Source of the DNA: Mesoterricola sediminis
GTDB lineage: Bacteria; Acidobacteriota; Holophagae; Holophagales; Holophagaceae
Direction: 5' to 3'
DNA: 64,000 nucleotides
NCBI RefSeq assembly: GCF_030295425.1
Contig: NZ_AP027081.1
Span: 372,001 to 436,000 of the forward strand
Positions 1-64,000 of the stretch are shown piece by piece. Below the pieces are notes generated by a model. It was given only the letters and a program-made list of their open reading frames with translations, had not been told where the DNA came from and ran no database searches. Positions within the stretch are counted from its first letter, which is position 1. Each line of letters begins with the position of its first letter. The position numbers were made by a program, and so were the translations under genes.

Positions 1-1026
1 GGCACGAAGACCCAGGTCTGGGTCGCCGCCCTCGGCTACGCCGTCTTCGGGGTGGGCATCGAGATCGTGGGCGTGACGGCCACCAAGGTGATCGCGCGCT
101 GGTTCAAGGGCTACGAGATCGCCCTGGCCATGGGGCTGCAGGTGGGCACCGCCCGCATCGGCACGAGCCTGGCCGTGGGCCTCGGGGGCCCCATCGCCGA
201 GAAGTTCCACCAGTCGATCGGGGCCCCGATCCTGGTCGGCGTCGTCCTCCTCAGCTTCGGCCTGGTTGCGTACATCATCTACTGCGCCATGGACCGGCGC
301 CTGGACGAGACCGAGGGCCTCATGGAAGGCCCCTCCGAGGAGGACGCCTTCCGCCTCTCCGACATCGCCGACATCCTGCGCATCCGCGGCTTCTGGTACG
401 TGACCATCCTCTGCGCCCTCTTCTACTCGGGCGTGTTCCCCTTCATCAAGTACGCCCCCGACCTCATGGTCCAGAAGTTCGGCGTGCGGGAGAACCTGGC
501 CGGGAGCATCCCGAGCATCCTCCCCATCGCCGCCATCCCCCTGACCTGGTTCTTCGGGTGGTACTACGACAAGAAGGGGAAGGGCGCCACCCTCATGGTG
601 CTGGGCTCCCTCCTGCTCGTGGCGGTGCACTTCGTCTTCGCCGTGCCCTTCCTGAACAGCTGGGTGGTCGCCCTGGTGGCCACGATCTTCCTCGGGTTCG
701 CCTTCGCCCTGGTGCCTTCCGCCATGTGGCCCTCCATCCCGCGGTTCATCCCCCACCGCCAGCTGGGGACCGCCTACGGCCTCATCTTCTGGACGCAGAA
801 CCTCCTGGCCCTCTGGGTCGTGCCCTACCTCATCGGCTGGGTCCTGGACAAGTACTGCATCGTCGGCACCCGGGTCTCCCAGGCCGGGACCAGCCCCGCC
901 TACAACTACGGCCTTCCCATGGCCATCTTCACCGTCCTGGGCGTCCTGGCCGTGGTCTTCGGCCTCCTGCTCAAGGCGGAGGACAAGGCCAAGGGGTTCG
1001 GGCTGGAACTGCCGAGCCGGGGCTGA
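1..1026 (+). CDS. MFS transporter, C-terminal part (5' end outside window)
   Basis: Open from the first base of the window in frame 1, so the N-terminus lies upstream. The visible ~341 residues contain about eight strongly hydrophobic helices with short charged loops, typical of the second part of a 12-helix major facilitator. A central cytoplasmic loop (DRRLDETEGLMEGPSEED) separates the two six-helix halves, and a basic GWYYDKKGKG loop follows the second helix of the C-terminal half, where MFS proteins carry the motif-A-like sequence. Family membership is clear. The substrate cannot be told from sequence; the closest resemblance by eye is to the MFSD1/organic anion group, which is only a guess. 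It ends just before a convergent rhodanese gene. Confidence 0.8.
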   Translation, partial: GTKTQVWVAALGYAVFGVGIEIVGVTATKVIARWFKGYEIALAMGLQVGTARIGTSLAVGLGGPIAEKFHQSIGAPILVGVVLLSFGLVAYIIYCAMDRRLDETEGLMEGPSEEDAFRLSDIADILRIRGFWYVTILCALFYSGVFPFIKYAPDLMVQKFGVRENLAGSIPSILPIAAIPLTWFFGWYYDKKGKGATLMVLGSLLLVAVHFVFAVPFLNSWVVALVATIFLGFAFALVPSAMWPSIPRFIPHRQLGTAYGLIFWTQNLLALWVVPYLIGWVLDKYCIVGTRVSQAGTSPAYNYGLPMAIFTVLGVLAVVFGLLLKAEDKAKGFGLELPSRG

Positions 1027-1029
1027 GGC

Positions 1030-1293
1030 TCAGAGGAGCCGCTGCCACGGGCCCGCGTTGACCACCCGGGCGAACCCGCTGCGCATCAGGAACTGCTGGA
1101 CCATCCCGCTCCGCGCCCCGCTGGCGCAGCATACGAGGAGCGGGCGGGCGGGGTCCAGCTCGCCGAGGCGGGCCTGGAGCTGGTCCAGGGGGATGTTGAA
1201 GCTGCCGGGGGCGTGCCCCTGCTCGAACTCCGCCGGGGTCCGGACGTCCAGCATGGGGGCGCCCGCCGCCTTCAGGTCATCGATCTCGTCCAT
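1030..1293 (-). CDS. Single-domain rhodanese-like sulfurtransferase
   Basis: An 87-aa protein that is a single rhodanese domain. It has the N-terminal MLDVRTPAEFEQGHAPGS motif and an active-site loop CCASGARSG; the nucleophilic cysteine is in VCCASGARS near residue 56. Small stand-alone rhodaneses (GlpE/PspE type) move sulfane sulfur between thiols in the cytoplasm. The start ATG is preceded by a strong AGGGGAGGA ribosome site 7 nt upstream. Its 5' end overlaps a tiny membrane ORF on the same strand (1277-1390), which suggests coupled translation. The physiological sulfur donor is not evident. Confidence 0.88.
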   Translation of the reverse strand: MDEIDDLKAAGAPMLDVRTPAEFEQGHAPGSFNIPLDQLQARLGELDPARPLLVCCASGARSGMVQQFLMRSGFARVVNAGPWQRLL

Positions 1294-1390
1294 GCGCCCG
1301 TCCTCCCCTGAACCAGAACAGGACCAGTCTTATCACGAACAGGACCATGTATCCCAGGCATATGAAGATCATCGCCCTGCCAAGGTACAC
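1277..1390 (-). CDS. Putative 37-aa single-helix membrane protein upstream of the rhodanese
   Basis: A short ORF too small for routine gene calls. It starts with GTG, preceded by AGGAGG with a 5-nt spacer, and encodes VYLGRAM followed by a hydrophobic helix (IFICLGYMVLFVIRLVLFWF) and a basic tail rich in R, G and H. Its TGA lies 17 bases into the rhodanese gene, so the two reading frames overlap like a coupled pair. No family is recognised. The perfect Shine-Dalgarno sequence and the clean transmembrane pattern argue for a real gene, and the short length argues caution. Rhodanese domains are often tethered to a membrane helix; here the helix could be a separate subunit (inference). Confidence 0.45.
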   Translation of the reverse strand: MYLGRAMIFICLGYMVLFVIRLVLFWFRGGRAHGRDR

Positions 1391-1449
1391 GGGAGCCTCC
1401 TGCGGTTCCTTGAAGGTATCCTGAAGCGAACGGTTTGCGGAGGTGCGCC

Positions 1450-1968
1450 ATGGATGGACTGGAGGAGCGGGCCCGGGCCATCCGGCTCGTGTGCACGGAC
1501 GTGGACGGCGTGCTGACCACGGGGGCGCTCCACTACGGGACGGATCCCCGCCACACCAAGACCTTCAACGTCCGGGACGGCGCGGGCATCAAGTGGCTCC
1601 AGCGGTGCCGGATCCCGGTGGCCTTCATCTCCGGCCTGGACTCCCCCGCGACCGTGCACCGGGCCTGGGACCTGAAGGTGGAGGACTGCTTCGTCGGCCA
1701 CCTCGTGAAGGGGCCCGTGCTGGACCAGCTCTGCGCCAAGTACGGGGTGCGGCCGGAGGAGGTCGCCCACGTGGGGGACGACCTGGCGGACCTGCCCCTC
1801 TTCCGGCGGGTCGGCCTCGCCTGCTGCCCCCGGGACGCCGTCGCCGAGGTGCGGGAGGCCAGCCACTGGGTGGTGCCGGTGGACGGCGGCCAGGGTGTCT
1901 TCCGGGCCGTGGCCGAGGCGATCCTGAAAGCCCAGGGCCTCTGGGAAGGAATCGTGGCCTCGTACTGA
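1450..1968 (+). CDS. kdsC: 3-deoxy-D-manno-octulosonate 8-phosphate phosphatase
   Basis: A 172-aa HAD-family phosphatase that removes phosphate from KDO 8-phosphate before activation to CMP-KDO, part of LPS inner core synthesis in the cytoplasm. HAD motif I is CTDVDGVLTTGA (nucleophile Asp and DxDG), with FISGLDSPAT as motif II region, a lysine at HLVKGP and motif IV in HVGDDLADLPLF. There is no cap domain, as expected for the tetrameric KdsC type (C0 HAD); E. coli KdsC is 188 aa. The ATG at 1450 is chosen over the upstream TTG because GGAGG sits 6 nt before it. Other LPS genes in the window are lpxB and the heptose kinase, not in one operon with it. Confidence 0.9.
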   Translation: MDGLEERARAIRLVCTDVDGVLTTGALHYGTDPRHTKTFNVRDGAGIKWLQRCRIPVAFISGLDSPATVHRAWDLKVEDCFVGHLVKGPVLDQLCAKYGVRPEEVAHVGDDLADLPLFRRVGLACCPRDAVAEVREASHWVVPVDGGQGVFRAVAEAILKAQGLWEGIVASY

Positions 1969-2000
1969 ACTACAATGGCCCCACCGGAAGGAATGCCGCC

Positions 2001-2573
2001 ATGCCGAACCTCCGTACCCTCCTGATCCTCGCCGGGGGCTGTTTCCTGGCCGCGCAGCAGCCGGAGCCCAGCACCCTGGGGTTCCAGGTCCGCGCCAGTT
2101 TCCCCCAGTCGGGCCTCTCCGACGCCGTCGGCGGCGGCACCGCCCCCGGGATCGGGGCGAGCCTGGTGGCCGACCTCGATCTGGCGGAGCACTTCGAGGG
2201 CTGGCACGCCCGGGTCGACCTGGGCCTCGACGTGTGGTTCTGGGGGAACCTGACCCAGCTTCCGGGCAAGTCGGGCCGCGTTTCGGCCGGCCACCTCGCC
2301 GGGGAGGCCGTCTACTTCCTCCGCCCGGGAGGGGGGCCGGCGGCCATGGGACCCTACGTGACGGCCGGCGGCGGCCTCTACGCCTGGTCCGGCACCCGTG
2401 TGGACCCCACCCTCGGGAAGGTGGACATGAAGGCGGTTCACGCGGCCGGCACCTTCGGCTTCGGTTGGCGCCTCTCCCGGTCCCTGGACGCCGAGGTGAA
2501 GGTCCTCATGGGCAAGATCGATCCGCAGACCACCGCCCTCGCCGTCATGGGCGGGGCCACCTGGCGGTTCTGA
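2001..2573 (+). CDS. Small outer membrane beta-barrel-like protein
   Basis: A 190-aa protein with an N-terminal signal sequence (hydrophobic LLILAGGCFLAA, likely cleaved near residue 19). A run of alternating amphipathic strands rich in Gly, Ala and aromatic residues follows, ending in TWRF with a terminal Phe. A C-terminal aromatic residue and this strand pattern are hallmarks of BAM-assembled beta-barrels of the OmpW/OmpA-barrel size class. A GGAAGGA ribosome site lies just upstream of the ATG. The gene follows kdsC by about 30 bp, in the same direction. No specific function can be assigned. Confidence 0.65.
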   Translation: MPNLRTLLILAGGCFLAAQQPEPSTLGFQVRASFPQSGLSDAVGGGTAPGIGASLVADLDLAEHFEGWHARVDLGLDVWFWGNLTQLPGKSGRVSAGHLAGEAVYFLRPGGGPAAMGPYVTAGGGLYAWSGTRVDPTLGKVDMKAVHAAGTFGFGWRLSRSLDAEVKVLMGKIDPQTTALAVMGGATWRF

Positions 2574-2586
2574 CCAGGTTCTTCCG

Positions 2587-3702
2587 TCAGGCCAGCTTCG
2601 AGGCCAGGTGCTCCGCGACCCGCCCGGCGGCGCCCGGCGCGCCCAGGTGGGCGCGGATCTCCGCGAGTTCCGTCCGCATGGCCCCGGCCCGGACGGGATC
2701 CAGGAGCCGCTTCAGCTCCTCCCGCAGGCGGACCGGGTTGACCTCCCCCTGGAGGAGTTCGGGCACCACGGAGCGCCCGGCCACCACGTTGGCGAGGCCG
2801 AACCGCGGGATGCGCACGAACCGCTTCGCCGCGAGGTAGGTGAGGGGGCTGAGCTTGTAGATGATCGCGAAGGGCGTGCCCAGGAGGGCCGTCTCCAGGG
2901 TGGCGGTGCCCGAGCAGACCAGGGCCGCGTCGGCGCAGGCCCGGGCGGCATAGCTCCGGTTGAGGACGGTGCGGATGGGGGCCCCGCGCAGGTCCAGCGA
3001 GGCGGGGTCCAGGGTCGGGGCCACGGGCAGGACCCACTGCACGGGGGGGCCGTCCCAGCCCAGCACGGTGTCCACGAGCGGCGCGAGGAGGCGGTCCAGT
3101 TCGCTGCGCCGGCTCCCCGGGAGGAGGGCCACCAGCTTCCGGGACGGGTCCAGCCCGGCCTCCCGGAAGAAGGTCGCGCGGTCCACCTCCGGCTTCACCG
3201 CCTCCACCAGGGGGTTGCCGACCCAGAGGGCCTCCACGGGGAGCCCCGCGAAGAGGGCCGGCTCGAAGTCGAAGAGGCAGTAGAGGGTGTCGAGGGTGCG
3301 GCCCCACTTGGGGATCCGGCCCGCCTTCCAGGCCCACACCTGGGGGCAGACGTAGTGGTGGAGGCGGATCCCCGGGATCGCCGCCCGGAGCGCCTGGGCG
3401 AGGCTGAAATTGAAGCCGGGGTAGTCGATGAGCAGGGCGGCGCCGACGCCCTCCTCCCGCGCCGCGCGGAGGATGTCCGCCTTAAGCCGGAGCAGCCCGG
3501 GCACGTGCTTGAGGACCTCCACGAAGCCCACCACCGCCAGGTCCTTCACGTCGGCCAGCTTCCGGTCCAGGAGCGGCGTCATCAGGTCGCCGCCGGCCCC
3601 CAGGATGCGCAGTCCGGGCACCCGGGCCCGGAGCTCCCGGAGGATCTCGGCCCCGTGGAGGTCCCCGGAGGCCTCTCCCGCGATGACGAGGAGCGGCTTC
3701 AC
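2587..3702 (-). CDS. lpxB: Lipid-A-disaccharide synthase
   Basis: A 371-aa GT19 glycosyltransferase that joins UDP-2,3-diacylglucosamine and lipid X to form the lipid A disaccharide at the inner membrane. The N-terminus reads VIAGEASGDLHGAEIL and is diagnostic. Further family signatures are DYPGFNF, YVCPQVWAWKAGR, LPGSRRSEL and CSGTATLETALLGTP. It starts at GTG, which overlaps the upstream gene stop as GTGA, so the two are translationally coupled. Length matches E. coli LpxB (382). Its presence means the organism makes lipid A. Confidence 0.96.
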   Translation of the reverse strand: MKPLLVIAGEASGDLHGAEILRELRARVPGLRILGAGGDLMTPLLDRKLADVKDLAVVGFVEVLKHVPGLLRLKADILRAAREEGVGAALLIDYPGFNFSLAQALRAAIPGIRLHHYVCPQVWAWKAGRIPKWGRTLDTLYCLFDFEPALFAGLPVEALWVGNPLVEAVKPEVDRATFFREAGLDPSRKLVALLPGSRRSELDRLLAPLVDTVLGWDGPPVQWVLPVAPTLDPASLDLRGAPIRTVLNRSYAARACADAALVCSGTATLETALLGTPFAIIYKLSPLTYLAAKRFVRIPRFGLANVVAGRSVVPELLQGEVNPVRLREELKRLLDPVRAGAMRTELAEIRAHLGAPGAAGRVAEHLASKLA

Positions 3703-4337
3703 GCCCGGCCCCCGTCCGGGAGGAGCCCCGTCATGTCCTCGGGGAAGTAGACCATGGGATGGCTGGCCTCCAGGGCCGCGAGGGCGGCGGCCGCGGCGGC
3801 GGGATCCGAGGCCGGGACGGCCACGTTCCACCGGTAGCCGAGGCGCTGCAGGGGGCGGAGGTCCTCCCCGGGCGCCGCGACGGCGCAGAAGAGCCGGTCG
3901 GATATGGCGTCCAGGTCCTCCCCGACCCCCGCGTGCCAGCAGAACCCCACGGCCTCCCCGCGGGCCTCCTTGAGGCGCCGGGCCAGGACGGCCGCGTCCC
4001 CGGACCGGGCCCGGAGCGCCAGCTTCACGCCGGTGCCGTGGGTCAGCTCCAGAAGGACCTCCAGGGTCGACATGAAGCGCGATTCATCCAGCCTTCCGGC
4101 GGGCGCGGCGGCGTGGAGGACCAGGAAGTCCGGATCCAGGCCCGCCCGGAGGGCCGCCATGGCCTCCGTGCCCAGCTCCGGCCCCCAGGGCTGGTCCGCC
4201 AGGTGCAGGGCGTGGATGGGCGGGCCCGAGGCGCGCCAGGCGGCCGCAGGCCCGGGGCCCCAGGCCAGCTCGGCGGCCTGGAAGTTCCGCCAGGGGGCCG
4301 GGTCGAAATCATGGGGGACGAGGGGCAGAAATCGCAT
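3699..4337 (-). CDS. Conserved unknown protein coupled to lpxB
   Basis: A 212-aa soluble protein, not confidently assigned. It has alternating beta/alpha segments (IHALHLADQPWG, PDFLVLHAA, VKLALRARSG, VGFCWHAGVG, LFCAVAAPG, YRWNVAVPA) that look like a TIM-barrel of the sugar isomerase/epimerase type, but no metal-ligand set can be pointed to. It ends inside the lpxB start (GTGA) and so probably belongs to the same transcript. The start is uncertain: ATG 4337 lacks an obvious ribosome site, and ATG 4367 would add ten residues and nearly touch the divergent DUF2203 gene. A role in envelope sugar metabolism is only suggested by position. Confidence 0.6.
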   Translation of the reverse strand: MRFLPLVPHDFDPAPWRNFQAAELAWGPGPAAAWRASGPPIHALHLADQPWGPELGTEAMAALRAGLDPDFLVLHAAAPAGRLDESRFMSTLEVLLELTHGTGVKLALRARSGDAAVLARRLKEARGEAVGFCWHAGVGEDLDAISDRLFCAVAAPGEDLRPLQRLGYRWNVAVPASDPAAAAAALAALEASHPMVYFPEDMTGLLPDGGRA

Positions 4338-4369
4338 CAGGTGATTATCATGGAGCACCGGAGGCATCC

Positions 4370-4735
4370 ATGGCCCGAGTTTTCACGCTGGAGGAGGCCC
4401 GCGCAGTCCTGCCGCAGGTTCAGGACATCACGCGGCCTGTCTTCGAGCTGGCCTCCAGCCTGGCCGAGGAACTCCAGGCGTCCGAAGACCGCCAGGACGA
4501 CGCCCAGGTGGAGTCCCTCCAGGTCCGCCTGGAGGCGCTCATGGACAGCTGGGCCGAGGCCGTGCGGGACCTGGGGCCGGACGTGAAGGGCCCCTGGCTC
4601 GTGGACTTCGATTCCGGCGACGGCTACTGGTGCTGGGCCTTCCCCGAGGAGGACCTGGACCACTGGCACAGCTACGAGGGCGGCTTCGCGTCGCGCGTCC
4701 CCGTGGCCCTCAAGCCCGGGGCGGCCCGGGGGTGA
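4370..4735 (+). CDS. DUF2203 family protein
   Basis: A 121-aa cytoplasmic protein. The start (FTLEEARAVLPQVQDITRPV), a long helical middle and the end (GPWLVDFDSGDGYWCWAFPEEDLDHWHSYEGGF in two pieces) match the pattern of the DUF2203 family, usually about 120-130 aa. No enzymatic role is known for the family. The gene is divergent from the lpxB-linked gene with only about 30 bp between starts, and its stop overlaps the start of the next gene (GTGA), linking it to a DNA repair protein. Confidence 0.8.
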   Translation: MARVFTLEEARAVLPQVQDITRPVFELASSLAEELQASEDRQDDAQVESLQVRLEALMDSWAEAVRDLGPDVKGPWLVDFDSGDGYWCWAFPEEDLDHWHSYEGGFASRVPVALKPGAARG

Positions 4736-5061
4736 GCGCCGTCACGGCGTTCCGGGAGGCCGTCTGCGCCCAGGTGGCCCGGGTGCCCCGGGGGCGGGTG
4801 GCCACGTACGGCCAGATCGCGTGGATGGCCGGGTTTCCCCGCCGCCCGCGCCAGGTCGGCATGGTCCTCAAGGGCCTGCCCGAGGGCACCGACCTGCCCT
4901 GGCACCGCATCGTGAACCGCCAGGGCCACGTGCCCAGCCGGGGCCGCTGGTGGGGCGCCATGCTCCAGATCGCGCGGCTGCGGGAGGAGGGCATCGAGGT
5001 GGACGACGCCGGCGACCTGGATCTCCCCCGGTACGCCTGGGACGGCGGCGACCCCGCCTGA
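4732..5061 (+). CDS. Alkyltransferase-like (ATL) DNA repair protein
   Basis: A 109-aa protein equal to the C-terminal DNA-binding domain of O6-alkylguanine-DNA alkyltransferase. The fold signatures are present (VPRGRVATYGQIAWMAG, and LPWHRIVNRQG in place of the alkyltransferase PCHRV loop). The acceptor cysteine is replaced by Trp, which is the hallmark of ATL proteins. Known ATLs flip out O6-alkylguanine, bind it tightly and pass it to nucleotide excision repair without dealkylation. The start is GTG, overlapping the stop of the DUF2203 gene. A suicide alkyltransferase activity is not expected. Confidence 0.87.
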   Translation: MSAVTAFREAVCAQVARVPRGRVATYGQIAWMAGFPRRPRQVGMVLKGLPEGTDLPWHRIVNRQGHVPSRGRWWGAMLQIARLREEGIEVDDAGDLDLPRYAWDGGDPA

Positions 5062-5108
5062 AGGCCGCAGACCCTTGGCGGTCGTCCGGATTGGGCTACC
5101 ATCACCCC

Positions 5109-5759
5109 ATGGACCCCGCCCCGCCCGACCCCGGCGCCCCCGATCCGGCCGAACTCGAGCCCCGGATGGAGGTCCTCCGGATCGTGCTGGACGAATCCAC
5201 CGATCCCATCTTCAACATCCTCGCGGACGGCACCTACCGCTACGTGAACCGCGCCTTCAGCACCCCCTTCGGGCGGCAGCCCCACGAAGTGATCGGGCGC
5301 AGGATCCACGACCTGTTCTCGCCGGTGGAGGCGGAGAAACGCATGGCCGTGGTGCGCCGGGCCTTCGCCACGGCCCAGCAGATCGTCTTCGACGTCCGCG
5401 TGCCCACCCCCGCCGGCGACACCTTCTACATCACCTCCGTGAAGCCCATCCTCGATGCCGCGGGCCAGGTCGCCTCGGTGGTCTGCATCTCCAAGGACAT
5501 CACCGCGCGGAAGAAGGTCGAGCAGGAGCGCGTGGAACTCATCCGCAGCCTCCAGGCCGCCCTCCAGGAAGTCCGGACCCTGACGGGCCTCCTGCCGATC
5601 TGCTCCTACTGCAAGAAGGTCCGCGACGACGACGGCTACTGGACCCAGATCGAGAGCTACATCCGCAGCCACTCCCAGGCCGACTTCACCCACGGCATCT
5701 GCCCCGACTGCCGCACCGAGCACTTCCACGAGGTGCCGCCCGGGGCTGGAGCGCCCTGA
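5109..5759 (+). CDS. PAS domain protein with C-terminal four-cysteine motif
   Basis: A 216-aa cytoplasmic sensor-like protein. Residues about 20-140 form a PAS domain with a PAC tail (VVCISKDITARKKVE). A short coiled linker follows, then a C-terminal module LLPICSYCKKVRDDDGYW ... GICPDCRTEHF. The CxxC...CxxC pattern could bind a metal. This C-terminal module is seen at the end of many bacterial PAS, GAF and REC proteins, but its function is not established. There is no kinase or output enzyme domain, so it may signal through protein contact. No membrane segment is visible. Confidence 0.72.
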   Translation: MDPAPPDPGAPDPAELEPRMEVLRIVLDESTDPIFNILADGTYRYVNRAFSTPFGRQPHEVIGRRIHDLFSPVEAEKRMAVVRRAFATAQQIVFDVRVPTPAGDTFYITSVKPILDAAGQVASVVCISKDITARKKVEQERVELIRSLQAALQEVRTLTGLLPICSYCKKVRDDDGYWTQIESYIRSHSQADFTHGICPDCRTEHFHEVPPGAGAP

Positions 5760-6055
5760 CCCCAGCGGAGAATCGACCGATTGCCTGGCTGGGGTTGCGC
5801 GAACCTGATCCGGCGGAAGGCTTGCGCCTTGAGGCCCCTTCCTGGACACCTCCCCAAGGCAAGGCGGCAAATGTCAACGCGACGCCAACCCGCGTAGGCC
5901 CCTCTGCACAAGAACGAATTCACCCCTTCTTCGGCTGAGCATCGGGCCTTCGAGGACCAGGAATGGGCCTCCTCTCCGGCTCAGAGGCCTGCGATTCCTG
6001 CATGCTTGAGGGCATCCGCGAGGCCGAGTCGTTCGGTGAAGGCGCGCAAGGTATA
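5760..6055 (+). other. Intergenic stretch before the insertion sequence
   Basis: About 295 bp without a supported gene. No tRNA, strong hairpin or promoter is evident. Base composition is a little lower in GC than in the flanking genes. It ends at the TA target site of the insertion sequence. Confidence 0.4.
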
Positions 6056-6073
6056 AGAAGTGGTAACAAAACC
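6056..6073 (+). repeat. Terminal inverted repeat, left end of IS5-family element
   Basis: 18 bp that match the reverse complement of 7115-7132. If the TA target is included, the match extends to 21 bp (6053-6073 against 7115-7135). Confidence 0.85.
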
Positions 6074-6101
6074 AGCGCTTACCCTCGGTGATTACCGTGC
6101 T

Positions 6102-6256
6102 TCATCCCCTCGATCCCGACCATCGGCGTTCATCCCTGTTAGGCAGGGCCGAGGCACGGATGGGTCGGCGCAGGCGGGTAATGGGCGCGCCGACCCATGC
6201 CATCGCTGGCCCTGCGTAACAGGGATGAACGCCGATGGTTGGGATGAACGGGGATG
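6102..6256. repeat. Long imperfect palindrome inside the IS non-coding end
   Basis: Two arms of about 70 bp (6102-6171 and 6187-6256) are inverted copies of each other with few mismatches, separated by about 15 nt. The arms share CATCGGCGTTCATCCCTGTT and the CGACCCAT block near the loop. It lies between the transposase stop and the left inverted repeat. Transcribed RNA would fold into a very long hairpin. It may be a host-type intergenic repeat captured by the IS, or a transcription shield for the element. Confidence 0.75.
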
Positions 6257-6280
6257 GGGCCGGTGTCTACTTCGAGCGCA

Positions 6281-7077
6281 CTACCATCCCAGGGCAGAGA
6301 AGCAGATGAGGCTGGCAGCAACCTTGAGGAAGGCCAGGTGGATATCAGCCCGCCTTTCGTAGCGAACCGTGAGGCGCCTGAAGTGCTTGAACCATGCGAA
6401 GGTCCGCTCGACTACCCAACGATGCTTGCCAAGCTTCTCTGCCGTTTCCACCCCGCGCCGCGCGATGCGGGAGAGCATGCCCCTGACTCTGCAGGCCATC
6501 CGGCAGCGGCGGAAGTCATAGGCCTTGTCGGCGTGCAGTTTCCTGAAGCGCCGCCGGGGGCGCCCACGACCATGGCGAAGCCCAGGCACGGCATCGATCA
6601 GCTTCTCGAATGGGACCGAGTCATGCTGGTTCGCAGGCCCCACCAGCACAGCCATCGGGATGCCATTGGCATCGGTGATCAGGTGGTGCTTGGTCCCGTT
6701 CTTCCCTCGGTCCGTGGGGTTCGGGCCGATCGCTTGGCCCCCCTTTTTGCCCTGATGCTCGAAGCATCCAAGGCGCCGCGCTCCCAATCAATTCGGCCTG
6801 CGTCGTTCAACTCCTCGAGCAGGATTCTATGGAGGTCGTCCCACACGCCGAGGTCATGCCACTCCTGGAGACGGCGCCAGCATGTCATGCCACTGCCGCA
6901 GCCCATCTCCTTCGGCAGATCCGCCCATCGGATGCCCGTCTTCAGGACGAACAGGATCCCCCGCAAGGCGTTCGGGTTGGGCACAGGAGGCCGCCCTCCC
7001 TTCGGCTTCGGCGTGGGCGGAGGCAGCAGCGGAGCGATGCGTTCCCAGAGCTCAGAGGGCAAGATTTCTCGGGCCAT
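6281..7077 (-). CDS. IS5-family transposase made by -1 frameshifting
   Basis: Two overlapping frames. The first (7077-6679) starts MAREILPSELWERIAPLLP and carries the DUF4096-like N-terminal domain (GGRPPVPNPNALRGILFVLK, IRWADLP, WRRLQEW). The second (6787-6281) carries the DDE part: GTKHHLITDANGIPMAVLVG, a DKAYD block, and RWVVERTFAWFKHFRRL with the catalytic Glu. Going from frame one to frame two needs a -1 slip. The overlap contains an A5G6 run (minus strand, 6738-6748), a suitable slippery site. The fused product would be about 265 aa, normal for the group. Confidence 0.85.
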
Positions 7078-7114
7078 CCAAGTACACTATGCACTCTTTC
7101 CCTGATGTACAAGG

Positions 7115-7132
7115 GGTTTTGTTACCACTTCT
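7115..7132 (-). repeat. Terminal inverted repeat, right end of IS5-family element
   Basis: Reverse complement identical to 6056-6073 and followed by the TA target duplicate at 7133-7134. Confidence 0.85.
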
Positions 7133-7219
7133 TATTCAGATGCCAGGCAGTGGTGATGGATGAATGCGATTGTCCGGAGTGGACGCGGGGAAAATCCAGT
7201 TGCGATCTGATGGGTCGAA

Positions 7220-7537
7220 TTAGCCACCTACGGGTGGTGCCACGCCATTCGCGCAGATCCAGGCGACGAGGGCTTGGGCCTCCTGGCCACGTGCAAGGTA
7301 CACGGTCCTGCCTTTCTCCATGTCGTTCCAGGTCAGGGTCCGGTTGATCCACTCCGGCACCATGCCTTCAACCGGAATCCGGATCTCCTTTTGCACGGCG
7401 ATGGGAACAGTGATCCCTTGGATGTTCACCCAGAAGGATGGAACATCCCTGAAAACCAGGTCGTTTCCGTCCCTCACGACGCTGCTCGGCAAGGGCCTGA
7501 GATGGGAATCCCGATTGATTGCCGGAAGTCCTATCAA
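7220..7537 (-). CDS. Unknown small soluble protein, third gene of a low-GC cassette
   Basis: A 105-aa protein with no recognised family. It contains beta-like segments (VPSFWVNIQGITVPIAV, EIRIPVEGMVPEWINRTLTW) and a final helix (GQEAQALVAWICANG), and has no signal peptide or membrane helix. Its ATG overlaps the stop of the preceding membrane gene as ATGA, so it is probably co-translated. Codon use is less GC-biased than in the host genes around it, as for the other two genes of the cassette, suggesting recent acquisition. The IS5-family element lies about 85 bp downstream. Confidence 0.55.
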   Translation of the reverse strand: MIGLPAINRDSHLRPLPSSVVRDGNDLVFRDVPSFWVNIQGITVPIAVQKEIRIPVEGMVPEWINRTLTWNDMEKGRTVYLARGQEAQALVAWICANGVAPPVGG

Positions 7538-7941
7538 GGGTTATTCCTGGGTTTCAATCCGTTGGCCACCTCATTCGTTTGAATGGAAGGCCGCAGGAAA
7601 AGGACCAAGGGAAGGGCGATGAAGAGGTTCGCAACCGTGGTGAGCAAACCGATGGCCGTCCAGGATTCTCGACCTAGCGGAGCGCCACCTGGTGCGATCC
7701 AAGGCCAGCGAAGAACGCCATAGGCCAGGCATGGAACCATCGCCGCGACAGAGAAATAGGCAAGCACCTTTGTTCGCTTTGAGGGGTGATTGGCGTGCCA
7801 GAACGTTGCGAGGAGGGCGACGACTTCAGCCAAGATGAAGGGCCATGCAAACCTGATGGCGCGGGCGTCGACAAGAATGGGCCAGAGCCCAGAGGCGAGT
7901 CCAATCACCTGGATGATGATGGGAATCCGGTTAGAGCGCAT
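7534..7941 (-). CDS. Unknown membrane protein with four predicted helices
   Basis: 135 aa from the ATG at 7941. Hydrophobic segments are IIIQVIGLASGLWPILV, FAWPFILAEVVALLATFW, VLAYFSVAAMVPCLAYGVL and a C-terminal AIGLLTTVANLFIALPLVLFL, giving four helices with basic loops (NHPSKRTK). No family is recognised. It overlaps the upstream gene by 11 bp and the downstream gene by 4 bp, the middle of a tightly packed three-gene unit. Longer starts exist on this strand but run back into the upstream gene. Confidence 0.55.
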   Translation of the reverse strand: MRSNRIPIIIQVIGLASGLWPILVDARAIRFAWPFILAEVVALLATFWHANHPSKRTKVLAYFSVAAMVPCLAYGVLRWPWIAPGGAPLGRESWTAIGLLTTVANLFIALPLVLFLRPSIQTNEVANGLKPRNNP

Positions 7942-8524
7942 GGCGGTGCTCCGGAGATGGCCGCCGCCGTTGGTTGAACCATATCCCTGCGACTGCAGAG
8001 GGAATGCAGAGCACGATGCATACAGCAAGGACCAGCGCCAAATCTGAAACCGAGAATGCCATCAACTTGTCTGGCAAATGATCGATGGATCTGGGTCCGA
8101 ACCCGGTTCTGAGGATGTCTGGCTGAACGTATCGATGGAATAAGAACCTCTCGTAACCGACCCATCCTGAATAGGTTGTGATTGCCATCAGGGTGGACCA
8201 TGCCAGGCCGACCCAAAGCGACAGCACAATCCATCCCCTTGCGATTCGGAGAGGTTCCAGGCGAATCACCGCGACTCCAACACCAAGGCCGACGACTTCA
8301 GTCAGGATGACCGCCAAGGCGATTCCAGCCAGGTCCCATGACCGCAGTTCCTCGCTGGTTGAGGACGTGATGGTCGATGCGAGTGTGGTCAGAAGGATGA
8401 AGCCGATCCATAGAATGCTTGGGAGGGAGAAGCAAAGAAGGACCTTCCTTGTGTGCCCCTGCCCCCCTTCCGCCGAAAGACAGGGCGTTTCTGGATCTGG
8501 GGGTCTGCCTGATTCAATCATCAT
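7931..8524 (-). CDS. Unknown membrane protein, first gene of a low-GC cassette
   Basis: 197 aa from the ATG at 8524 (a second ATG follows at once). A polar N-terminus precedes about four hydrophobic helices: LLCFSLPSILWIGFILLTTL, LAGIALAVILTEVVGLGVGV, ARGWIVLSLWVGLAWSTLMA and LALVLAVCIVLCIPSAVAGI. An extracytoplasmic-looking loop with several aromatic and charged residues lies between helices three and four. There is no known domain. It starts a three-gene unit (8524 to 7220) next to tRNA-Gln and an IS. Function is unknown; low GC relative to neighbours suggests transfer. Confidence 0.55.
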   Translation of the reverse strand: MMIESGRPPDPETPCLSAEGGQGHTRKVLLCFSLPSILWIGFILLTTLASTITSSTSEELRSWDLAGIALAVILTEVVGLGVGVAVIRLEPLRIARGWIVLSLWVGLAWSTLMAITTYSGWVGYERFLFHRYVQPDILRTGFGPRSIDHLPDKLMAFSVSDLALVLAVCIVLCIPSAVAGIWFNQRRRPSPEHRHAL

Positions 8525-8917
8525 GAGGCCCGGGATGTCGGGTATACGCCGAGGGGTCTGGGTCGGCCGGGATGGGAAGAAGATCCGGCGGGAGTTTCTC
8601 GCCAAGCAAGCCGAATGGGTGATGGTTGGACCAGGGTACATCATGGGGATCGAGCAGACCTGAGGATCCTCCCAAGGAGTACCGATGGAGGGGGCCTCTG
8701 CGGACTGGATCCTTGGAAGGCGGGAACAGCGGGGTGGCCCACCAAGGAGCAAAAGGCGGCAACGTGCGCTGGCGAATGGAACCCAAGTGGATCGTGGGTA
8801 TTCAGGAGCCTCGAAGGACTCGCCAGGTACCTAAGCAGGGTTGGATTCCGCCTGCTCCGCGCCCCGCCTGGCACTCCGTTGACAAGTCAGCCAGGAATCC
8901 CCGAGGCCCTGGCCCCC
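8525..8917 (+). other. Gene-poor stretch between membrane cassette and tRNA-Gln terminator
   Basis: About 390 bp without a convincing gene. It should hold the promoter of the minus-strand cassette. No repeat of the tRNA-Gln 3' end was found here, so an attachment site is not supported. Confidence 0.4.
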
Positions 8918-8952
8918 AAAAGGAAGAAGCCGGGACCGTAAGTCCCGGCTTC
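8918..8952 (-). terminator. Rho-independent terminator of tRNA-Gln
   Basis: An 11-bp perfect stem (8926-8936 with 8942-8952, core GAAGCCGGGAC) and a 5-nt loop, followed on the minus strand by TTCCTTTT. It lies directly downstream of the tRNA. Confidence 0.85.
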
Positions 8953-8956
8953 TCTT

Positions 8957-9031
8957 TGGTTGGGGAGGAAGGATTCGAACCCTCACCTGACAGAATCAGA
9001 ATCTGTTGTCCTACCGTTAGACCACTCCCCA
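8957..9031 (-). tRNA. tRNA-Gln (anticodon CTG)
   Basis: A 75-nt cloverleaf on the minus strand: 7-bp acceptor stem TGGGGAG/CTCCCCA, D-arm with GGTAG, anticodon stem ACAGA/TCTGT with loop TTCTGAT (CTG anticodon), and T-loop TTCGAAT. The discriminator is A and CCA is encoded (8957-8959). A terminator follows. Confidence 0.95.
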
Positions 9032-9179
9032 AACGGCACCCATCAGCATACCTGATTTGGGATTGAAAACAAGCCTGTTTGACCGGCTTTTGGCGTGAGA
9101 AGGGGTCTCATGGAGGCGCTCTGACAGGCGAGGGGCCCCTTGGGGTATCCTGGAGCCTATTCCAGAGGCGGGCCTTCCC

Positions 9180-9725
9180 ATGGCGGATTCATTGAAACTG
9201 GCCTATTTCGTGGCGATGAAGGAGGGCGCCAGCTACCTGGGGGGGCTGCTCCTCACGGACGCGTCGGGGATCCCCCTCGACTTCCGGTACACCGAGCCCA
9301 TCACCCCCACGCGGCTGCAGGCGGTGCTCTACGGCAAGGCCCTTGAACCGCACCTGAAGGAGGAGGTGATCCAGAAGACCCTCCTCAAGGAGCTGAAGGC
9401 CCTGCCCGACCTCTTCATCCTGCCTCCCGCCGAGATGGCCGGGGGCTGGAGCGGCGACGCCAAGTGCCCGGCGCTGGCGGTGCAGAAGACCCAGGAGCAG
9501 CCCCTGGCCCGGGTGGGCGAGAGCTTCCGGGCGAGTCCCCGGGAGGTCCTGCTGCAGGTGGCGGAAGGCGCGGCCCCGCTGCGGGTGATCTTCGCGCAGT
9601 CGGTGGACCTCCCCGCCCAGGAGGCCGCCCTGGGCCGGCTCCTGGAGGCCGCCTACCACATGGATCCGGTGGAGCCCCTGGAGCGGGTCGCCGAGGCCCT
9701 CCAGACGCTCGTCAAGCCGGAGTAG
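9180..9725 (+). CDS. Conserved unknown protein, first gene of the signalling block
   Basis: A 181-aa soluble protein. It begins MADSLKLAYFVAMKEGASYL and has an alpha/beta pattern (GGLLLTDASGIPLDFRYTEP, LQAVLYGKALEPHLKEEVI). No family name can be given with confidence. The next gene follows after 2 bp, and that one overlaps an FHA-GGDEF gene, so the three are probably one transcript. There are no membrane segments and no recognisable catalytic motif. A partner role in the same pathway as the downstream diguanylate cyclases is an inference from position. Confidence 0.65.
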   Translation: MADSLKLAYFVAMKEGASYLGGLLLTDASGIPLDFRYTEPITPTRLQAVLYGKALEPHLKEEVIQKTLLKELKALPDLFILPPAEMAGGWSGDAKCPALAVQKTQEQPLARVGESFRASPREVLLQVAEGAAPLRVIFAQSVDLPAQEAALGRLLEAAYHMDPVEPLERVAEALQTLVKPE

Positions 9726-9727
9726 CC

Positions 9728-10516
9728 ATGGCGGCGGGGCGCCTGCGGGAGGCGATGGCGGACGTGGCGGAGACCCTCCGGCGCGTCTTCCGGGATCCGC
9801 CCACCCATGCCCTGGATCCGGCCCTGGCGCTGCCGGTCTCCAGGACCGTGCCCTTCCCCCGGACCCAGGCGCGGGCCGGGGCCCTCGCCTTCGCGCCGGC
9901 CACCGGGGAGGTGCCCGTCCTGGCCGCGGGGCTCCCGGGCGCCGTGGCCTTCCGCTGGGACGGCGTCCTCCGGGAGGAGCCGGGGCTGGCCCAGTGGGAC
10001 GCGGGCGCCCGGGTCTGCGACCTGCCCCTCTTCCGCGCCGGAAGCGCCGCGCGCCTCGAGGTGCCCCCGCTTCCGCGGGTGCCCGCTGTGCGAACGGAGG
10101 CCCCGGCGAGGTACGGGACCCGCAGTCGCGGGGGGCTGGAAGCCTTCCCGTCCCTGCCCACCCGGCAGGCTTCCTGCAGCCTCGCCGCCCCGCGGGCCCG
10201 GCGGGGCCTGGAAGCCGTCCTGGCCCTGCCCGTGGCCTTCCAGGGCGAGGACATCCCTTCCCTCTCCAAGGCGCTCTGGATGCGCTACACCCTGAAATTG
10301 GTGAAGGAAACAGGGCAAAACATACGTAATCTGGATGTGCTGGGCCTGTACCGCATCCCCGCCAAGGGGGTCCGTCAGGTCCATCACCAGGCTGCGACAG
10401 GCCGCTTGCTTGTCGCGCTCGGTCCGGAGGCGGAAGGGTCCACCCTGGCCCCCTTCGTGCTGGCCCGGAGGAAGGATGATGGTTCGATGGTGTGCTGTTA
10501 CGTGGAGGAGGTCTGA
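9728..10516 (+). CDS. Conserved unknown protein, second gene of the signalling block
   Basis: A 262-aa protein rich in Ala, Pro and Arg in the middle, with a more ordered C-terminal part (SLSKALWMRYTLKLVKETGQ, NLDVLGLYRIPAKG, FVLARRKDDGSMVCCYVEE). The N-terminal helix carries Arg/Glu repeats. No known domain is recognised. Its TGA shares one base with the ATG of the FHA-GGDEF gene (TGATG), a strong sign of translational coupling, and its ATG is 2 bp after the previous stop. Confidence 0.6.
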   Translation: MAAGRLREAMADVAETLRRVFRDPPTHALDPALALPVSRTVPFPRTQARAGALAFAPATGEVPVLAAGLPGAVAFRWDGVLREEPGLAQWDAGARVCDLPLFRAGSAARLEVPPLPRVPAVRTEAPARYGTRSRGGLEAFPSLPTRQASCSLAAPRARRGLEAVLALPVAFQGEDIPSLSKALWMRYTLKLVKETGQNIRNLDVLGLYRIPAKGVRQVHHQAATGRLLVALGPEAEGSTLAPFVLARRKDDGSMVCCYVEEV

Positions 10517-11490
10517 TGGCCTGGCCGGGTGAGGGGCCCGACAAGGAGTGGACGGCGGAATCGGAGGCCGTGGATCCCACGGTGCCGGTTTCCGGGTGGC
10601 CCGATTTCGAGACGGCCCTCCGCAAGCGCTTCCCCGGGGAGACGGGGCCGGTGCCCTGCGAGTACGTGGTGGTCGTCTACGCGGGGGCCCACCTGGGCCG
10701 TGTCTTCCCCCTCGTGCCGGGCGCCAACCTCATCGGCCGGAGCCCCCAGGTCGACATCGCCCTCCTGGACGAGGAGGTGAGCCGCGTCCACGCCACGATC
10801 ACCCTGCGGATGGAGGGCGCCCAGGAGCGCCTCCAGCTGGAGGACAACGGCAGCACCAACGGGACCTTCGTCAACGGGCGCCCCGTCCAGCGCGCCCAGG
10901 AACTGCACCCCGGCGACCGCATCGCCCTCGGCAACCACGTCCTCAAGCTGGTGGCCATGGACGCGATGGAGCGGGCCTTCCATGCCGTGCTCCTGGACCA
11001 GAGCACCCGGGACACCCTCACGGGCCTCGCCAACCGGCGCACGGTGCTGGAGGAGCTCCAGCGCCGCTTCGACCTGAGCCGGCGCCACCGGCGGCCGCTC
11101 TCCCTGGTCATGTGCGACCTGGATCACTTCAAGCGCATCAACGACACCCTCGGGCACCTGGCCGGCGACCAGGTCCTCCGGGACTTCGGGGCCCGCGTCG
11201 CCGGCGGACTCCGGACGACGGATGTGGCGGGCCGCATCGGGGGCGAGGAATTCCTCATCGTCCTGCCCGAGACGGACCGGGAGGGAGGCCTCCTCCTGGC
11301 CGAGCGGCTCCGCACCGCCGCGGCCTCGGAGCCGTACCACCTCCCCTCGGGCCCGGTGACCGTGACGTGCAGCATCGGCGTGGCCGAACGGCGCGAGGAG
11401 GACCGGGACGGGGGCGCCCTCATGGGGCGGGCCGACCGGGCCTTGTACCTGGCCAAGCGGGATGGCCGCAACCAAGTGGTCTGTGATTAG
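10516..11490 (+). CDS. FHA domain diguanylate cyclase (first copy)
   Basis: A 324-aa cytoplasmic protein that should make cyclic di-GMP from two GTP. Residues about 60-145 are an FHA domain, a phosphothreonine reader, with IGRSPQVDIALLDEEVSRVH and DNGSTNGTFVNGRPV. Residues about 165-320 are a GGDEF domain with an intact active site (RIGGEEF) and, five residues upstream, an RTTD inhibitory I-site. The gene is coupled to the preceding unknown gene. A very similar copy follows at 11580. FHA-gated control by a Ser/Thr kinase is plausible because a kinase gene ends the block. Confidence 0.92.
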   Translation: MAWPGEGPDKEWTAESEAVDPTVPVSGWPDFETALRKRFPGETGPVPCEYVVVVYAGAHLGRVFPLVPGANLIGRSPQVDIALLDEEVSRVHATITLRMEGAQERLQLEDNGSTNGTFVNGRPVQRAQELHPGDRIALGNHVLKLVAMDAMERAFHAVLLDQSTRDTLTGLANRRTVLEELQRRFDLSRRHRRPLSLVMCDLDHFKRINDTLGHLAGDQVLRDFGARVAGGLRTTDVAGRIGGEEFLIVLPETDREGGLLLAERLRTAAASEPYHLPSGPVTVTCSIGVAERREEDRDGGALMGRADRALYLAKRDGRNQVVCD

Positions 11491-11516
11491 CCCTTATAAA
11501 TAAGGCGTAAGGCGCA

Positions 11517-11545
11517 TTGACAAGGGCGGCGGCGGCCCCTTAAAT
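11517..11545 (+). promoter_or_regulatory. Candidate sigma-70-type promoter for the second FHA-GGDEF gene
   Basis: TTGACA at 11517-11522, a 17-nt spacer and TTAAAT at 11540-11545, about 35 bp before the start codon. The -35 box is a perfect consensus in an otherwise GC-rich region. It suggests the second copy can be expressed separately from the first. Confidence 0.55.
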
Positions 11546-11579
11546 GACATAGGATCCCCGTACCTTGCCGCTCCCCACC

Positions 11580-12536
11580 ATGCCAGAACAGCCTCCTCTT
11601 TCAGAGGAATTCCTGGACACCGACCCCCCGACGCTCTTCTCGTCGCCGCCGGGAGAGGGGCTCAGCTCGGCCACGGGCGAGTGGGCCCTCATCCGCTATG
11701 TGGGCAACCCCATCGGCGAGGTGCTGCCCCTCCGCAAGGACGACCTCACCATCGGGCGCTCCCCGGAGAACGATCTCTGCCTGGCCGAGGTGGAGGTCAG
11801 CCGCCGCCATGCGCGGATCGAGGTGGTCGGCCAGGAGGGCCAGGCCCCCCTCGTGCTCCTGTCGGACCTGGGGTCCACCAACGGCACCTTCGTGAACGGC
11901 CGCCGGGTGCTGCCCCGCAACGGCCCCGCCTCCCTCCAGAACGGCGACGTGATGCGGGTGGGGACCCACGCCTTCAAGCTGAAGTACCTCGACGAGATGG
12001 AGCGGACCTACCACGAGGCGGTGCTCGTGCAGTCCACGGTGGATTCGCTGACGGGCCTGGCGAACCGGGCCTCGGTGCTCGACTACCTGGAGCGCCACGC
12101 GGACCTCACCCGGCGCCACCGCCGCCCCCTCAGCCTCATCCTCTGCGACCTCGACCATTTCAAGGAGGTCAACGACGAGCATGGCCACGCCGCCGGGGAC
12201 CTGGTCCTGAAGCGCTTCGGGCAGGTGGCCCTGGGCCGGCTCCGGGCCTCGGACCATGTGGGGCGGATCGGCGGGGAGGAGTTCCTGGTCGTCCTGCCTG
12301 AGACCGAGGGTCCCGAGGCGGTGTCGGTGGCCGAGGAGCTGCGCAGGGCCCTGGCCGAGGAGGTGATGGAGGGCGCCGAAGGCGGTGCGGGCTTCCGGGT
12401 GACCTGCTGCTTCGGCGTGGCCCAGTTCCGGGCGGAGGACGCCGACGGCGGATCCCTCCTGGCCCGCGCGGACGTGGCCCTCTACCGGGCCAAGGCGCTG
12501 GGGCGGAACCGGGTCGAATTCGACGGGCGCTCATGA
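11580..12536 (+). CDS. FHA domain diguanylate cyclase (second copy)
   Basis: A 318-aa paralogue of the preceding gene with the same order: acidic N-terminal tail, FHA domain (IGRSPENDLCLAEVEVSRRH, DLGSTNGTFVNGRRV) and GGDEF domain with RIGGEEF and an RASD I-site. The linker between the domains is closely similar to the first copy (DEMERTYHEAVLVQSTVDSL). It therefore looks like a tandem duplication followed by divergence of the N-terminus. Its stop overlaps the ATG of the downstream Ser/Thr kinase (ATGA). The product acts in the cytoplasm. Confidence 0.92.
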   Translation: MPEQPPLSEEFLDTDPPTLFSSPPGEGLSSATGEWALIRYVGNPIGEVLPLRKDDLTIGRSPENDLCLAEVEVSRRHARIEVVGQEGQAPLVLLSDLGSTNGTFVNGRRVLPRNGPASLQNGDVMRVGTHAFKLKYLDEMERTYHEAVLVQSTVDSLTGLANRASVLDYLERHADLTRRHRRPLSLILCDLDHFKEVNDEHGHAAGDLVLKRFGQVALGRLRASDHVGRIGGEEFLVVLPETEGPEAVSVAEELRRALAEEVMEGAEGGAGFRVTCCFGVAQFRAEDADGGSLLARADVALYRAKALGRNRVEFDGRS

Positions 12537-13963
12537 ATCTGCTTCTGCCGCGGGCCATCGGGGGCGTGAGGGTCATGGAGCGCCTGGGGGAGGGCGGCAT
12601 GGCCGTCGTCCACCGGGCCGTCGATCCCCACCGGCCGGGGCTGGGTCTGGCCGTCAAGTTCCTGCGGCCGGAGACCGCCTCGAACCCCGAGGTGGTGGTG
12701 CGCTTCCTGCGGGAAGGGGAGGTCCTCAAGCGCCTGTCCCACCCGAACCTGGTCCGGGTGTTCGACTTCGGCAGGGCCGGCGCGGTCCCCTGGATCCTGA
12801 TGGAGCTGCTTCCGGGCGGCGATGTCCGCCGCTGCTGGGGCGAGGCTCCGGCGCGGCTGCTGCGGCGCCTCGTGCCGGTGGCGGACGCCCTCGCCGCCGC
12901 CCACCGCGCCGGCGTCGTCCACCGCGACCTCAAGCCCAGCAACCTGCTCTTCGACGAGGGGGGCCACCTCAAGGTGACCGATTTCGGCGTGTGCCTGTGG
13001 GAGGCCGGCGAAGGCACCCGGGTCACCCGCAGCCAGATGGTGGTGGGGACCCTGGGCTACATGGCGCCGGAACAGCACGGGGACCCGCGCAGGGTGGACG
13101 GCCGGTGCGATGTGTTCGCCCTGGGGGCCATCGCCTTCGAGTTCACCACCGGCAAGGCCTGGAGCCAGGTGCAGCTCCCGCCGGCCGCGGTCCGGCCCGG
13201 CTTCCCGCCCAAGCTCGCCCGGATCCTCATCCAGGCCCTCGCGCCCGATCCCGCCCGCCGGATCCCGTCCATGGAGGCCCTGGCCGCCGCCTGGTTGGAC
13301 TGGCTGGAAAGCGCGGAGGCGGCGGGCTGGGGGGACCAGCCCCTGCCCGGGTTCAACCCGGGTGAGCTGGAGCAGGAGACCGTCGCCCGCCCCCTGACCC
13401 GGACCGAGGAGGATCCCCAGGAGCGGCTGGGCCCCTACCTGGATGGCCTGCGCACGGGCGGCGTCGGCTCCCGGCGGGCCGCGGCCGAGGGCCTGGTCCG
13501 CGCGGCCCTGCCCGGGGACGAGGCCTGGCTCCTCCAGGCCCTGGCGCAGGCCCCGGAGGCCAGCCGCTTCGCCATCTGCGCCGCCCTGGGGGCCATCGGG
13601 ACCGCGGCCTCCCTGGCCCCGCTCCTGGCGCTCCTGGAGGATCCCTTCGCGCAGCGGGAGGGGGCGGAGGCCGCCAGCCTCATCGCCCTCCGGGAGGACC
13701 GCCAGGAGGAGGTGCTGGCGGCCTTGCGGGAACCCGGCCTGGGCTCGGCCTGGCGCTGGGTCCCCCGGGCCCGGCTGGGGGATGGGGCCTGGGTCCAGGC
13801 CCTCCTCGAGGGGTGGGACCGCCTGTCGGCGCCCCAGCACCTCCAGGCCCTGGATGCCGCCGGTCTGCTGCCCCCCGGGGCGCGGGCGCCGCTGAAGGAG
13901 GCCCTCCGCGCCTGGGCCCTCCGCACGGGAGGGCAGGCCTACAAGGTGTGGGAGGGGCTCTAG
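12533..13963 (+). CDS. Ser/Thr protein kinase with C-terminal HEAT-like region
   Basis: A 476-aa soluble eukaryotic-type kinase. The kinase domain spans about residues 8-265 with glycine loop LGEGGMAVVHRA, ATP lysine in LAVKFLRPE, catalytic loop VVHRDLKPSNLL, metal motif VTDFGV and GTLGYMAPEQ. After about residue 300 come short paired helices with a regular Ala/Leu pattern (SRFAICAALGAIGTAASLAP, LLALLEDPFAQREGAEAASL) that resemble HEAT/PBS-lyase repeats. There is no transmembrane helix. ATGA overlap with the FHA-GGDEF gene makes FHA-bearing cyclases the likely substrates or partners. Its stop codon forms CTAG with the stop of the convergent gene. Confidence 0.92.
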   Translation: MNLLLPRAIGGVRVMERLGEGGMAVVHRAVDPHRPGLGLAVKFLRPETASNPEVVVRFLREGEVLKRLSHPNLVRVFDFGRAGAVPWILMELLPGGDVRRCWGEAPARLLRRLVPVADALAAAHRAGVVHRDLKPSNLLFDEGGHLKVTDFGVCLWEAGEGTRVTRSQMVVGTLGYMAPEQHGDPRRVDGRCDVFALGAIAFEFTTGKAWSQVQLPPAAVRPGFPPKLARILIQALAPDPARRIPSMEALAAAWLDWLESAEAAGWGDQPLPGFNPGELEQETVARPLTRTEEDPQERLGPYLDGLRTGGVGSRRAAAEGLVRAALPGDEAWLLQALAQAPEASRFAICAALGAIGTAASLAPLLALLEDPFAQREGAEAASLIALREDRQEEVLAALREPGLGSAWRWVPRARLGDGAWVQALLEGWDRLSAPQHLQALDAAGLLPPGARAPLKEALRAWALRTGGQAYKVWEGL

Positions 13964-14541
13964 GGCCCTGGCTGGAGGAGATCCTGGAAGGGGGCTGGGT
14001 CCCAGCCCGCCGGAGGCCCCGGGTGGAGGACGGCGTGGGCCCCCGCGTAGAGGGCGCTCCACAGGACGCCCCGGACGGCGGGGGAGGCCAGGTCGGCCAG
14101 AGGGACCTGGACGCGGGTCTCGTGGTCCCATCCCAGGCGCCCGTTGAGGCGGCGGAGGCGGAGGAGGAGGTCCCCGTGCCCGAGGCCGGGCAGGAAGGGT
14201 GTGGCGGCCTCCAGGGCCTCCCCGCGGTCGTGGTAGGCCTGGCGCCCGCCCTCGTCGTTGAAGCGGGGGCCGCCCAGGAGCGCGGGGTCGCTTCCCAGGG
14301 CGGGGTCCCAGGCCAGCCCGCAGCAGGCGGCGGCCACCTCCGCAGCCCAGGCCCAGGGGCCGGCGCCCGCCGCGCCCGTGCGGGCATCGGCGGGCGGGGC
14401 GGCCATGAGGCCGAGGGCGATGCCCTCGACCCGGTTGCGGAAGGCCGGGTAGCGCAGGGTGCCCCAGTCCGGGGCGGTGAGGGCCGGCCGCTCCTGGAGC
14501 CGCGCGGCGCGCTGGATCAGGAGGTCCCGGAGCGTCTCCAA
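13960..14541 (-). CDS. Orphan protein resembling the N-domain of AMP-forming acyl-CoA synthetases
   Basis: 193 aa. The start (LLIQRAARLQERPALTAPDW, then TLRYPAFRNRVEGIALGL) matches the opening of the AMP-binding superfamily. A later GVLWSALYAGAHAVLHPG resembles the segment before the acyl pocket. The core A3 (TSGTTG-type) and A5/A8 motifs are absent, so an adenylation reaction is not expected. It could be a decayed remnant, though the frame is clean, or a binding-only protein. It sits 6 bp upstream of prs on the minus strand side and is convergent with the kinase; both stops share CTAG. Confidence 0.5.
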   Translation of the reverse strand: METLRDLLIQRAARLQERPALTAPDWGTLRYPAFRNRVEGIALGLMAAPPADARTGAAGAGPWAWAAEVAAACCGLAWDPALGSDPALLGGPRFNDEGGRQAYHDRGEALEAATPFLPGLGHGDLLLRLRRLNGRLGWDHETRVQVPLADLASPAVRGVLWSALYAGAHAVLHPGPPAGWDPAPFQDLLQPGP

Positions 14542-14547
14542 GGAGGC

Positions 14548-15498
14548 CTATTCCTCCATCATCTCGCTGATGCTGCGGCCGCCGTGGATCCGCAGGATCG
14601 CGTCGCCGAACATGGAGGCGGTGGAGAGCACCTTCAGGTTGGGGATCTGGGCGGCCTTCTCGGCGGGGATGGGGATGGTGTCGGTGACCACGAGCTCGTC
14701 CAGGCCGGCCTCCTGGAGCCGGGTGATGGCGGCGCCGGAGAACACGGCGTGGGTGGCCCCCACCCGGACGCGCCGCACCCCGAAGCCCCGCAGGATCCGG
14801 GCGGCCTCCTTGATTGAGCCGCCGGTGGCGATCTCGTCGTCGAAGATGATGCAGTCCTTCCCGACCACCTCGCCGATGAGGGCGGTGGACTGGGCGGACT
14901 CGCTGTCGTCGACCCGGCGCTTGTCGATGATGGCCATCGGGAGGCCGAGGCGCTTGGCGAAGTGCCCGGCGATCTTGCCGGCGCCGGCGTCGGTGGCGAC
15001 CACGACCGAGTTGGAGAGGTCGGAGTGGCGGAAGTGGTTCACGAGCACCGGCGTGGCCAGGAGCTGGTCCGCGGGCACCCGGAAGAAGCCGAGGATCTGC
15101 GGGGCGTGCAGGGTCATGGTGAGCACCCGGTCCGCGCCCGCGGTCTGGAGGAGGTCCGCCATGAGGCGGGCCGTGATGGAGATGCGCGCCTCGTCCTTCT
15201 TGTCGCTGCGGGCGTAGGGATAGTAGGGCAGGACGGCGGTGATCCTGGCGGCGCTGGCGAACTTCAGCGCGTCGATCATGATGAGCGTCTCGATGAGGTT
15301 GTCGCTCACCGGGGGGCAGCTGGTCTGGATGACAAAAACGTCCGACTCGCGGACGTTCTCGTCGATCTTGACCTTGATGTTCTCGTTGGAGAACCGGGTG
15401 ATCCGGGATTTTCCAAGCTGCATCCCGATATGGCTGGCTATGCCCGCCGCCAGGGTAGGATGACTCGAACCCGAAAAGACCTTCATTTCTCCGAACAT
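14548..15498 (-). CDS. prs: Ribose-phosphate pyrophosphokinase
   Basis: A 316-aa enzyme that makes PRPP from ribose 5-phosphate and ATP for nucleotide, His and Trp synthesis. Diagnostic pieces are VFSGSSHPTLA, RFSNENIKVKI, LPYYPYARSDKKD (ATP/Mg region), the flexible-loop-adjacent VVVATDAGAGKIA, and the PRPP-binding loop CIIFDDEIATGGSI. The start at ATG 15498 is preferred because GGGGGA lies just upstream; the ATG at 15516 would add six residues and has no ribosome site. It follows murA by about 50 bp. Confidence 0.95.
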   Translation of the reverse strand: MFGEMKVFSGSSHPTLAAGIASHIGMQLGKSRITRFSNENIKVKIDENVRESDVFVIQTSCPPVSDNLIETLIMIDALKFASAARITAVLPYYPYARSDKKDEARISITARLMADLLQTAGADRVLTMTLHAPQILGFFRVPADQLLATPVLVNHFRHSDLSNSVVVATDAGAGKIAGHFAKRLGLPMAIIDKRRVDDSESAQSTALIGEVVGKDCIIFDDEIATGGSIKEAARILRGFGVRRVRVGATHAVFSGAAITRLQEAGLDELVVTDTIPIPAEKAAQIPNLKVLSTASMFGDAILRIHGGRSISEMMEE

Positions 15499-15549
15499 GT
15501 TTCCCCCAAGGGCCATTTTACCGCCCCGGGGGACCCTCCCACAACCCGC

Positions 15550-16860
15550 CTAGACTTTTCCGCCGCCGACCCGCTCGATCCGGGCGCCCAGGCCCTGGAG
15601 CTTCCGCTCGAGGCCGGCGTAGCCGCGGTCGAGGTGGTAGATCCGGTCTACGGTGGTCTCCCCTTCGGCCACGAGCCCGGCGATCACCAGGGTGGCCGAG
15701 GCCCGCAGGTCCGTGGCCATGACGGTGCATCCGGTCAGGGCGCTGGGGCCGGCGATGATGGCGGTGCCGCCGTCGATGCGGAGGTTGGCCCCCAGGCGCT
15801 CCAGCTCCATGGCGTGCTGGAACCGGTTCTCGAAGATGGTCTCCCGGATCACCGAGATCCCCGAGGCCTGGGTCATGACCGCCATCACCTGGGCCTGGAG
15901 GTCGGTGGGGAAGCCGGGGTAGGGTGCGGTGGCGACGTCCTTGGCCCGGAGCTTCTGGCCGCATTCGCGCTGGATGCGCAGGTTGAGCCCGTCCTGGCCC
16001 TCGCGCTCGGTGAAGACGCAGCCGCACCGCTCCAGGAGGTCGATGATGGACCGGATCTGGCCCGGGACGACGCGCTCCAGCAGGACGTCCCCGCAGGCCG
16101 CGGCGACGGCGCAGAGGAAGGTCCCGGCCTCGATGCGGTCGGGGATGACCCCGTGGTCGCAGCCGCCGAGGGCGTCCACCCCGTGGATGACGAGGGTGGG
16201 GGAGTCGATGCCTTCGATGCGGGCCCCCATCTCGGTCAGCATCGCGGCCAGGTCCCCGATCTCGGGCTCCTGGGCGGCGTTGCGGAGCGTGGTGGTCCCC
16301 TGGGCGAGGCAGGCCGCCATGAGGATGTTCTCGGTGGCGCCCACGCTGACCTTCTCGAAGGTGTGGTCGATGGCCTTGAGGCGCCCGGCGGGGACGTGGG
16401 CCTCCACGTAGCCCTTGTCGATCTGGATGACGGCCCCCATGCGCTCGAGGGCCTCCAGGTGCAGGTTGACGGGCCGCGCGCCGATGGCGCAGCCGCCCGG
16501 CAGGGAGACGCTGGCCTTCCCGTAGCGCGCGAGGAGGGGCCCGAGGACCAGGATGGAGGCCCGCATGGTCTTCACCAGGTCGTAGGGGGCCCGCAGGGAC
16601 CCCGAGCCCACCCCCGCCGCGTCCAGGGTGGCGGTGAGCTCGTAGCCGGGCTCGTCCTTCTCCACCGCGGCCTCGCAGCCGAGGGCCTGCAGCACGCGGA
16701 TCATGGTCCGGATGTCCGAGACCGCGGGCAGGTGCCGGAGGGTCACGGGCTTCGAGCCGAGCAGGGCCGCGGCGATGCAGGGGAGGGCGGCGTTCTTGGC
16801 GCCGGAGACGGTGACGCGCCCCCTCAGGGGGATCCCTCCTTGAATGACCAGCCTGTCCAT
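15550..16860 (-). CDS. murA: UDP-N-acetylglucosamine 1-carboxyvinyltransferase
   Basis: A 436-aa enzyme of the EPSP synthase fold that transfers enolpyruvate from PEP to UDP-GlcNAc, the first committed step of peptidoglycan synthesis. It begins MDRLVIQGGIPLRGRVTVSG followed by KN. The catalytic loop GGCAIGARPVNLH keeps the Cys attacked by fosfomycin. Other signatures are TENILMAA, PDRIEAGTFLC and PGFPTDLQAQ. The ATG at 16860 has GGGAG 5 nt upstream. Only one murA is seen in the window. Confidence 0.97.
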   Translation of the reverse strand: MDRLVIQGGIPLRGRVTVSGAKNAALPCIAAALLGSKPVTLRHLPAVSDIRTMIRVLQALGCEAAVEKDEPGYELTATLDAAGVGSGSLRAPYDLVKTMRASILVLGPLLARYGKASVSLPGGCAIGARPVNLHLEALERMGAVIQIDKGYVEAHVPAGRLKAIDHTFEKVSVGATENILMAACLAQGTTTLRNAAQEPEIGDLAAMLTEMGARIEGIDSPTLVIHGVDALGGCDHGVIPDRIEAGTFLCAVAAACGDVLLERVVPGQIRSIIDLLERCGCVFTEREGQDGLNLRIQRECGQKLRAKDVATAPYPGFPTDLQAQVMAVMTQASGISVIRETIFENRFQHAMELERLGANLRIDGGTAIIAGPSALTGCTVMATDLRASATLVIAGLVAEGETTVDRIYHLDRGYAGLERKLQGLGARIERVGGGKV

Positions 16861-16913
16861 CGACACTCCCGTTGACCTTCCAGCTTAAACTGAAGCCCAT
16901 CCCGGAGCGAACC

Positions 16914-18233
16914 TTGCGCCTTTCCGTCGCCATGATCGTCAAGAACGAGGCCGAGGTCCTGGGCCGGTGCCTGGAATCCGTCCGGGGGCTCTGGGACGAA
17001 CTCCGGGTCCTGGACACGGGCTCCACGGACGGGACGGCGGAGGTCGCCCGGGGCTTCGGGGCCGTGGTGGAGGACTTCCCCTGGACCGGCGACTTCTCCG
17101 AGGCCCGCAACGCCTGCATCGCCCGGTGCTCGGGGGACTGGATCCTCGTGCTCGACGCCGACGAGGCGCTGGACCCCGCCGACCATGGGGCCCTGCGCGC
17201 CGCCCTGGAGCGTCCCGGGGCCCAGGCCTACAGCCTGCCCATCCGCAACTACCTGCCCGGGGGCGCCTTCGTGGGCATGGACGGCCAGGCCCGGCGCAAC
17301 GACGGGCGCTACCGCACCGGGGCGGGCCACAGCCACTTCTACCTCCAGCATGCGGTCCGGCTCTTCCGGTCCCAGGCGGAACCCCCCTACCGGGGCCGGG
17401 TGCACGAGATCGTCGAGCCGTGGTTCGAGGCCCGGGGCCTCCCCATCGCCGACCTGGACGTGGCGGTCCACCACTTCGGCAAGGTGGACCCCGCCCGGGA
17501 CCGGCTGAAGCAGGACGCCTACTTCCGGCTGGCCCTGGCGGAGGCCGCGGAGGACCCGGAGAACCTGCAGGTCCAGTACAACGTCATCCAGGAGGGCCTC
17601 ATGGTGGAGGCCTGGCCGGAGGTGCTGGCCGCCGCCGAGCGGTTCCGGGCCCGGGCCCCCCGGGCCCCAATGCTCGTTTGGTTGGGCGGTGGCCTCGCCC
17701 TCCAGGGCCTGGGGCGGGACGCCGAGGCCCTGGCCTGGTTCGAGGCCATCCTCGCCCAGTCCCCCGCCCATGCGCCGGCCCTCGCCGCCCGGGCCGAATC
17801 CCGGCGCCGCCTGGGGCGCGCCGAGGAGGCCCTCGCCGACCTCCTGGCGGCCATGGAGGCGGACCCCGCCTACACGGCACCCTTCCTCCGCCTCGCCGCC
17901 CAGTTGGAAGCGGGGGGCGACACGGCCTCCGCCCGCCAGGTGCTGGAGGCGGGCCTGGACCAGAACCCGGCGGACATCCAGCTTTGGGAGGCCCTGGTGG
18001 GCCTCTCGGCGCGCATTCGCGACCCCCGGGTGGCCGGCGACGCCTGGAACGCCCTGCGGGCGGCGCCCACGGGCGGGGCGACGATCTGGCACCAGATCGT
18101 CATCCAGGCCCTCCTGGCGGCCGGCGAGCCCCGGGACGCCCGGACCGTCCTGGACCTGGGGCTGGCGGCCTTCCCCGGCCATCCGGAGCTGGTGGCCCTG
18201 GCCGGACGGATGGCTAGCGTCGAAGGTTCCTGA
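16914..18233 (+). CDS. Family 2 glycosyltransferase fused to TPR-like repeats
   Basis: A 439-aa protein. The N-terminal half is a GT2 domain (SVAMIVKNEAEVLGRCLESV, DTGSTDGT, WILVLDADEALDP as the DxD region, and RNYLPGG), as in the SunS/tetratricopeptide glycosyltransferases. The C-terminal half is made of about 34-residue helical repeats with an Ala/Leu signature (LAWFEAILAQSPAHAPALAA, ALADLLAAMEADPAYTAPFL), typical TPRs. The start TTG 16914 is preferred, with GGAG 6 nt before it; an upstream TTG at 16872 has no ribosome site. It is divergent from murA and its 3' end overlaps a kinase gene by 20 bp. The acceptor is unknown. Confidence 0.85.
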   Translation: MRLSVAMIVKNEAEVLGRCLESVRGLWDELRVLDTGSTDGTAEVARGFGAVVEDFPWTGDFSEARNACIARCSGDWILVLDADEALDPADHGALRAALERPGAQAYSLPIRNYLPGGAFVGMDGQARRNDGRYRTGAGHSHFYLQHAVRLFRSQAEPPYRGRVHEIVEPWFEARGLPIADLDVAVHHFGKVDPARDRLKQDAYFRLALAEAAEDPENLQVQYNVIQEGLMVEAWPEVLAAAERFRARAPRAPMLVWLGGGLALQGLGRDAEALAWFEAILAQSPAHAPALAARAESRRRLGRAEEALADLLAAMEADPAYTAPFLRLAAQLEAGGDTASARQVLEAGLDQNPADIQLWEALVGLSARIRDPRVAGDAWNALRAAPTGGATIWHQIVIQALLAAGEPRDARTVLDLGLAAFPGHPELVALAGRMASVEGS

Positions 18234-19794
18234 GGCGCGCCAGGATCTCCGCGTCGCCGGGGCGGGCTTCGGGGTCCTTGGCGCAGAGGGCCTCGACCAG
18301 GGCCTGGACCCCGGGGGGGAGGCCGGGCCGGAGCGCGTCCAGGTCCGGGAGGGGGTCGAAGCGGTGGGCCTCGAAGACCTGGAAGGGGTTTTCCCCCTGG
18401 AAGGGGGGGTGGCCGGCCAGCATCTCGAAGAGCACCAGGCCGAGGGCGTACCGGTCCGCGGCGGGGCCGACGCTGGGGTGGCTGATGCTTTCGGGCGCGC
18501 TGTACGTGGGGGTGCCCATGAAGACCGAGGTCTGCTTGCCGCTCCCCTGGAGGCGGGCGATGCCCAGGTCCATGACGACGGCCCCGGCCTGGGCCAGCAT
18601 GATGTTGGCGGGCTTGAGGTCCCGGTGGACGACCCCCCGGTCGTGGGCGTAGGCCAGGGCGGCGGCCACTTCTTCGGCCGTGCGGAGGGCCTCGGGCAGG
18701 GGCAGGGGCCCCCCGCGGAGGCGCGCCTCCAGGGTGGTGCCGGGCACGAAGGGCATGGCCAGCCAGGGCGTCCCCGTGTCCGGGCCCGGGTCCAGGATCC
18801 GGACGAGGCCCGGGTGATCCAGCAGGGCGCCGAGGGCGGCCTCCCGGCGGAAGCGGGCGAGGAATTCCGGGTCCCGGGCGAGGTGGGGGTGGGGCACCTT
18901 GAGGGCGACCTCCTGGCCCGTCTCCCGGTGGACGCCCCGGTAGGCGGTGGCGGTCCCCCCGCGCCCGAGGACGGCCTGGGCGCGGTAGGGGCCGAAGCTG
19001 CGGCCCAGGTTGGGATCGTCGGCGTCCTCCGGGATGGGCGGCGCCGGCTCCGGGGGCCGCGCCGGGGGCCGCCGGCGCGTGACGAACCAGCCGCCTGCGA
19101 GGAGCAGGCCCGCGAAGGCGCCCAGGGGCCAAGGCCAGCGGGCCGGGCGGGGCCGGGGCACCGGGGTGGGGGCCGGGGTGGCCGGAGCGGGGGGGACCGG
19201 GCGCTCCGGGACGGGGGCCGCCGCACGCAGGACCGGGGCCGGGGTGGGCCGGGGCTGGGGGCGGGCTTGGGGGGCCGGGAGGTCCGGCGCCGGCGCCGGG
19301 TCCCGGAGGGCGGCCTGGGGCCGGGTCCGGGGCGTGGCCGGCGGGTCGGCGCGCGGGGACGCGGGCCGTTGGACCTCGGGGGGAGGCGCCACGTCCGTAC
19401 GTTTGGCTGGCGTGGGGGGGGTCTGGAGGGCCCGCAGCCGGGCGCGCAGGGCCTCCCGCGGCCGGGGCGGTTCGAGGCCCAGCCGTTCGCTCTCCGCCAG
19501 GGCGCGCTCGGCGGTGGCCGCGTCCCCCAGGGCCAGGGCCGATTCGGCCAGGCGCAGGTAGGGATGGTAGATGGGCAGGAAATTGAGGCCGTAGGTGTGG
19601 ACGCGCTCGCCGGGACGCGGTTCCATGGCGGCGGCCCGCTGGAAGGCCTTCACCGCCAGGGCGTGGTCCCCCCGGGCCTGGGCCGCGAGGCCGTCCTGGT
19701 AGGCCGAGTGGAAGGTGGGCCACGACTGGGCGGACAGCACGGCGCAGAGGGTGTACGGCAGAAGCCGGAAGCCCGGTCCCCGTCGGTGCGCCAT
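18214..19794 (-). CDS. Membrane Ser/Thr kinase with secreted N-terminal TPR-like domain
   Basis: 526 aa. A signal-like N-terminus (FRLLPYTLCAVLSAQ) is followed by TPR-like helices (GDHALAVKAFQRAAAMEPRP). A long Pro/Ala/Arg-rich stretch (about 125-225) and one transmembrane helix (WPLGAFAGLLLAGGWFV) come next. A C-terminal kinase domain follows (LGRGGTATAYRG, VALKVPHPH, VVHRDLKPANIML, VMDLGIAR, MGTPTYSAPES). DFG is replaced by DLG, as in some active bacterial kinases. The order is the reverse of PknB, where the kinase is N-terminal. The ribosome site GGGAGG is 4 nt from the ATG. It may sense an envelope signal; the substrate is unknown. Confidence 0.88.
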   Translation of the reverse strand: MAHRRGPGFRLLPYTLCAVLSAQSWPTFHSAYQDGLAAQARGDHALAVKAFQRAAAMEPRPGERVHTYGLNFLPIYHPYLRLAESALALGDAATAERALAESERLGLEPPRPREALRARLRALQTPPTPAKRTDVAPPPEVQRPASPRADPPATPRTRPQAALRDPAPAPDLPAPQARPQPRPTPAPVLRAAAPVPERPVPPAPATPAPTPVPRPRPARWPWPLGAFAGLLLAGGWFVTRRRPPARPPEPAPPIPEDADDPNLGRSFGPYRAQAVLGRGGTATAYRGVHRETGQEVALKVPHPHLARDPEFLARFRREAALGALLDHPGLVRILDPGPDTGTPWLAMPFVPGTTLEARLRGGPLPLPEALRTAEEVAAALAYAHDRGVVHRDLKPANIMLAQAGAVVMDLGIARLQGSGKQTSVFMGTPTYSAPESISHPSVGPAADRYALGLVLFEMLAGHPPFQGENPFQVFEAHRFDPLPDLDALRPGLPPGVQALVEALCAKDPEARPGDAEILARLRNLRR

Positions 19795-19834
19795 CGAACC
19801 TCCCTCGCATGGACCCGCCCGAATGATCGCACGG

Positions 19835-19861
19835 AAAACCCCCGGGCCGGGGCCCGGGGGC
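19835..19861 (-). terminator. Rho-independent terminator after the large lipoprotein gene
   Basis: A GC-only stem (CCCCCGGGCC / GGCCCGGGGG) with TTTT following on the minus strand, 31 bp past the stop of the gene at 19893. Confidence 0.8.
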
Positions 19862-19892
19862 GGGGATCACCGGGGCGACGTCAAGTCGCGCC

Positions 19893-21749
19893 CTACTGGT
19901 AGATGTTCACGTAGTAGGCCTTGAGCTTGCCGGTCCCGTCCGGGACGCCGAACACCCGGACCTTCGCCCCGGCGGTGAGGGCCGCGGCCCACTGGGTGCT
20001 GTCCAGGGTGGTCACCGTGACGGCCATGCCCGCCTGGCGCGTGAAGCGGGTGACGATGGGCTGTTCCTGGGGGGTGGTGGAGAGGGCGACCGTCACCGGC
20101 ACGGCGGTGGCGGTGCCGAGGCCCCCGCCCATCGTGCCCATGCCGCCCATGACCAGGGTCCCGGCCCGGGGCGTGACCTGCAGGGTTCCAGACGCGTAGG
20201 CGGTGGTCACCGTCTGGGCGTAGGGCGAGAGGGCGATGGGCATGAAGACCGTGCCATTGGCGGCCCAGCCCGTGGAGGCCCAGGCCAGGGAGCTCACGGC
20301 GTAGGGCCTGAAGGTGTCCCCGTCGGTGTCGACGACGATGCCGGAGTTGGCCTCGCTGAGGAAGGCGGGGACGGAGGTGGAGGCCAGGCCCGGGAAGGTG
20401 AAGTCCCAGAAGGAGAAGGAGGGGCCGTAGGCGAGGGTGTGGGTGATGGGGGTGACGAGGTCGCCCACGGCCTTGGCGTAGGTGAAGGAGGAGGAGGAGG
20501 CGCCGGTGATGACGCCCTCGAAGACGCCCCGCTGGATGTCGACGCTGGTCGCCACGAGGGGCACCGCGAGCGGATCCGCCACGGTGACCTGCACCTTGAA
20601 GAACCGCTCCACGTTGGCCAGGAAGGCGGTGCCGTTGCCGCCGGAGAGGTCGGTGGTGGTGTCGCCGCGCCAGTACCACTTGGTGGCGGCCGTGATGGCG
20701 ATGGGCTTGGGATCGCCGGCGCTGTCCAGGACGCGGATGACGTTGTTGACGCGGTCGACGCGGGTGATGTGGCCCTCGGGGGTCCACTGGGGCAGGGTGC
20801 CCGCGGCGGCGGTGTACCAGACGCGCACGGCCGTGAGGCTCCCGTCGGCCTGGTAGCGCGCGGTCACTTCCACGTTCAGGCCCGCGGTGAGGGAGGCGGG
20901 GATGGCCGCCGCCGGGACGGCCGCGACCGGCTTGACGTCCAGGTTGTAGAAGAGGGTGGGGTTGGAGCCCTTGTCGGCCAGGATGGTCAGGGATTGGCCG
21001 TGCTCGGTGGTCATCACCAGGCTGCCGCCGTCGGCGGCGACGCTGGCGACGGTGCCGATGGCGCGGCGCAGGTAGCAGCGGTCCAGCGAGGCGATGGCCT
21101 TGTGGCGGAAGATCCCGGGGGTGCCGAAGTTGACGACGTACACCGGGGATCCGGTGGCCGTGTCGTGCTCCACGATGAAGACGGGATGGGCCAGATCGAA
21201 GTCGACGGCCACGGCTGTCGTCTGGCCGTCGGCCACGACGATGGGCGTCTCCAGCTTGATGGTGGGGAGCACCTTCCAGGTGGCATGGACCGGATCGGAG
21301 GTGCCCCGCACGACGATCTGGGAGGCGGGGATGGCCGCGGGGGTGGTGCCGGCGTTGTCCGGGGCGGGGACGAGGGTGATGTTGGCGGGGGTGCCGTCCA
21401 CTTCGACGATGAGCCGGTCGTAGGTTCCCGCCGGGACGCCCTTGGCCCGGCTGAGCAGTTCGTCGACCTGGTCCGCCTGGAGGAGGTTGACCGGGGTGGT
21501 GTCGGTTGAGCCGTCGTAGATGGTGACGGGGCTGGCGGCGGCGGTGTCGGAGGCCAGGACGAGGGAGGCCTTCCGGATGATCACGCCCACGTTGGACCAG
21601 TCCTCGGTGGGGGCGTCGGTGACCTGGAAGTCCACGGCGCCCGAGGTCACCTTCGGCTGGGAGAGGCTGCTGGAGCCTCCCCCGCAGGCCAGGGCGAGGG
21701 CGATGAGGCCGAGCCCGGCGGCGGCGGGCAGCATGAGGGAACGGTTCAT
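19893..21749 (-). CDS. Large DUF4382/DUF5666-like lipoprotein
   Basis: A 618-aa exported lipoprotein. The signal peptide ends with lipobox LALAC followed by GGGSSS, so the mature protein is lipid-anchored. The N-terminal region (VDFQVTDAPTEDWSNVGVII, then RKASLVL) matches the DUF4382 pattern. The rest contains several repeats of small beta-barrel-like units (GHITRVDRVNNVIRVLD, FEGVITGASSSSFTY) similar to DUF5666. AAGGAG precedes the ATG at 21749. The gene is divergent from a MocR-type regulator with palindromes between them. The role is unknown, presumably at the cell envelope. Confidence 0.75.
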   Translation of the reverse strand: MNRSLMLPAAAGLGLIALALACGGGSSSLSQPKVTSGAVDFQVTDAPTEDWSNVGVIIRKASLVLASDTAAASPVTIYDGSTDTTPVNLLQADQVDELLSRAKGVPAGTYDRLIVEVDGTPANITLVPAPDNAGTTPAAIPASQIVVRGTSDPVHATWKVLPTIKLETPIVVADGQTTAVAVDFDLAHPVFIVEHDTATGSPVYVVNFGTPGIFRHKAIASLDRCYLRRAIGTVASVAADGGSLVMTTEHGQSLTILADKGSNPTLFYNLDVKPVAAVPAAAIPASLTAGLNVEVTARYQADGSLTAVRVWYTAAAGTLPQWTPEGHITRVDRVNNVIRVLDSAGDPKPIAITAATKWYWRGDTTTDLSGGNGTAFLANVERFFKVQVTVADPLAVPLVATSVDIQRGVFEGVITGASSSSFTYAKAVGDLVTPITHTLAYGPSFSFWDFTFPGLASTSVPAFLSEANSGIVVDTDGDTFRPYAVSSLAWASTGWAANGTVFMPIALSPYAQTVTTAYASGTLQVTPRAGTLVMGGMGTMGGGLGTATAVPVTVALSTTPQEQPIVTRFTRQAGMAVTVTTLDSTQWAAALTAGAKVRVFGVPDGTGKLKAYYVNIYQ

Positions 21750-21777
21750 GGCTGACTCCTTGCGCAAGGATCACGAT

Positions 21778-21807
21778 GGATCGATGATCCAGCATCGGGC
21801 GCCCGAT
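21778..21807. promoter_or_regulatory. Two adjacent perfect palindromes in the divergent promoter region
   Basis: GGATC-GAT-GATCC at 21778-21790 and ATCGGGCGCCCGAT at 21794-21807 lie between the lipoprotein start (21749) and the MocR-like regulator start (21957). They are suitable operator sites for a dimeric regulator; which protein binds is not shown. Confidence 0.45.
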
Positions 21808-21956
21808 CGTTGGGCGGCAGGTACACTTCCGCATTTCCCGCTTGTGCCAGTTCCGGATCGCGACCCCATGCTTCCCTTCCCCGCTCCGTCCTCCCGTCCC
21901 GCCGCGTCCTCCGCGCGGGGGGAGGCCGGGGCCGTCCCGCCTGGAGGAACCCGCCC

Positions 21957-23399
21957 GTGAGAGCCCGCGAGCTGAACCTCACCCTGGATCCCGATCGCGC
22001 CGGGCCGATCTACGTGAGGGCGGCCGAGGCGATCCTCCAGGCCGTTCGGTCCGGGCGGATCCAGCGGGGCCAGGCCCTGCCCGGCATCCGCGAGCTGGCG
22101 GAGCGCCTGGGGGTCCACCGCAACACCGCCCTGGCGGCCCTCCGGGAACTGGAGGCCCAGGGCTGGCTCGAGGCCCGGCCCCGGAGCGGGTTCTTCGTGG
22201 TGGAGGCCCTGCCCGAGCGGCCCCTGTGCGCCGGGGCAGGGCCCGGGGCCGCCGGGCCGGGCTTCGACGTGCCGGGCCGGCTGCGGCCCATCACCAGCAC
22301 CTCCAACGTGGTCCTGGATTTCTCCGACGGCGTGGCCGACGCCCGCCTCGCCCCCACGGAGGCCCTGGCCAGGGCCTACCCCCGGGCCCTGCGCCTCAAG
22401 GGGCCGGAACTGCTCCAGGCGGGGGCCTTCATGGGGCACGCGCGGTTGCGCCGCGCCCTGGCGGCCCACGTGGCCGAGCAGCGGGCCCTGGTCCGGGAGC
22501 CCGACCAGGTCCTGGTGATCCGGAGCACCTCCATGGCCGTCAGCCTCGTGGCCCAGGCCCTGGTGGGCCCCGCGGGCGGGGACGTGGCCGTGGAGACCCC
22601 GGGCCACCCCCTGGTGTGGGAGACCCTGCGCCAGGCCTCGGCGGCCCGGATCCACGGGCTGCCGGTGGACGCCGGCGGCCTCCAGGTCGAGGCCCTGGAG
22701 GCCCTCCTCGCCCGGACCCCGCTTCACCTGCTCGTCCTGACCCCCCAGTGCCACATGCCCACGGGCGTCGCCCTGGCGGCGGATCGCCGGGAGCGCATCC
22801 TGGCCCTGGCCCGGGCGCACCGGTTCGCGATCCTGGAACTGGATGGCGAATACGACTACCTGGAGGCCCCCCCCGTGCCCCTCGCGGCCCAGGACACCAC
22901 GGGCCAGGTGCTGTACTTCGGCAGCCTGTCGCGGCTGCTGGCCCCGGGCATCCGCCTGGGCTTCCTGGTGGTTCCGGGCAACCTGGCCGAGGGCCTCGCC
23001 AAGGCCCGGCAGCGCATGGACTGGCAGGGGGACCCCGTCCTCGAATGGGCCGTGTCCGAATTGTTCCTGGACGGGGAGATCGCCCGCCATCTCCGCCGGG
23101 TGCGGAAGGCCTGCCAGGACCGGCGCGCCGCCCTGCTGGACGCCCTCCGCTTCCACCTGCCCGGCCTCCTCGCCTTCGAGGGCACGCCCGGCGGTATGGC
23201 CCTCTGGCTGCGCGGGGCCGGCAAGATGGCCGATCCCGCCCGGTTCGACATCTGGATCCGCTCCTGCGGCCTGAAGGGCATCAAACTCCGCCTGGGCTCG
23301 TACTTCGACCTGGAAGGCCGCCCCTTGGCCGCCACCCGCCTGGGCTTCACCGCCTACACCCCGGCGGAGATCCAGGACGCGGTGCCGCTGATGACCTAG
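21957..23399 (+). CDS. MocR-type GntR/aminotransferase-like regulator lacking the PLP lysine
   Basis: 480 aa. The N-terminal GntR winged helix (residues about 10-80: PIYVRAAEAILQAVRSGRI, GIRELAERLGVHRNTALAAL) is joined to a class I aminotransferase-like domain. Landmarks of the latter are LVLTPQCHMPTGVAL, an Asp region ELDGEYDYLE and FGSLSRLLAPGIRLGF. In MocR, GabR and PdxR proteins this last motif is S-K-x-L-x-P and the Lys forms the Schiff base with PLP. Here it is Arg, so covalent PLP binding is not expected. The start GTG is preceded by GGAGG at 9 nt. The divergent lipoprotein gene and shared palindromes suggest it as a target. Confidence 0.85.
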   Translation: MRARELNLTLDPDRAGPIYVRAAEAILQAVRSGRIQRGQALPGIRELAERLGVHRNTALAALRELEAQGWLEARPRSGFFVVEALPERPLCAGAGPGAAGPGFDVPGRLRPITSTSNVVLDFSDGVADARLAPTEALARAYPRALRLKGPELLQAGAFMGHARLRRALAAHVAEQRALVREPDQVLVIRSTSMAVSLVAQALVGPAGGDVAVETPGHPLVWETLRQASAARIHGLPVDAGGLQVEALEALLARTPLHLLVLTPQCHMPTGVALAADRRERILALARAHRFAILELDGEYDYLEAPPVPLAAQDTTGQVLYFGSLSRLLAPGIRLGFLVVPGNLAEGLAKARQRMDWQGDPVLEWAVSELFLDGEIARHLRRVRKACQDRRAALLDALRFHLPGLLAFEGTPGGMALWLRGAGKMADPARFDIWIRSCGLKGIKLRLGSYFDLEGRPLAATRLGFTAYTPAEIQDAVPLMT

Positions 23400-23407
23400 G
23401 GCAGGCC

Positions 23408-23660
23408 GATCGAATCACTGGAACCGCCATGTTCCGATCCTTCGTGCTGGCAAGGGTAAGTCAAGAACCCATACGCCGAGTGCGCCGAGGGGCCGAGTCA
23501 CGCGGAGTCAGCTTCGCGGTTCAGCGCGCCGACCCATAGCGCCCAGGCCCTGGCCCGCTCGTGCGGGCCGCGATGCTGCGCATCGCTCGGCTGGGGGCTC
23601 CGGGCCTTCCGCAGGCACGCCTGGGGGTGCCCTGCGCCCCCAGCCTTGGGCGGGCCTGGG
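23408..23660 (+). repeat. Inverted repeat, left arm (253 bp)
   Basis: This arm is an inverted copy of 24017-24269 with scattered mismatches. It begins GATCGAATCAC, includes an ATG that opens a short non-conserved frame and a CGCCGAGTGCGCCGAGGGGC block, and ends near CAGCCTTGGGCGGGCCTGGG. It starts 8 bp after the stop codon of the MocR-like gene. Confidence 0.85.
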
Positions 23661-23739
23661 TCGGAGGTTCGGCCCACCGCCGACCCGCTCCAGGTGGGTT
23701 ACAACACCGTCCGGCGGTGGCGGGACCGGGGGCGAAAGG

Positions 23740-23993
23740 CCACCCTCATGGCGGAGCGCAAGGTTCAACGGGCCGGCCCAGAGGTCGAGAAGCCGTCCCA
23801 CCTCCGTGCCCGAGAGGCGCAGATGGGTGAGGAACGGGGCCTGATGGATGGGGGTCAGCCCCTCTACGGCCTTGGCTTCCACGATCCCCGTGTCATCGAT
23901 CCTGAGATCGATCAGGCAGGAGTCGAGAATCAGAAGCCCCTCGAAGGGGATGTCCAGGTGGACTACCAGCAGGTCGGCGTGTATTCCCGGAAC
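23740..23993 (-). pseudogene. GxxExxY-type PD-(D/E)XK nuclease remnant between inverted repeats
   Basis: An open frame without a start codon. It begins after an in-frame TAA at 24000-24002 and carries the C-terminal two-thirds of the GxxExxY protein family: VVHLDIPFEGLLILDSC, DLRIDDTGIVEAKAVEGL with the nuclease D...ExK residues, and PIHQAPFLTHLRLSGTEVGR. The N-terminal GxxExxY box itself is missing, replaced by repeat sequence, and the C-terminus runs into the left repeat arm. It is therefore a broken gene. Full-length members are about 125-130 aa and of unknown role. Confidence 0.75.
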
Positions 23994-24016
23994 CGAGGTT
24001 TACCGAGGCGGCTGAG

Positions 24017-24269
24017 CCCAGGCCCGTCCAAGGCTGGGGGCGCAGGGCACCCCCAGGCGTGCCTGCGGAAGGCACGGAGCCCCCAGCCGAGCGATGCGCA
24101 GCAGCGCGGCCCGCGGCAGCGGGCCAGGGCCTGGGCGGTGTGGGGCGGCGCGGTGGATCGCGAAGCTGGCTCAGCGCAACTCGGCCCCTCGGCGCACTCG
24201 GCGTACGGGTTCTTTACCAACCCTTGCCAGCACGAAGGATCGGAACATGGGGGTTCCGGTGATTCGATC
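24017..24269 (-). repeat. Inverted repeat, right arm (253 bp)
   Basis: The partner of 23408-23660. Its outer end overlaps the first base (24269) of the TAG stop of the signal peptidase gene, so the element fills the exact space between two convergent genes. Confidence 0.85.
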
Positions 24270-24715
24270 TACCAGCATGAGCCGAGGATCCGGCCCTCCA
24301 GGGCCGCCGCGGGCAGGGGGCCCCAGGCCCGGCTGTCCCGGCTCTCGCCGCGGTTGTCCCCCAGGAGGAAGTAGCCGTCCCCCGTGCGCCAGGGACCGGC
24401 GGTCTCCCGGTCGGTTTGGGCGACGTACGGTTCGGGGCGGTAGGCCCCGTCGATCCAGACCTCCCCGTCCCGGAGCTCCACCTGGCTGCCCGGGAGGGCG
24501 ACGACCCGCTTGACCACCGTGCCCCCGGGGGCGGCGGCCAGCCAGAGTTCGCCCTGGGCGGGCCGGCCGGCGCACCAGGCCCGGAGGACGAGGCGAACGT
24601 CCCCGTCCCGGAGGCGGGGCTCCATGCTCCGCCCCGCGACCCGCACCGGGTGGACGAAGGCGAGGGGGGCCAGGCCCAGGGCCAGGGCCCCCGCCGCGAG
24701 GAGCAGGGCCCTCAA
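24269..24715 (-). CDS. lepB: Signal peptidase I, minimal form
   Basis: A 148-aa inner membrane serine protease that cleaves signal peptides on the outer face of the membrane. A single N-terminal helix (LLLAAGALALGLAPLAFV) precedes box B GRSMEP (nucleophile Ser), box D GTVVKRVVALPG (general base Lys) and box E LGDNRGESRDSRAWGP. It is much shorter than E. coli LepB (324) and has no second helix, similar to small Gram-positive-type enzymes. It starts at TTG overlapping the upstream stop (TTGA). Whether it is the only LepB in the genome cannot be told. Confidence 0.9.
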   Translation of the reverse strand: MRALLLAAGALALGLAPLAFVHPVRVAGRSMEPRLRDGDVRLVLRAWCAGRPAQGELWLAAAPGGTVVKRVVALPGSQVELRDGEVWIDGAYRPEPYVAQTDRETAGPWRTGDGYFLLGDNRGESRDSRAWGPLPAAALEGRILGSCW

Positions 24716-25083
24716 GGGCGGAAGGCCAGGCGGCGTCCCTGGCCGTCGGTGAGGGCCACCTCCGCCAACCGGGCAGGAGGCGGCACCCGCGGCGCCAGTT
24801 CCCGGGCCAGGTCCCGGACCAGGTCCAGGGGACCCTCCAGGCCCGCCTCGGCCAGCATCCGGCCCCGGAGGGGCGCGAGCAGGGCGTCGAGGGCGGCCTC
24901 CAGGTCCCGGAAGTCCACCACCACGTCGAAGGCGTCCAGGCCGTTCCGTTCCGCGATCACTTCGACCCGGTAATCGTGCCCCTCCCAGCCCCCGGACGGG
25001 GTCCGGAAGACCACGGACAGCGGGCGCTCCACCGCCGCTTCGAAGCGGAGGTCGGCCTGGGATGCGGGGCGGCTCTCTTCCAT
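24712..25083 (-). CDS. PTPS/QueD-like protein with lost zinc ligands
   Basis: A 123-aa protein of the tetrahydropterin synthase fold. FEAAV near the start, EGHDYRVEVIAE in place of LHGHxYxVxV, and AFDVVVDFRDLEAALDALL in place of GMVxDFxxLK align well. The zinc site is broken: the first His of HGH is Glu, and the LDH..LN segment is LRGRMLAEA. A QueD-type reaction is therefore unlikely. It is coupled to lepB by a TTGA overlap. A bona fide QueD exists at 51687-52034. It may be a pseudoenzyme or bind another ligand. Confidence 0.7.
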   Translation of the reverse strand: MEESRPASQADLRFEAAVERPLSVVFRTPSGGWEGHDYRVEVIAERNGLDAFDVVVDFRDLEAALDALLAPLRGRMLAEAGLEGPLDLVRDLARELAPRVPPPARLAEVALTDGQGRRLAFRP

Positions 25084-25139
25084 GTCCCCGATTCTGCCAC
25101 CGCTCTTGGTAAACTGGCCTTGGACTTTTGGGAGTACCC

Positions 25140-26864
25140 ATGACCGACTTCTCGACCCAGCGCGCCCGGCCCGATGTCGAACGGGAGGACCTGGCCTTCG
25201 ATGTCCTCTTCGTGGGCGCCGGACCCAGCAACCTGGCCGGGCTCTGGCGGCTGCTCGACCTGGTGGAGGCCCGGAAGCTGACGGGGCTGACCATCGGGCT
25301 CATCGAGAAGGGCGACGAGATCGGCGACCACGCCTTCTCCGGCGCCGTCCTGGACCCGACCGCCCTGGCCGAGCTCTGCCCGGACTGGGAGGCCCGCGAC
25401 TTCCCCGCCGAGGGGCGGGTGGCGAAGGAGGAGGTCTGGTACTTCACGGAACGGGGCGGCCTCCGGGCCCCCTTCCCGCCGCCCTTCCTCCGCAACCACG
25501 GGTTCCCCATCGTCTCCCTGTCCCGCATGGTCCGCTGGATGGCCGCCGAGATCGAGAAGCGGGAGATCCCGGGGGTCGATGTCATGCTCCTGCCGGGTTT
25601 CGCCGGGCAGCGGGTCCTGTGGGAGGACGGCCGCGTCGTGGGCGTCCAGACCGCTGACCGCGGCGTCGCGGCGGACGGCTCCCCCCGGCCCACCTTCGAG
25701 CCCGGCAACAACCTGCGCGCCCGGATCACGGTCTTCGGGGAGGGCCCCCGGGGCCACCTGGCCCGGGACCTGGAGGAGAAGCTCGGGCTCCAGGCCGGCG
25801 CCCCCAACCCCCAGGCCTACGAGACCGGGGCCAAGGAGATCTGGGAGATCCCCGAAGGGCGGGTGCCCGACGGGTTCGTCCTCCACAGCGCGGGCTGGCC
25901 CCAGCCCGACGGCGAATCCGGGGGCTCCTTCGTCTACAAGCTGGGCGGGAACCGCCTCGCGGTGGGCTACGTGGTTTCCCTCGACACGGCGGACCCCTTC
26001 GCCGACGCGCACCTCATGCTCCAGAAGTTCAAGACCCACCCCCGCATCAAGGCGATGCTGGAGGGGGGCCGGATGGTCCAGTACGGCGGGAAGGCCCTGG
26101 CCATCGGGGGATGGAACTCCATGCCCCGGCTGGCCTTCGACGGCGGCATGCTGGTGGGCGACGCCGCCCAGATGGTCAACGCCGGCCGCCTCAAGGGCAT
26201 CCACCTGGGCATGAAGGGCGGCATCTGCGCGGCCGAGACCATCGCCGACGCCCTGGCCTCCGGCGACTTCTCCGAGGCCGCCCTCATGGGGTACGCGGAG
26301 GCTTTCCGGGCCTCCTGGGCGGGCTCGGAGCTTCGCGCGAGCCGCAACACCCACGCCATCCTCGCCCACGGGCCCACGCCCTGGGCCGTCGCGCGGCTCA
26401 TGCTCGCGCAGGTCACCGGCGGCTGGGTGCCCGGGGACCCCCTGGGCCTGGCTCCCGACGCCTCCCGCACCGACACCGTGGAGCGGTTCTACGGCCGCAG
26501 GGGCCTGAAGCGCGACCAGGTGGACTGGGGCTTCCGTCCCGACGGGGCCCTCACCTTCTCCAAGCTCGACGACGTCTACGCCTCCGGCACGATGCACGAC
26601 GAGCACCAGCCCTCCCACCTCAAGATCGTCAAGGGCGACCACGTGTGCGTCTCCTGCTGGGAGGAGAAGGGCAGCCCCTGCACCGTCTTCTGCCCGGCCC
26701 AGGTCTACGAGATGCACCCCGACGCCCAGGGCCGGGTGGCCAAGGTGGACATCGCGTTCTCCAACTGTGTCCACTGCAAGACCTGCGACATCAAGTGCCC
26801 CGAAGGCAACGTCGTCTGGACTCCGCCCGAGGGCGGCGGCGGCCCCAAGTACACGCTCTGCTGA
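25140..26864 (+). CDS. Electron transfer flavoprotein-ubiquinone oxidoreductase
   Basis: A 574-aa membrane-associated flavoprotein that passes electrons from ETF (fatty acid and amino acid dehydrogenation) to the quinone pool. The FAD-binding start is VLFVGAGPSNLAGL, followed by KGDEIGDHAFSGAVLDPTAL, typical of ETF-QO. Further signatures are GGWNSMPRLAFDGGMLVGDA and the ferredoxin-like C-terminus (NCVHCKTCDIKCPEGNVVW plus a final Cys) for one 4Fe-4S cluster. GGGAG is 5 nt before the ATG. No etfA/etfB lie adjacent. Confidence 0.94.
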   Translation: MTDFSTQRARPDVEREDLAFDVLFVGAGPSNLAGLWRLLDLVEARKLTGLTIGLIEKGDEIGDHAFSGAVLDPTALAELCPDWEARDFPAEGRVAKEEVWYFTERGGLRAPFPPPFLRNHGFPIVSLSRMVRWMAAEIEKREIPGVDVMLLPGFAGQRVLWEDGRVVGVQTADRGVAADGSPRPTFEPGNNLRARITVFGEGPRGHLARDLEEKLGLQAGAPNPQAYETGAKEIWEIPEGRVPDGFVLHSAGWPQPDGESGGSFVYKLGGNRLAVGYVVSLDTADPFADAHLMLQKFKTHPRIKAMLEGGRMVQYGGKALAIGGWNSMPRLAFDGGMLVGDAAQMVNAGRLKGIHLGMKGGICAAETIADALASGDFSEAALMGYAEAFRASWAGSELRASRNTHAILAHGPTPWAVARLMLAQVTGGWVPGDPLGLAPDASRTDTVERFYGRRGLKRDQVDWGFRPDGALTFSKLDDVYASGTMHDEHQPSHLKIVKGDHVCVSCWEEKGSPCTVFCPAQVYEMHPDAQGRVAKVDIAFSNCVHCKTCDIKCPEGNVVWTPPEGGGGPKYTLC

Positions 26865-26881
26865 CCTTTTCCGGATCCGAC

Positions 26882-27067
26882 ATGATCGACACCCGACTGA
26901 TGGACATCCTGTGCTGCCCCGCCGTGGACGGCGGCCGCCCCTGCCGCGGCGAACTCCGGGAGGCCCCAGGCGGTCTCCTCTGCGCGGACTGCGGGCGCCT
27001 CTACCCCGTCGAGGACGGCATCCCCGTGATGCTCCAGGACCGGGCCGTCCAGGGAGGCGCGAAGTGA
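26882..27067 (+). CDS. Trm112/UPF0434-like zinc-ribbon protein
   Basis: A 61-aa protein. It reads IDTRLMDILCCPAVDGGRPC, then LLCADCGRLYPVEDGIPVML, which is the Trm112-like pattern: four Cys in two pairs and the YPVxDGIPxML end. Family members act as small partners of methyltransferases in eukaryotes and archaea, while bacterial copies have no firm role. They often sit near lipid A genes (lpxK, kdsB); here the stop overlaps the heptose kinase start (GTGA), also an LPS gene. Confidence 0.85.
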   Translation: MIDTRLMDILCCPAVDGGRPCRGELREAPGGLLCADCGRLYPVEDGIPVMLQDRAVQGGAK

Positions 27068-28068
27068 GGCTGGACCGGGCGCACGCGGCGAGCCTCCTGG
27101 AGCGGCTCCAGGGCCGGAAGGTGGTGGTCCTGGGCGACGCCATGCTGGACGAGTACCTCTTCGGGGAGGTGAGCCGCATCTCGCCCGAGGCGCCGGTTCC
27201 CGTCGTGCACGTGGTCCGGGAGCGGGCCGTCCTCGGCGGCGCGGCGAACGTGGCCGCGAACCTGAAGGCGGTGGGCGCGGAGCCCGTGCTGGTGGGGACC
27301 CGGGGCGCCGACGAGGCCGGCCGCAGGCTGGCCGCCATCCTCGCGGGGCAGGGCATCTCCGGCGCGGCCCTCGTGGAGGACTCCGCGCGGCCCACGATCA
27401 TCAAGACCCGCGTCATCGGGCAGCAGCAGCAGATGCTCCGCATCGACCGGGAGGAGACGGGACCCCTGGGCGCCCCCGCGGTGGACGCCCTCCTGGCGAG
27501 CCTGGCGGCGGCCCTGGACGGGGCCGGCGCCCTGATCGTCTCGGACTACGCCAAGGGCGCCGTCTGCGAGGCGGTCATGGCCCGGGTGCGGGACCTGTGC
27601 GCCGCCCGGGGGCTGCCGTGGATCGTCGATCCCAAACCCTCCCAGATCCATCTCTACCGGGGCGCCACCCTGATGACGCCCAACACCAAGGAGCTCTCCG
27701 AACTCTCCCGCCTCCCCGCCAAGTCGGACGCGGATGTCGCCGTCGCGGGCCGGTCCCTCATCGGAAGCCTGGGCCTGGAGGGCCTGCTGGTCACCCGGAG
27801 CGAGAAGGGGATGGCCCTCTTCACGCCCGAAGCCCTCCACCGGGAGCCCTGGCTCATCCCCACCGAGGCCCGCGAGGTCTTCGACGTGAGCGGCGCCGGG
27901 GACACGGTCATCGCGACCTTCTCCGCCGCGGTGGCCTCGGGCGCGGACTGGAAGGAGGCCGCCATGCTCGCCAACGCCGCGGCCGGCATCGTGGTCGCCA
28001 AGGTGGGCACGGCCACGGCCACCCCGGACGAGATCCTCCGGAGCTACCAGGAGCAGGAGGCCATCTGA
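27064..28068 (+). CDS. D-glycero-beta-D-manno-heptose-7-phosphate kinase (HldE kinase domain, HldA type)
   Basis: A 334-aa PfkB-family sugar kinase that phosphorylates heptose 7-phosphate at C1 in ADP-heptose synthesis for the LPS core. Signatures are VLGDAMLDEYLFGEVSRISP, EAPVPVV, LGGAANVAANLKAVGA, IVDPKPSQ, TPNTKEL and the PfkB signature DVSGAGDTVIATF with catalytic Asp. It lacks the C-terminal nucleotidyltransferase domain of the two-domain HldE, so the adenylyltransferase must be encoded elsewhere. It starts at GTG coupled to the Trm112-like gene. Confidence 0.93.
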   Translation: MRLDRAHAASLLERLQGRKVVVLGDAMLDEYLFGEVSRISPEAPVPVVHVVRERAVLGGAANVAANLKAVGAEPVLVGTRGADEAGRRLAAILAGQGISGAALVEDSARPTIIKTRVIGQQQQMLRIDREETGPLGAPAVDALLASLAAALDGAGALIVSDYAKGAVCEAVMARVRDLCAARGLPWIVDPKPSQIHLYRGATLMTPNTKELSELSRLPAKSDADVAVAGRSLIGSLGLEGLLVTRSEKGMALFTPEALHREPWLIPTEAREVFDVSGAGDTVIATFSAAVASGADWKEAAMLANAAAGIVVAKVGTATATPDEILRSYQEQEAI

Positions 28069-28081
28069 GCCCCCCCCGGGT

Positions 28082-28672
28082 TCAGTTGGTGAGTTCCACG
28101 CTCAGGACGAAGGTGGTCCCCTTGGGGAGCCGCTCCAGGACCTGATGGAAGTTGAGGTCGAAGGTCTCGGAGGTGCCCGCGCCCACGGAGCCCACCTTCG
28201 TGCCGCCGGTGGCCACGCCCACGAGCCGGTCCTCGGCGTCGAAGACGGCCACGGCGAAGCCGGGGATCTTGTTCTTCGAGGAGGTGTTCGTCACCTTGAC
28301 CTGGGCCCGGGTCCCGAAGTCGGCGCCCCGGAGGGGCCAGACGTTGGCCTCCCGCTTGTTGAAGAAGATGGATTCGATGCGCAGGCCGTCCACCTCGGCG
28401 CCCTGGATGGGGATCATGGCGTTCCAGGTGTAGGGGAGGCGGAAGCTGGCGAAGCCGAGGCCCTGCGCGGGCGCGGCCTGGGCCGCCGCGGGGGCGGGGG
28501 CGGCCTGGGGGGCCGGGACCGGGGCGGGGGTGGCGGGACGTTTCGCGGCGGCGTCCCGGGCCGGGGCCGGCGCCTCCGGCGCCTTGACCACTTCCGTGGG
28601 CGGCTCGGGTTCCTTGGGCGCGGCCTGATGGGCGAGGCCAAGGGCGAGGGGGAGGACCAGCGGGAGGATCAT
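28082..28672 (-). CDS. Secreted Pro/Ala-rich protein with C-terminal FxLYD-like domain
   Basis: 196 aa with a signal peptide (ILPLVLPLALGLAHQA), an Ala/Pro-rich linker (about 20-75) and a folded C-terminal region of beta strands (VKVTNTSSKNKIPGFAVAVF, DAEDRLVGVATGG). The latter resembles the FxLYD/LEA-like beta sandwich used for extracytoplasmic domains. AAGGGAA lies 5 nt before the ATG. It is 11 bp downstream of a zinc-ribbon gene in the same direction, so co-transcription is likely. No function is known. Confidence 0.6.
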   Translation of the reverse strand: MILPLVLPLALGLAHQAAPKEPEPPTEVVKAPEAPAPARDAAAKRPATPAPVPAPQAAPAPAAAQAAPAQGLGFASFRLPYTWNAMIPIQGAEVDGLRIESIFFNKREANVWPLRGADFGTRAQVKVTNTSSKNKIPGFAVAVFDAEDRLVGVATGGTKVGSVGAGTSETFDLNFHQVLERLPKGTTFVLSVELTN

Positions 28673-28683
28673 GCGTGTTCCCT

Positions 28684-29742
28684 TCAATTGCGTCCGAAAA
28701 GGCCGCCGAAGAGGCTCCGCTTGGGGGACGTCAGTTCGGGCGGGTGGACAGGGTCGCTGGACAGCCCGATCTCCTCCCGCCGGCGGCGCTCGAAGACGGG
28801 GCGGAGGGCGGGCACCTTGACGGCCTCGATCCAGTTGTCGCTGAACTGGCGGGCGACCATGTGGTAGGCCTGGATCCGGCCCTGCTCGACCATGCGGATC
28901 ACCTGGTCGATGGTCTGGTTTTCCAGGGTTTCCTGCTCCAGCTGGACCTTCAGGTGATCGGCCGTGGGGGCCGGGGCGGCCGGTCGGGACACGGGCGGCG
29001 GTCCCAGGGGGGCGGGGGCCGGGGCGGCGAACTCGGGCAGGCGCGTGGGGGCGGAGCCGATGGCCGCCTGGATCTCGGCGGCGGAGAGCTTGAGGGTGGA
29101 GGCCGACGGGGGGGGCGGCGGCGCCAGGGGGGCCGGGGGCGGCGCCTGGACCCCGCCCAGGGTGGTCTCCAGGGCGCTGAGGGTGGCCTCGACGTCCATG
29201 GGGTTGCGGCTGCCCAGGAGGCGCCGCTCGGAGGGCGCGGCGGGGGCCGGGGCGTCGCCCATGAGCTTGGCGATGGCGTCCTTGGCGGAGGTGAAGCCGG
29301 AGGCGCCGGGGTCGGCGGGCTCGGGCGCCTCGGAGGCGGGCGGCAGGATGACCAGGGTCTTCTCCATGATCTCCTCGTCGGCGCCCTCCAGGTCGCCCAG
29401 GGTCAGGGAGGGCGGCGCGGCGTCGAAGGCCTCGAAGGGCGACTGCTCGAGATTGGCCGTCTGCAGGGAGGCCGGCATGGCGATCGGTTCCGGGGGCAGG
29501 ACGGGCAGGTCGAGGGGGGCCTCCGGGACCGGAGGCGCCACGTGCAGGTCGGCCAGGGGCGCGTCGAAGGGCGCGTCCGCGGGCGCCAGGGCGGGCACGG
29601 CGAGGAGGCGCTCGACGGTTTCCGCGATGTCGAAGACGGTCCCGCAGCGGAAGCACTTGGCGCGGCGGATGCCCGCGCGGACGCGCCCGGGCCGGAGCGC
29701 GAAGCGGGTGGAGCAGCCTGGGCACCGGATGGTTTCTGTCAC
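28684..29742 (-). CDS. MJ0042-type zinc-finger protein with long disordered region
   Basis: 352 aa. The N-terminal MJ0042-like zinc finger (IRCPGCSTRFALRPGRV, then AKCFRCGTVFDI) holds four Cys. A long Ala/Pro/Glu-rich low-complexity segment follows (about 55-260). A C-terminal helical part (LENQTIDQVIRMVEQGRIQA, ARQFSDNWIEAVKVP) ends the protein. Such proteins in deltaproteobacteria and Acidobacteriota are linked to gliding motility or regulation, but no direct assignment is possible. There is no membrane helix, unlike the AgmX/PilJ-type relatives. Confidence 0.65.
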   Translation of the reverse strand: MTETIRCPGCSTRFALRPGRVRAGIRRAKCFRCGTVFDIAETVERLLAVPALAPADAPFDAPLADLHVAPPVPEAPLDLPVLPPEPIAMPASLQTANLEQSPFEAFDAAPPSLTLGDLEGADEEIMEKTLVILPPASEAPEPADPGASGFTSAKDAIAKLMGDAPAPAAPSERRLLGSRNPMDVEATLSALETTLGGVQAPPPAPLAPPPPPSASTLKLSAAEIQAAIGSAPTRLPEFAAPAPAPLGPPPVSRPAAPAPTADHLKVQLEQETLENQTIDQVIRMVEQGRIQAYHMVARQFSDNWIEAVKVPALRPVFERRRREEIGLSSDPVHPPELTSPKRSLFGGLFGRN

Positions 29743-29882
29743 GGTCGACTCCGCAGAGGGGATTCTTTGTGGAAAAGGATATGCCCATTTCCGGGAATGT
29801 GCAGCCTCCGGTGGGGTCCCGGGGCGGGAGGCGGCGTACCCGGGTATCCTTTCAGGGGTGCCCGGAGGCGCCGGGAGGTTGC

Positions 29883-30545
29883 GTGGCAGGGCTGTTCATC
29901 ACCATGGAAGGGATCGAAGGATCCGGAAAATCCACCCAGATCCGGCGCCTCGCGGCCCGGCTGACCAGGCTGGGGATCCCCGTTGAGGTCTCCAAGGAAC
30001 CCGGGGGCACGCCCCTGTGCCGCGAGCTCCGGCAGCTCCTGCTCGAACCCCACCCCTCCGGCGAGACCTGGTGCGCGAAGTCCGAACTGCTGCTCTTCTA
30101 CGCCGACCGCGCCCAGCACCTGGCCCAGAGCGTCCTGCCCGCCCTCGAGGAGGGCCGGATGGTCCTGCTGGACCGGTTCGACGACTCCACCCGCGCCTAC
30201 CAGGGGGCGCAGGGGATCAGCGACGCCGTCCTGGACCGCATCGCCGACCTCGTCCTGGGCCGGGTGCGGCCCAACATGACCATCGTCCTGGACATGGACC
30301 CCGCCGCCTCCCTGGGGCGGGTGGAGGCGCGGAACTCGGCCGCCGGCGATTTCCGGGAGACCCGCTTCGACAACGAGCACCTGGCGTTCCACCAGCGGGT
30401 GCGGGCCCGGTTCCTGGCCATCGCCCAGAAGGAGCCCCACCGGGTCGTCGTCGTGCCCGCCCAGGATGGGCCGGACGCGGTGGAGGAGGCCATCTGGGCC
30501 CGGCTGACCCCGCTGCTGCGCACCGCGGGCCTTCCGGTGGAATGA
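29883..30545 (+). CDS. tmk: Thymidylate kinase
   Basis: A 220-aa P-loop kinase converting dTMP to dTDP. P-loop FITMEGIEGSGKSTQIRRLA, substrate motif KEPGGTPLCRELRQLLL and DR motif LLDRFDDSTRAYQG are all intact. The start is GTG at 29883 with GGGAGG 4 nt upstream; longer readings lack a ribosome site. Its stop overlaps holB (ATGA), the common tmk-holB arrangement. Confidence 0.95.
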   Translation: MAGLFITMEGIEGSGKSTQIRRLAARLTRLGIPVEVSKEPGGTPLCRELRQLLLEPHPSGETWCAKSELLLFYADRAQHLAQSVLPALEEGRMVLLDRFDDSTRAYQGAQGISDAVLDRIADLVLGRVRPNMTIVLDMDPAASLGRVEARNSAAGDFRETRFDNEHLAFHQRVRARFLAIAQKEPHRVVVVPAQDGPDAVEEAIWARLTPLLRTAGLPVE

Positions 30546-31528
30546 TGTTCGATCCGCTCACCATCGGCCACCGCCCGATCCGGGAGCGCCTCCTGGAGCG
30601 GATCCAGGCGGGCCGGATCGGGGGCTCCCTGCTCTTCGCGGGGCCCGACGGGATCGGCAAGCGCCGGGTGGCCCTGGAGCTCGCCCAGCGGGAGCTGTGC
30701 TTCCGCAGGACCGCCTGCGGCGACTGCGAGGGCTGCCGGATGTTCCGGGGCGAGATCCCCGTGGAGCTGCCCAACCTGCTGCGCATCGCCCCCGAGGGCA
30801 AGGCCGGCCTCATCCGCATCGGCGCCATCCGCGAGGACGACCTGGTGGAGGGCGGCGTGATCGCCTGGGCCCACCGGTCCCCGCCCCCGGGCTGCCACCG
30901 GTGGATCCTGGTGGAGGACGCGCACCGGCTCAACGGCGCCAGCGCGAACATGCTGCTGAAGACCCTGGAGGAGCCGCCCCCCTCCACCGTCTTCCTGCTG
31001 GTGACCCACCGGCCCGAGGCCATGCTCCAGACCATCCGCAGCCGGTGCGAGCGGATCCCCTTCAAGGCCCTGCCCGACGCGGAGGCGTGGACGGTGGCTG
31101 AACGGGAAGGCTGGGAGGCGGGAGACCGCGCCCGGTGGATCGCCCTGGCGGGCGGGACCCTGCGCTTCCTGGATCCGGAGGCCTTCGGGCGGGCCCAGGC
31201 CCGGCTCGAGGCCTGGATCGCCCTCGCCGGGGGCGCCGCCTTCGCCGAGGCCTGGGGCCCCCTCGGCCCCGACAAGGCCCTGGACGCCTCCCAGAACGAG
31301 CAGGTGGGCCAGGCCCTGGACATGCTGCTCGTGCTCCTGGCCGACGTGGCCCGGGCCCGGGAGGGCCGCCCCCTCCGGCTCGCGCCCTGGGAGGAGGCCA
31401 TCCGCCGGCTCGCCGCCGGGGACCTGGACGTGGCCAGCGGCCAGGCCCGGGCCTTCGAGGCCCAGCGCGCCCTCGCCCGCAATCCCGCCGCCGACGCCCT
31501 GCTCCGCGAGGTCGCTCAGGCGATGTAG
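30542..31528 (+). CDS. holB: DNA polymerase III delta' subunit
   Basis: A 328-aa clamp-loader subunit. It has a P-loop-like GSLLFAGPDGIGKRRVALEL, the four-Cys zinc module CGDCEGCRMFRG, the ASANMLLKTLEEPPPSTVFL sensor region with the arginine-bearing SRCERIPF, and a helical C-terminus. It forms part of the gamma complex that loads the beta sliding clamp. Coupled to tmk by ATGA; a second in-frame ATG follows at once. It is convergent with the GGDEF gene, 6 bp apart. Confidence 0.93.
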   Translation: MMFDPLTIGHRPIRERLLERIQAGRIGGSLLFAGPDGIGKRRVALELAQRELCFRRTACGDCEGCRMFRGEIPVELPNLLRIAPEGKAGLIRIGAIREDDLVEGGVIAWAHRSPPPGCHRWILVEDAHRLNGASANMLLKTLEEPPPSTVFLLVTHRPEAMLQTIRSRCERIPFKALPDAEAWTVAEREGWEAGDRARWIALAGGTLRFLDPEAFGRAQARLEAWIALAGGAAFAEAWGPLGPDKALDASQNEQVGQALDMLLVLLADVARAREGRPLRLAPWEEAIRRLAAGDLDVASGQARAFEAQRALARNPAADALLREVAQAM

Positions 31529-31534
31529 GTCCCG

Positions 31535-32701
31535 TCAGAGGTTGCGGGTCTCCTCGGCCAGGACGACGCACCCCTTGCCGCTGGTCTTGGCCCGGAGCAG
31601 GGCCCGGTCCGCCTTCTCCAGGAGGTGCTCGGCGCCGTCGGCGTCCGCGGGGAAGGAGGCCACGCCGATGCTGATGGAGACCTGGACGGCGTGCTTGCCC
31701 ACCTGGATCGGGCTCCGGGCCAGGGCCCCGAGGAGGCGTTCGCCGATCTTGGCGGCCACCGGGGCGGTGGAGCCGGGGATGATGATGCAGAACTCGTCGC
31801 CGCCGTAGCGGTAGAGGCGGTCCAGGTTGCGGATGATGCCCTTGGCCTCCAGCGCGACGGTGGAGATCACGCGGCTCCCGGTGGGGTGGCCGAAGCGGCT
31901 GTTGAGTTCCTTCAGGTTGTCCACGTCCAGGAAGAGGAGGGCCACGGATTCGCCCCGCAGCGAGGCCTCGCGGATGGCCTGGGGGAGTTCGGCCTCCAGG
32001 CAGCGGCGGTTGTAGGCGACGGTGAGATCGTCCTTGTGGGAGAGGATGAGGCTCTGCTCCAGCCGCCAGGCCTTCACCAGCAGGTCGTCCACCTCCTGGA
32101 CCCAGCCCTTGAAGGCGTCCGCGGGCCGCGCGGGGCTCACGAGGCGGAGGAGGCCCAGCTTCTCCGAGGGGACCAGGTACCAGGCCTCGCCGGCCTCGAC
32201 CAGGGCCGCGGCCTCCTGGAGGGCGAGGGGGGCCTCGGGGAAGCCCTCGCCGCAGCGCTGGAAGAAGGCGTCGTCCTGGCGGATCCAGACCGCGCCGCCC
32301 CGGGCCCCGGCCCGGGCCGCGGCCCGGGCCAGGAGGGGCCGGAGGAGCTCTTCCAGGGTGGCCAGGTGGATCATCTGGCGGAGCCAGCCGTCGTTGCCGA
32401 AGTCCCGGTCCCGCAGGTCCTGGAGGGCCTCCCTCACCCGGCCGATGGGTCGGTCTTGGAGGAGGACCCACCCGTTGCGCCGGCTCAGGACGAGGCTCGT
32501 CTCCTCAGGCTCGGCCGTCTTCACCCACCACAGGATGCCGCTGCCGTAGGGGGGGATCCAACGCACGTCGGGGCGATCGGCCACGATCACGACCAGCCCG
32601 TCGCCCGGCCCGTCCTCGGGGGCCAGGTCCCAGGTGGCCAGGGCCTCCCTCAGGGCGGGTAGCCCGGGCGCGTCGTGGATCGGGAGGAGGGTCAGGGCCA
32701 T
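31535..32701 (-). CDS. Diguanylate cyclase with unknown N-terminal sensor region
   Basis: A 388-aa cytoplasmic protein. Residues about 225-380 are a GGDEF domain (DDLTVAYNRRCLEAEL, LFLDVDNLKELNSRFGH, RYGGDEFCIIIPG) with a canonical RNLD I-site five residues upstream, so product inhibition is expected. The first ~215 residues have no named domain, though a GAF-like pattern (LLRPLLARAAARAGARGGAV, WIRQDD) is visible. The start lies 1 bp after the stop of the 654-aa helical gene (TGAcATG), which implies coupling to that gene, itself divergent from pilB. Confidence 0.9.
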   Translation of the reverse strand: MALTLLPIHDAPGLPALREALATWDLAPEDGPGDGLVVIVADRPDVRWIPPYGSGILWWVKTAEPEETSLVLSRRNGWVLLQDRPIGRVREALQDLRDRDFGNDGWLRQMIHLATLEELLRPLLARAAARAGARGGAVWIRQDDAFFQRCGEGFPEAPLALQEAAALVEAGEAWYLVPSEKLGLLRLVSPARPADAFKGWVQEVDDLLVKAWRLEQSLILSHKDDLTVAYNRRCLEAELPQAIREASLRGESVALLFLDVDNLKELNSRFGHPTGSRVISTVALEAKGIIRNLDRLYRYGGDEFCIIIPGSTAPVAAKIGERLLGALARSPIQVGKHAVQVSISIGVASFPADADGAEHLLEKADRALLRAKTSGKGCVVLAEETRNL

Positions 32702-32702
32702 G

Positions 32703-34667
32703 TCAGCTCAGGGCCGCCTCGAGGCGGGTGGAAAGTCGGTCCAGGTGGGAAAGGAGGGCGTCCAGCTGGGTCCGGACCTCCCGGCCGCTGCGCTCCGCGC
32801 GCACCCAGCGCTTGAGGAGGTTGAGGGCCTGGGGGTCCCGCACGCCCAGGGGCTTCGTGGTCTGGATCAGCCTGTGGGCGAGCCGGGTCCGCTCGGGGGT
32901 GTCGCCCCGGGCCTCGCGGAGGGAGACGCCCATGCGCTGGGCCTCCCGCGAGGTGTTGAGGTCGAGGCGGATGAGGGGCACCCGGGCGTTGATCCGGAGC
33001 AGGAACTGGTCCAGGAACCGCAGGATCTCGCCGAGGCCGTCGGCGGCCTCCTCCAGGGCGGGCTCGAGGTCGGGGGGATCGTCCAGGTTGCGCGCGAACT
33101 GGGAGGAGAGGCGCTCGAACTCGACCCGGTCGACGCTGCGGATGAGGAGGAATTCGGGGCTCCGCCGGAAGCCGGCCACCTGCGCCTGGGCCTGGGCCAG
33201 GGCCAGGGCGAGCCGGGGCCAGTTGCGGAGCTCCAGGTGCAGCCGGATCTGGGAGAGGGCGGGGTCCATGTACTGCCAGAGGCGGTGGAGGCGCTGGCGG
33301 AGCCGGTCCCCCTCCTCGGTGAGGGAGGGGGAGTCCGGGAAGAGCTTGGCCCGCAGCTCGGGGGAGAAGAGCCCCACCAGGTCCCCCATGAGCTGGCGCT
33401 GGTGGGAGAGGAGGAGGGCCCGGAGGTTGTCCAGGGTCGCGGCCAGCTGGTCCACGTCCTCGTGGGTGAGGGTCTGGAGGAGGAGGCCGCGGATCGTGGC
33501 CTGGTCCTGGAGGAGGCTGAGCACGGCCTGGCGCAGGAAGGCCCCCAGCAGCAGGGCCTCCTCGCTGCCGGCGGGAAGGCCGTCCGCGACCCGGGGGTGG
33601 AACACGCGCTCCGCCAGCCGGCCCAGCTCGGATTCGATGACATAGAAGGTGGGCACCGAGGCGTAGCGCTGGGGGATGGAGGCGTTGGCGGCCGGCTCCG
33701 CGCGCTCCACGAGGCTGAGGAGGGCCAGGTGGCTCACCAGGGCGCGGGCGACGATCCGGAAGGAGGGCGGGTGCCCCTCCCGCAGCTTCTTGAGGAGGGC
33801 CCGCACATCGGAGGGGAGGTTCCGCTCCAGGAGGCGCTCCTCCACCCGGGGGAGGCTCCAGCCCAGGTGGTTCCAGAGCCACTGCAGGCTGCCGCGGATC
33901 TGCTCCACGGCGGGCCAGTGGACCCCCCGGTCCAGGGGGCGGAAGAGGGTGATGCGCAGGCTCGCGATGACGTGCTGGATGAGGAGGAGGGGCTCGGCCC
34001 GCAGGCGGGTGGATTCGGGCAGGGCGCCGCCCAGGAGGGCCTCCAGGTTGCGGATCGCGGAGAGGGGGTTGCCCTGGCCCGTCTGCAGGGCCCGGTTCAG
34101 GGCCTTCATCTGGGTGTTGAGCCGGGCCACCAGGGCCTTGCCCGCCTCGTCCCTGGCCAGTTCGGCGAACAGGGCCCGGACGGGGTCCCGCTGCTCCATG
34201 AGGAAGGCGGTCCAGTGCTCCTTGAGCTGGTCGTCCTCGCCGGAGCCCAGGGAGGTGGCCATGGTGCGCAGGGAGGCCACGAGGTCGAGGAGGTTGACCA
34301 CCCATTCGGGCTCGCGGTTCCGGTCCAGCATGTCCCGGTGGGCGGCCGCGGCCAGGTCGGCCAGCTCCGCCAGGCTGTGCTGGAGGACCAGGCCCATGGC
34401 GGACCGCACCTCGCCCAGCCTCCGTTCCGAGAACTGGTTGAGGAAGGTGAGGAAGAGCCCGAAGGCCCGCCGCAGCCGCGCCAGGTGGAGCGACTCGCCC
34501 ACCTCGAGCTCCGCGCCCGGACCGGTCTCCAGCAGGGGGAGGACGTCGCCGGCCCCCATGTGGATTATCTCGTTCAATAACTGGAGATCCTGCCGCGAAA
34601 GTCCCTTTTCCCGGATGAGGAGCCGAGCCATATCAAGGCGCTGACCTGAGGACTGGGCGCTGGGCAT
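32703..34667 (-). CDS. Unknown 654-aa all-helical protein, coupled to a GGDEF gene and divergent from pilB
   Basis: The protein is almost entirely helical, with Leu/Arg/Glu-rich segments (ESLHLARLRRAFGLFLTFLN, LLLLIQHVIASLRITLF, LALALAQAQAQVAGFRR). It has no signal peptide, no clear transmembrane helix and no named domain. ATG 34667 is taken as the start (GGGGG just upstream); ATG 34631 is an alternative. The frame remains open far upstream, but that is antisense to pilB. Position between pilBTC and a diguanylate cyclase hints at pilus or motility control (inference only). Confidence 0.65.
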   Translation of the reverse strand: MPSAQSSGQRLDMARLLIREKGLSRQDLQLLNEIIHMGAGDVLPLLETGPGAELEVGESLHLARLRRAFGLFLTFLNQFSERRLGEVRSAMGLVLQHSLAELADLAAAAHRDMLDRNREPEWVVNLLDLVASLRTMATSLGSGEDDQLKEHWTAFLMEQRDPVRALFAELARDEAGKALVARLNTQMKALNRALQTGQGNPLSAIRNLEALLGGALPESTRLRAEPLLLIQHVIASLRITLFRPLDRGVHWPAVEQIRGSLQWLWNHLGWSLPRVEERLLERNLPSDVRALLKKLREGHPPSFRIVARALVSHLALLSLVERAEPAANASIPQRYASVPTFYVIESELGRLAERVFHPRVADGLPAGSEEALLLGAFLRQAVLSLLQDQATIRGLLLQTLTHEDVDQLAATLDNLRALLLSHQRQLMGDLVGLFSPELRAKLFPDSPSLTEEGDRLRQRLHRLWQYMDPALSQIRLHLELRNWPRLALALAQAQAQVAGFRRSPEFLLIRSVDRVEFERLSSQFARNLDDPPDLEPALEEAADGLGEILRFLDQFLLRINARVPLIRLDLNTSREAQRMGVSLREARGDTPERTRLAHRLIQTTKPLGVRDPQALNLLKRWVRAERSGREVRTQLDALLSHLDRLSTRLEAALS

Positions 34668-34760
34668 GCCCCCAGGATAGCCGCTCGGGCGGATCACGCT
34701 ATATCCCAAGCAGCTCTTTGTTAGGTGTAGACTGCACAACGACCCCCCTGGGAGGAACCA

Positions 34761-36593
34761 TTGGCCAGCAAGCTGGGTGAAATGCTTGTCAAAGCGCAGC
34801 TGATCACGGAAGTTCAGCTCGACGACGCCATCAAGCTCCAGCGCCGGGAGGGCGGGAAGCTGGGAAGCATCGTCGTCAGGCTCGGCTTCTGCTCCGACCA
34901 GGACATCGTCAGCTTCCTGGGCATGCAGTACGGCGTGCCCGCGGCGGACCTGGACCAGTGGCCGCCCATCGAGGCCTCCGTCATCGCCCTGGTCCCCGCC
35001 GAGCTCGCCAACAAGCACAAGGTGCTGCCCCTCCAGCGCTCCGGCAACGTCCTCACCATGGCCATGTCCGATCCCACGGACATCTTCGCCATGGACGACG
35101 TGCGGTTCCACACGGGCTACAACATCGACCCGGTCGTCTCGTCCGAGCGGGGCCTGATCCGGGCCATCGAGAAGTACTACGGCGGCTCCAGCGGCCTGAC
35201 CCTCCGCGACAAGGAGCCCGGCGTCCGGACCGAGCGCCGCACCGAGGCGAGGGACACCGATCCCCGCGCCGTCCCCGACGCGGGCCTGGAGTCCGAGGAG
35301 GCCACCCTCGACCTGCGCGACCTCGAAGACGAGATGAGCGAAGGGACGGAGTACGAGAGCCTCGACGAGGACGAGGAGGTCAACGTCGCGGCCCTGGGCA
35401 AGGCCAGCGAGGACGCGCCCGTCGTCCGGCTGGTTAATGTGGTGCTCATCGACGCCATCCGCAAGGGGGCCTCGGACATCCACATCGAGCCCTACGAGAA
35501 GAGCTACCGGATCCGGTTCCGCATCGACGGCCTCCTCCAGGAGGTCATGCGGCCCAACCTCAAGCTGAAGGACCCCGTCACCAGCCGCGTGAAGATCCTT
35601 GCCAAGCTGAACATCGCCGAGAAGCGCCTGCCCCAGGACGGCCGCATCAAGCTGCGGGTCCAGCTCGGCGGCAAGCAGAAGGTCATCGACTACCGGGTCA
35701 GCATCCTCCCCACCCTCTTCGGGGAGAAGATCGTGCTCCGGCTGCTGGACTCCGACAAGCTGATGCTGGACCTGACGAAGCTGGGCTTCGAGCCGGAGAG
35801 CCTCGTCCAGTGGGACCGCCAGATCAGCAAGCCCTACGGCATGGTGCTGGTCACGGGACCGACGGGTTCGGGCAAGACCAACACCCTCTACTCCTCCATC
35901 GCGAAGCTCAACACCTCGGACGTGAACATCATGACCGCCGAGGACCCCGTCGAGTTCAACTTCGCCGGGATCAACCAGGTCCAGATGAAGGAGCAGATCG
36001 GCCTCAACTTCGCCGCGGCCCTGAGGTCCTTCCTCCGGCAGGACCCCAACATCATCCTCGTGGGCGAGATCCGCGACTTCGAGACGGCCGAGATCGCCAT
36101 CAAGGCCTCCCTCACCGGCCACCTGGTGCTCTCCACCCTCCACACCAACGACGCCCCCTCCACCATCAACCGCCTGATGAACATGGGCGTGGAGCCCTTC
36201 CTGGTGGCCACCAGCGTCAACATCATCTGCGCCCAGCGGCTCGTCCGGCGCATCTGCGCCAACTGCAAGCAGAACGATCCCCACCCCCTGCCGCCCGAGG
36301 CCCTGCTCAAGATCGGCTTCACGGAGGAGGAGGTCGCCCGCGGGATCGTGCTGAAGAAGGGGGCCGGCTGCGAGGTGTGCGGCGGCCGCGGCTACAAGGG
36401 CCGCGTCGGCCTCTACGAGGTGCTCGAGATGTCCGAGACCCTCAAGGACATGATCCTCACGGGCGCCAGCGCCATCGAGCTGCGCGAGCAGGCCGTGAAG
36501 GAGGGCATGATCACCCTCCGCCGCTCCGGGTGCCGCAAGGTCCTGGACGGGGTCACCACCATCGAGGAGATCGTGCGCGAGACGGTTCTCTAG
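34761..36593 (+). CDS. pilB: Type IV pilus extension ATPase
   Basis: A 610-aa hexameric AAA-type motor that drives pilin assembly at the inner membrane. An N-terminal MshEN-like region (KLGEMLVKAQLITEVQLDDA) is followed by an acidic linker (about 150-215). The ATPase core has Walker A VTGPTGSGKTNTL, Asp box ITAEDPVEF (MTAEDPVEFNF here), Walker B LVGEIRDFETAEI and His box LSTLHTNDAPSTI. A zinc tetracysteine module (CANCKQ ... CEVCGGRGYKGR) is present. MshEN domains bind c-di-GMP in some PilB proteins, and two or more cyclases are nearby. The start is TTG with GGAGG 5 nt upstream. Confidence 0.96.
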   Translation: MASKLGEMLVKAQLITEVQLDDAIKLQRREGGKLGSIVVRLGFCSDQDIVSFLGMQYGVPAADLDQWPPIEASVIALVPAELANKHKVLPLQRSGNVLTMAMSDPTDIFAMDDVRFHTGYNIDPVVSSERGLIRAIEKYYGGSSGLTLRDKEPGVRTERRTEARDTDPRAVPDAGLESEEATLDLRDLEDEMSEGTEYESLDEDEEVNVAALGKASEDAPVVRLVNVVLIDAIRKGASDIHIEPYEKSYRIRFRIDGLLQEVMRPNLKLKDPVTSRVKILAKLNIAEKRLPQDGRIKLRVQLGGKQKVIDYRVSILPTLFGEKIVLRLLDSDKLMLDLTKLGFEPESLVQWDRQISKPYGMVLVTGPTGSGKTNTLYSSIAKLNTSDVNIMTAEDPVEFNFAGINQVQMKEQIGLNFAAALRSFLRQDPNIILVGEIRDFETAEIAIKASLTGHLVLSTLHTNDAPSTINRLMNMGVEPFLVATSVNIICAQRLVRRICANCKQNDPHPLPPEALLKIGFTEEEVARGIVLKKGAGCEVCGGRGYKGRVGLYEVLEMSETLKDMILTGASAIELREQAVKEGMITLRRSGCRKVLDGVTTIEEIVRETVL

Positions 36594-36668
36594 TCTTCAC
36601 CAGAGGCCTCCCCGCCCGGGCAGGCCTCCCCCACGCCGAACAGAACCCGGCACGGAAAGGAAGGCCCC

Positions 36669-37850
36669 ATGGCCGAGCACAGCGCCAACTACGTTGTCCC
36701 GCTCCAGCAGCTCCTCAAGACCATGGTGGAGTACGGGGGAACCGACCTGCACATCACCACCGATTCCGCGCCCCAGGTGCGCATCGACGGGCGCATGGTC
36801 CCCCTCAAGCTCCCGCCCCTGGAGGCCGCCCAGACCCGCTGGCTCTGCTACGGCGTCATGACCGACCAGCAGAAGCACCGCCTCGAGGAGGACCTGGAGG
36901 TGGACTTCTCCTTCGGCCTGCAGGGGGTCAGCCGCTTCCGCGCCAACGTCTTCAACCAGAAGGGCGCCACGGCCGGCGTCTTCCGCGCCATCCCCGAGCA
37001 GATCCGGAGCTTCGAGGCCCTGGGCCTGCCCCCCATCGTCCAGTCCCTGTGCGACAAGCCCCGGGGCCTGGTGCTGGTGACGGGCGTGACCGGCTCGGGC
37101 AAGTCCACGACCCTGGCCGCCATGATCGACCGGGTCAACGAGATCGAGCCCCTCCACATCCTCACCATCGAGGACCCCGTCGAATACGTGCACCACCACA
37201 AGCGGAGCCTCGTCAACCAGCGCGAGATCCACGCCGACACCCACAGCTTCAAGAAGGCCCTTCGTTCGGCCCTGCGCCAGGACCCCGACGTCGTGCTCGT
37301 CGGCGAGTTGCGCGACCTGGAGACCATCGAGGCCGCCCTGACCATCGCCGAGACGGGCCACCTCACCTTCGGCACCCTGCACACCAGCTCCTGCGTGCAG
37401 ACCATGAACCGCATCATCGACGTCTTCCCGGCCCACCAGCAGCCCCAGATCCGGGCCCAGCTCTCCCTGGTGCTGGAGGGCGTGCTCTGCCAGTCCCTGA
37501 TCCCCAAGGCCTCGGGCAAGGGCCGGGTCCTGGCGCTGGAGGTGATGATCCCCAACCCGGCCATCCGGAACCTCATCCGCGAGGACAAGATCCACCAGGT
37601 CTACAGCTCCATGCAGACCGGGCAGCTGAAGTACGGGATGCAGACCTTCAACCAGAGCCTCTCCGAGCTCGTGCTGCGGGGGGAGATCGCCCAGGACATG
37701 GCCATGTCCTACTCCTCCAACCAGGACGAACTCCGCGAGCTGATCAACCGCGGCGTGGGCACCCAGAACATGGCGACCACGCCCCAGCCCCCCCGTTCCG
37801 GGCCCTCCGCCGTCCTGGGGGGCCGGAACCCCAATATTAAATACACCTAG
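36669..37850 (+). CDS. pilT: Type IV pilus retraction ATPase
   Basis: A 393-aa motor ATPase for pilus disassembly and twitching. Walker A VTGVTGSGKSTTL, Asp box TIEDPVEYVH, Walker B LVGELRDLETIE, His box FGTLHTSSCVQTMNRIID and a C-terminal AIRNLIRE motif (the PilT signature, needed for retraction) are all present. ATG 36669 follows a GGAAAGGAAGG ribosome site. It sits between pilB and pilC. Confidence 0.96.
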   Translation: MAEHSANYVVPLQQLLKTMVEYGGTDLHITTDSAPQVRIDGRMVPLKLPPLEAAQTRWLCYGVMTDQQKHRLEEDLEVDFSFGLQGVSRFRANVFNQKGATAGVFRAIPEQIRSFEALGLPPIVQSLCDKPRGLVLVTGVTGSGKSTTLAAMIDRVNEIEPLHILTIEDPVEYVHHHKRSLVNQREIHADTHSFKKALRSALRQDPDVVLVGELRDLETIEAALTIAETGHLTFGTLHTSSCVQTMNRIIDVFPAHQQPQIRAQLSLVLEGVLCQSLIPKASGKGRVLALEVMIPNPAIRNLIREDKIHQVYSSMQTGQLKYGMQTFNQSLSELVLRGEIAQDMAMSYSSNQDELRELINRGVGTQNMATTPQPPRSGPSAVLGGRNPNIKYT

Positions 37851-37934
37851 CATGCTCGTCCCCGTGCTTCCCTTGGACGGTGATTGGGCCTATCCTGGAC
37901 CCACTGAAGCGATCCCCTGACATTCGAGGTTCTA

Positions 37935-39137
37935 ATGCCCGCATATGCTTGGAAAGGAAAGAACCGGCTGGGTGAGATCCAGGAAGGGGTCATCGTAGCC
38001 GATACCCGCGACGCCGCGGCCCAGACCCTCAAGCGGAACGGCATCCAGGTCGTCAGCGTCAAGGCGCAGGGGGCCGAGGGCGGCAAGGCCCTGGGCAAGG
38101 TGAAGGCCAAGGACCTGGCCATCTTCACCCGCCAGTTCAGCGTGATGATCGACGCGGGCCTCCCCCTGGTCCAGTGCCTGGAGATCCTGGGCGCGCAGCA
38201 GACGGACAAGGGGTTCCAGCGCATCATCGGCGCCGTCCGCAAGGACGTGGAGCAGGGCGCCACCCTGCAGACCGCCCTGAGCAAGCATCCCAAGGCCTTC
38301 AACGATCTCTACGTGAACATGGTGGGCGCCGGCGAAGCGGGCGGCATCCTGGACGTGATCCTCCAGCGCCTCTCGGGCTACATCGAGAAGGCCGTGAAGC
38401 TGACCTCCAAGGTCAAGGGGGCCATGACCTACCCCATCACGGTGATCATCATCGCCATCACCGTGGTGGCCATCATCATGGTGAAGGTCATCCCGGTGTT
38501 CTCGCAGATGTACGAGGGCATGGGCAGCAGCCTCCCCTTCCCGACCCTGGTGTGCATCGCCATCTCCAACGTGCTCATCAACTACTTCTGGGTGGTGGCC
38601 ATCTTCCTGGTGCTGATCGTCATCGGCACCCGGCAGTACTACAAGACCCCCGCGGGCCGGCTGCAGCTCGACACGATCATCCTCATGATCCCGATCGTCG
38701 GCGAGCTCCTGCGCAAGGTGGCCGTCGCGCGCTTCTGCCGCACCCTGGGCACCCTGACCAGCTCCGGCGTGCCCATCCTCGAGGGCATGGACATCACGGC
38801 CCGCACCGCCGGCAACGTGGTCATCCAGAACGCCATCATGAAGTCCCGCGAGGCGGTGGAGCAGGGCCGCAACATCGCCGGCCCCCTGGCCGAGACCAAG
38901 GTCTTCCCGCCGATGGTCGTGCAGATGGTGGGCGTGGGCGAGGCCACGGGCGCCCTGGACGCCATGCTGGGCAAGGTGGCCGACTTCTACGAGGACGAGG
39001 TGGACAACGCCGTGGCGGCCATGACCGCCATGATGGAGCCCCTGATCATCTTCGTGCTGGGCGGCATCATCGGCTTCATCGTGATCGCCATGTATATGCC
39101 GATCTTCAACCTGGCCAACGTCATGGGCAAGGACTGA
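37935..39137 (+). CDS. pilC: Type IV pilus inner membrane platform protein
   Basis: A 400-aa polytopic inner membrane protein (GspF family). The start MPAYAWKGKNRLGEIQEGVI is characteristic. Two homologous cytoplasmic helical domains carry the F-domain motifs (FTRQFSVMIDAGLPLVQCLE; FCRTLGTLTSSGVPILEGMD). Transmembrane helices lie at about 175-195 (VIIIAITVVAIIMVKVIPVF), 220-240 and the C-terminal IIFVLGGIIGFIVIAMYMPI. It couples PilB and PilT to pilin movement. Confidence 0.96.
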   Translation: MPAYAWKGKNRLGEIQEGVIVADTRDAAAQTLKRNGIQVVSVKAQGAEGGKALGKVKAKDLAIFTRQFSVMIDAGLPLVQCLEILGAQQTDKGFQRIIGAVRKDVEQGATLQTALSKHPKAFNDLYVNMVGAGEAGGILDVILQRLSGYIEKAVKLTSKVKGAMTYPITVIIIAITVVAIIMVKVIPVFSQMYEGMGSSLPFPTLVCIAISNVLINYFWVVAIFLVLIVIGTRQYYKTPAGRLQLDTIILMIPIVGELLRKVAVARFCRTLGTLTSSGVPILEGMDITARTAGNVVIQNAIMKSREAVEQGRNIAGPLAETKVFPPMVVQMVGVGEATGALDAMLGKVADFYEDEVDNAVAAMTAMMEPLIIFVLGGIIGFIVIAMYMPIFNLANVMGKD

Positions 39138-39156
39138 CGGGTCCCGGACCCGGAAC

Positions 39157-39192
39157 GGGGGGGGTGCCGCCGGCGCGGGGCACTCCCCCTTC
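39157..39192 (+). terminator. Putative terminator after pilC
   Basis: A GC-rich hairpin (GGGGGTGCC with GGCACTCCCCC, loop about 10 nt) followed by a weak T-stretch (TTCGCTTGTCT). It lies between the convergent ends of pilC and the 39222 gene, so it may serve both. Confidence 0.5.
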
Positions 39193-39221
39193 GCTTGTCT
39201 CGAGCGGCAGGACGGGCCGGC

Positions 39222-39569
39222 TCAGGCCTCCCGGCCGCAGTCCGCGCAGATGCGCCGCTTCTGATAGGCGGCCATGGCCTGCCGGTCCTTGCGGCGGGCC
39301 CGGATCCAGGTGAGGAAAGTCGCCGAGCCCGCGGCCAGGAAGAACCCCATCATGGGCAGGGCGCGCGCCGGCGGGACGAAGCCCGGGCTGAGGGCGGCCA
39401 GGAAGAACAGGGTGATGCAGGCGGTGCCGTGGAAGACGGACCGCCGCAAGGGCGGCGCCAGGGCGGCCCGCTGGACGGGGTCGGCCTGGGGGTCCCGCAC
39501 CTGGGCGGCGTATTGTTCGGCCACGGTGTGGAGGCGGACGCCTCCGCAGGAAGGGCAGGGGCTCGACAT
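39222..39569 (-). CDS. Small membrane protein with zinc-ribbon ends
   Basis: 115 aa. An N-terminal CPSCGG and a C-terminal CADCG form a split zinc ribbon around two hydrophobic helices (ACITLFFLAALSPGFV and LPMMGFFLAAGSATFLTWI), with basic residues after the second helix. No family name can be given. It shares one base with the rsmB stop (TGATG), so it is translated from the rsmB transcript. Confidence 0.65.
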   Translation of the reverse strand: MSSPCPSCGGVRLHTVAEQYAAQVRDPQADPVQRAALAPPLRRSVFHGTACITLFFLAALSPGFVPPARALPMMGFFLAAGSATFLTWIRARRKDRQAMAAYQKRRICADCGREA

Positions 39570-40849
39570 CAAGGCTCCGGATGACGCGTGAAGGCGAAGG
39601 CCTGGAACCCCTCGCCCGGCCAGGCCAGGGGATCGGGGCGGAAGAAGCTCACGGGGCCGGGCGCCGGGCCCAGGCCCTCGGGCCAGATGGCCGCGGGGGC
39701 CCAGCCGGGGATACCGGCCAGCCAGTCGCGGTGGTCCTGCCCCTCCTCCGAGAGCCAGGAGCAGACCGCGTAGATGAGGAGGCCCCCCGGTGCGAGCCGC
39801 TGGGTGGCGGCCTCCAGGAGGTCCCGCTGGACGGCCCGGAGGCGGGCCCGGTCGATGCCATCGCCGATCCAGGTGAGCTCGGGGTGTTTCTGGAGGGTGC
39901 CGGAGCCGGAACAGGGGGCGTCCAGGAGGATCAGGTCGAAGGCGGGGCCGCCGCTCCGGAGCCAGTCGGCCGCCTCGGCCACCACCACCTCGGCCGCCAC
40001 CTTCCGGAGGGCCAGGTTCTCCTCCAGGCGCCGGGCCCGGGCGGGGTGGACCTCCAGGGCCGTGAGGGCGGCGCCGGGGAAGCGCCGGGCGAGGCCCGTC
40101 GTCTTGCCGCCGGGGGCCGCGCAGGCATCCAGGATCCGGGCGGGCTGGCGATCCCAGGCGAAGGCCAGCAGGGCCTGGGAGCTGAGGTCCTGCACCATGC
40201 CATGCCCCTCGGCCAGCCAGGTGCGCGGGAAGTCGGCGTCCGGGGGCAGGCGCAGGGCGCCGGGCAGCTCGGGGGCGGGCTCCAGGTCCATGGGCGCGTC
40301 GTCCAGGGCCACGAACCAGGGCCGCGGGGGCGTCTGGAGACGGCGCCACAGCGCGTCCTGGGCGTCCAGCCGGCCCCAGGGCCACAGGGCCGCCTTCAGG
40401 GCCCGCGCGACGAAGGGGGTCTGGTCCAGGGCGGCGGGGGCGGCGTCCAGGGCGGCGGCGAGGGCCGTCCGGTCCTTGGCGGCCCGGCGGAGCAGGGCGT
40501 TCACCAGGCCCTGGTGGGGCGGGAAGCCCAGGTCCCGGTGCCCGGCCAGGGCCACGGCCTCGTTCACGGCGGCGTGGACCGATACGCCCGGGAGCCAGGC
40601 CAGCTGGGCCAGGCCCAGGGCCAGGGCGATCTGGGTGCCCAGGGGCAGGCCCCGTTCCGGGCGCTGGAGCTGGGGGAGGACATGGGCCTGCAGGGTGCCC
40701 CAGCGCCGGAGGCAGAGGCCGAGGAGGGCGTTGGCCAGACCCGCGTCGCCCGGCGGCAGGTCGCGGTCCCAGGCCTCCGGCAGCCGCTCCCCCTCTCCGA
40801 AGACGGTCTGGAGGGCGCCGGCGACGGCGATTCGGCTGGGTGTCGGCAT
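39569..40849 (-). CDS. rsmB: 16S rRNA m5C methyltransferase (RsmB/Sun type)
   Basis: A 426-aa SAM-dependent RNA cytosine-5 methyltransferase. An N-terminal NusB-like RNA-binding region (SRIAVAGALQTV ... NEAVALAG, GLVNALLRR) is followed by the catalytic domain with DACAAPGGKTTGLA (SAM), LDAPCSGSGTLQ (motif IV PCS) and LIYAVCSWLSEEG (motif VI Cys, usually TCS, here VCS). RsmB methylates C967 of 16S rRNA in E. coli. The start is ATG 40849. It is divergent from hslO. Confidence 0.92.
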   Translation of the reverse strand: MPTPSRIAVAGALQTVFGEGERLPEAWDRDLPPGDAGLANALLGLCLRRWGTLQAHVLPQLQRPERGLPLGTQIALALGLAQLAWLPGVSVHAAVNEAVALAGHRDLGFPPHQGLVNALLRRAAKDRTALAAALDAAPAALDQTPFVARALKAALWPWGRLDAQDALWRRLQTPPRPWFVALDDAPMDLEPAPELPGALRLPPDADFPRTWLAEGHGMVQDLSSQALLAFAWDRQPARILDACAAPGGKTTGLARRFPGAALTALEVHPARARRLEENLALRKVAAEVVVAEAADWLRSGGPAFDLILLDAPCSGSGTLQKHPELTWIGDGIDRARLRAVQRDLLEAATQRLAPGGLLIYAVCSWLSEEGQDHRDWLAGIPGWAPAAIWPEGLGPAPGPVSFFRPDPLAWPGEGFQAFAFTRHPEP

Positions 40850-40913
40850 GAAGGCTCCCCTCCTCCCAGCCTCTCACATTCGGCGGAGGCCGGGGAGAAG
40901 CTACACTTGGGTC

Positions 40914-41753
40914 ATGCAAGAACCCGCCGCCGCCGCCCGGGTCGTACGGGCCCTCACTTCCGATCGCCACATCCGCCTCTCCGCTCTGGACGCGAGCCCC
41001 CTCTGGGACGGCGTCCGCCGGGGGCACCCCCAGCTGGAGGCCGACGCCTGCGCCGTCCTCGTCCAGCACCTGGCGGGGACCCTGCTGCTCCAGGCCCGGA
41101 CCTTCTTCTCCGAACGGCTCCAGATCCTGGTGCGCACCTCGGGCCGGGCCAAGGCCGTCGTGTCCGACGCCTGGCCCGAGGGGGACATCCGCGGCGTCCT
41201 CGACCCCGTCCCGGGGAAGGACGGCGCCTGGCTCGAGGGGCCCGGCCTGGTCCAGGTCATGCGCTCCACGGCGGGGGCCCAGCCCTACATGGGCAACCTG
41301 GAATGGGTGGAGGGCTCCCTCGCCAAGCAGTTCGAGGCCTACCTGCAGCAGTCCGAGCAGGTCCAGGCCAGCGTCGACCTCTGGTGCGACCCCGCCACGG
41401 GGGAGGCCGGGGGCCTGCTGGTCGAGCCCATGCCGGGTTGCCCTCCGGACCGGCTCCAGGCCCTCATCGACGCCCTGGACGGGCTGGAGGTGGTGCCCCT
41501 GTGGGAGCGGACGCCCGACTTCCTCTGCACCTGGATCAACCGGGGCCCCGGGTCCGAGGTCCTCGGGGCGACCGACGTGCGCTACCACTGCCGCTGCTCC
41601 CGGGAGAGCCTGCTGCAGGCCCTGGCCGGCTTCGGGGCGGAGCGCCTGGCGGACATGTTCAAGGAGGACCTCCCCGTGGACGTGCGCTGCGACTACTGCG
41701 GCGCCGAGTACCGGGTGGCCCGGGCCGATATCCCGGCCGGGGGGGACGCGTGA
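40914..41753 (+). CDS. hslO: Redox-regulated chaperone Hsp33
   Basis: A 279-aa cytoplasmic holdase chaperone that is activated by disulfide formation. The N-terminal domain shows the Hsp33 pattern (HLAGTLLLQARTFFSERLQI, GNLEWVEGSLAKQFEAYL, LLVEPMPGCPPDRL). The C-terminal redox switch keeps four Cys (CRCSRESLL ... CDYCGAEY), in the order C-x-C and C-x-x-C that binds zinc when reduced. Its stop overlaps the next gene (GTGA). Confidence 0.93.
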   Translation: MQEPAAAARVVRALTSDRHIRLSALDASPLWDGVRRGHPQLEADACAVLVQHLAGTLLLQARTFFSERLQILVRTSGRAKAVVSDAWPEGDIRGVLDPVPGKDGAWLEGPGLVQVMRSTAGAQPYMGNLEWVEGSLAKQFEAYLQQSEQVQASVDLWCDPATGEAGGLLVEPMPGCPPDRLQALIDALDGLEVVPLWERTPDFLCTWINRGPGSEVLGATDVRYHCRCSRESLLQALAGFGAERLADMFKEDLPVDVRCDYCGAEYRVARADIPAGGDA

Positions 41754-42469
41754 GCCGGGAGCGGGTCCAGATCATCGACCGTGGTCGTCCCCTAGGCGGT
41801 CCCCTCAGCGTCTGGGTCAACTTCCGGCTCGTGCCCCTCGTCGCCTCCATCCTCATCAAGACCTTGGCCTACACCCTCCGGATCGCCCGGGAGGGGTTCC
41901 AGCCGGTGGAGGACCTGGTCCGGGAGGGGGACCGGGTGGTCCTGTCCTTCTATCACCGCCGGCTCGTCATGATGCCGCAGGCCTATCCCTTCCGCCGCCG
42001 CACCCCCCTGGGCGAGCCCCGGGGCGTGGCCATCCTGTCCAGCGACAGCAAGGACGGGGAGCGGAGCGCCGCCACCTGGAAGTGGTTCGGCATCCACGCG
42101 GTCCGCGGAACGGCCGGGGACCGGGGCGCCCAGGCCCTCGTGAAGATGATCCGCGCCGTGAAGGAGGGCTGGGACCTGGGCATCACCGTGGACGGCCCCC
42201 GGGGCCCGCGCCAGCAGGTGAAGGGGGGCGTCCTGGCCGTCTCCCGCAAGACGGGCGCCTGGGTGATCCCCGTGTGCGTGGCCTACGAGCGGGCGTGGAA
42301 GCTCCGCACCTGGGACGAGATGCTGGTGCCCAAGCCCTTCAGCAAGGTGATCGTTCGCTACGGGGCCCCCTTCCAGGTCCCCGCCGACGGGGACGAGGAG
42401 CCCCACCGGGCCCGCCTGGAGCGGGAGCTGGACGCCTTCGAGACCTGGGCCGAGGCGCAGTCGTTTTAA
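41750..42469 (+). CDS. DUF374 lysophospholipid acyltransferase-like protein
   Basis: A 239-aa protein of the DUF374 family, a branch of the LPLAT/GPAT-type acyltransferases. A hydrophobic N-terminal segment (VPLVASILIKTLAYTL) is followed by a catalytic-like block YHRRLVMMPQ (H..., here SFYHRRL), an ILSSDSKDGE block, RGTAGDRGA and VDGPRGPRQQVKGGVLAVS, which is the family signature. Family members sit with LPS genes and are thought to acylate lipid A or related lipids. The start is GTG, coupled to hslO. The substrate is unproven. Confidence 0.85.
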   Translation: MSRERVQIIDRGRPLGGPLSVWVNFRLVPLVASILIKTLAYTLRIAREGFQPVEDLVREGDRVVLSFYHRRLVMMPQAYPFRRRTPLGEPRGVAILSSDSKDGERSAATWKWFGIHAVRGTAGDRGAQALVKMIRAVKEGWDLGITVDGPRGPRQQVKGGVLAVSRKTGAWVIPVCVAYERAWKLRTWDEMLVPKPFSKVIVRYGAPFQVPADGDEEPHRARLERELDAFETWAEAQSF

Positions 42470-42607
42470 ATAATTAATATATGGCCGGACCCTTCGGCGC
42501 CTTCAGCTCGTCCGAATGACCGCAGAGTCTGTTCGGGCAGGGCGAACCCACCCGAGCGGGCGTGGACCTTCGCTGTCGCAGAATTAAAAAATAATTTATA
42601 TTTTGTC
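42470..42607 (+). promoter_or_regulatory. AT-rich bounded intergenic block before a kinase gene
   Basis: 138 bp. Two AT-rich tracts (42466-42481 and 42584-42604) enclose about 100 bp of GC-rich sequence with small hairpins (GTTCG...CGAAC, CCACCCG...CGGGCGTGG). The right tract contains TATATT-like sequence within 10 bp of the kinase ATG, leaving no room for a ribosome site. It is a promoter region, and possibly a small RNA, but no known RNA family is recognised. Confidence 0.4.
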
Positions 42608-44599
42608 ATGCGCGCCGAGGCCCACCCCTCCCTCCCGTCCTCCCGCCCCCCCTGGGCCACCGAGGGCCGGAAGCTCGGCCGCTACCGCCTGGGGCCCAGC
42701 CTGGGGAAGGGGGGAATGGGGGAGGTCTTCCGGGCCTGGGACACCCTCCTGGACCGGGAGGTGGCCCTCAAGCTCCTGGGCGCCTCCCGGCCGGAGGCCC
42801 TGGTCCGGTTCATGCGGGAGGCCCAGCTCCAGGCCCGGGTGAACCACCCCAACGTCTGCCGGATCTTCGATGTGGAGGTGGCCGACGGGACCCCCTGCAT
42901 CGCCATGCAGCTGGTGGCGGGGCCCACCCTGCGGGAGGCCGCCCCGGGCATCGGACGGGACGAGGCCTGCGAGATCCTGGCCGGGGTCGCCCAGGCCATG
43001 CACGCCGCCCACCGCCTCAAGCTGGTCCACCGGGACCTCAAGCCCTCCAACATCCTCCTGGAGCGGGGCCCCGCGGGGGCGTGGATCCCCTACGTGGCGG
43101 ACTTCGGCCTTGCGAAGGACCTGGGGGAGGACCTGACGGCGGAAGGGGCCGTCGTGGGCACGCCCACCTTCATGGCCCCGGAGCAGCGCTGCGGGGACGG
43201 GGACCAGGTGGGACCCGCCACGGACATCTTCGCCCTGGGGGCCACCCTCTGCAGCGTCCTGGATCTGGAGCGGCCCCTGCCGGGGGGCGGCGGGGGCCTG
43301 GCGCCTCGGCCCGGCGAGCCCCGGGTGCCCCGGGACCTGAAGCGGATCCTCCGGCGGTGCCTGGAGGAGCGGCCCCAGGACCGCTACCCCACCGCGGCCG
43401 CCCTGGCCGAGGACCTGCGGCGCTTCCGGGACGGGGAGCCCCTCGCCGCGGACCGCGCCGGATGGGTCCGGGTCCTGCGGAAGGCCCTGCGGAACCATCG
43501 GGCCCCGGCGGCCGCCCTGGGGGCGGCCCTGGTCCTGGGCGGGGCCTTCGCGGCCTGGGCGGCCGTGCACCGTGCCGCCGAGAAGCGCCGCACCGTGCTG
43601 GCGCTGCGCTTCTCGGCGGAGGCCCGGGACCTGGAGGGGGCCATGGCGGCCGAACGCCTCCACCCGCCGCACGATCTGGCCCCCCTCCTGGACGAGATGA
43701 CCGAGGGCCTGGACCGGATCCGGGCCGACATGGAGGCGCTGGGGCCGGAGGCCCGGGGGCCCGGAAACCTGGCCCTGGGGCGGGGCTACCTCAGCATGCG
43801 CTTCCTGGAGCCGGCCCTGGCCGCCCTGGAGGAGGCCTGGCGCTGCGGGTACCACACCCCCGACACGGCGTACGCCCTGGCCAAGGTCCATTGCGAGTCC
43901 TACATCCGCCTCAAGGACGAGGAGCAGCTGGGGGACATCCGGCCCGCGCCGGACCGCGCGGCCCACCATCTGGCGGAGGCGCGGCGCTTCCTCGCGCGCG
44001 CCCAGGGCGCCACCTGGGAGCCGCCGGAACTCTGCGCGATCATGCTCCAGATCTTCGAGGGGGACGGGGAGGGGGCCCTGGTGGCCGCCCGGGCCCTCCA
44101 GGCCGAGGATCCCGCCTTCTACCCGGCCTGGCTGGAGGAGGCCTATGCCTGGACGAGCCTGGGCTGCCAGCGCCTGGATGCGGGGGACGAACCGGGCGCC
44201 CTGGAGCGGTTCCACCAGGCGGAGACGGCGGCCCTCCACGCCCGCACCGTGGGCCGGAGCGACATCACCGGCTACCTGGCCTCCCTGGATTGGCGCCTCC
44301 ATTGGCTGGCCAAGGCCCGGCTCCGCCCGGCGGAGTCCCTGCGGGTCTGGACCGAGGCGGAGGGCCTGGTGGAGACCGTCCTCGCCATGCGGGCCCGCTA
44401 CCCCCGGGCCCTGAGCGCCATGGTGGCGGTCCGGATCGGGAAGGCGCAGGCCCTCTACCGCCTCGGAGGGGATTGGCGGCGGGAATTGGACCAGGCGGAC
44501 GCCTTCCTGGACGCGGCCCGCCCCATCCCGGCGTACGCGTGGCTGCTTCCCGTCAAGCGGGCCCAGGTGGCCAGAACGAGGCGCGAGCTGACCTCCTGA
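42608..44599 (+). CDS. Membrane Ser/Thr protein kinase with TPR-like C-terminal region
   Basis: 663 aa. The kinase domain spans about residues 24-280 (LGKGGMGEVFRAWDTLLDRE, VALKLLG, LVHRDLKPSNILL, VADFGLAKD, VGTPTFMAPEQ) and is complete. One transmembrane helix follows at about 300-318 (ALGAALVLGGAFAAWAAVH). A large C-terminal region with TPR-like helices (YLSMRFLEPALAALEEAWRC, DPAFYPAWLEEAYAWTSLGC) comes last and would be outside the cytoplasm. This is the usual PknB-like order, opposite to the kinase at 18214-19794. No ribosome site precedes the ATG and AT-rich DNA lies directly upstream, so a leaderless mRNA is possible. Confidence 0.9.
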   Translation: MRAEAHPSLPSSRPPWATEGRKLGRYRLGPSLGKGGMGEVFRAWDTLLDREVALKLLGASRPEALVRFMREAQLQARVNHPNVCRIFDVEVADGTPCIAMQLVAGPTLREAAPGIGRDEACEILAGVAQAMHAAHRLKLVHRDLKPSNILLERGPAGAWIPYVADFGLAKDLGEDLTAEGAVVGTPTFMAPEQRCGDGDQVGPATDIFALGATLCSVLDLERPLPGGGGGLAPRPGEPRVPRDLKRILRRCLEERPQDRYPTAAALAEDLRRFRDGEPLAADRAGWVRVLRKALRNHRAPAAALGAALVLGGAFAAWAAVHRAAEKRRTVLALRFSAEARDLEGAMAAERLHPPHDLAPLLDEMTEGLDRIRADMEALGPEARGPGNLALGRGYLSMRFLEPALAALEEAWRCGYHTPDTAYALAKVHCESYIRLKDEEQLGDIRPAPDRAAHHLAEARRFLARAQGATWEPPELCAIMLQIFEGDGEGALVAARALQAEDPAFYPAWLEEAYAWTSLGCQRLDAGDEPGALERFHQAETAALHARTVGRSDITGYLASLDWRLHWLAKARLRPAESLRVWTEAEGLVETVLAMRARYPRALSAMVAVRIGKAQALYRLGGDWRRELDQADAFLDAARPIPAYAWLLPVKRAQVARTRRELTS

Positions 44600-44630
44600 T
44601 GGGCTATCGTAGATAGTTTCGAGGAGCCGC

Positions 44631-45329
44631 ATGCCGTCAGCCCCCCTTTCTGTCGTTTCCCTCTCCGGCGGGTTGGATTCCTGTGTGGCCGCCGCGGCCG
44701 CCCGGGCCGCCGGCTTCGATCTGGCCCTGCTCCACGCGGACTACGGCCAGCTCACGGAGGGGCGGGAGCGGGCGGCCTTCGAGGCCATCGCCGACGCCTA
44801 CGGGGCACGTCGCCGTCTGGTCGTTCCCTTCGCGGGGCTCCGGGCCATCGGCGGCTCCGCCCTGACCGACGCCTCCATCCCCCTGCCCGAGGGCGACCTG
44901 GACCGGGCGGGCGTCCCCGTCAGCTACGTTCCCTTCCGCAACGCCCACCTGCTGGCCACGGCCGTGAGCTGGGCCGAGGTCCTGGGCGCGACCGCCGTCC
45001 ACGTGGGCTTCGTGGAGGAGGATTCCAGCGGCTACCCCGACTGCCGCGAGGCCTTCCTGAAGGCCTTCGAGGCCGCCGCCAACCTGGGCACGCGGCCCGA
45101 GACGAACCTGGCCTTCCACGCCCCCCTCCTCCACCTCCGCAAGCGGGACATCGTGCGCCTGGGGGTGGAGCTGGGCGCGCCCCTGCACCTGACCTGGAGC
45201 TGCTACCAGGCCGAGGGCGAGGCCTGCGGCCGCTGCGACTCCTGCCTCCTGCGCCTGCGCGGGTTCAAGGAGGCCGGCGTGGCCGATCCCATTCCCTATG
45301 CCTTCATCCCCGCCGACCTGCGCCCCTGA
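44631..45329 (+). CDS. queC: 7-cyano-7-deazaguanine synthase
   Basis: A 232-aa ATP-dependent enzyme that converts 7-carboxy-7-deazaguanine to preQ0. The P-loop-like start SLSGGLDSCVAAAAARAAG, HADYGQ and the C-terminal zinc site (CYQAEGEACGRCDSCLLRL, four Cys) are family signatures. It is followed 9 bp later by queF, and queD lies elsewhere in the window (51687). Together they cover most of the route to preQ1, used for the queuosine tRNA modification. Confidence 0.95.
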   Translation: MPSAPLSVVSLSGGLDSCVAAAAARAAGFDLALLHADYGQLTEGRERAAFEAIADAYGARRRLVVPFAGLRAIGGSALTDASIPLPEGDLDRAGVPVSYVPFRNAHLLATAVSWAEVLGATAVHVGFVEEDSSGYPDCREAFLKAFEAAANLGTRPETNLAFHAPLLHLRKRDIVRLGVELGAPLHLTWSCYQAEGEACGRCDSCLLRLRGFKEAGVADPIPYAFIPADLRP

Positions 45330-45338
45330 GGAGCCCCC

Positions 45339-45740
45339 ATGCCCGCCCGCCAGCCGACCCTGAAGACCCTTCCCAAGCGCAAGGTCACCGAACCGAGCAC
45401 CACCCTGGACACCTTCAAGAGCCCGCGCCCCGGCCGCGCCTTCGAGGTGGTCTTCGAGACCGACGAGTTCACGTGCCTGTGCCCGATGACGGGCCAGCCC
45501 GACTTCGCGCGCCTGCGCATCACCTACGTGCCCGACCAGCTCTGCGTGGAGTCCAAGTCCCTCAAGCTGTACCTCTGGAGCTTCCGGGACCGCGGCGCCT
45601 TCCACGAGGCGGTCACCAACCAGATCCTGGACGACCTCGCCGCCGCCCTCGAGCCCCAGTGGCTGCAGGTGGAGGGGGACTTCCTCATCCGCGGCGGCAT
45701 CCGGACCCTGGTCAAGGCGGAGTGCGGGAAGCGGCCATGA
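45339..45740 (+). CDS. queF: NADPH-dependent preQ0 reductase
   Basis: A 133-aa unimodal QueF (tunnelling fold) that reduces the nitrile of preQ0 to the amine preQ1. The catalytic Cys in FTCLCPMTGQPDF and the QueF motif ESKSLKLYLWSFRDRGAFHE are present. It forms a queC-queF pair and its stop overlaps the next gene (ATGA). Because QueF makes preQ1, the pathway here leads to queuosine rather than archaeosine. Confidence 0.96.
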   Translation: MPARQPTLKTLPKRKVTEPSTTLDTFKSPRPGRAFEVVFETDEFTCLCPMTGQPDFARLRITYVPDQLCVESKSLKLYLWSFRDRGAFHEAVTNQILDDLAAALEPQWLQVEGDFLIRGGIRTLVKAECGKRP

Positions 45741-46624
45741 GCTTCCGCGGCGCCGTCCCTCCCCTCCTCCTGATCCTCGCGGCGACCGCGGGGAACCTGG
45801 GCTGCGACACCGAGGCGCGGCGCCAGAAGCGGGCCGAGGAGGCCCGGGCCCGGCAGGCCTGGGAGGACGCCCAGCGCCGGGAGGCGGAGACGGCCCCGCC
45901 CACGCCCGAGGTGCTGGAGCAGGTGAGGACGGCCGCCGGCGACTTCATCGGCGAGCACCACCCCGAGCTCCTCGTGGAGGGCCAGACCCTCACGCCCCTC
46001 ACGCCCAACCTCTTCCTGGTCGGCGTGTCCGTGAAGGACCTGCTGAAGGGCAACACCTACGTGGCCCAGCTCACCGCCGAGCGCCTGCGGGACGGCGAGT
46101 GGGACGGGGAGTTCAAGGAGAACGGCCGCCTCCTCTGGGTGATCGACTACGCCTCCGAGGCGCGCATGAAGGAGCTCGCCCTGCGCCACGGCTTCCAGGG
46201 CGAGGTCGAGCGCATCCGCTACGAGGACCCGGAGCGGCGCCACCTGGCCAGCTGGGGCCACCGCACCTGGCTCGACGACTACCTCCTGTGGCACCTGCTC
46301 TTCCACCGGCCGGTGTCGTACGGCTGGCGCGGGGGCGCCTTCTCGCCCCTGGCCCCCGGGTTCCGGGCCAGCGATCCCGGCCGCCCCGTCACCGAGCAGG
46401 ACGCGGCGCGCTTCCGCGGGGCCGCCGCCCCCACCGGCGGGCGGTCCATGGTCTTCCTGGGAGGCTCCGCGTGGCGGCCGCCCACGGTGGGAAGCGTCCA
46501 GGGCCTGCCGGGCCAGGCCTTCGTCGCGGGGCCCCGGGGCTCCATCTCCGGCAAGGCCCCCATCGGCGCCGTGGGCCGGGGCGGCTTCGGCCACGCGGGC
46601 CACGTGTCCGGGACGGGAGGCTGA
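45737..46624 (+). CDS. Lipoprotein paired with a GspS/YgiC-type ligase
   Basis: 295 aa. The signal peptide ends in a Cys (AATAGNLGC), consistent with a lipoprotein. A charged helix follows, then a folded region (PLTPNLFLVGVSVKDLLKGN, NGRLLWVIDYASEARMKELA). The C-terminal part is Gly-rich and basic (TGGRSMVFLGG, GAVGRGGFGHAG). The next gene starts 1 bp after its stop and encodes the YgiC/YjfC ligase. In E. coli YgiC sits next to the lipoprotein YgiB, a similar arrangement. The function is unknown. Confidence 0.65.
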   Translation: MSFRGAVPPLLLILAATAGNLGCDTEARRQKRAEEARARQAWEDAQRREAETAPPTPEVLEQVRTAAGDFIGEHHPELLVEGQTLTPLTPNLFLVGVSVKDLLKGNTYVAQLTAERLRDGEWDGEFKENGRLLWVIDYASEARMKELALRHGFQGEVERIRYEDPERRHLASWGHRTWLDDYLLWHLLFHRPVSYGWRGGAFSPLAPGFRASDPGRPVTEQDAARFRGAAAPTGGRSMVFLGGSAWRPPTVGSVQGLPGQAFVAGPRGSISGKAPIGAVGRGGFGHAGHVSGTGG

Positions 46625-46625
46625 C

Positions 46626-47771
46626 ATGGAACGGCGCGCGGTCCGGCCGAGAGCCGGCTGGCAGGAGATCGTGGAAGGGCAGGGCTTCACCTGGCACACC
46701 CACGAGGACGGCGCCCCCTACTGGCGGGAGGACGCCTGCTACACCTTCACCGCCGCGGAGGTCGGCCGGATCGAGGCGGCCGCCGCGGCCCTGCAGGCCA
46801 TGTGCCTGGAGGCCGTCCAGCACGTCCTCGACCGGGGCCGGTTCGCCGCGTACGGCATCCCGGACTGGATGGTCCCCGCCCTGCGCGAGAGCTGGGAGCG
46901 GGATGAGGTCGGCCTCTACGGGCGGTTCGACCTGGCCTACGACGGGCGCGGGTACCCCAAGCTCCTGGAGTACAACGCCGACACCCCGACCTCCCTGGTG
47001 GAGGCGGCCGTGGTCCAGTGGTACTGGCTGGAGGACCGCTTCCCCGGCCTGGACCAGTTCAATTCCCTCCACGAGCGCCTCGTCGCGGCCTGGAAGCGGG
47101 CCCAGGACCTCCTGCCCGCGGGCACGGTGTACTTCCTCCACCAGGACACGGAGGAGGACCAGCAGACCACGGCCTACCTCCGGGACACGGCGGACCAGGC
47201 GGGGCTCTCCACCGCCCAGATGCTCATCGAGGACCTGGGCTGGGACGCGGCCCGCAACGGCTTCGTGGACCTGGACGGGCGCCCCGTGCGCGCCGCCTTC
47301 AAGCTCTACCCCTGGGAGTTCATGGTCCGCGACGGGTTCGGCCCGCACCTGGCCCGCCAGCCCCGGCCCTGCACCTTCCTGGAGCCGGCCTGGAAGATGC
47401 TCCTGTCCAACAAGGCGCTCCTGGCCATCCTCTGGGAGCTGTTCCCCGACAGCCCCTACCTGCTGCCGGCCTACCTGGACGGGCCCCGGGACCTGGCCGC
47501 CTACGTGCGCAAGCCCATCCTGGCCCGGGAGGGGGCCAACGTGGAGATCCACGCGCCGGGCCGGGAGGTGCGGGGCAAGGCCATGGATTGCTACGGCGCC
47601 GAGGGCCACGTGTACCAGGGCTTCGCGGAGATCCCCGCCTTCGACGGCTTCCGCCCCGTCCTGGGCGCCTGGATCGTGGACGGGGAACCGGCGGGCATGG
47701 GCATCCGGGAGTGCGCGGGCCTGATCACCGACAACGGCAGTTCCTTCGCGCCCCACCTCATCGAGGGCTGA
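46626..47771 (+). CDS. Glutathionylspermidine synthase-like ATP-grasp ligase (YgiC/YjfC type)
   Basis: A 381-aa ATP-grasp protein of the GspS C-terminal family. Signatures are YGRFDLAYDGRGYPKLLEYN, ADTPTSLVEAAVVQWYW, KLYPWEFMVRDGFG, LEPAWKMLLSNKALLAILWE, KPILAREGANVEI and a Mg/ATP-ligand end (GLITDNGSSFAPHLIEG). E. coli YgiC and YjfC have this domain alone and have no proven glutathionylspermidine activity, so the peptide-forming substrate is open. It is tightly linked to an upstream lipoprotein and followed by folK. Confidence 0.85.
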   Translation: MERRAVRPRAGWQEIVEGQGFTWHTHEDGAPYWREDACYTFTAAEVGRIEAAAAALQAMCLEAVQHVLDRGRFAAYGIPDWMVPALRESWERDEVGLYGRFDLAYDGRGYPKLLEYNADTPTSLVEAAVVQWYWLEDRFPGLDQFNSLHERLVAAWKRAQDLLPAGTVYFLHQDTEEDQQTTAYLRDTADQAGLSTAQMLIEDLGWDAARNGFVDLDGRPVRAAFKLYPWEFMVRDGFGPHLARQPRPCTFLEPAWKMLLSNKALLAILWELFPDSPYLLPAYLDGPRDLAAYVRKPILAREGANVEIHAPGREVRGKAMDCYGAEGHVYQGFAEIPAFDGFRPVLGAWIVDGEPAGMGIRECAGLITDNGSSFAPHLIEG

Positions 47772-47772
47772 G

Positions 47773-48255
47773 GTGCGCGCGCTGGTGGCCCTGGGCTCCA
47801 ACCTCGGCGACCGCCGGGCCCACCTGGAGGCGGGCCTGGCCGCCCTGGCGTCCCTGGGCGCCGTGACCCCCTCGCCCCTGTGGACCGAGACGCCGGACGA
47901 ATCGGGCCGGGGGCCGGACTACCTGAACACCGTCGCCCTGGTGGACACGGCCCTGGACCCGCCCGCCCTCCTGGAGGCCCTGCTGCGGGCCGAACTGCGC
48001 CTGGGCCGGGATCGCGTCCAGGCCGGCCGGAACATCCCCCGGACCCTGGACCTGGACCTGATCCTGGCCGGGGACGCGCGGGGGACCTGGCGCTGGCCCG
48101 CGCCCCCGGACCTGGCGGCCCTGGGGCCCGAACTGGCCCTGGTCCTGCCCCACCCCCGCGCCGCGGGCCGCCCCTTCGTGGTGGAGCCGGCCCGGGCGCT
48201 GGGGATCGGGCCGGAGGCCCTCAGTAGCGCTTCTCCACGACCCCCCAGTCGATGA
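47773..48255 (+). CDS. folK: 6-hydroxymethyl-7,8-dihydropterin pyrophosphokinase
   Basis: A 160-aa folate enzyme (HPPK) that transfers pyrophosphate from ATP to the pterin. It starts at GTG with VALGSNLGDRRAHLEAGLAA, contains a YLNTVALVDT strand, and ends the active site with RTLDLDLIL and LPHPR. The C-terminal ~35 bp overlap the 3' end of the convergent SOD gene, so the last residues are uncertain in importance but not in frame. It is 1 bp after the ligase stop. Confidence 0.9.
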   Translation: MRALVALGSNLGDRRAHLEAGLAALASLGAVTPSPLWTETPDESGRGPDYLNTVALVDTALDPPALLEALLRAELRLGRDRVQAGRNIPRTLDLDLILAGDARGTWRWPAPPDLAALGPELALVLPHPRAAGRPFVVEPARALGIGPEALSSASPRPPSR

Positions 48256-48910
48256 GGGGGCGCACCGCGTCCACGTACTTGGCGCGGGCGGTGGCGCCGT
48301 AGTCCTTCACGTAGGCGTGCTCCCACACGTCCACCACGAGCAGGGGGACGGTGCCCACGGCCACCTGGTTCTCGTGATCCTGGATCCAGGCGTTCATGAG
48401 CCGGCCGGTGGCGGGGTCCTTGACGAGGGCCCCCCAGCCGATGCCCGGCATGACGCAGGTGGCCTTGAATGCGGCCCACCAGGCGTCGAAGGAGCCCCAG
48501 GTGGCCCGGATGGCCTTCTGGAGGGGATGGTCCGCGCCCGGGGCGCCGGCCTTGTCGCGGAGGGCCTCGAAGTACAGCTCGTGCAGGCGCATGCCGCTGA
48601 ACTCGAAGCCCAGGCGCCGGCGCAGCTCCTGGACCATGGGCGTGGCCTTGCCCTCGGTCTCCGCCGCCAGGACGTCCTTCACGAGGGCGCTGGTGCGGCC
48701 CACGTAGCCCTTGTAGAGGGCCAGGTGCTCCGCCAGCAGGTCCTTGGAGAGGCCGGGCAGGCCGGCTTCGAAGGCGAAGGGGCGAGGGGTGTAGCCGGGC
48801 TGGGGCGTGGGCGCCGGGGCCGGGGCGGCCTCCCCGGCCTCCAGGTGTCCCGCAAGGCCGAGCCCCAGGGTCCCCGCGGCGAGGGTGCCCAGCAAGTGTC
48901 GACGGTCCAT
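48221..48910 (-). CDS. Exported Fe/Mn-type superoxide dismutase
   Basis: A 229-aa protein. Its N-terminus (MDRRHLLGTLAAGTLGLGLA) looks like a Tat signal with twin Arg, followed by a Pro/Ala linker. The SOD domain retains candidate metal ligands: His in LAEHLALYKGYV, His in RLHELYFEAL, and Asp/His in VVDVWEHAYVKDYG. The GGSFDAWW-like element is present as WGSFDAWWAAFK. The start ATG 48910 has GGAGG 4 nt upstream. Most bacterial Fe/Mn SODs are cytoplasmic, so an exported form would protect the periplasm. Its own transcript is likely. Confidence 0.85.
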   Translation of the reverse strand: MDRRHLLGTLAAGTLGLGLAGHLEAGEAAPAPAPTPQPGYTPRPFAFEAGLPGLSKDLLAEHLALYKGYVGRTSALVKDVLAAETEGKATPMVQELRRRLGFEFSGMRLHELYFEALRDKAGAPGADHPLQKAIRATWGSFDAWWAAFKATCVMPGIGWGALVKDPATGRLMNAWIQDHENQVAVGTVPLLVVDVWEHAYVKDYGATARAKYVDAVRPLIDWGVVEKRY

Positions 48911-49033
48911 GGTTCCTCCGGATGGCAGGAGGTCACTGTAAATCCGACCGCCGGAGTTGCCTAATGGTTTTTTCAAAGGCGCCGCCAGGCGGGCCATGGG
49001 CTTTTTGATGACTGACGGGTCGTGAATGGGCCC

Positions 49034-49819
49034 TCAGCCCTTCACCATCTGCCACCCCAGCCGGAGGATGAGGGCGCCGACGACGGCGATGAAGACGCCG
49101 CGTACCAGGCCGCTGCCCTTGCTCAGGGCGGTGCGGGCGCCGAGGTAGCCGCCCACGCCGTTGCCCACGGCCATGGCCAGGGCCACGGCGGGGATCCAGC
49201 TGCCCCGGGACACGAAGAGCACGAGGCTGGCGAAGTTGGAGGCCCAGTTCACGGCCTTGGCCAGGGCCGAGGACCGGAGGAAGTCGTACCCCAGCACCGT
49301 GACGAAGAGGAAGATGAGGATGGAGCCCGTGCCCGGCCCGAAGAACCCGTCGTAGGCCCCGATGGCGAAGCTGATGGCCAGGGCGTAGGCCCTCAGGTGG
49401 CCGGGGGCGTGCTTGGGCGCGTGGAGGCGGCCCATGTCCGGCTTGAAGAGGGTGAAGGCGAGCATGGCCACCATGAGGACGACCATGACGGGCCGGAAGA
49501 AGGGTTCGGCCCGGCCCTGCACGAGGTAGGCCAGGGCCACCCCCAGGCTGGCGCCGGCCCCCGACGCGAGGACGGGGCCCACCAGGTCGCGCCAGTGCAG
49601 GACGCGGGCCCGCACGAACTGGCCCGCGGCCATCGTGGTGCCCGTGCAGGCCACCACCTTGTTGGTGCCGAGGATCGTCGTGACCGGGGTGCCCGCGGGC
49701 AGGCCCAGCATCAGGGCCGGGATGGTGATGAGGCCGCCCCCGCCCACGATCGCGTCCACGAAGCCGGCCAGGAGCGCCGCCAGGACCAGCAGCGCGAGGG
49801 GGAGGGGATGGACCGTCAT
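49034..49819 (-). CDS. TauE/SafE family (UPF0721) membrane permease
   Basis: A 261-aa protein with about eight hydrophobic helices. The two family repeats are visible (AGFVDAIVGGGGLITIPALM near the start and GAYDGFFGPGTGSILIFLFV in the middle), the classic TauE/SafE motifs. Such permeases export or import sulfonates or other organic anions. The substrate is not evident. It lies 7 bp downstream of frr, convergent with no gene. Confidence 0.9.
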   Translation of the reverse strand: MTVHPLPLALLVLAALLAGFVDAIVGGGGLITIPALMLGLPAGTPVTTILGTNKVVACTGTTMAAGQFVRARVLHWRDLVGPVLASGAGASLGVALAYLVQGRAEPFFRPVMVVLMVAMLAFTLFKPDMGRLHAPKHAPGHLRAYALAISFAIGAYDGFFGPGTGSILIFLFVTVLGYDFLRSSALAKAVNWASNFASLVLFVSRGSWIPAVALAMAVGNGVGGYLGARTALSKGSGLVRGVFIAVVGALILRLGWQMVKG

Positions 49820-49826
49820 CCAGGGC

Positions 49827-50399
49827 CTAGACGTGCATGATCTCGGCGTCCTTGTGCTTGACGATGTCGTCGACCTCGCGGATGGACTCGTCGGTGGCCT
49901 TCTGGATCTGGTCCAGGGCCTTCTTGGCGGCGTCCTCGGAGAGGGGGGCGGTCTTGTCCTTCTCCAGCTTCTTCACGTCCTCGTTGGCGTCGCGGCGGAC
50001 GTTGCGGATGGCGGTCTTGATCTCCTCGCCCATGCGGTTCACCACCTTGGTCAGGTCGCGGCGGCGCTCCTCGGTGAGGGGCGGGATCGGCAGGCGGATG
50101 ACGACGCCGTCGTTGGCGGGGTTCAGGCCCAGCTCGGACTTGAGGATGGCGTGCTCGATGGCCTTGATGGCGCTCTTGTCGAAGGGGGTGATGACGAGCA
50201 TGGCGGGCTCGGGGACGCTCACGCCGGCGATCTGGTTCAGGGGCATGTTGGCGCCGTAGTACTCCACCTGGATGGTGTCGAGGATGCCGGCGTTGGCGCG
50301 GCCGGTGCGGACCGTGGCCATCTCCTTCTTCAGGGTGTCCAGGGAGGACTTCATCTTCTTCTTGGCATCGGCCAGGATCGTCTCGACATTTGCCGTCAT
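49827..50399 (-). CDS. frr: Ribosome recycling factor
   Basis: A 190-aa two-domain protein that splits post-termination ribosomes with EF-G. The start MTANVETILADAKKKMKSSL, the TGRANAGIL segment, the RLPIPPLTEERRRDLTKVVN motif and a C-terminal KKALDQIQKATDESI coil are diagnostic. The ATG at 50399 is set by GGAG 6 nt upstream. Its usual partner pyrH is not adjacent. Confidence 0.97.
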   Translation of the reverse strand: MTANVETILADAKKKMKSSLDTLKKEMATVRTGRANAGILDTIQVEYYGANMPLNQIAGVSVPEPAMLVITPFDKSAIKAIEHAILKSELGLNPANDGVVIRLPIPPLTEERRRDLTKVVNRMGEEIKTAIRNVRRDANEDVKKLEKDKTAPLSEDAAKKALDQIQKATDESIREVDDIVKHKDAEIMHV

Positions 50400-50506
50400 G
50401 GGGAGCTCCGTTTCGTTCCGTTCTCTTTTTTCTAGCGGGTATTGGGGGAAAACGCCAGTGCCGCGTCCGCGCCCTTCGGATGATTCAGGCCGCTTTGCGG
50501 ACGCCG

Positions 50507-51190
50507 CTAGCCCAGGCAGGTGGAGCAGCGCGCCCCCTCCTGCAGGCCCCGGATGGCGTCCGGCACCCGGGAGAGGTCGGGGACCTCCAGGAACTCGGCC
50601 TCCGGATCCAGGTCCTCGGGGCGGGGGCGGCCCTCCCGGTTGACCCAGATGGCCGTCCAGCCGGCTTGCAGGGCCCCGGTCACATCGTCCCGCCAGCTGT
50701 CGCCCACCATGGCGATCTCGCCGGGGAAGAGGCCGAGGCGGCGCTGCATGTCCTCGAAGGCCCCCGGCTCGGGCTTCAGGTGGCCGGTCAGCGCGGACAG
50801 GCACCGGGTGGGGATGGCCCGCGCCAGGCCCAGGCGGTCCAGGAAGGCCATGTCGAAACTCTGGGTGTTGGAGAGCAGGCCCACCCGGGCCACCTTGCGG
50901 GTGGCGGCCACCGCCGCCTCCGCCTCCGGGAACCAGGCGGCGTCGTCCGCGGCGGTCTGGAACACGTCGGCCATGGCCAGGATCTGCTCCCCGGTGAGGC
51001 CGAGCCGGTCCATCCAGCCGGCGATGAAGGTGCGGGCGTCCGGGTGGGGGCGGTCCATGGCCTCCTGCCGGAACTCCGGGTAGCGCTCCCGCTGGTCCTC
51101 CGTGAGGAGGCGCTGCAGGTGGCGGAAGGGGTCTCCGTGCCGGCTGTGGACCAGCGTGTTCCAGAGGTCGAACACCACGGCACGGATCAT
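50507..51190 (-). CDS. HAD-family hydrolase
   Basis: A 227-aa phosphatase-like HAD of the subfamily I type. Motif I VVFDLWNTLVHS (the second Asp is Asn-linked, a DxxNT form as in haloacid dehalogenase-like members), motif II LLSNTQS, Lys in GHLKPEPG and motif IV MVGDSWRDDVTGALQAGW are present. A helical cap lies between motifs I and II. The C-terminus has CSTCLG. Its ATG shares one base with the stop of the lipoprotein gene (TGATG). The substrate is unknown. Confidence 0.85.
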   Translation of the reverse strand: MIRAVVFDLWNTLVHSRHGDPFRHLQRLLTEDQRERYPEFRQEAMDRPHPDARTFIAGWMDRLGLTGEQILAMADVFQTAADDAAWFPEAEAAVAATRKVARVGLLSNTQSFDMAFLDRLGLARAIPTRCLSALTGHLKPEPGAFEDMQRRLGLFPGEIAMVGDSWRDDVTGALQAGWTAIWVNREGRPRPEDLDPEAEFLEVPDLSRVPDAIRGLQEGARCSTCLG

Positions 51191-51687
51191 CAGCGTCCTC
51201 CGAAGTCCCGCGTGGTCCGGACCGGCAGCTGGAGGGGGAAACCGAAGGCGTCCACCTTGAGCTGGCCGTCCAGATGCCAGGCGCCACTGCCGCCGGAGGT
51301 CACCGCCTGGATGGCCGTCCAGTTGTCGCGCAGGTCCTGATAGGTGAAGGAGAGTTCCGTTTCCATGCGGGCCGTGCCGCCGGCGGGGAGCTCCAGGGGC
51401 CGGGCCAGCTCCAGGCGCCCCAGGGGACGCCTGGCTTCCCGGAAGGTGAGGCCCAGGTCGCCGCCGAAGCCGAGGACCCGGAAGGGAACCTGGGAGGGGT
51501 TCTCCACCTCCAGGACGAGCCGGAACACGATCCGGGAGCGGTCCAGGGGCAGGGCCACGCGCAGGTCGGGCTCGACCCGGGCCAGCCGGAAGCGGAGGCT
51601 GCGTGCGGCCGCCTGATACTCCTGGATGGGAGAACAGGCCACCGCCGCGGCCAGGACCGGGACCACCCGCCAGGCCCGGGCGGCCAT
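51190..51687 (-). CDS. LEA/WHy-domain lipoprotein
   Basis: 165 aa. A short signal peptide with lipobox (LAAAVAC) is followed by a beta-sandwich typical of LEA type 2/WHy proteins: VALPLDRSRIVFRLVLEVEN and PSQVPFRVLGFGGDLG. The family binds no known ligand; similar lipoproteins are common in Gram-negatives. It is translationally coupled to queD upstream (TGATG) and to the HAD gene downstream. Confidence 0.75.
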   Translation of the reverse strand: MAARAWRVVPVLAAAVACSPIQEYQAAARSLRFRLARVEPDLRVALPLDRSRIVFRLVLEVENPSQVPFRVLGFGGDLGLTFREARRPLGRLELARPLELPAGGTARMETELSFTYQDLRDNWTAIQAVTSGGSGAWHLDGQLKVDAFGFPLQLPVRTTRDFGGR

Positions 51688-52034
51688 CAGGCGCCCCGGT
51701 AGATGACGCAGTTGTCGGCGGTCTCGAACACCTCGACCTGGCAGAGCTCGGGGAGGGCGGGCTTGAGCTGCTCCCAGATCCACACGGAGATGTTCTCGGC
51801 CGTGGACAGGGGGATGAGGTCGTTGAGGAAGTGGTGGTCCAGGCGCTGGATCACCTTCTCCACGACCACCTTGGAGAGGTCGTCGAAGTCGATGATCATG
51901 CCGGTCTCGGGATGCACCGGGCCTTCCAGGGAGACGAACAGCTTGTACGAGTGCCCATGGAGGTTCTTGCACTTGCCGGGGTGGTTGTGGATGAAGTGGG
52001 CGGCCTCGAAGCCGTATTCCTTGCGAAGAATCAT
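51687..52034 (-). CDS. queD: 6-carboxy-5,6,7,8-tetrahydropterin synthase
   Basis: A 115-aa T-fold enzyme for the first pterin-like step of queuosine synthesis. Zinc ligands are complete: His in FEAAHF, HGH in NLHGHSYKL. The catalytic Cys is in PGKCKN and the LDHHFLND and STAENI motifs are present. It contrasts with the degenerate paralogue at 24712-25083. It begins a small operon with the LEA lipoprotein and HAD genes. Confidence 0.94.
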   Translation of the reverse strand: MILRKEYGFEAAHFIHNHPGKCKNLHGHSYKLFVSLEGPVHPETGMIIDFDDLSKVVVEKVIQRLDHHFLNDLIPLSTAENISVWIWEQLKPALPELCQVEVFETADNCVIYRGA

Positions 52035-52067
52035 GAATGGAGCCTCATACCCCGTCGGGGGGTCCCA

Positions 52068-55000
52068 TTATCCCACAGGGCCGGCCTGGACGCCGGGGAT
52101 CCGGATGCGGACCCGGGTGCCCTCCCCCGGGCGGGAGTCCATGGCCACCGTTCCGCCCAGCATCCCGGTCAGGCGCCGCACCAGGGCCAGGCCCAGGCCG
52201 GTCCCGCCGTACTTGCGGGTGGTCCCCGAGTCGGCCTGGACGAACTCCTGGAAGACCTTGGCCTGCTCCTCGGAGGTCATGCCGATGCCGGTGTCCTCCA
52301 CCTCCACCAGGAGGCCGTCGCCGTCCCGGCGGGCCCGGAGGGTCACGCGGCCGTTCTCCGTGAACTTGGCGGCGTTGCCCACCAGGTTGCCCAGGATCTG
52401 GAGGAGGCGGACGGGATCGGTGTGGATGCGCTCCGGGGCCCCCTCCAGGTCCAGGACGAAGGTGTTGCCCTGGCGCTCCACCACGGGCCGGAAGGTTCCG
52501 TCCAGGCGCTCGATGAAGGCCCCGAAGGGGATGTCCTCGGGCTCGACGCGCATGTGCCCGGCCTCGATCTTGGAGATGTCGAGGATGTCGTCGATGAGGG
52601 CCAGGAGGGCCCCGCCGGCCTGGGCGATCTTGAGGGCGTCCTCCAGCGTGGAGGCCAGGCCCCGGTCCCGGGCCTCCTCCTGCAGGAGCTCGGCGTAGAG
52701 CAGGATGGCGTTGAGGGGCGTCCGGAGCTCGTGGCTCATGTTGGCCAGGAAGGCGCTCTTGGCCCGGGAGGCCTCCTGGAGGGCGGCTGTCTGGCGGGCC
52801 ACTTCCTCCTGGAGCTGCCGGTTGCGGGCCTGGAGGGCCAGGCTGCGGAGGCGCACGGCCAAAGCCACCGCCGCCCCCGCCAAGAGCAGGCCGGCGGCCC
52901 GGGCCCAGGGGGTCTCCCACCAGGCGGGGAGCACCCGGAAGGCCACGCTGAGGGTCGGGCCGGTCTCCCCGTCCAGGATGACCCCCCGCATGTCCAGCCG
53001 GTATCGCCCCGCCTGGAGCCCCGCGTAGCGCAGGCGGGGTTCCTCCAGGCGGACCCAGTCCGGGTCGACGCCCTGGAGGCGGGCCTCGAAGACCAGCCGG
53101 CCCGGGGCCTGGTAGGCGGGCACGAGGAACTGGAGCTCCAGTTCGTTCTGCTTCCGGGGCAGACGCGGGGCGGGACCGACGGGATCCAGCTCCAGGCGGC
53201 CGGCTCGGGCCCAGAGGATCAGGGGGCGCTGGAGGGAGGAGGGGCGCTCAAGTGTCCGAGCGAAGCCGTGGCGGTAGAGGGCCAGGCCGGCGGTGGTGCC
53301 CAGCCAGACCTGGTCCCCTTCCGTGAGAATGGCCGCCTCGTTGCACTCCGGGCGGGTGATGCGGTCCTCGGAGCCCACCATCCGGAAGGGCGGGTTGGCG
53401 CCCTCCTCGTACAGCCCCACGCCCAGGTTGGAGCCCACCCACACCCGCCCCTCCCGGTCCACGGCGAGGCTGAACAAGGTCACGTAGGACAGGTCGGCGC
53501 CGTCCGGACCCTGGATGGGCACGGCGCCCACGGGGGTCACCCGGTCCGGGCCCAGGCGGTGCAGCGTGAGGACGGGCCGGTTCCGGTAGCTGACGGCCAT
53601 GCGTCCGTTGGGTCCGAAGGCCACGGCCCCGGGGCCCTCGGGCAGCAGGCCCGGCACCGCCTCCCAGCGGCCGCGGCGGAAGAGGCTCAGGGTGCCGTCG
53701 TGGAGGAGGGCGATGCCGCCCCCCGGCACGGGGCAGAGGCCCTGCACCTCGCCCGGGACCTTGCCGTCCACGGTGACCGGGGTCCAGGTCCAGCCCTGCC
53801 CGCGCCGGGTGCCGCGCACGAGGCCGCCCCCTTCCCGGTCCGCGACCCAGGGGGTGCCCTCGCTGTCCACGGTGAGGGCCCCGGTGACGCGGGCGCGGGG
53901 CAGGGGGTCCACCCGGTGGGTGCGGACGCGCAGGGTGGCGGGGTCCACCTCGAAGACACTGCCCCCGGGGCTGCCGGAGGCCCACAGCTGTCCGTCCGGC
54001 GCCAGGGCCAGGGTCAGGATCCGCCCCGGGAGGAGGGTCTGGAACCCGCCCGGGACGGACCGGCAGAGCCCCTTGTCCGTGGCGGCCCACAGGGTGCCCG
54101 TCCGGTCGCGGGCCAGCATCCAGGTGAGCGATGCGGGCAGCCCGTCCCGGGTGTCCCGGAAGACCCAGGCGCCCCGGCCCAGGGTGCGCAGGATCCCGTG
54201 GTCGGAGCGGATCCAGATCCCGCCCTCCCGGTCCACCAGGCCGCCCTTGGCGTCCTCGGAGGGTTCCCCCCGGCGCTCCCGCCGGGAGCCCTGCACCCGC
54301 CACAGGCCGTCCGCGTCGTCGAACCAGACCCAGCCCGCCGCGTCCCGGTCCAGGCCGGAGTTGAAGCCGAAGCCGCCGGTCATGGCCGCCCGCTCCCGCA
54401 CCCAGGCGCCGCCCCGGGGGCGGTGCCACATGGCGCTGCTCGTGCGCAGCCAGAGCCCGTCCTCGCCGTCCCGGGCCACCTTCAGGAGCACCTCGCTGCT
54501 TCCCACGGGGGGCAGGGCCAGGGGGCGCCAGCCGCCGGGGGTCCACGCCTGGAGGGTCCGGGCCGACAGGACGAGGGTGTCCGTGCGGGCCCCGTCCACA
54601 TAGAGCTGGGTGGGCCGCTCCCCGCCCGGGAGGGGCGGGGCCGGCTCGAACCGCAGGGCGCCGTGCTCCACGTAGAGGTTCGCGGCGCCCAGCAGCCAGA
54701 GGTGGCCGCCGCCGTCGCGGCCCACGGCGCGGAAGGCCTGCCGCGGTAGGCCATGGGCCGCGCCCAGGAGGACCGTCCGCCGGTCCCGGATGAGGCAGGC
54801 GCCCGCCTCCGTGGCCACCCAGAGGGAGCCGTCCGGGTCCGCCGCCAGGGCCGTGACGAGGGTGGAGGGCAGGGGGCCCTGGTACGACACGAACCGCCGG
54901 CCCTCGAAAATGGCCAGCCCCGCCTCCGTCCCGGCCCAGATGAGCCCCTCCTTGTCCTGGGCCAGGGCCCGCACCACCTCGCTGGTCAGCCCCTCGTCGT

Positions 55001-55103
55001 TGCCGTAGCGCCGGACGGGCCAGTGCCCCGCCCCCTGGGCCGGCAACGGCCATGCCGTCAGGGCCAGGAACAGGGGAAGGATGGTCCGACGGAGGGATCG
55101 CAC
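52068..55103 (-). CDS. Reg_prop-type sensor histidine kinase
   Basis: A 1011-aa envelope sensor. A signal sequence (ILPLFLALTAWPLPAQGAG) is followed by about 600 residues of repeated beta-propeller blades (reg_prop: GLTSEVVRALAQDKEGLIWA, GTEAGLAIFEG and later repeats). A Y_Y_Y domain (RYAGLQAGRYRLDMRG), one transmembrane helix (WARAAGLLLAGAAVALAVRL), a HisKA domain (FLANMSHELRTPLNAILLYA) and an HATPase domain (NLVGNAAKFTENG, VEDTGIGMT, GTGLGLAL) complete it. Similar proteins sense polysaccharides, often as hybrids; this one has no receiver domain, and no response regulator is adjacent. Confidence 0.94.
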   Translation of the reverse strand: MRSLRRTILPLFLALTAWPLPAQGAGHWPVRRYGNDEGLTSEVVRALAQDKEGLIWAGTEAGLAIFEGRRFVSYQGPLPSTLVTALAADPDGSLWVATEAGACLIRDRRTVLLGAAHGLPRQAFRAVGRDGGGHLWLLGAANLYVEHGALRFEPAPPLPGGERPTQLYVDGARTDTLVLSARTLQAWTPGGWRPLALPPVGSSEVLLKVARDGEDGLWLRTSSAMWHRPRGGAWVRERAAMTGGFGFNSGLDRDAAGWVWFDDADGLWRVQGSRRERRGEPSEDAKGGLVDREGGIWIRSDHGILRTLGRGAWVFRDTRDGLPASLTWMLARDRTGTLWAATDKGLCRSVPGGFQTLLPGRILTLALAPDGQLWASGSPGGSVFEVDPATLRVRTHRVDPLPRARVTGALTVDSEGTPWVADREGGGLVRGTRRGQGWTWTPVTVDGKVPGEVQGLCPVPGGGIALLHDGTLSLFRRGRWEAVPGLLPEGPGAVAFGPNGRMAVSYRNRPVLTLHRLGPDRVTPVGAVPIQGPDGADLSYVTLFSLAVDREGRVWVGSNLGVGLYEEGANPPFRMVGSEDRITRPECNEAAILTEGDQVWLGTTAGLALYRHGFARTLERPSSLQRPLILWARAGRLELDPVGPAPRLPRKQNELELQFLVPAYQAPGRLVFEARLQGVDPDWVRLEEPRLRYAGLQAGRYRLDMRGVILDGETGPTLSVAFRVLPAWWETPWARAAGLLLAGAAVALAVRLRSLALQARNRQLQEEVARQTAALQEASRAKSAFLANMSHELRTPLNAILLYAELLQEEARDRGLASTLEDALKIAQAGGALLALIDDILDISKIEAGHMRVEPEDIPFGAFIERLDGTFRPVVERQGNTFVLDLEGAPERIHTDPVRLLQILGNLVGNAAKFTENGRVTLRARRDGDGLLVEVEDTGIGMTSEEQAKVFQEFVQADSGTTRKYGGTGLGLALVRRLTGMLGGTVAMDSRPGEGTRVRIRIPGVQAGPVG

Positions 55104-55183
55104 GATCAGGAGCCGAGTGATGAATGATTGAAAGGTTGTCCCATGGTAGGGCCCCGCCCATGGGAATGCCAGCCGCCTTCGCC

Positions 55184-55230
55184 TGGTGCGCCCAACAGGA
55201 CTCGAACCTGTGGCCTACGGCTTAGAAGGC
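55184..55230 (-). repeat. Left attachment site: tRNA-Arg 3' fragment
   Basis: 47 nt identical to 60295-60341. It covers the 3' half of tRNA-Arg from the anticodon stem to CCA. No 5' half is present here, so it is not a functional tRNA. Confidence 0.85.
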
Positions 55231-55386
55231 ATGATAATAACCAATAAAAACAATAATTAGGGTCAATTTGGGTGACGTTGGGGTTTCGGTTTTTTTGATT
55301 TGACCGGGGTGGTGGAGGCCCGATCTGAGAGACCCATCATGGATTCAAGACGATCACCGGAACTCCAAAGGGCATCGCTGGCGCTC

Positions 55387-56967
55387 GATAGAGTCCCAGG
55401 GAGTGGTGTAAGAGCCGGGTAGGCAGACAGATGGCCACCGTCCTCCGTATGTTTGTTTTTGCGGAAACAACATAGGAGCGGAGAACGATGGCCAGAGAAA
55501 GTGTGGAGGGTCTTGGGGCCCTGGGCAAGGCTTTGGAGGAAGGCAGCGGGGATTTCCTGCGCCAGCTCGTGATGATGACCCTGGAACGGATCATGGCAAG
55601 CGACGTCACCGCTCTCTGCCAGGCGGAGGCCGGGGAACGTTCGCCCTTGCGCGAGAATCAACGGAACGGGTACCGGGACCGGGCCTGGGAAACCCGCCTG
55701 GGGACGATGCCGCTGCGGATTCCGAAGCTTCGTCAGGGAAGCTACATGCCAGACTTTCTGGAGCCGCGCAGAAGCTGGGAAAGGGCCTTCCTGAGCGTGG
55801 TCTCGGAAGCCTACGTGCTCGGGATCTCCACCCGCAAGGTGGAGCACCTGGTCGAGGCCATGGGGGCCAAGGGGATGTCGAAAAGCGAAGTCTCCAGGCT
55901 GGCCAAGGACCTGGATACCGAGGTGACGGCGTTTCGTGAAAGGCCCCTGGAGGGCCCCTACCGCTACATCTGGCTGGACGCCATGTATCCGAAGGTTAGG
56001 GAAGGTCAGCGGGTGGTGGGCCTGGCAGTGCTCGTGGCCATTGGCGTGAACCAGCAGGGATACCGGGAGGTGCTGGGCCTGGAAGTTGCTGATGGCGAGA
56101 TGGAATCGGCGTGGAGCGGCTTCCTGGAGGGCCTGGTCAAGCGCGGGCTGAAGGGCGTCGAGCTGGTGGTTTCGGACGCCCACACTGGGCTGAAGGCGGC
56201 GGTGCGGCGGGTCCTGAACGGTGTCTCCTGGCAGCGGTGCCGGGTTCATTTCATGCGGAATGCAGCGACGCGGTTGCCCAAGGCGGCGCAGGAGGAGCTT
56301 CTGGACCGCCTGAAGCAGGCCTTCCAGGCGCCCTGCAAGGAGGATGCGCAGCGGTTGTTCGCAGCCCTGGCCCTGGATACCCAGCGCAAGCACCCCGGCT
56401 TCTCGGCCCTGCTGGACGAGGCGGTGGAGGACGTCCTGGTCTACATGGATTTCCCCAAAGCCCACTGGCGAAAGATCCACTCGACCAACGTGCTGGAACG
56501 GGAGAACCGTGAGCTTCGCCGGCGATCCGACGTGGTGGGCATCTTTCCGAACCGGGCCGCAGTGCTGCGCCTTCTGGGCTCGTTGCTCGCGGACCAGCAT
56601 GCTGAGTGGGTTTCTGCCCGGTTCCCTTACTTGAAGGTGAAGGCGTGATGGCCCTGGGGCGAGGTCGCGACCCACCCGGCCGGGGCGGTGCGCGGGCATG
56701 GAAAGGCTGATGGATTGCCCGCTGGATTTCGCTGCGCGAAACGGGCCTCCGGCCCGCCCTCCGGGTCCACAGGCAACGCCCCTGCGGGGCGCCCTTCGGG
56801 TCCACAACCTTCCAACACCCGCGGGCTTCGCCTGGAAAACGCTGGCGCGTTTTCCACACCGCCCCGGCCAAAGGTCCATCAGCAGCAGCATTTCATTGAA
56901 ATCGGATCATACGGGTACGGCGGCGCTTCGCTGGCCGCTCTTGCTACACCACTTGACGGGACTCGGG
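55387..56967 (+). mobile_element. IS256-family insertion sequence
   Basis: About 1.58 kb. The left end (55391-55418) and the reverse complement of the right end (about 56935-56964) share GAGTCCC and AGTGGTGTA blocks as imperfect inverted repeats. The 9-bp sequence CTGGCGCTC flanks it at 55378-55386 and 56968-56976, matching the 8-9 bp target duplication of this family. It carries one full-length transposase. Confidence 0.75.
55488..56648 (+). CDS. IS256-family (Mutator-type) transposase
   Basis: A 386-aa DDE transposase, the usual length for the family. Typical pieces are [44 protein letters not shown] (first Asp), [13 protein letters not shown] (second Asp), [11 protein letters not shown] and [20 protein letters not shown] with the catalytic Glu. 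GGAG lies 4 nt before the ATG. The frame is intact, so it may be active. Confidence 0.93.
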
Positions 56968-57007
56968 CTGGCGCTCTCGGTGATCCATTGTGCCGACCGT
57001 ATTGCGG

Positions 57008-57988
57008 CTAATGGTCGGTCGCCACGAAGGTCAGGCGAACAACGTTGTCCTTGCGCAACACAAGCCAATCATGGGCAATGCCAGAAGCCACAAGGTCTTG
57101 GACGGCTCGTCTCTTGAGATTTTCGCCGGACAATTCTCCCACCTTGATCAGTTGGTCTCCGACCTGGCAGCCGGCCTTCTCCATCCTTCCCCCTGCTTTC
57201 ACGTGGGCAATATAAAGTTTCTGCCCCGCCTCATCCCTGCGCCATGCAAGGGGGAGCCGACGATGCGCCGCCTTGTCGAAAGGTAAGTAGCCTTCTTCGT
57301 CAAGAGTCAGCTTCATCCGTGGATTCCCCTTGGAGAAATCGAACCAGACAGGATTGCAACTCCACACAGACGAACCAATCAGTGCATCACCATCATTTTG
57401 TTCAAATGTTACCGGTGCGTTTTGCCATTGATAATTACCCCACATGATCTGATCTATAATTATTTCGGTTCCTTGGTTTGATCCACCGAAGTATGTGCCT
57501 GAGCTTATGGTTTTTTGTCCCTTTAAATTGGGTTTGTATTTTTGCGGGAAACTCATGCCACCCAGAAAGCCTGTGTCCACTGCAGCCATGACCTCCCTCC
57601 CAAAAAGGTTCAGGATTGCATAAGGGATACCGTCCTTTCCAAATTTTAGAGGGACTTCCTTCATGCCCAGGCATGGCTCGGTTTGCCAAGCAATATTTCG
57701 CATTTTTAGGTCTAGCAAAATTTGCGTGTCCTCCAAAAAGCTCATTCCAAGGATCCCATCGACAGGCTTATCTTGGAATGCTCCAAGCGTTGTCCTTATG
57801 TCGTGAATGGTTGCCTTGACGTTCTCACGAACGAGCCCGTCAATAACCATGCGCTTAATTAGGATTGGCGTAGTATTTTGTGAGAGTTCAGATGCGTCTA
57901 CAACTTTGACGGGTGAGTTACTGCCTAAACGATAAAACTGATTGGATATACGTGAATCTAAAACCGACAAGCTGGCTCCAGTGTCAAT
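57008..57988 (-). pseudogene. Retropepsin-like aspartic protease, C-terminal part (split by IS)
   Basis: The larger half of an interrupted gene. It begins at IDTGASLSVLD, the first catalytic DTGA loop, and contains a second DTG region (AAVDTGFLGGMSFP), as in two-lobed aspartyl proteases of the retropepsin-like clan. The C-terminal part (LYIAHVKAGGRMEKAGCQVG, DQLIKVGELSG) is a PDZ-like domain. The N-terminus lies beyond the IS1380-family element at 59661-59855. Upstream codons in this frame (57989-58084) belong to the IS and are not protein sequence of this gene. Rejoined, the protein has about 389 aa. Confidence 0.8.
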
Positions 57989-59660
57989 ACCTGAGTCCGT
58001 GCAATCCGCCTGCGGCGAATCTCCGGAAACCCAATATCCATGAGGGTTTGGTACCATTGTAGTCGGGTGATCGGTGTCACCCAACGGGTGACCCGAATGG
58101 AAATCAAGTTCATCAAGTCTGAGAAGATGGAACTGGTTGGAGGCGCAGGGCTTGCCTTGGTGGGCCAGATCCTGAACCGGTGCACGACCCTGGGCAAGGA
58201 TCTCACCCGGCAGTTCCCCAAGCGGACCGGAGCCGTGCCGACCGGCGACGTGGCTTTGGCCTACGTCGCAACCCTCTGCACGGGGAAGAGCGACTTCGAG
58301 GCCGTCTCGACCCTGGAGGACAAGGTGCTCGCGCCGGAGAGCCTGGGCCTTCAGGCCTTCCCCTCGCCGGTCACCGTCCGGCAGCGGCTGGACGAAGGGG
58401 CGGACCTCTACATGCCCTACGTACAGAAAGCCACCGGCGACCTCCTACGCAAGAGCAAGGCCCCGATCACCGCCCTCTCCACCGGGCACGTGGCCCTGGA
58501 CGTCGATGTCACCCCGCTGGACAACTCCAACTCCAAGAAGGAAGGCATCGGCTGGACCTACAAGCAATTCGAGGGCTACGCGCCCATCGCCGCCTACCTG
58601 GGCGAGGAGGGCTGGGCCCTGGGCTTCGAATTGCGGGAGGGGACCCAACACTCGCAGAAGGAGACCCCCGCGTTCCTGGCGCGGGTGAGCGCCCTCGCCA
58701 AGAAACTGGTGAGCGGGAGGAGGATCCTGCTCCGCATGGATTCCGGCAACGACGCATTGGAGAACTACGCCCTGGCTGCCGAGGAAGGCATCGACTACCT
58801 GGTCAAGCACAACTGGCGCACGGAGAACCTGGAGGTCTGGGCGGACAAGGCCGCGGGCATGCCGGAATCCGCCTGGAGCCACCCCCGGGAAGGGAAGCGG
58901 GTGGTGCGCTTCTCGGAGCGGATGGAACGAACGGTGAAGTTCAAAGGCGAGGAAAGGGTTGTTCGCTACCGGATGGTGGTGGAGGTTTCCGAGCGCACCA
59001 CGGACGCCAAGGGCAACGCCCTGCTGCTCCCCCTGGTGGGCGTGGATGCCTGGATCACCAGCCTGGACCTGCCGGAAGCCGACGTGGTCGCCATCTACCG
59101 GGACCACGGCACGAGCGAGCAGTTCCATTCCGAGATGAAGGGAGAACTCGATCTGGAGCGGCTTCCCAGCGGCAAGTTCATGACCAACGCCCTCATCCTG
59201 GAGATGGGCGTCCTGGCCTACAACGTCCTGCGCCTCATGGGGCAGATCGGCCTGAAGGGGTACAAGCAGCGGCACGAGAGCAAGCGTCGCCGCATCCGGA
59301 CGGTGATCCAGGAACTGCTGTGCGTGGCGGCACGGGTCGTTCACCACGCGGGCCAGGTGGCCTACAAGTTCGGGCGGACCTGTCTGGCCTTCGACCGGCT
59401 GGTCCTGCTCCGAGCCCATTTCTGCGGCGCCTGACGGCCTCCACGCTCTCGATCGGATGCCTCCAGAAACCACCGGCGTCAGGCCGGAGGACCATCCGGA
59501 ATTTGGGGTATCCCGCCAAACGCCCCTGTTTCCCGGCCCACGAAGGGACCGTGAAGGTGCGAAGGCGGCCTTCGACATCTCAACCCGGCGCCTGGTCGGC
59601 GACAATGGCCCCATTCGGAGCGTGTTCCGTCGGATCCCGCAGGGATCCGCACGGATTCAC
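57989..59660 (+). mobile_element. IS1380-family insertion sequence inside the protease gene
   Basis: 1672 bp with GTCAAT duplicated at both ends (57983-57988 and 59661-59666). Outer ends are imperfect inverted repeats: left ACCTGAGTCCGTGC and right (reverse complement) GTGAATCCGTGC. Removing the element and one GTCAAT restores the frame of a retropepsin-like gene exactly. Confidence 0.85.
58097..59434 (+). CDS. IS1380-family transposase
   Basis: A 445-aa DDE-type transposase. Family features are HVALDVDVTPLDNSNSKKEG (first Asp pair), RILLRMDSGNDALENY (second Asp), and YRDHGTSEQFHSEMKGELDL, ERLPSG (catalytic Glu), followed by a C-terminal helical part. The start ATG 58097 is preferred; a longer frame begins at 58040. 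The frame is intact. Confidence 0.93.
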   Translation: MEIKFIKSEKMELVGGAGLALVGQILNRCTTLGKDLTRQFPKRTGAVPTGDVALAYVATLCTGKSDFEAVSTLEDKVLAPESLGLQAFPSPVTVRQRLDEGADLYMPYVQKATGDLLRKSKAPITALSTGHVALDVDVTPLDNSNSKKEGIGWTYKQFEGYAPIAAYLGEEGWALGFELREGTQHSQKETPAFLARVSALAKKLVSGRRILLRMDSGNDALENYALAAEEGIDYLVKHNWRTENLEVWADKAAGMPESAWSHPREGKRVVRFSERMERTVKFKGEERVVRYRMVVEVSERTTDAKGNALLLPLVGVDAWITSLDLPEADVVAIYRDHGTSEQFHSEMKGELDLERLPSGKFMTNALILEMGVLAYNVLRLMGQIGLKGYKQRHESKRRRIRTVIQELLCVAARVVHHAGQVAYKFGRTCLAFDRLVLLRAHFCGA

Positions 59661-59855
59661 GTCAATATTAAACCGGTAAGAATGACTGGAGCCGGGATGA
59701 TCAGGGTCATCTAGAACAACAAGAACTATTGGTGCTCCATTTTCATCAACTTCTATGGACGAAGTTCGATGAGCCCCATCAACATTCCCAAGAAGGGACA
59801 TTGTGCCCAAGACGGATGCCACCCTTATAAGCCATCCAAATATGCACGCCTTCAC
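59661..59855 (-). pseudogene. Retropepsin-like aspartic protease, N-terminal part (split by IS)
   Basis: 65 codons from GTG 59855, which has AGGAGG 7 nt upstream (a TTG at 59861 is an alternative). It encodes a signal peptide (IFGWLIRVASVLGTMSLLG), a linker and a strand SYRFNID that ends exactly where DTGAS resumes at 57988. The protein was therefore exported before inactivation. Confidence 0.78.
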
Positions 59856-59861
59856 GATCAA

Positions 59862-60294
59862 ACCTCCTCTTGCGCTTGGGCTGGTATGATTTTATTGATA
59901 AGAACAAACCTTCGCGCAACAAATAAGATTCAGGGCGGGGTGAAAGTTGATGCCGAATTGAAACTGGCTGAACGGGGTTTAGGGTGATTGAAATGGTGGA
60001 GTCAGGCCCCCAGGGCTTGGCTCCACTTTGGTATTTGACGGGATTGCACCCCAGCTGTGGCACATGCTGGTCGGGCGCGAAAAGGAATCGGCCGAGTCGA
60101 GGCGCGAATTGCGGGACCGTCCAATGCTTCTCAAATCCCCCACTGAAAAATGGGTGACTTTTGGGGAGGAAACCCGCGAACATCGCCAAAAACATTAGAC
60201 TTATTCATACTGAATTCAGGCGACGATTCGGGTTTTTCGGGGCGGTCGTGTTTCGTATCCTTGATATTAAGTGTTGAATATGATGGTTTTGAAT
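59862..60294 (+). other. Unassigned island sequence next to tRNA-Arg
   Basis: About 430 bp inside the island. A minus-strand frame (59779-60195) exists but has no recognisable domain, an unusual composition and overlaps the protease start region; it is not called. No att-like repeat other than the tRNA duplicate and no integrase fragment was seen. Confidence 0.35.
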
Positions 60295-60341
60295 TGGTGC
60301 GCCCAACAGGACTCGAACCTGTGGCCTACGGCTTAGAAGGC
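60295..60341 (-). repeat. Right attachment site within tRNA-Arg
   Basis: The 47-nt partner of 55184-55230, forming the 3' half of the functional tRNA-Arg. Insertion at this position keeps the tRNA intact. Confidence 0.8.
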
Positions 60342-60371
60342 CGTTGCTCTATCCAGCTGAGCTATGGGCGC
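60295..60371 (-). tRNA. tRNA-Arg (anticodon TCT)
   Basis: A 77-nt cloverleaf on the minus strand: acceptor GCGCCCA/TGGGCGC, D-arm with AGCTGGATAGAGC, anticodon stem ACGGC/GCCGT around loop CTTCTAA (TCT), T-loop TTCGAGT, discriminator A and encoded CCA. Its 3' 47 nt are duplicated at 55184, the far boundary of the island. Confidence 0.95.
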
Positions 60372-60444
60372 ACGGCGCAGGCTCCGGCGCGGCGCCGGCA
60401 TCCCAGGCTCCCAAAGGAAGGGCCCGCAGGTCAAGGGCTTCCTC

Positions 60445-61593
60445 TCAATCCGCGAAGACCCGGAGGGGTTCCCGCAATCCGGCGAGCCGGTGGAAGTTGC
60501 GGAGTTTCTCCAGGTGGGTCCGCCCCACCACCGTGTCGCGGGGCAGGACCACCCACCCGTCCAGCGTGACGACGTCCTCGGCGAGGCGCTGCCCGGAGCG
60601 CAGGTCCAGGAAGGGGATGTCCCGCGTCTCCGGGGCCTGCTGGAGGCCGCCCCGGGCCTCGAGGACGGCGCGGAGGGCCTGCAGCACCTTCAGGTCGTAC
60701 CAGGCCTGCCGGCCCTCCATGCTCCGGAGGACCTCCAGGTCCCCCCCTTCGCGGCCGGCGAGGGTGACGAAGTCGGCGGCCACCCGCAGGACCCTGGCCC
60801 CCAGGGGGATGAGCCCGCCCCGGATGTCGTCGTTCGGGAAACCGGTTCCGTTCATGTTCTTCTGGGAGTAGAAGACGATGTTGGCGACCTCGTCCAGGCG
60901 GGGCACGCAGCTGATGAGGTTGGAGCCTATCTCCGGGATGCGGTGGCACATCTCCCGCTCCACGGCGGTGAGGAAACCCCCGGCCTGCAGCTTCGCCACC
61001 ACCGAGGGCGGCAGGGTGTGGATGCCGATGTGGGCCAGCACCGCGGCCACCTCGAGCATCCAGGCCTCCTGCATCTCCAGCTCGCCGGCGATGGCGACGG
61101 CGAGGGTGGCCACCTGCTGGGACCGCCCGAAGGAGGCGGGGTCCAGCATGGACAGCAGCTCGCCCAGCATCATCACGGCGCCCTTGAGGGTGCGCTCCAG
61201 GAGGTCCCGCTCGATGGTGAGCAGGCGGTGCTGCTCCAGGGCGTCGAGGAGGATGCGGGCCAGGGCCTCGCCCTCGCAGGGCTTGGTGGCGAACCGGAAG
61301 ATGGCGCCGCGGTTCACGGCCTCCATGGCCGTGAACTGGTCGGAGTTCCCGGTGAGCATCACCCGGACCACCTCAGGATGGTTCCTGCGCACCTGCTCAA
61401 GGAGTTCCACCCCGTCCATCTCGGGCATGCGCATGTCGCTGACCACCACCGCGTAGGGGCCTTCGTGGGCGAGGCGGTACAGGGCCTCCCGCCCTCCGAG
61501 GGCGGTGTCGAAGGCGAAGCGCTTCCGGAACGTCCTGGCGTGGGCGAGGAGGATGTTCTCCTCGTCGTCCACGAACAGGATGCGGCCGTTCAT
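60445..61593 (-). CDS. Response regulator with degenerate HD-GYP domain
   Basis: A 382-aa cytoplasmic protein. An N-terminal REC domain (ILFVDDEENILLAHARTF, phospho-Asp in VVVSDMRMPEMDG, TKPCEGE) is followed by an HD-GYP-like domain. The metal-binding HD is changed (VLAHIGIHTLPPSVV instead of HDIGKI) and the GYP motif reads NGTGFP. A cyclic di-GMP phosphodiesterase activity is therefore doubtful; a binding role is possible. It is the last gene of a three-gene unit and its ATG overlaps the previous stop (ATGA). Confidence 0.85.
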   Translation of the reverse strand: MNGRILFVDDEENILLAHARTFRKRFAFDTALGGREALYRLAHEGPYAVVVSDMRMPEMDGVELLEQVRRNHPEVVRVMLTGNSDQFTAMEAVNRGAIFRFATKPCEGEALARILLDALEQHRLLTIERDLLERTLKGAVMMLGELLSMLDPASFGRSQQVATLAVAIAGELEMQEAWMLEVAAVLAHIGIHTLPPSVVAKLQAGGFLTAVEREMCHRIPEIGSNLISCVPRLDEVANIVFYSQKNMNGTGFPNDDIRGGLIPLGARVLRVAADFVTLAGREGGDLEVLRSMEGRQAWYDLKVLQALRAVLEARGGLQQAPETRDIPFLDLRSGQRLAEDVVTLDGWVVLPRDTVVGRTHLEKLRNFHRLAGLREPLRVFAD

Positions 61594-62803
61594 GACGGCC
61601 TCCCTTCGTTCAGGGGCTGGGCGCTGCCGATCAGTCCGCGCCACCGCGGGATCGATCCCGCGAGGCCGAGGCGCTCCAGGCAGGCCATGTCGAACCCGGC
61701 CTTCCCGAAGACCTGGTGCGAGACGATCTCCCCGCAGATGACGTCCGCGGCGTGGACCGCGAGGAGGGGGGTGAACGCCGTCGCCATCGACTCCGAAGGC
61801 TGGTGGTGGAGGCCGACCACCTTCAGGATCGGCGCCGGCAGCGCCCAGAGCCCCACCAGGTAGGCCCCCACCTCGGCGTGGCTCACCCCGAAGACGGCGC
61901 GCTCGGCCCGGTCCATGGCGACCTTGGCGCAGGTGACCTCGTGGAGCACCTGTCCGTAGGCGTCCGGGAAGTTGGTGGCCAGGACGAGGATGCCCAGGTC
62001 GTGGAGGACCCCGCCCACGAAGGCCTGCTCCTGGGCGGGCCGGTCCAGGCCCTCGGCCGCGGCCAGGAGCTTGGCGCCGTGGGCGACGGCAAGGCTGTGC
62101 TCCCACACGTCCTCGATGCTGAAATCCCGGGTCGCCAGCGGCGCCGCGTTCTCGAAAATGCCGTTGACCAGCACGAGGGTCCGGACCGTGTCCATGCCCA
62201 GGTAGTTCACCGCCTCGGACACCGTCTCGATGTTCCGGCGCAGGCCGAAGAAGGCGCTGTTCACGAGCTGGAGGACCTTGGCCGTCATGGCCATGTCCTG
62301 CTCGATGAGGGCGGCGACCTGCTCGCTGCTGACGTTCGCTTCGTCCAGCACGCGCTTGAGCTCCTGGTAGAGCCTGGGCACGGGCGGAAGCCGGTCCACG
62401 GAGCCGATGATGCGCCGGAGGGCCTGGTCCATGAACTCCTCCCCGATGGCCGAGGCGTTGACGATCAGGGCCTTGAGCTCGTCGGGGTCGCAGGGCTTGG
62501 AGATGAACTGGTGGGCCACGCCCACGCACTGGGTGACGAGGTCGCGCTCGGCGTGGCCGCTGAGGACGATGCGCACCACGGCGGGGTAGCGCGCCTTCAC
62601 TTCCTGAAGCAGGTCCGCGCCGCTCATCCCCGGCATGCGCATGTCGGTCACGATCACGTCGAAGGTCCGCTCCGCCAGGACCTCCAGGGCCTGCGGCCCG
62701 CCGGAGGCGAAGGCCATCTCCCAGGTGTCCCGCATGCCCCTGAGGCTCCGCTGCAGGCCGTTGAGCACGAAGGGCTCATCGTCGACGAAGAGGATGCGGG
62801 TCT

Positions 62804-62807
<4 letters not shown>
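61590..62807 (-). CDS. Response regulator with HDOD domain
   Basis: A 405-aa protein. The N-terminal REC domain has VDDEPFVLNGLQRSL, the phospho-Asp in VIVTDMRMPGMSG and a SKPCDPDEL end. The C-terminal HDOD domain (residues about 140-340: LPPVPRLYQELKRVL, DMAMTAKVLQLVNSAFFG, HDLGILVLA) is of the type that binds, but usually does not hydrolyse, nucleotides. It starts at GTG overlapping the kinase gene (GTGA) and is coupled to the next regulator, forming one phosphorelay with two outputs. Confidence 0.92.

Positions 62808-64000
<1,193 letters not shown>

Follow-up and report, generated by a model that had tools for sequence, protein, structure and literature searches.

A putative phospho-threonine to cyclic-di-GMP signalling block with DgcB-like cyclases, a Ser/Thr kinase and two unnamed protein families in Mesoterricola sediminis

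GarA and OdhI are self-binding FHA switches. In both, an N-terminal phospho-Thr tail binds the protein's own FHA domain after Ser/Thr kinase action (PMC6733907). In the diguanylate cyclase DgcB of Bdellovibrio bacteriovorus (Bd0742; PDB 6HBZ, 6HC0 and 6HC1) the FHA ligand is likewise the enzyme's own N-terminal tail, phosphorylated at Thr14, and a mutant with the tail disulphide-locked to the FHA domain is strongly active; the kinase acting on the tail was not identified in Bdellovibrio (PMC6733907). The authors of that study also cited a kinase-tail-FHA-GGDEF fusion from Sorangium cellulosum (UniProt BE21_29150; PMC6733907).

Here we describe five genes, A to E, in a 64,000-nt stretch of M. 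sediminis DNA (the window), where two DgcB-like cyclases lie with a kinase and two proteins of unnamed families. By its description the Sorangium protein is similar, with a kinase linked to a tail-FHA-GGDEF cyclase, but it is a single fused protein, for which no counterpart of A or B is mentioned, whereas the parts are separate genes in the window. GarA and OdhI differ from the cyclases in lacking an enzymatic domain, and their output is metabolic-enzyme inhibition rather than cyclic-di-GMP. A search of the literature for this operon returned no description and no name. In our best reading of the sequences, the DgcB-type tail switch is what is known, and what appears to be new is that it is encoded with its kinase and has two unnamed families attached.

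Gene layout and domain content

The block occupies the plus strand of the window:

9180..9725, plus strand: gene A, 181 aa, unnamed family
9728..10516, plus strand: gene B, 262 aa, unnamed family
10516..11490, plus strand: gene C, FHA-GGDEF diguanylate cyclase, 324 aa, DgcB-like
11580..12536, plus strand: gene D, FHA-GGDEF diguanylate cyclase, 318 aa from ATG (TTG at 11565 is an alternative start)
12533..13963, plus strand: gene E, Ser/Thr protein kinase with a HEAT-like C-terminal part, 476 aa

All five reading frames of the initial annotation exist at these positions, and the close junctions it listed are present: the ATG of B lies 2 bases past the A stop at 9725, B and C overlap in TGATG at 10516, and D and E overlap in ATGA at 12533. 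One junction was missing from that account, the C-D spacer of 89 bp (74 bp with the TTG start of D). No terminator-like site was found in this gap, so A to E are likely, as a prediction, to share one transcript; considered as an RNA element, the gap gave a fold z-score of 0.25, which is nothing unusual. Long antisense ORFs cover the block (for example 12482-14131, minus strand) and are most likely high-GC shadow ORFs.

The FHA, GGDEF and kinase domains that had been assigned from the letters were all matched by Pfam, with E-values of 2.9e-20 (FHA) and 2.9e-44 (GGDEF) in C, 4.7e-19 and 3.9e-39 in D, and 2.6e-34 (Pkinase) in E, whose kinase motifs are intact. The cyclase domains are placed as follows:

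10729..10932, plus strand: FHA domain of C, residues 72-139 (Pfam)
11005..11475, plus strand: GGDEF domain of C, residues 164-320, with GGEEF and I-site
11748..11963, plus strand: FHA domain of D, residues 57-128 (Pfam)
12036..12512, plus strand: GGDEF domain of D, residues 153-311, with GGEEF and I-site

C and D each have an N-terminal FHA domain followed by a GGDEF domain with an intact catalytic motif and I-site, which is the DgcB-type arrangement; the claim of intact GGEEF and RxxD motifs in both proteins thus holds (RTTDVAGRIGGEEF, RASDHVGRIGGEEF). Residues of the phospho-Thr pocket are also intact, namely R75, SRVH (89-92) and STNGT (113-117) in C and R60, SRRH (74-77) and STNGT (99-103) in D. 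Among homologues, the GGDEF, I-site and FHA residues are intact in nearly all C and most D, and GGAEF takes the place of GGEEF in the D of three Geothrix. Bdellovibrio DgcB is the closest solved structure of C (5.3e-38 over FHA and GGDEF). It is like C and D in its tail-FHA-linker-GGDEF order, its GGEEF and I-site and its FHA pocket residues, and like C in that its flexible N-terminal tail holds a conserved Thr. It differs in that the cyclases described here, one or two per block, share an operon with a kinase and with two proteins of unnamed families. To judge from sequence, C and D would work like DgcB, with a different residue at +3 of the tail motif.

Hypr GGDEF enzymes, which are cGAMP synthases, are marked by Ser or Thr replacing Asp at the position of PleD D344 (PMC9140294). 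This position is Asp in the C (GHLAGD) and D (GHAAGD) of the window and in 51/52 C and 37/43 D homologues, the remainder being unmatched by the search pattern, and with Asp at the specificity site we ruled out a cGAMP synthase identity for C and D. In a tree of both cyclases, which carries a long-branch warning for genome G061, C and D form two fully supported clades that each span the Holophagaceae genera, so the pair is old within the family. The whole genome encodes nine FHA domains, which makes cross-talk possible, and flagellins, which makes motility possible as an output.

Candidate phosphosites in the cyclase tails and the kinase linker

Thr residues that are candidates for phosphorylation lie in both cyclase tails and between the two parts of the kinase:

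10579..10581, plus strand: codon of C Thr22 (DPT22VP), candidate phosphosite, conserved in several non-Geothrix genera
10612..10614, plus strand: codon of C Thr33 (FET33ALR), candidate phosphosite, the tail Thr found in 52/52 C homologues
11631..11633, plus strand: codon of D Thr18 (DPPT18LF), candidate phosphosite
13379..13381, plus strand: codon of E Thr283 (EQET283VAR) in the kinase-HEAT linker, candidate autophosphorylation site, present in 41/41 Holophagaceae homologues

Tails of C homologues are otherwise variable around their single invariant Thr, which has Arg at +3 in 92% of them (n=52). In D an acidic-x-x-Thr site is found in 21/43 homologue tails and is lost in most Geothrix, while the linker Thr of E is invariant. 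At these sites the -3 residue is acidic in 52/52 C, in all 21 D that have the Thr and in 40/41 E, compared with 21% of all Thr in C-, D- and E-type proteins; the genomes are related, so that these counts are non-independent, and the sites were chosen from alignments rather than blindly. In other families, most FHA-GGDEF tails also have a Thr with V, I or L as the next residue. The HEAT repeats attributed to E fall below the Pfam cut-off in E itself (HEAT_2, 4.4e-4) and are matched in kinases of related blocks at 2.9e-8 and 2.7e-15.

The tail Thr of the cyclases suggests that kinase E switches the cyclases on. That cyclic-di-GMP synthesis is gated by Thr phosphorylation, as the initial annotation proposed, gains indirect support from the invariant C tail Thr, the invariant E linker Thr, the intact FHA pockets and DgcB as the closest solved relative, and our analysis points to the N-terminal tail of each cyclase itself, and not only to a separate partner, as the likely phospho-ligand of the FHA domains. 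We therefore favour a reading of the block, in which belief and doubt are about evenly matched, as a dedicated phospho-threonine to cyclic-di-GMP operon, with a DgcB-type tail switch driven by E under the control of A and B. A, as a non-catalytic binding protein, and B, as an adaptor, would control E; E would phosphorylate its own linker and the N-terminal tails of C and D; the phosphorylated tail would fill the FHA pocket, as in DgcB; this occupancy would free the GGDEF dimer to make cyclic-di-GMP; and the I-sites would provide product feedback. Weighing against the tail switch are the loss of the D tail Thr in most Geothrix, the GGAEF of three of them, and the Arg at +3 of the C tail where DgcB has Val.

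A doubtful but real possibility is that the FHA domains instead anchor C and D to E, through its phosphorylated linker or activation loop, or to some other phospho-protein, giving a scaffolded kinase-cyclase complex. The invariant linker Thr shares its acidic -3 feature with the tails, and a similar [DE]x[AP]T site occurs in the kinase linkers of family f52, where the block has an FHA cyclase, and is not clearly seen in those of Acanthopleuribacteraceae, where the block has none. Docking, however, leaves both the invariant C tail Thr and the DgcB precedent unexplained. The two modes, tail binding and docking, may also coexist.

Conservation of the block

Class-level searches covered 93 genomes and were joined by reading of loci. 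The A-B-C-D-E order is kept across most Holophagaceae genera. Among 48 good Holophagaceae genomes (completeness of 90% or more, contamination of 5% or less), A, B and E occur together in 32 and none of the three occurs in 15, the sole exception being G080, which has A and B only. An FHA-GGDEF protein is encoded in all 32 genomes with A, B and E, and 12 good genomes have a single one without these three genes, so a cyclase can persist without its block partners. Lone C is found in a Geothrix subclade, at the chromosomal place of the relatives' full block in three loci read, and lone D in the genus g7, where it adjoins prs in locus L077; in G043 and G069 the block is present and only D is missing.

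Outside the Holophagaceae, A turned up in further Acidobacteriota families when the phylum was scanned with a profile. The order A-B-FHA-GGDEF-kinase, with one cyclase, recurs as far as contigs reach in five genomes of f52 (contig ends cut two of them), in one genome of f27 and in f28 (three complete and two partial); the f28 locus L211 showed no kinase when one was looked for. In one more f28 genome, A and a B-like gene adjoin genes that, by eye, resemble those of type III CRISPR systems. The set in Acanthopleuribacteraceae (Sulfidibacter, Acanthopleuribacter and others) comprises A, a B-like gene and a HEAT kinase, with no cyclase between them. In Synergistota a B-like gene directly follows A in nearly all loci read, with no kinase or cyclase, and in the one cluster checked (L146) the pair comes after cheC, cheD, a sigma factor and fapA. 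Named genomes were scanned with two peptide patterns only.

Conservation of the order in about 50 genomes from several families makes the clustering more than chance. The initial annotation had named synteny across Acidobacteriota as one check on its proposal and a lack of it outside this genome as part of the refutation; the order is kept in Holophagaceae and recurs in three further families, so that refutation fails. Seen from Acanthopleuribacteraceae, the FHA cyclases could be taken for a late insertion into an A-B-kinase unit, a view we dropped because f52, f27 and f28 have the cyclase between B and the kinase. A and B are not confined to this block, since in Synergistota the pair occurs with neither kinase nor cyclase. 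From the distribution outside the family, the A-B pair either predates the kinase-cyclase part or is more mobile than it.

The same distribution bears on a distinctly unlikely reading, that the genes are neighbours only, with A-B-E as one module, the FHA cyclases as another under other kinases, and the cluster reflecting co-expression. It would fit the 12 good genomes that keep a cyclase and have none of A, B and E, the A-B-kinase loci of Acanthopleuribacteraceae and the tens of kinase-like candidates per genome returned by a loose first search for E. It does not sit well with the order common to several families, with the overlap of the genes or with the Thr feature common to C, D and E. Because of those 12 genomes, it also has to be set against the dedicated operon that a lone cyclase may be served by another kinase or may work alone.

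Proteins A and B and the biology of the block

Neither A nor B has a match in Pfam or NCBIfam. The predicted structure of A (pLDDT 91.7) resembles endonuclease V (PF04493) in fold and strand order by Foldseek (E 1.8e-8, probability 1.00), with a moderate TM-score of 0.45-0.61, and to a lesser degree PIWI domains. Comparison of the A and endonuclease V profiles was non-significant (P 0.19), though its register was as expected; in this weak alignment the DG motif of endonuclease V falls on a non-acidic stretch of A. A conserved catalytic acidic triad was looked for in the A family alignment and not found, and a sequence search of the PDB with A gave chance-like matches only, the best being a repeat protein. 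A is thus predicted to have an RNase H fold like that of endonuclease V, with the catalytic acids not conserved. Since the DG motif is replaced and no acidic triad is conserved, A is probably a binding protein rather than a nuclease, and we rejected membership of the endonuclease V family, there being no significant sequence match and no catalytic acids.

The B model starts with an N-terminal helix and ends in a folded C-terminal domain (about residues 165-262), with a low-confidence stretch in between; most of the model is of low confidence, and Foldseek found no match. By profile, the homology between B of Holophagaceae and B of Acanthopleuribacteraceae is weak (P 0.014), and the Holophagaceae B profile is matched by B of f52 and of f27 at 7.9e-6 to 1.2e-4; in Synergistota and f28, B was assigned from position and size only. 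A and B may plausibly serve kinase E as input or scaffold, and we infer their control of E from co-loss with E and from gene order. Quite improbable, in our estimate, is a bolder version in which A and B form an undescribed sensor pair, the EndoV/PIWI-fold pseudo-nuclease sensing a nucleic acid or nucleotide and, via B, setting a kinase by which cyclic-di-GMP synthesis is switched in Acidobacteriota, and acting on motility in Synergistota. We rejected as highly improbable a role of the block in defence against phage, in which E would be a PD-T4-6-like kinase and A would contribute a nuclease-like or Argonaute-like component: E does match the PADLOC PD-T4-6 models (1.2e-58) and the predicted fold of A is also PIWI-like, but the PADLOC match is essentially confined to the generic kinase domain, A has no conserved catalytic acids, A to D have no defence match, and the block lies in stable housekeeping contexts such as those of prs and murA.

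Under the tail-switch reading, the presence of a kinase beside DgcB-like cyclases in several families makes the putative chain from kinase to tail, FHA domain and cyclase directly testable with four or five proteins. A and B, for their part, are two unnamed families that travel together over two phyla, near cyclic-di-GMP or chemotaxis and flagellar genes.

Gene D in Geothrix

Three Geothrix D proteins (loci L068, L071 and L106) carry GGAEF in place of GGDEF, and lack both the tail Thr, the candidate phosphosite of the N-terminal tail, and the DxLT motif. From these sequence changes, D at these loci seems to be decaying or becoming a non-catalytic FHA protein.

A and B at other loci

In Synergistota, the A-B pair lies downstream of a chemotaxis/flagellar cluster and is followed by an S1-domain gene at locus L146 (L146:4086-9642), with a similar arrangement at L134, L136 and L163; none of these loci has a kinase or FHA cyclase. 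The genes ahead of the pair are:

cheC, cheD, sigma factor, fapA, 102-aa ORF

G269, an f28 genome of the Acidobacteriota, has A together with a B-like gene directly adjoining what look like type III CRISPR system genes (L187:1-6520), with no kinase or cyclase at the locus. The Holophagaceae genome G080, in which the kinase and cyclases are absent (L067), has between A and B an ORF of 229 aa whose beginning resembles a signal peptide (L067:5877-6566).

The window outside the block

Upstream of the block, third-codon-position GC is lower across 6281-8752, which may be recently acquired DNA and includes:

6281-6787, minus strand; IS-transposase-like ORF

Elsewhere, a further ORF of 663 aa (42608-44599) looks like another Ser/Thr kinase, judging by its N-terminal sequence.
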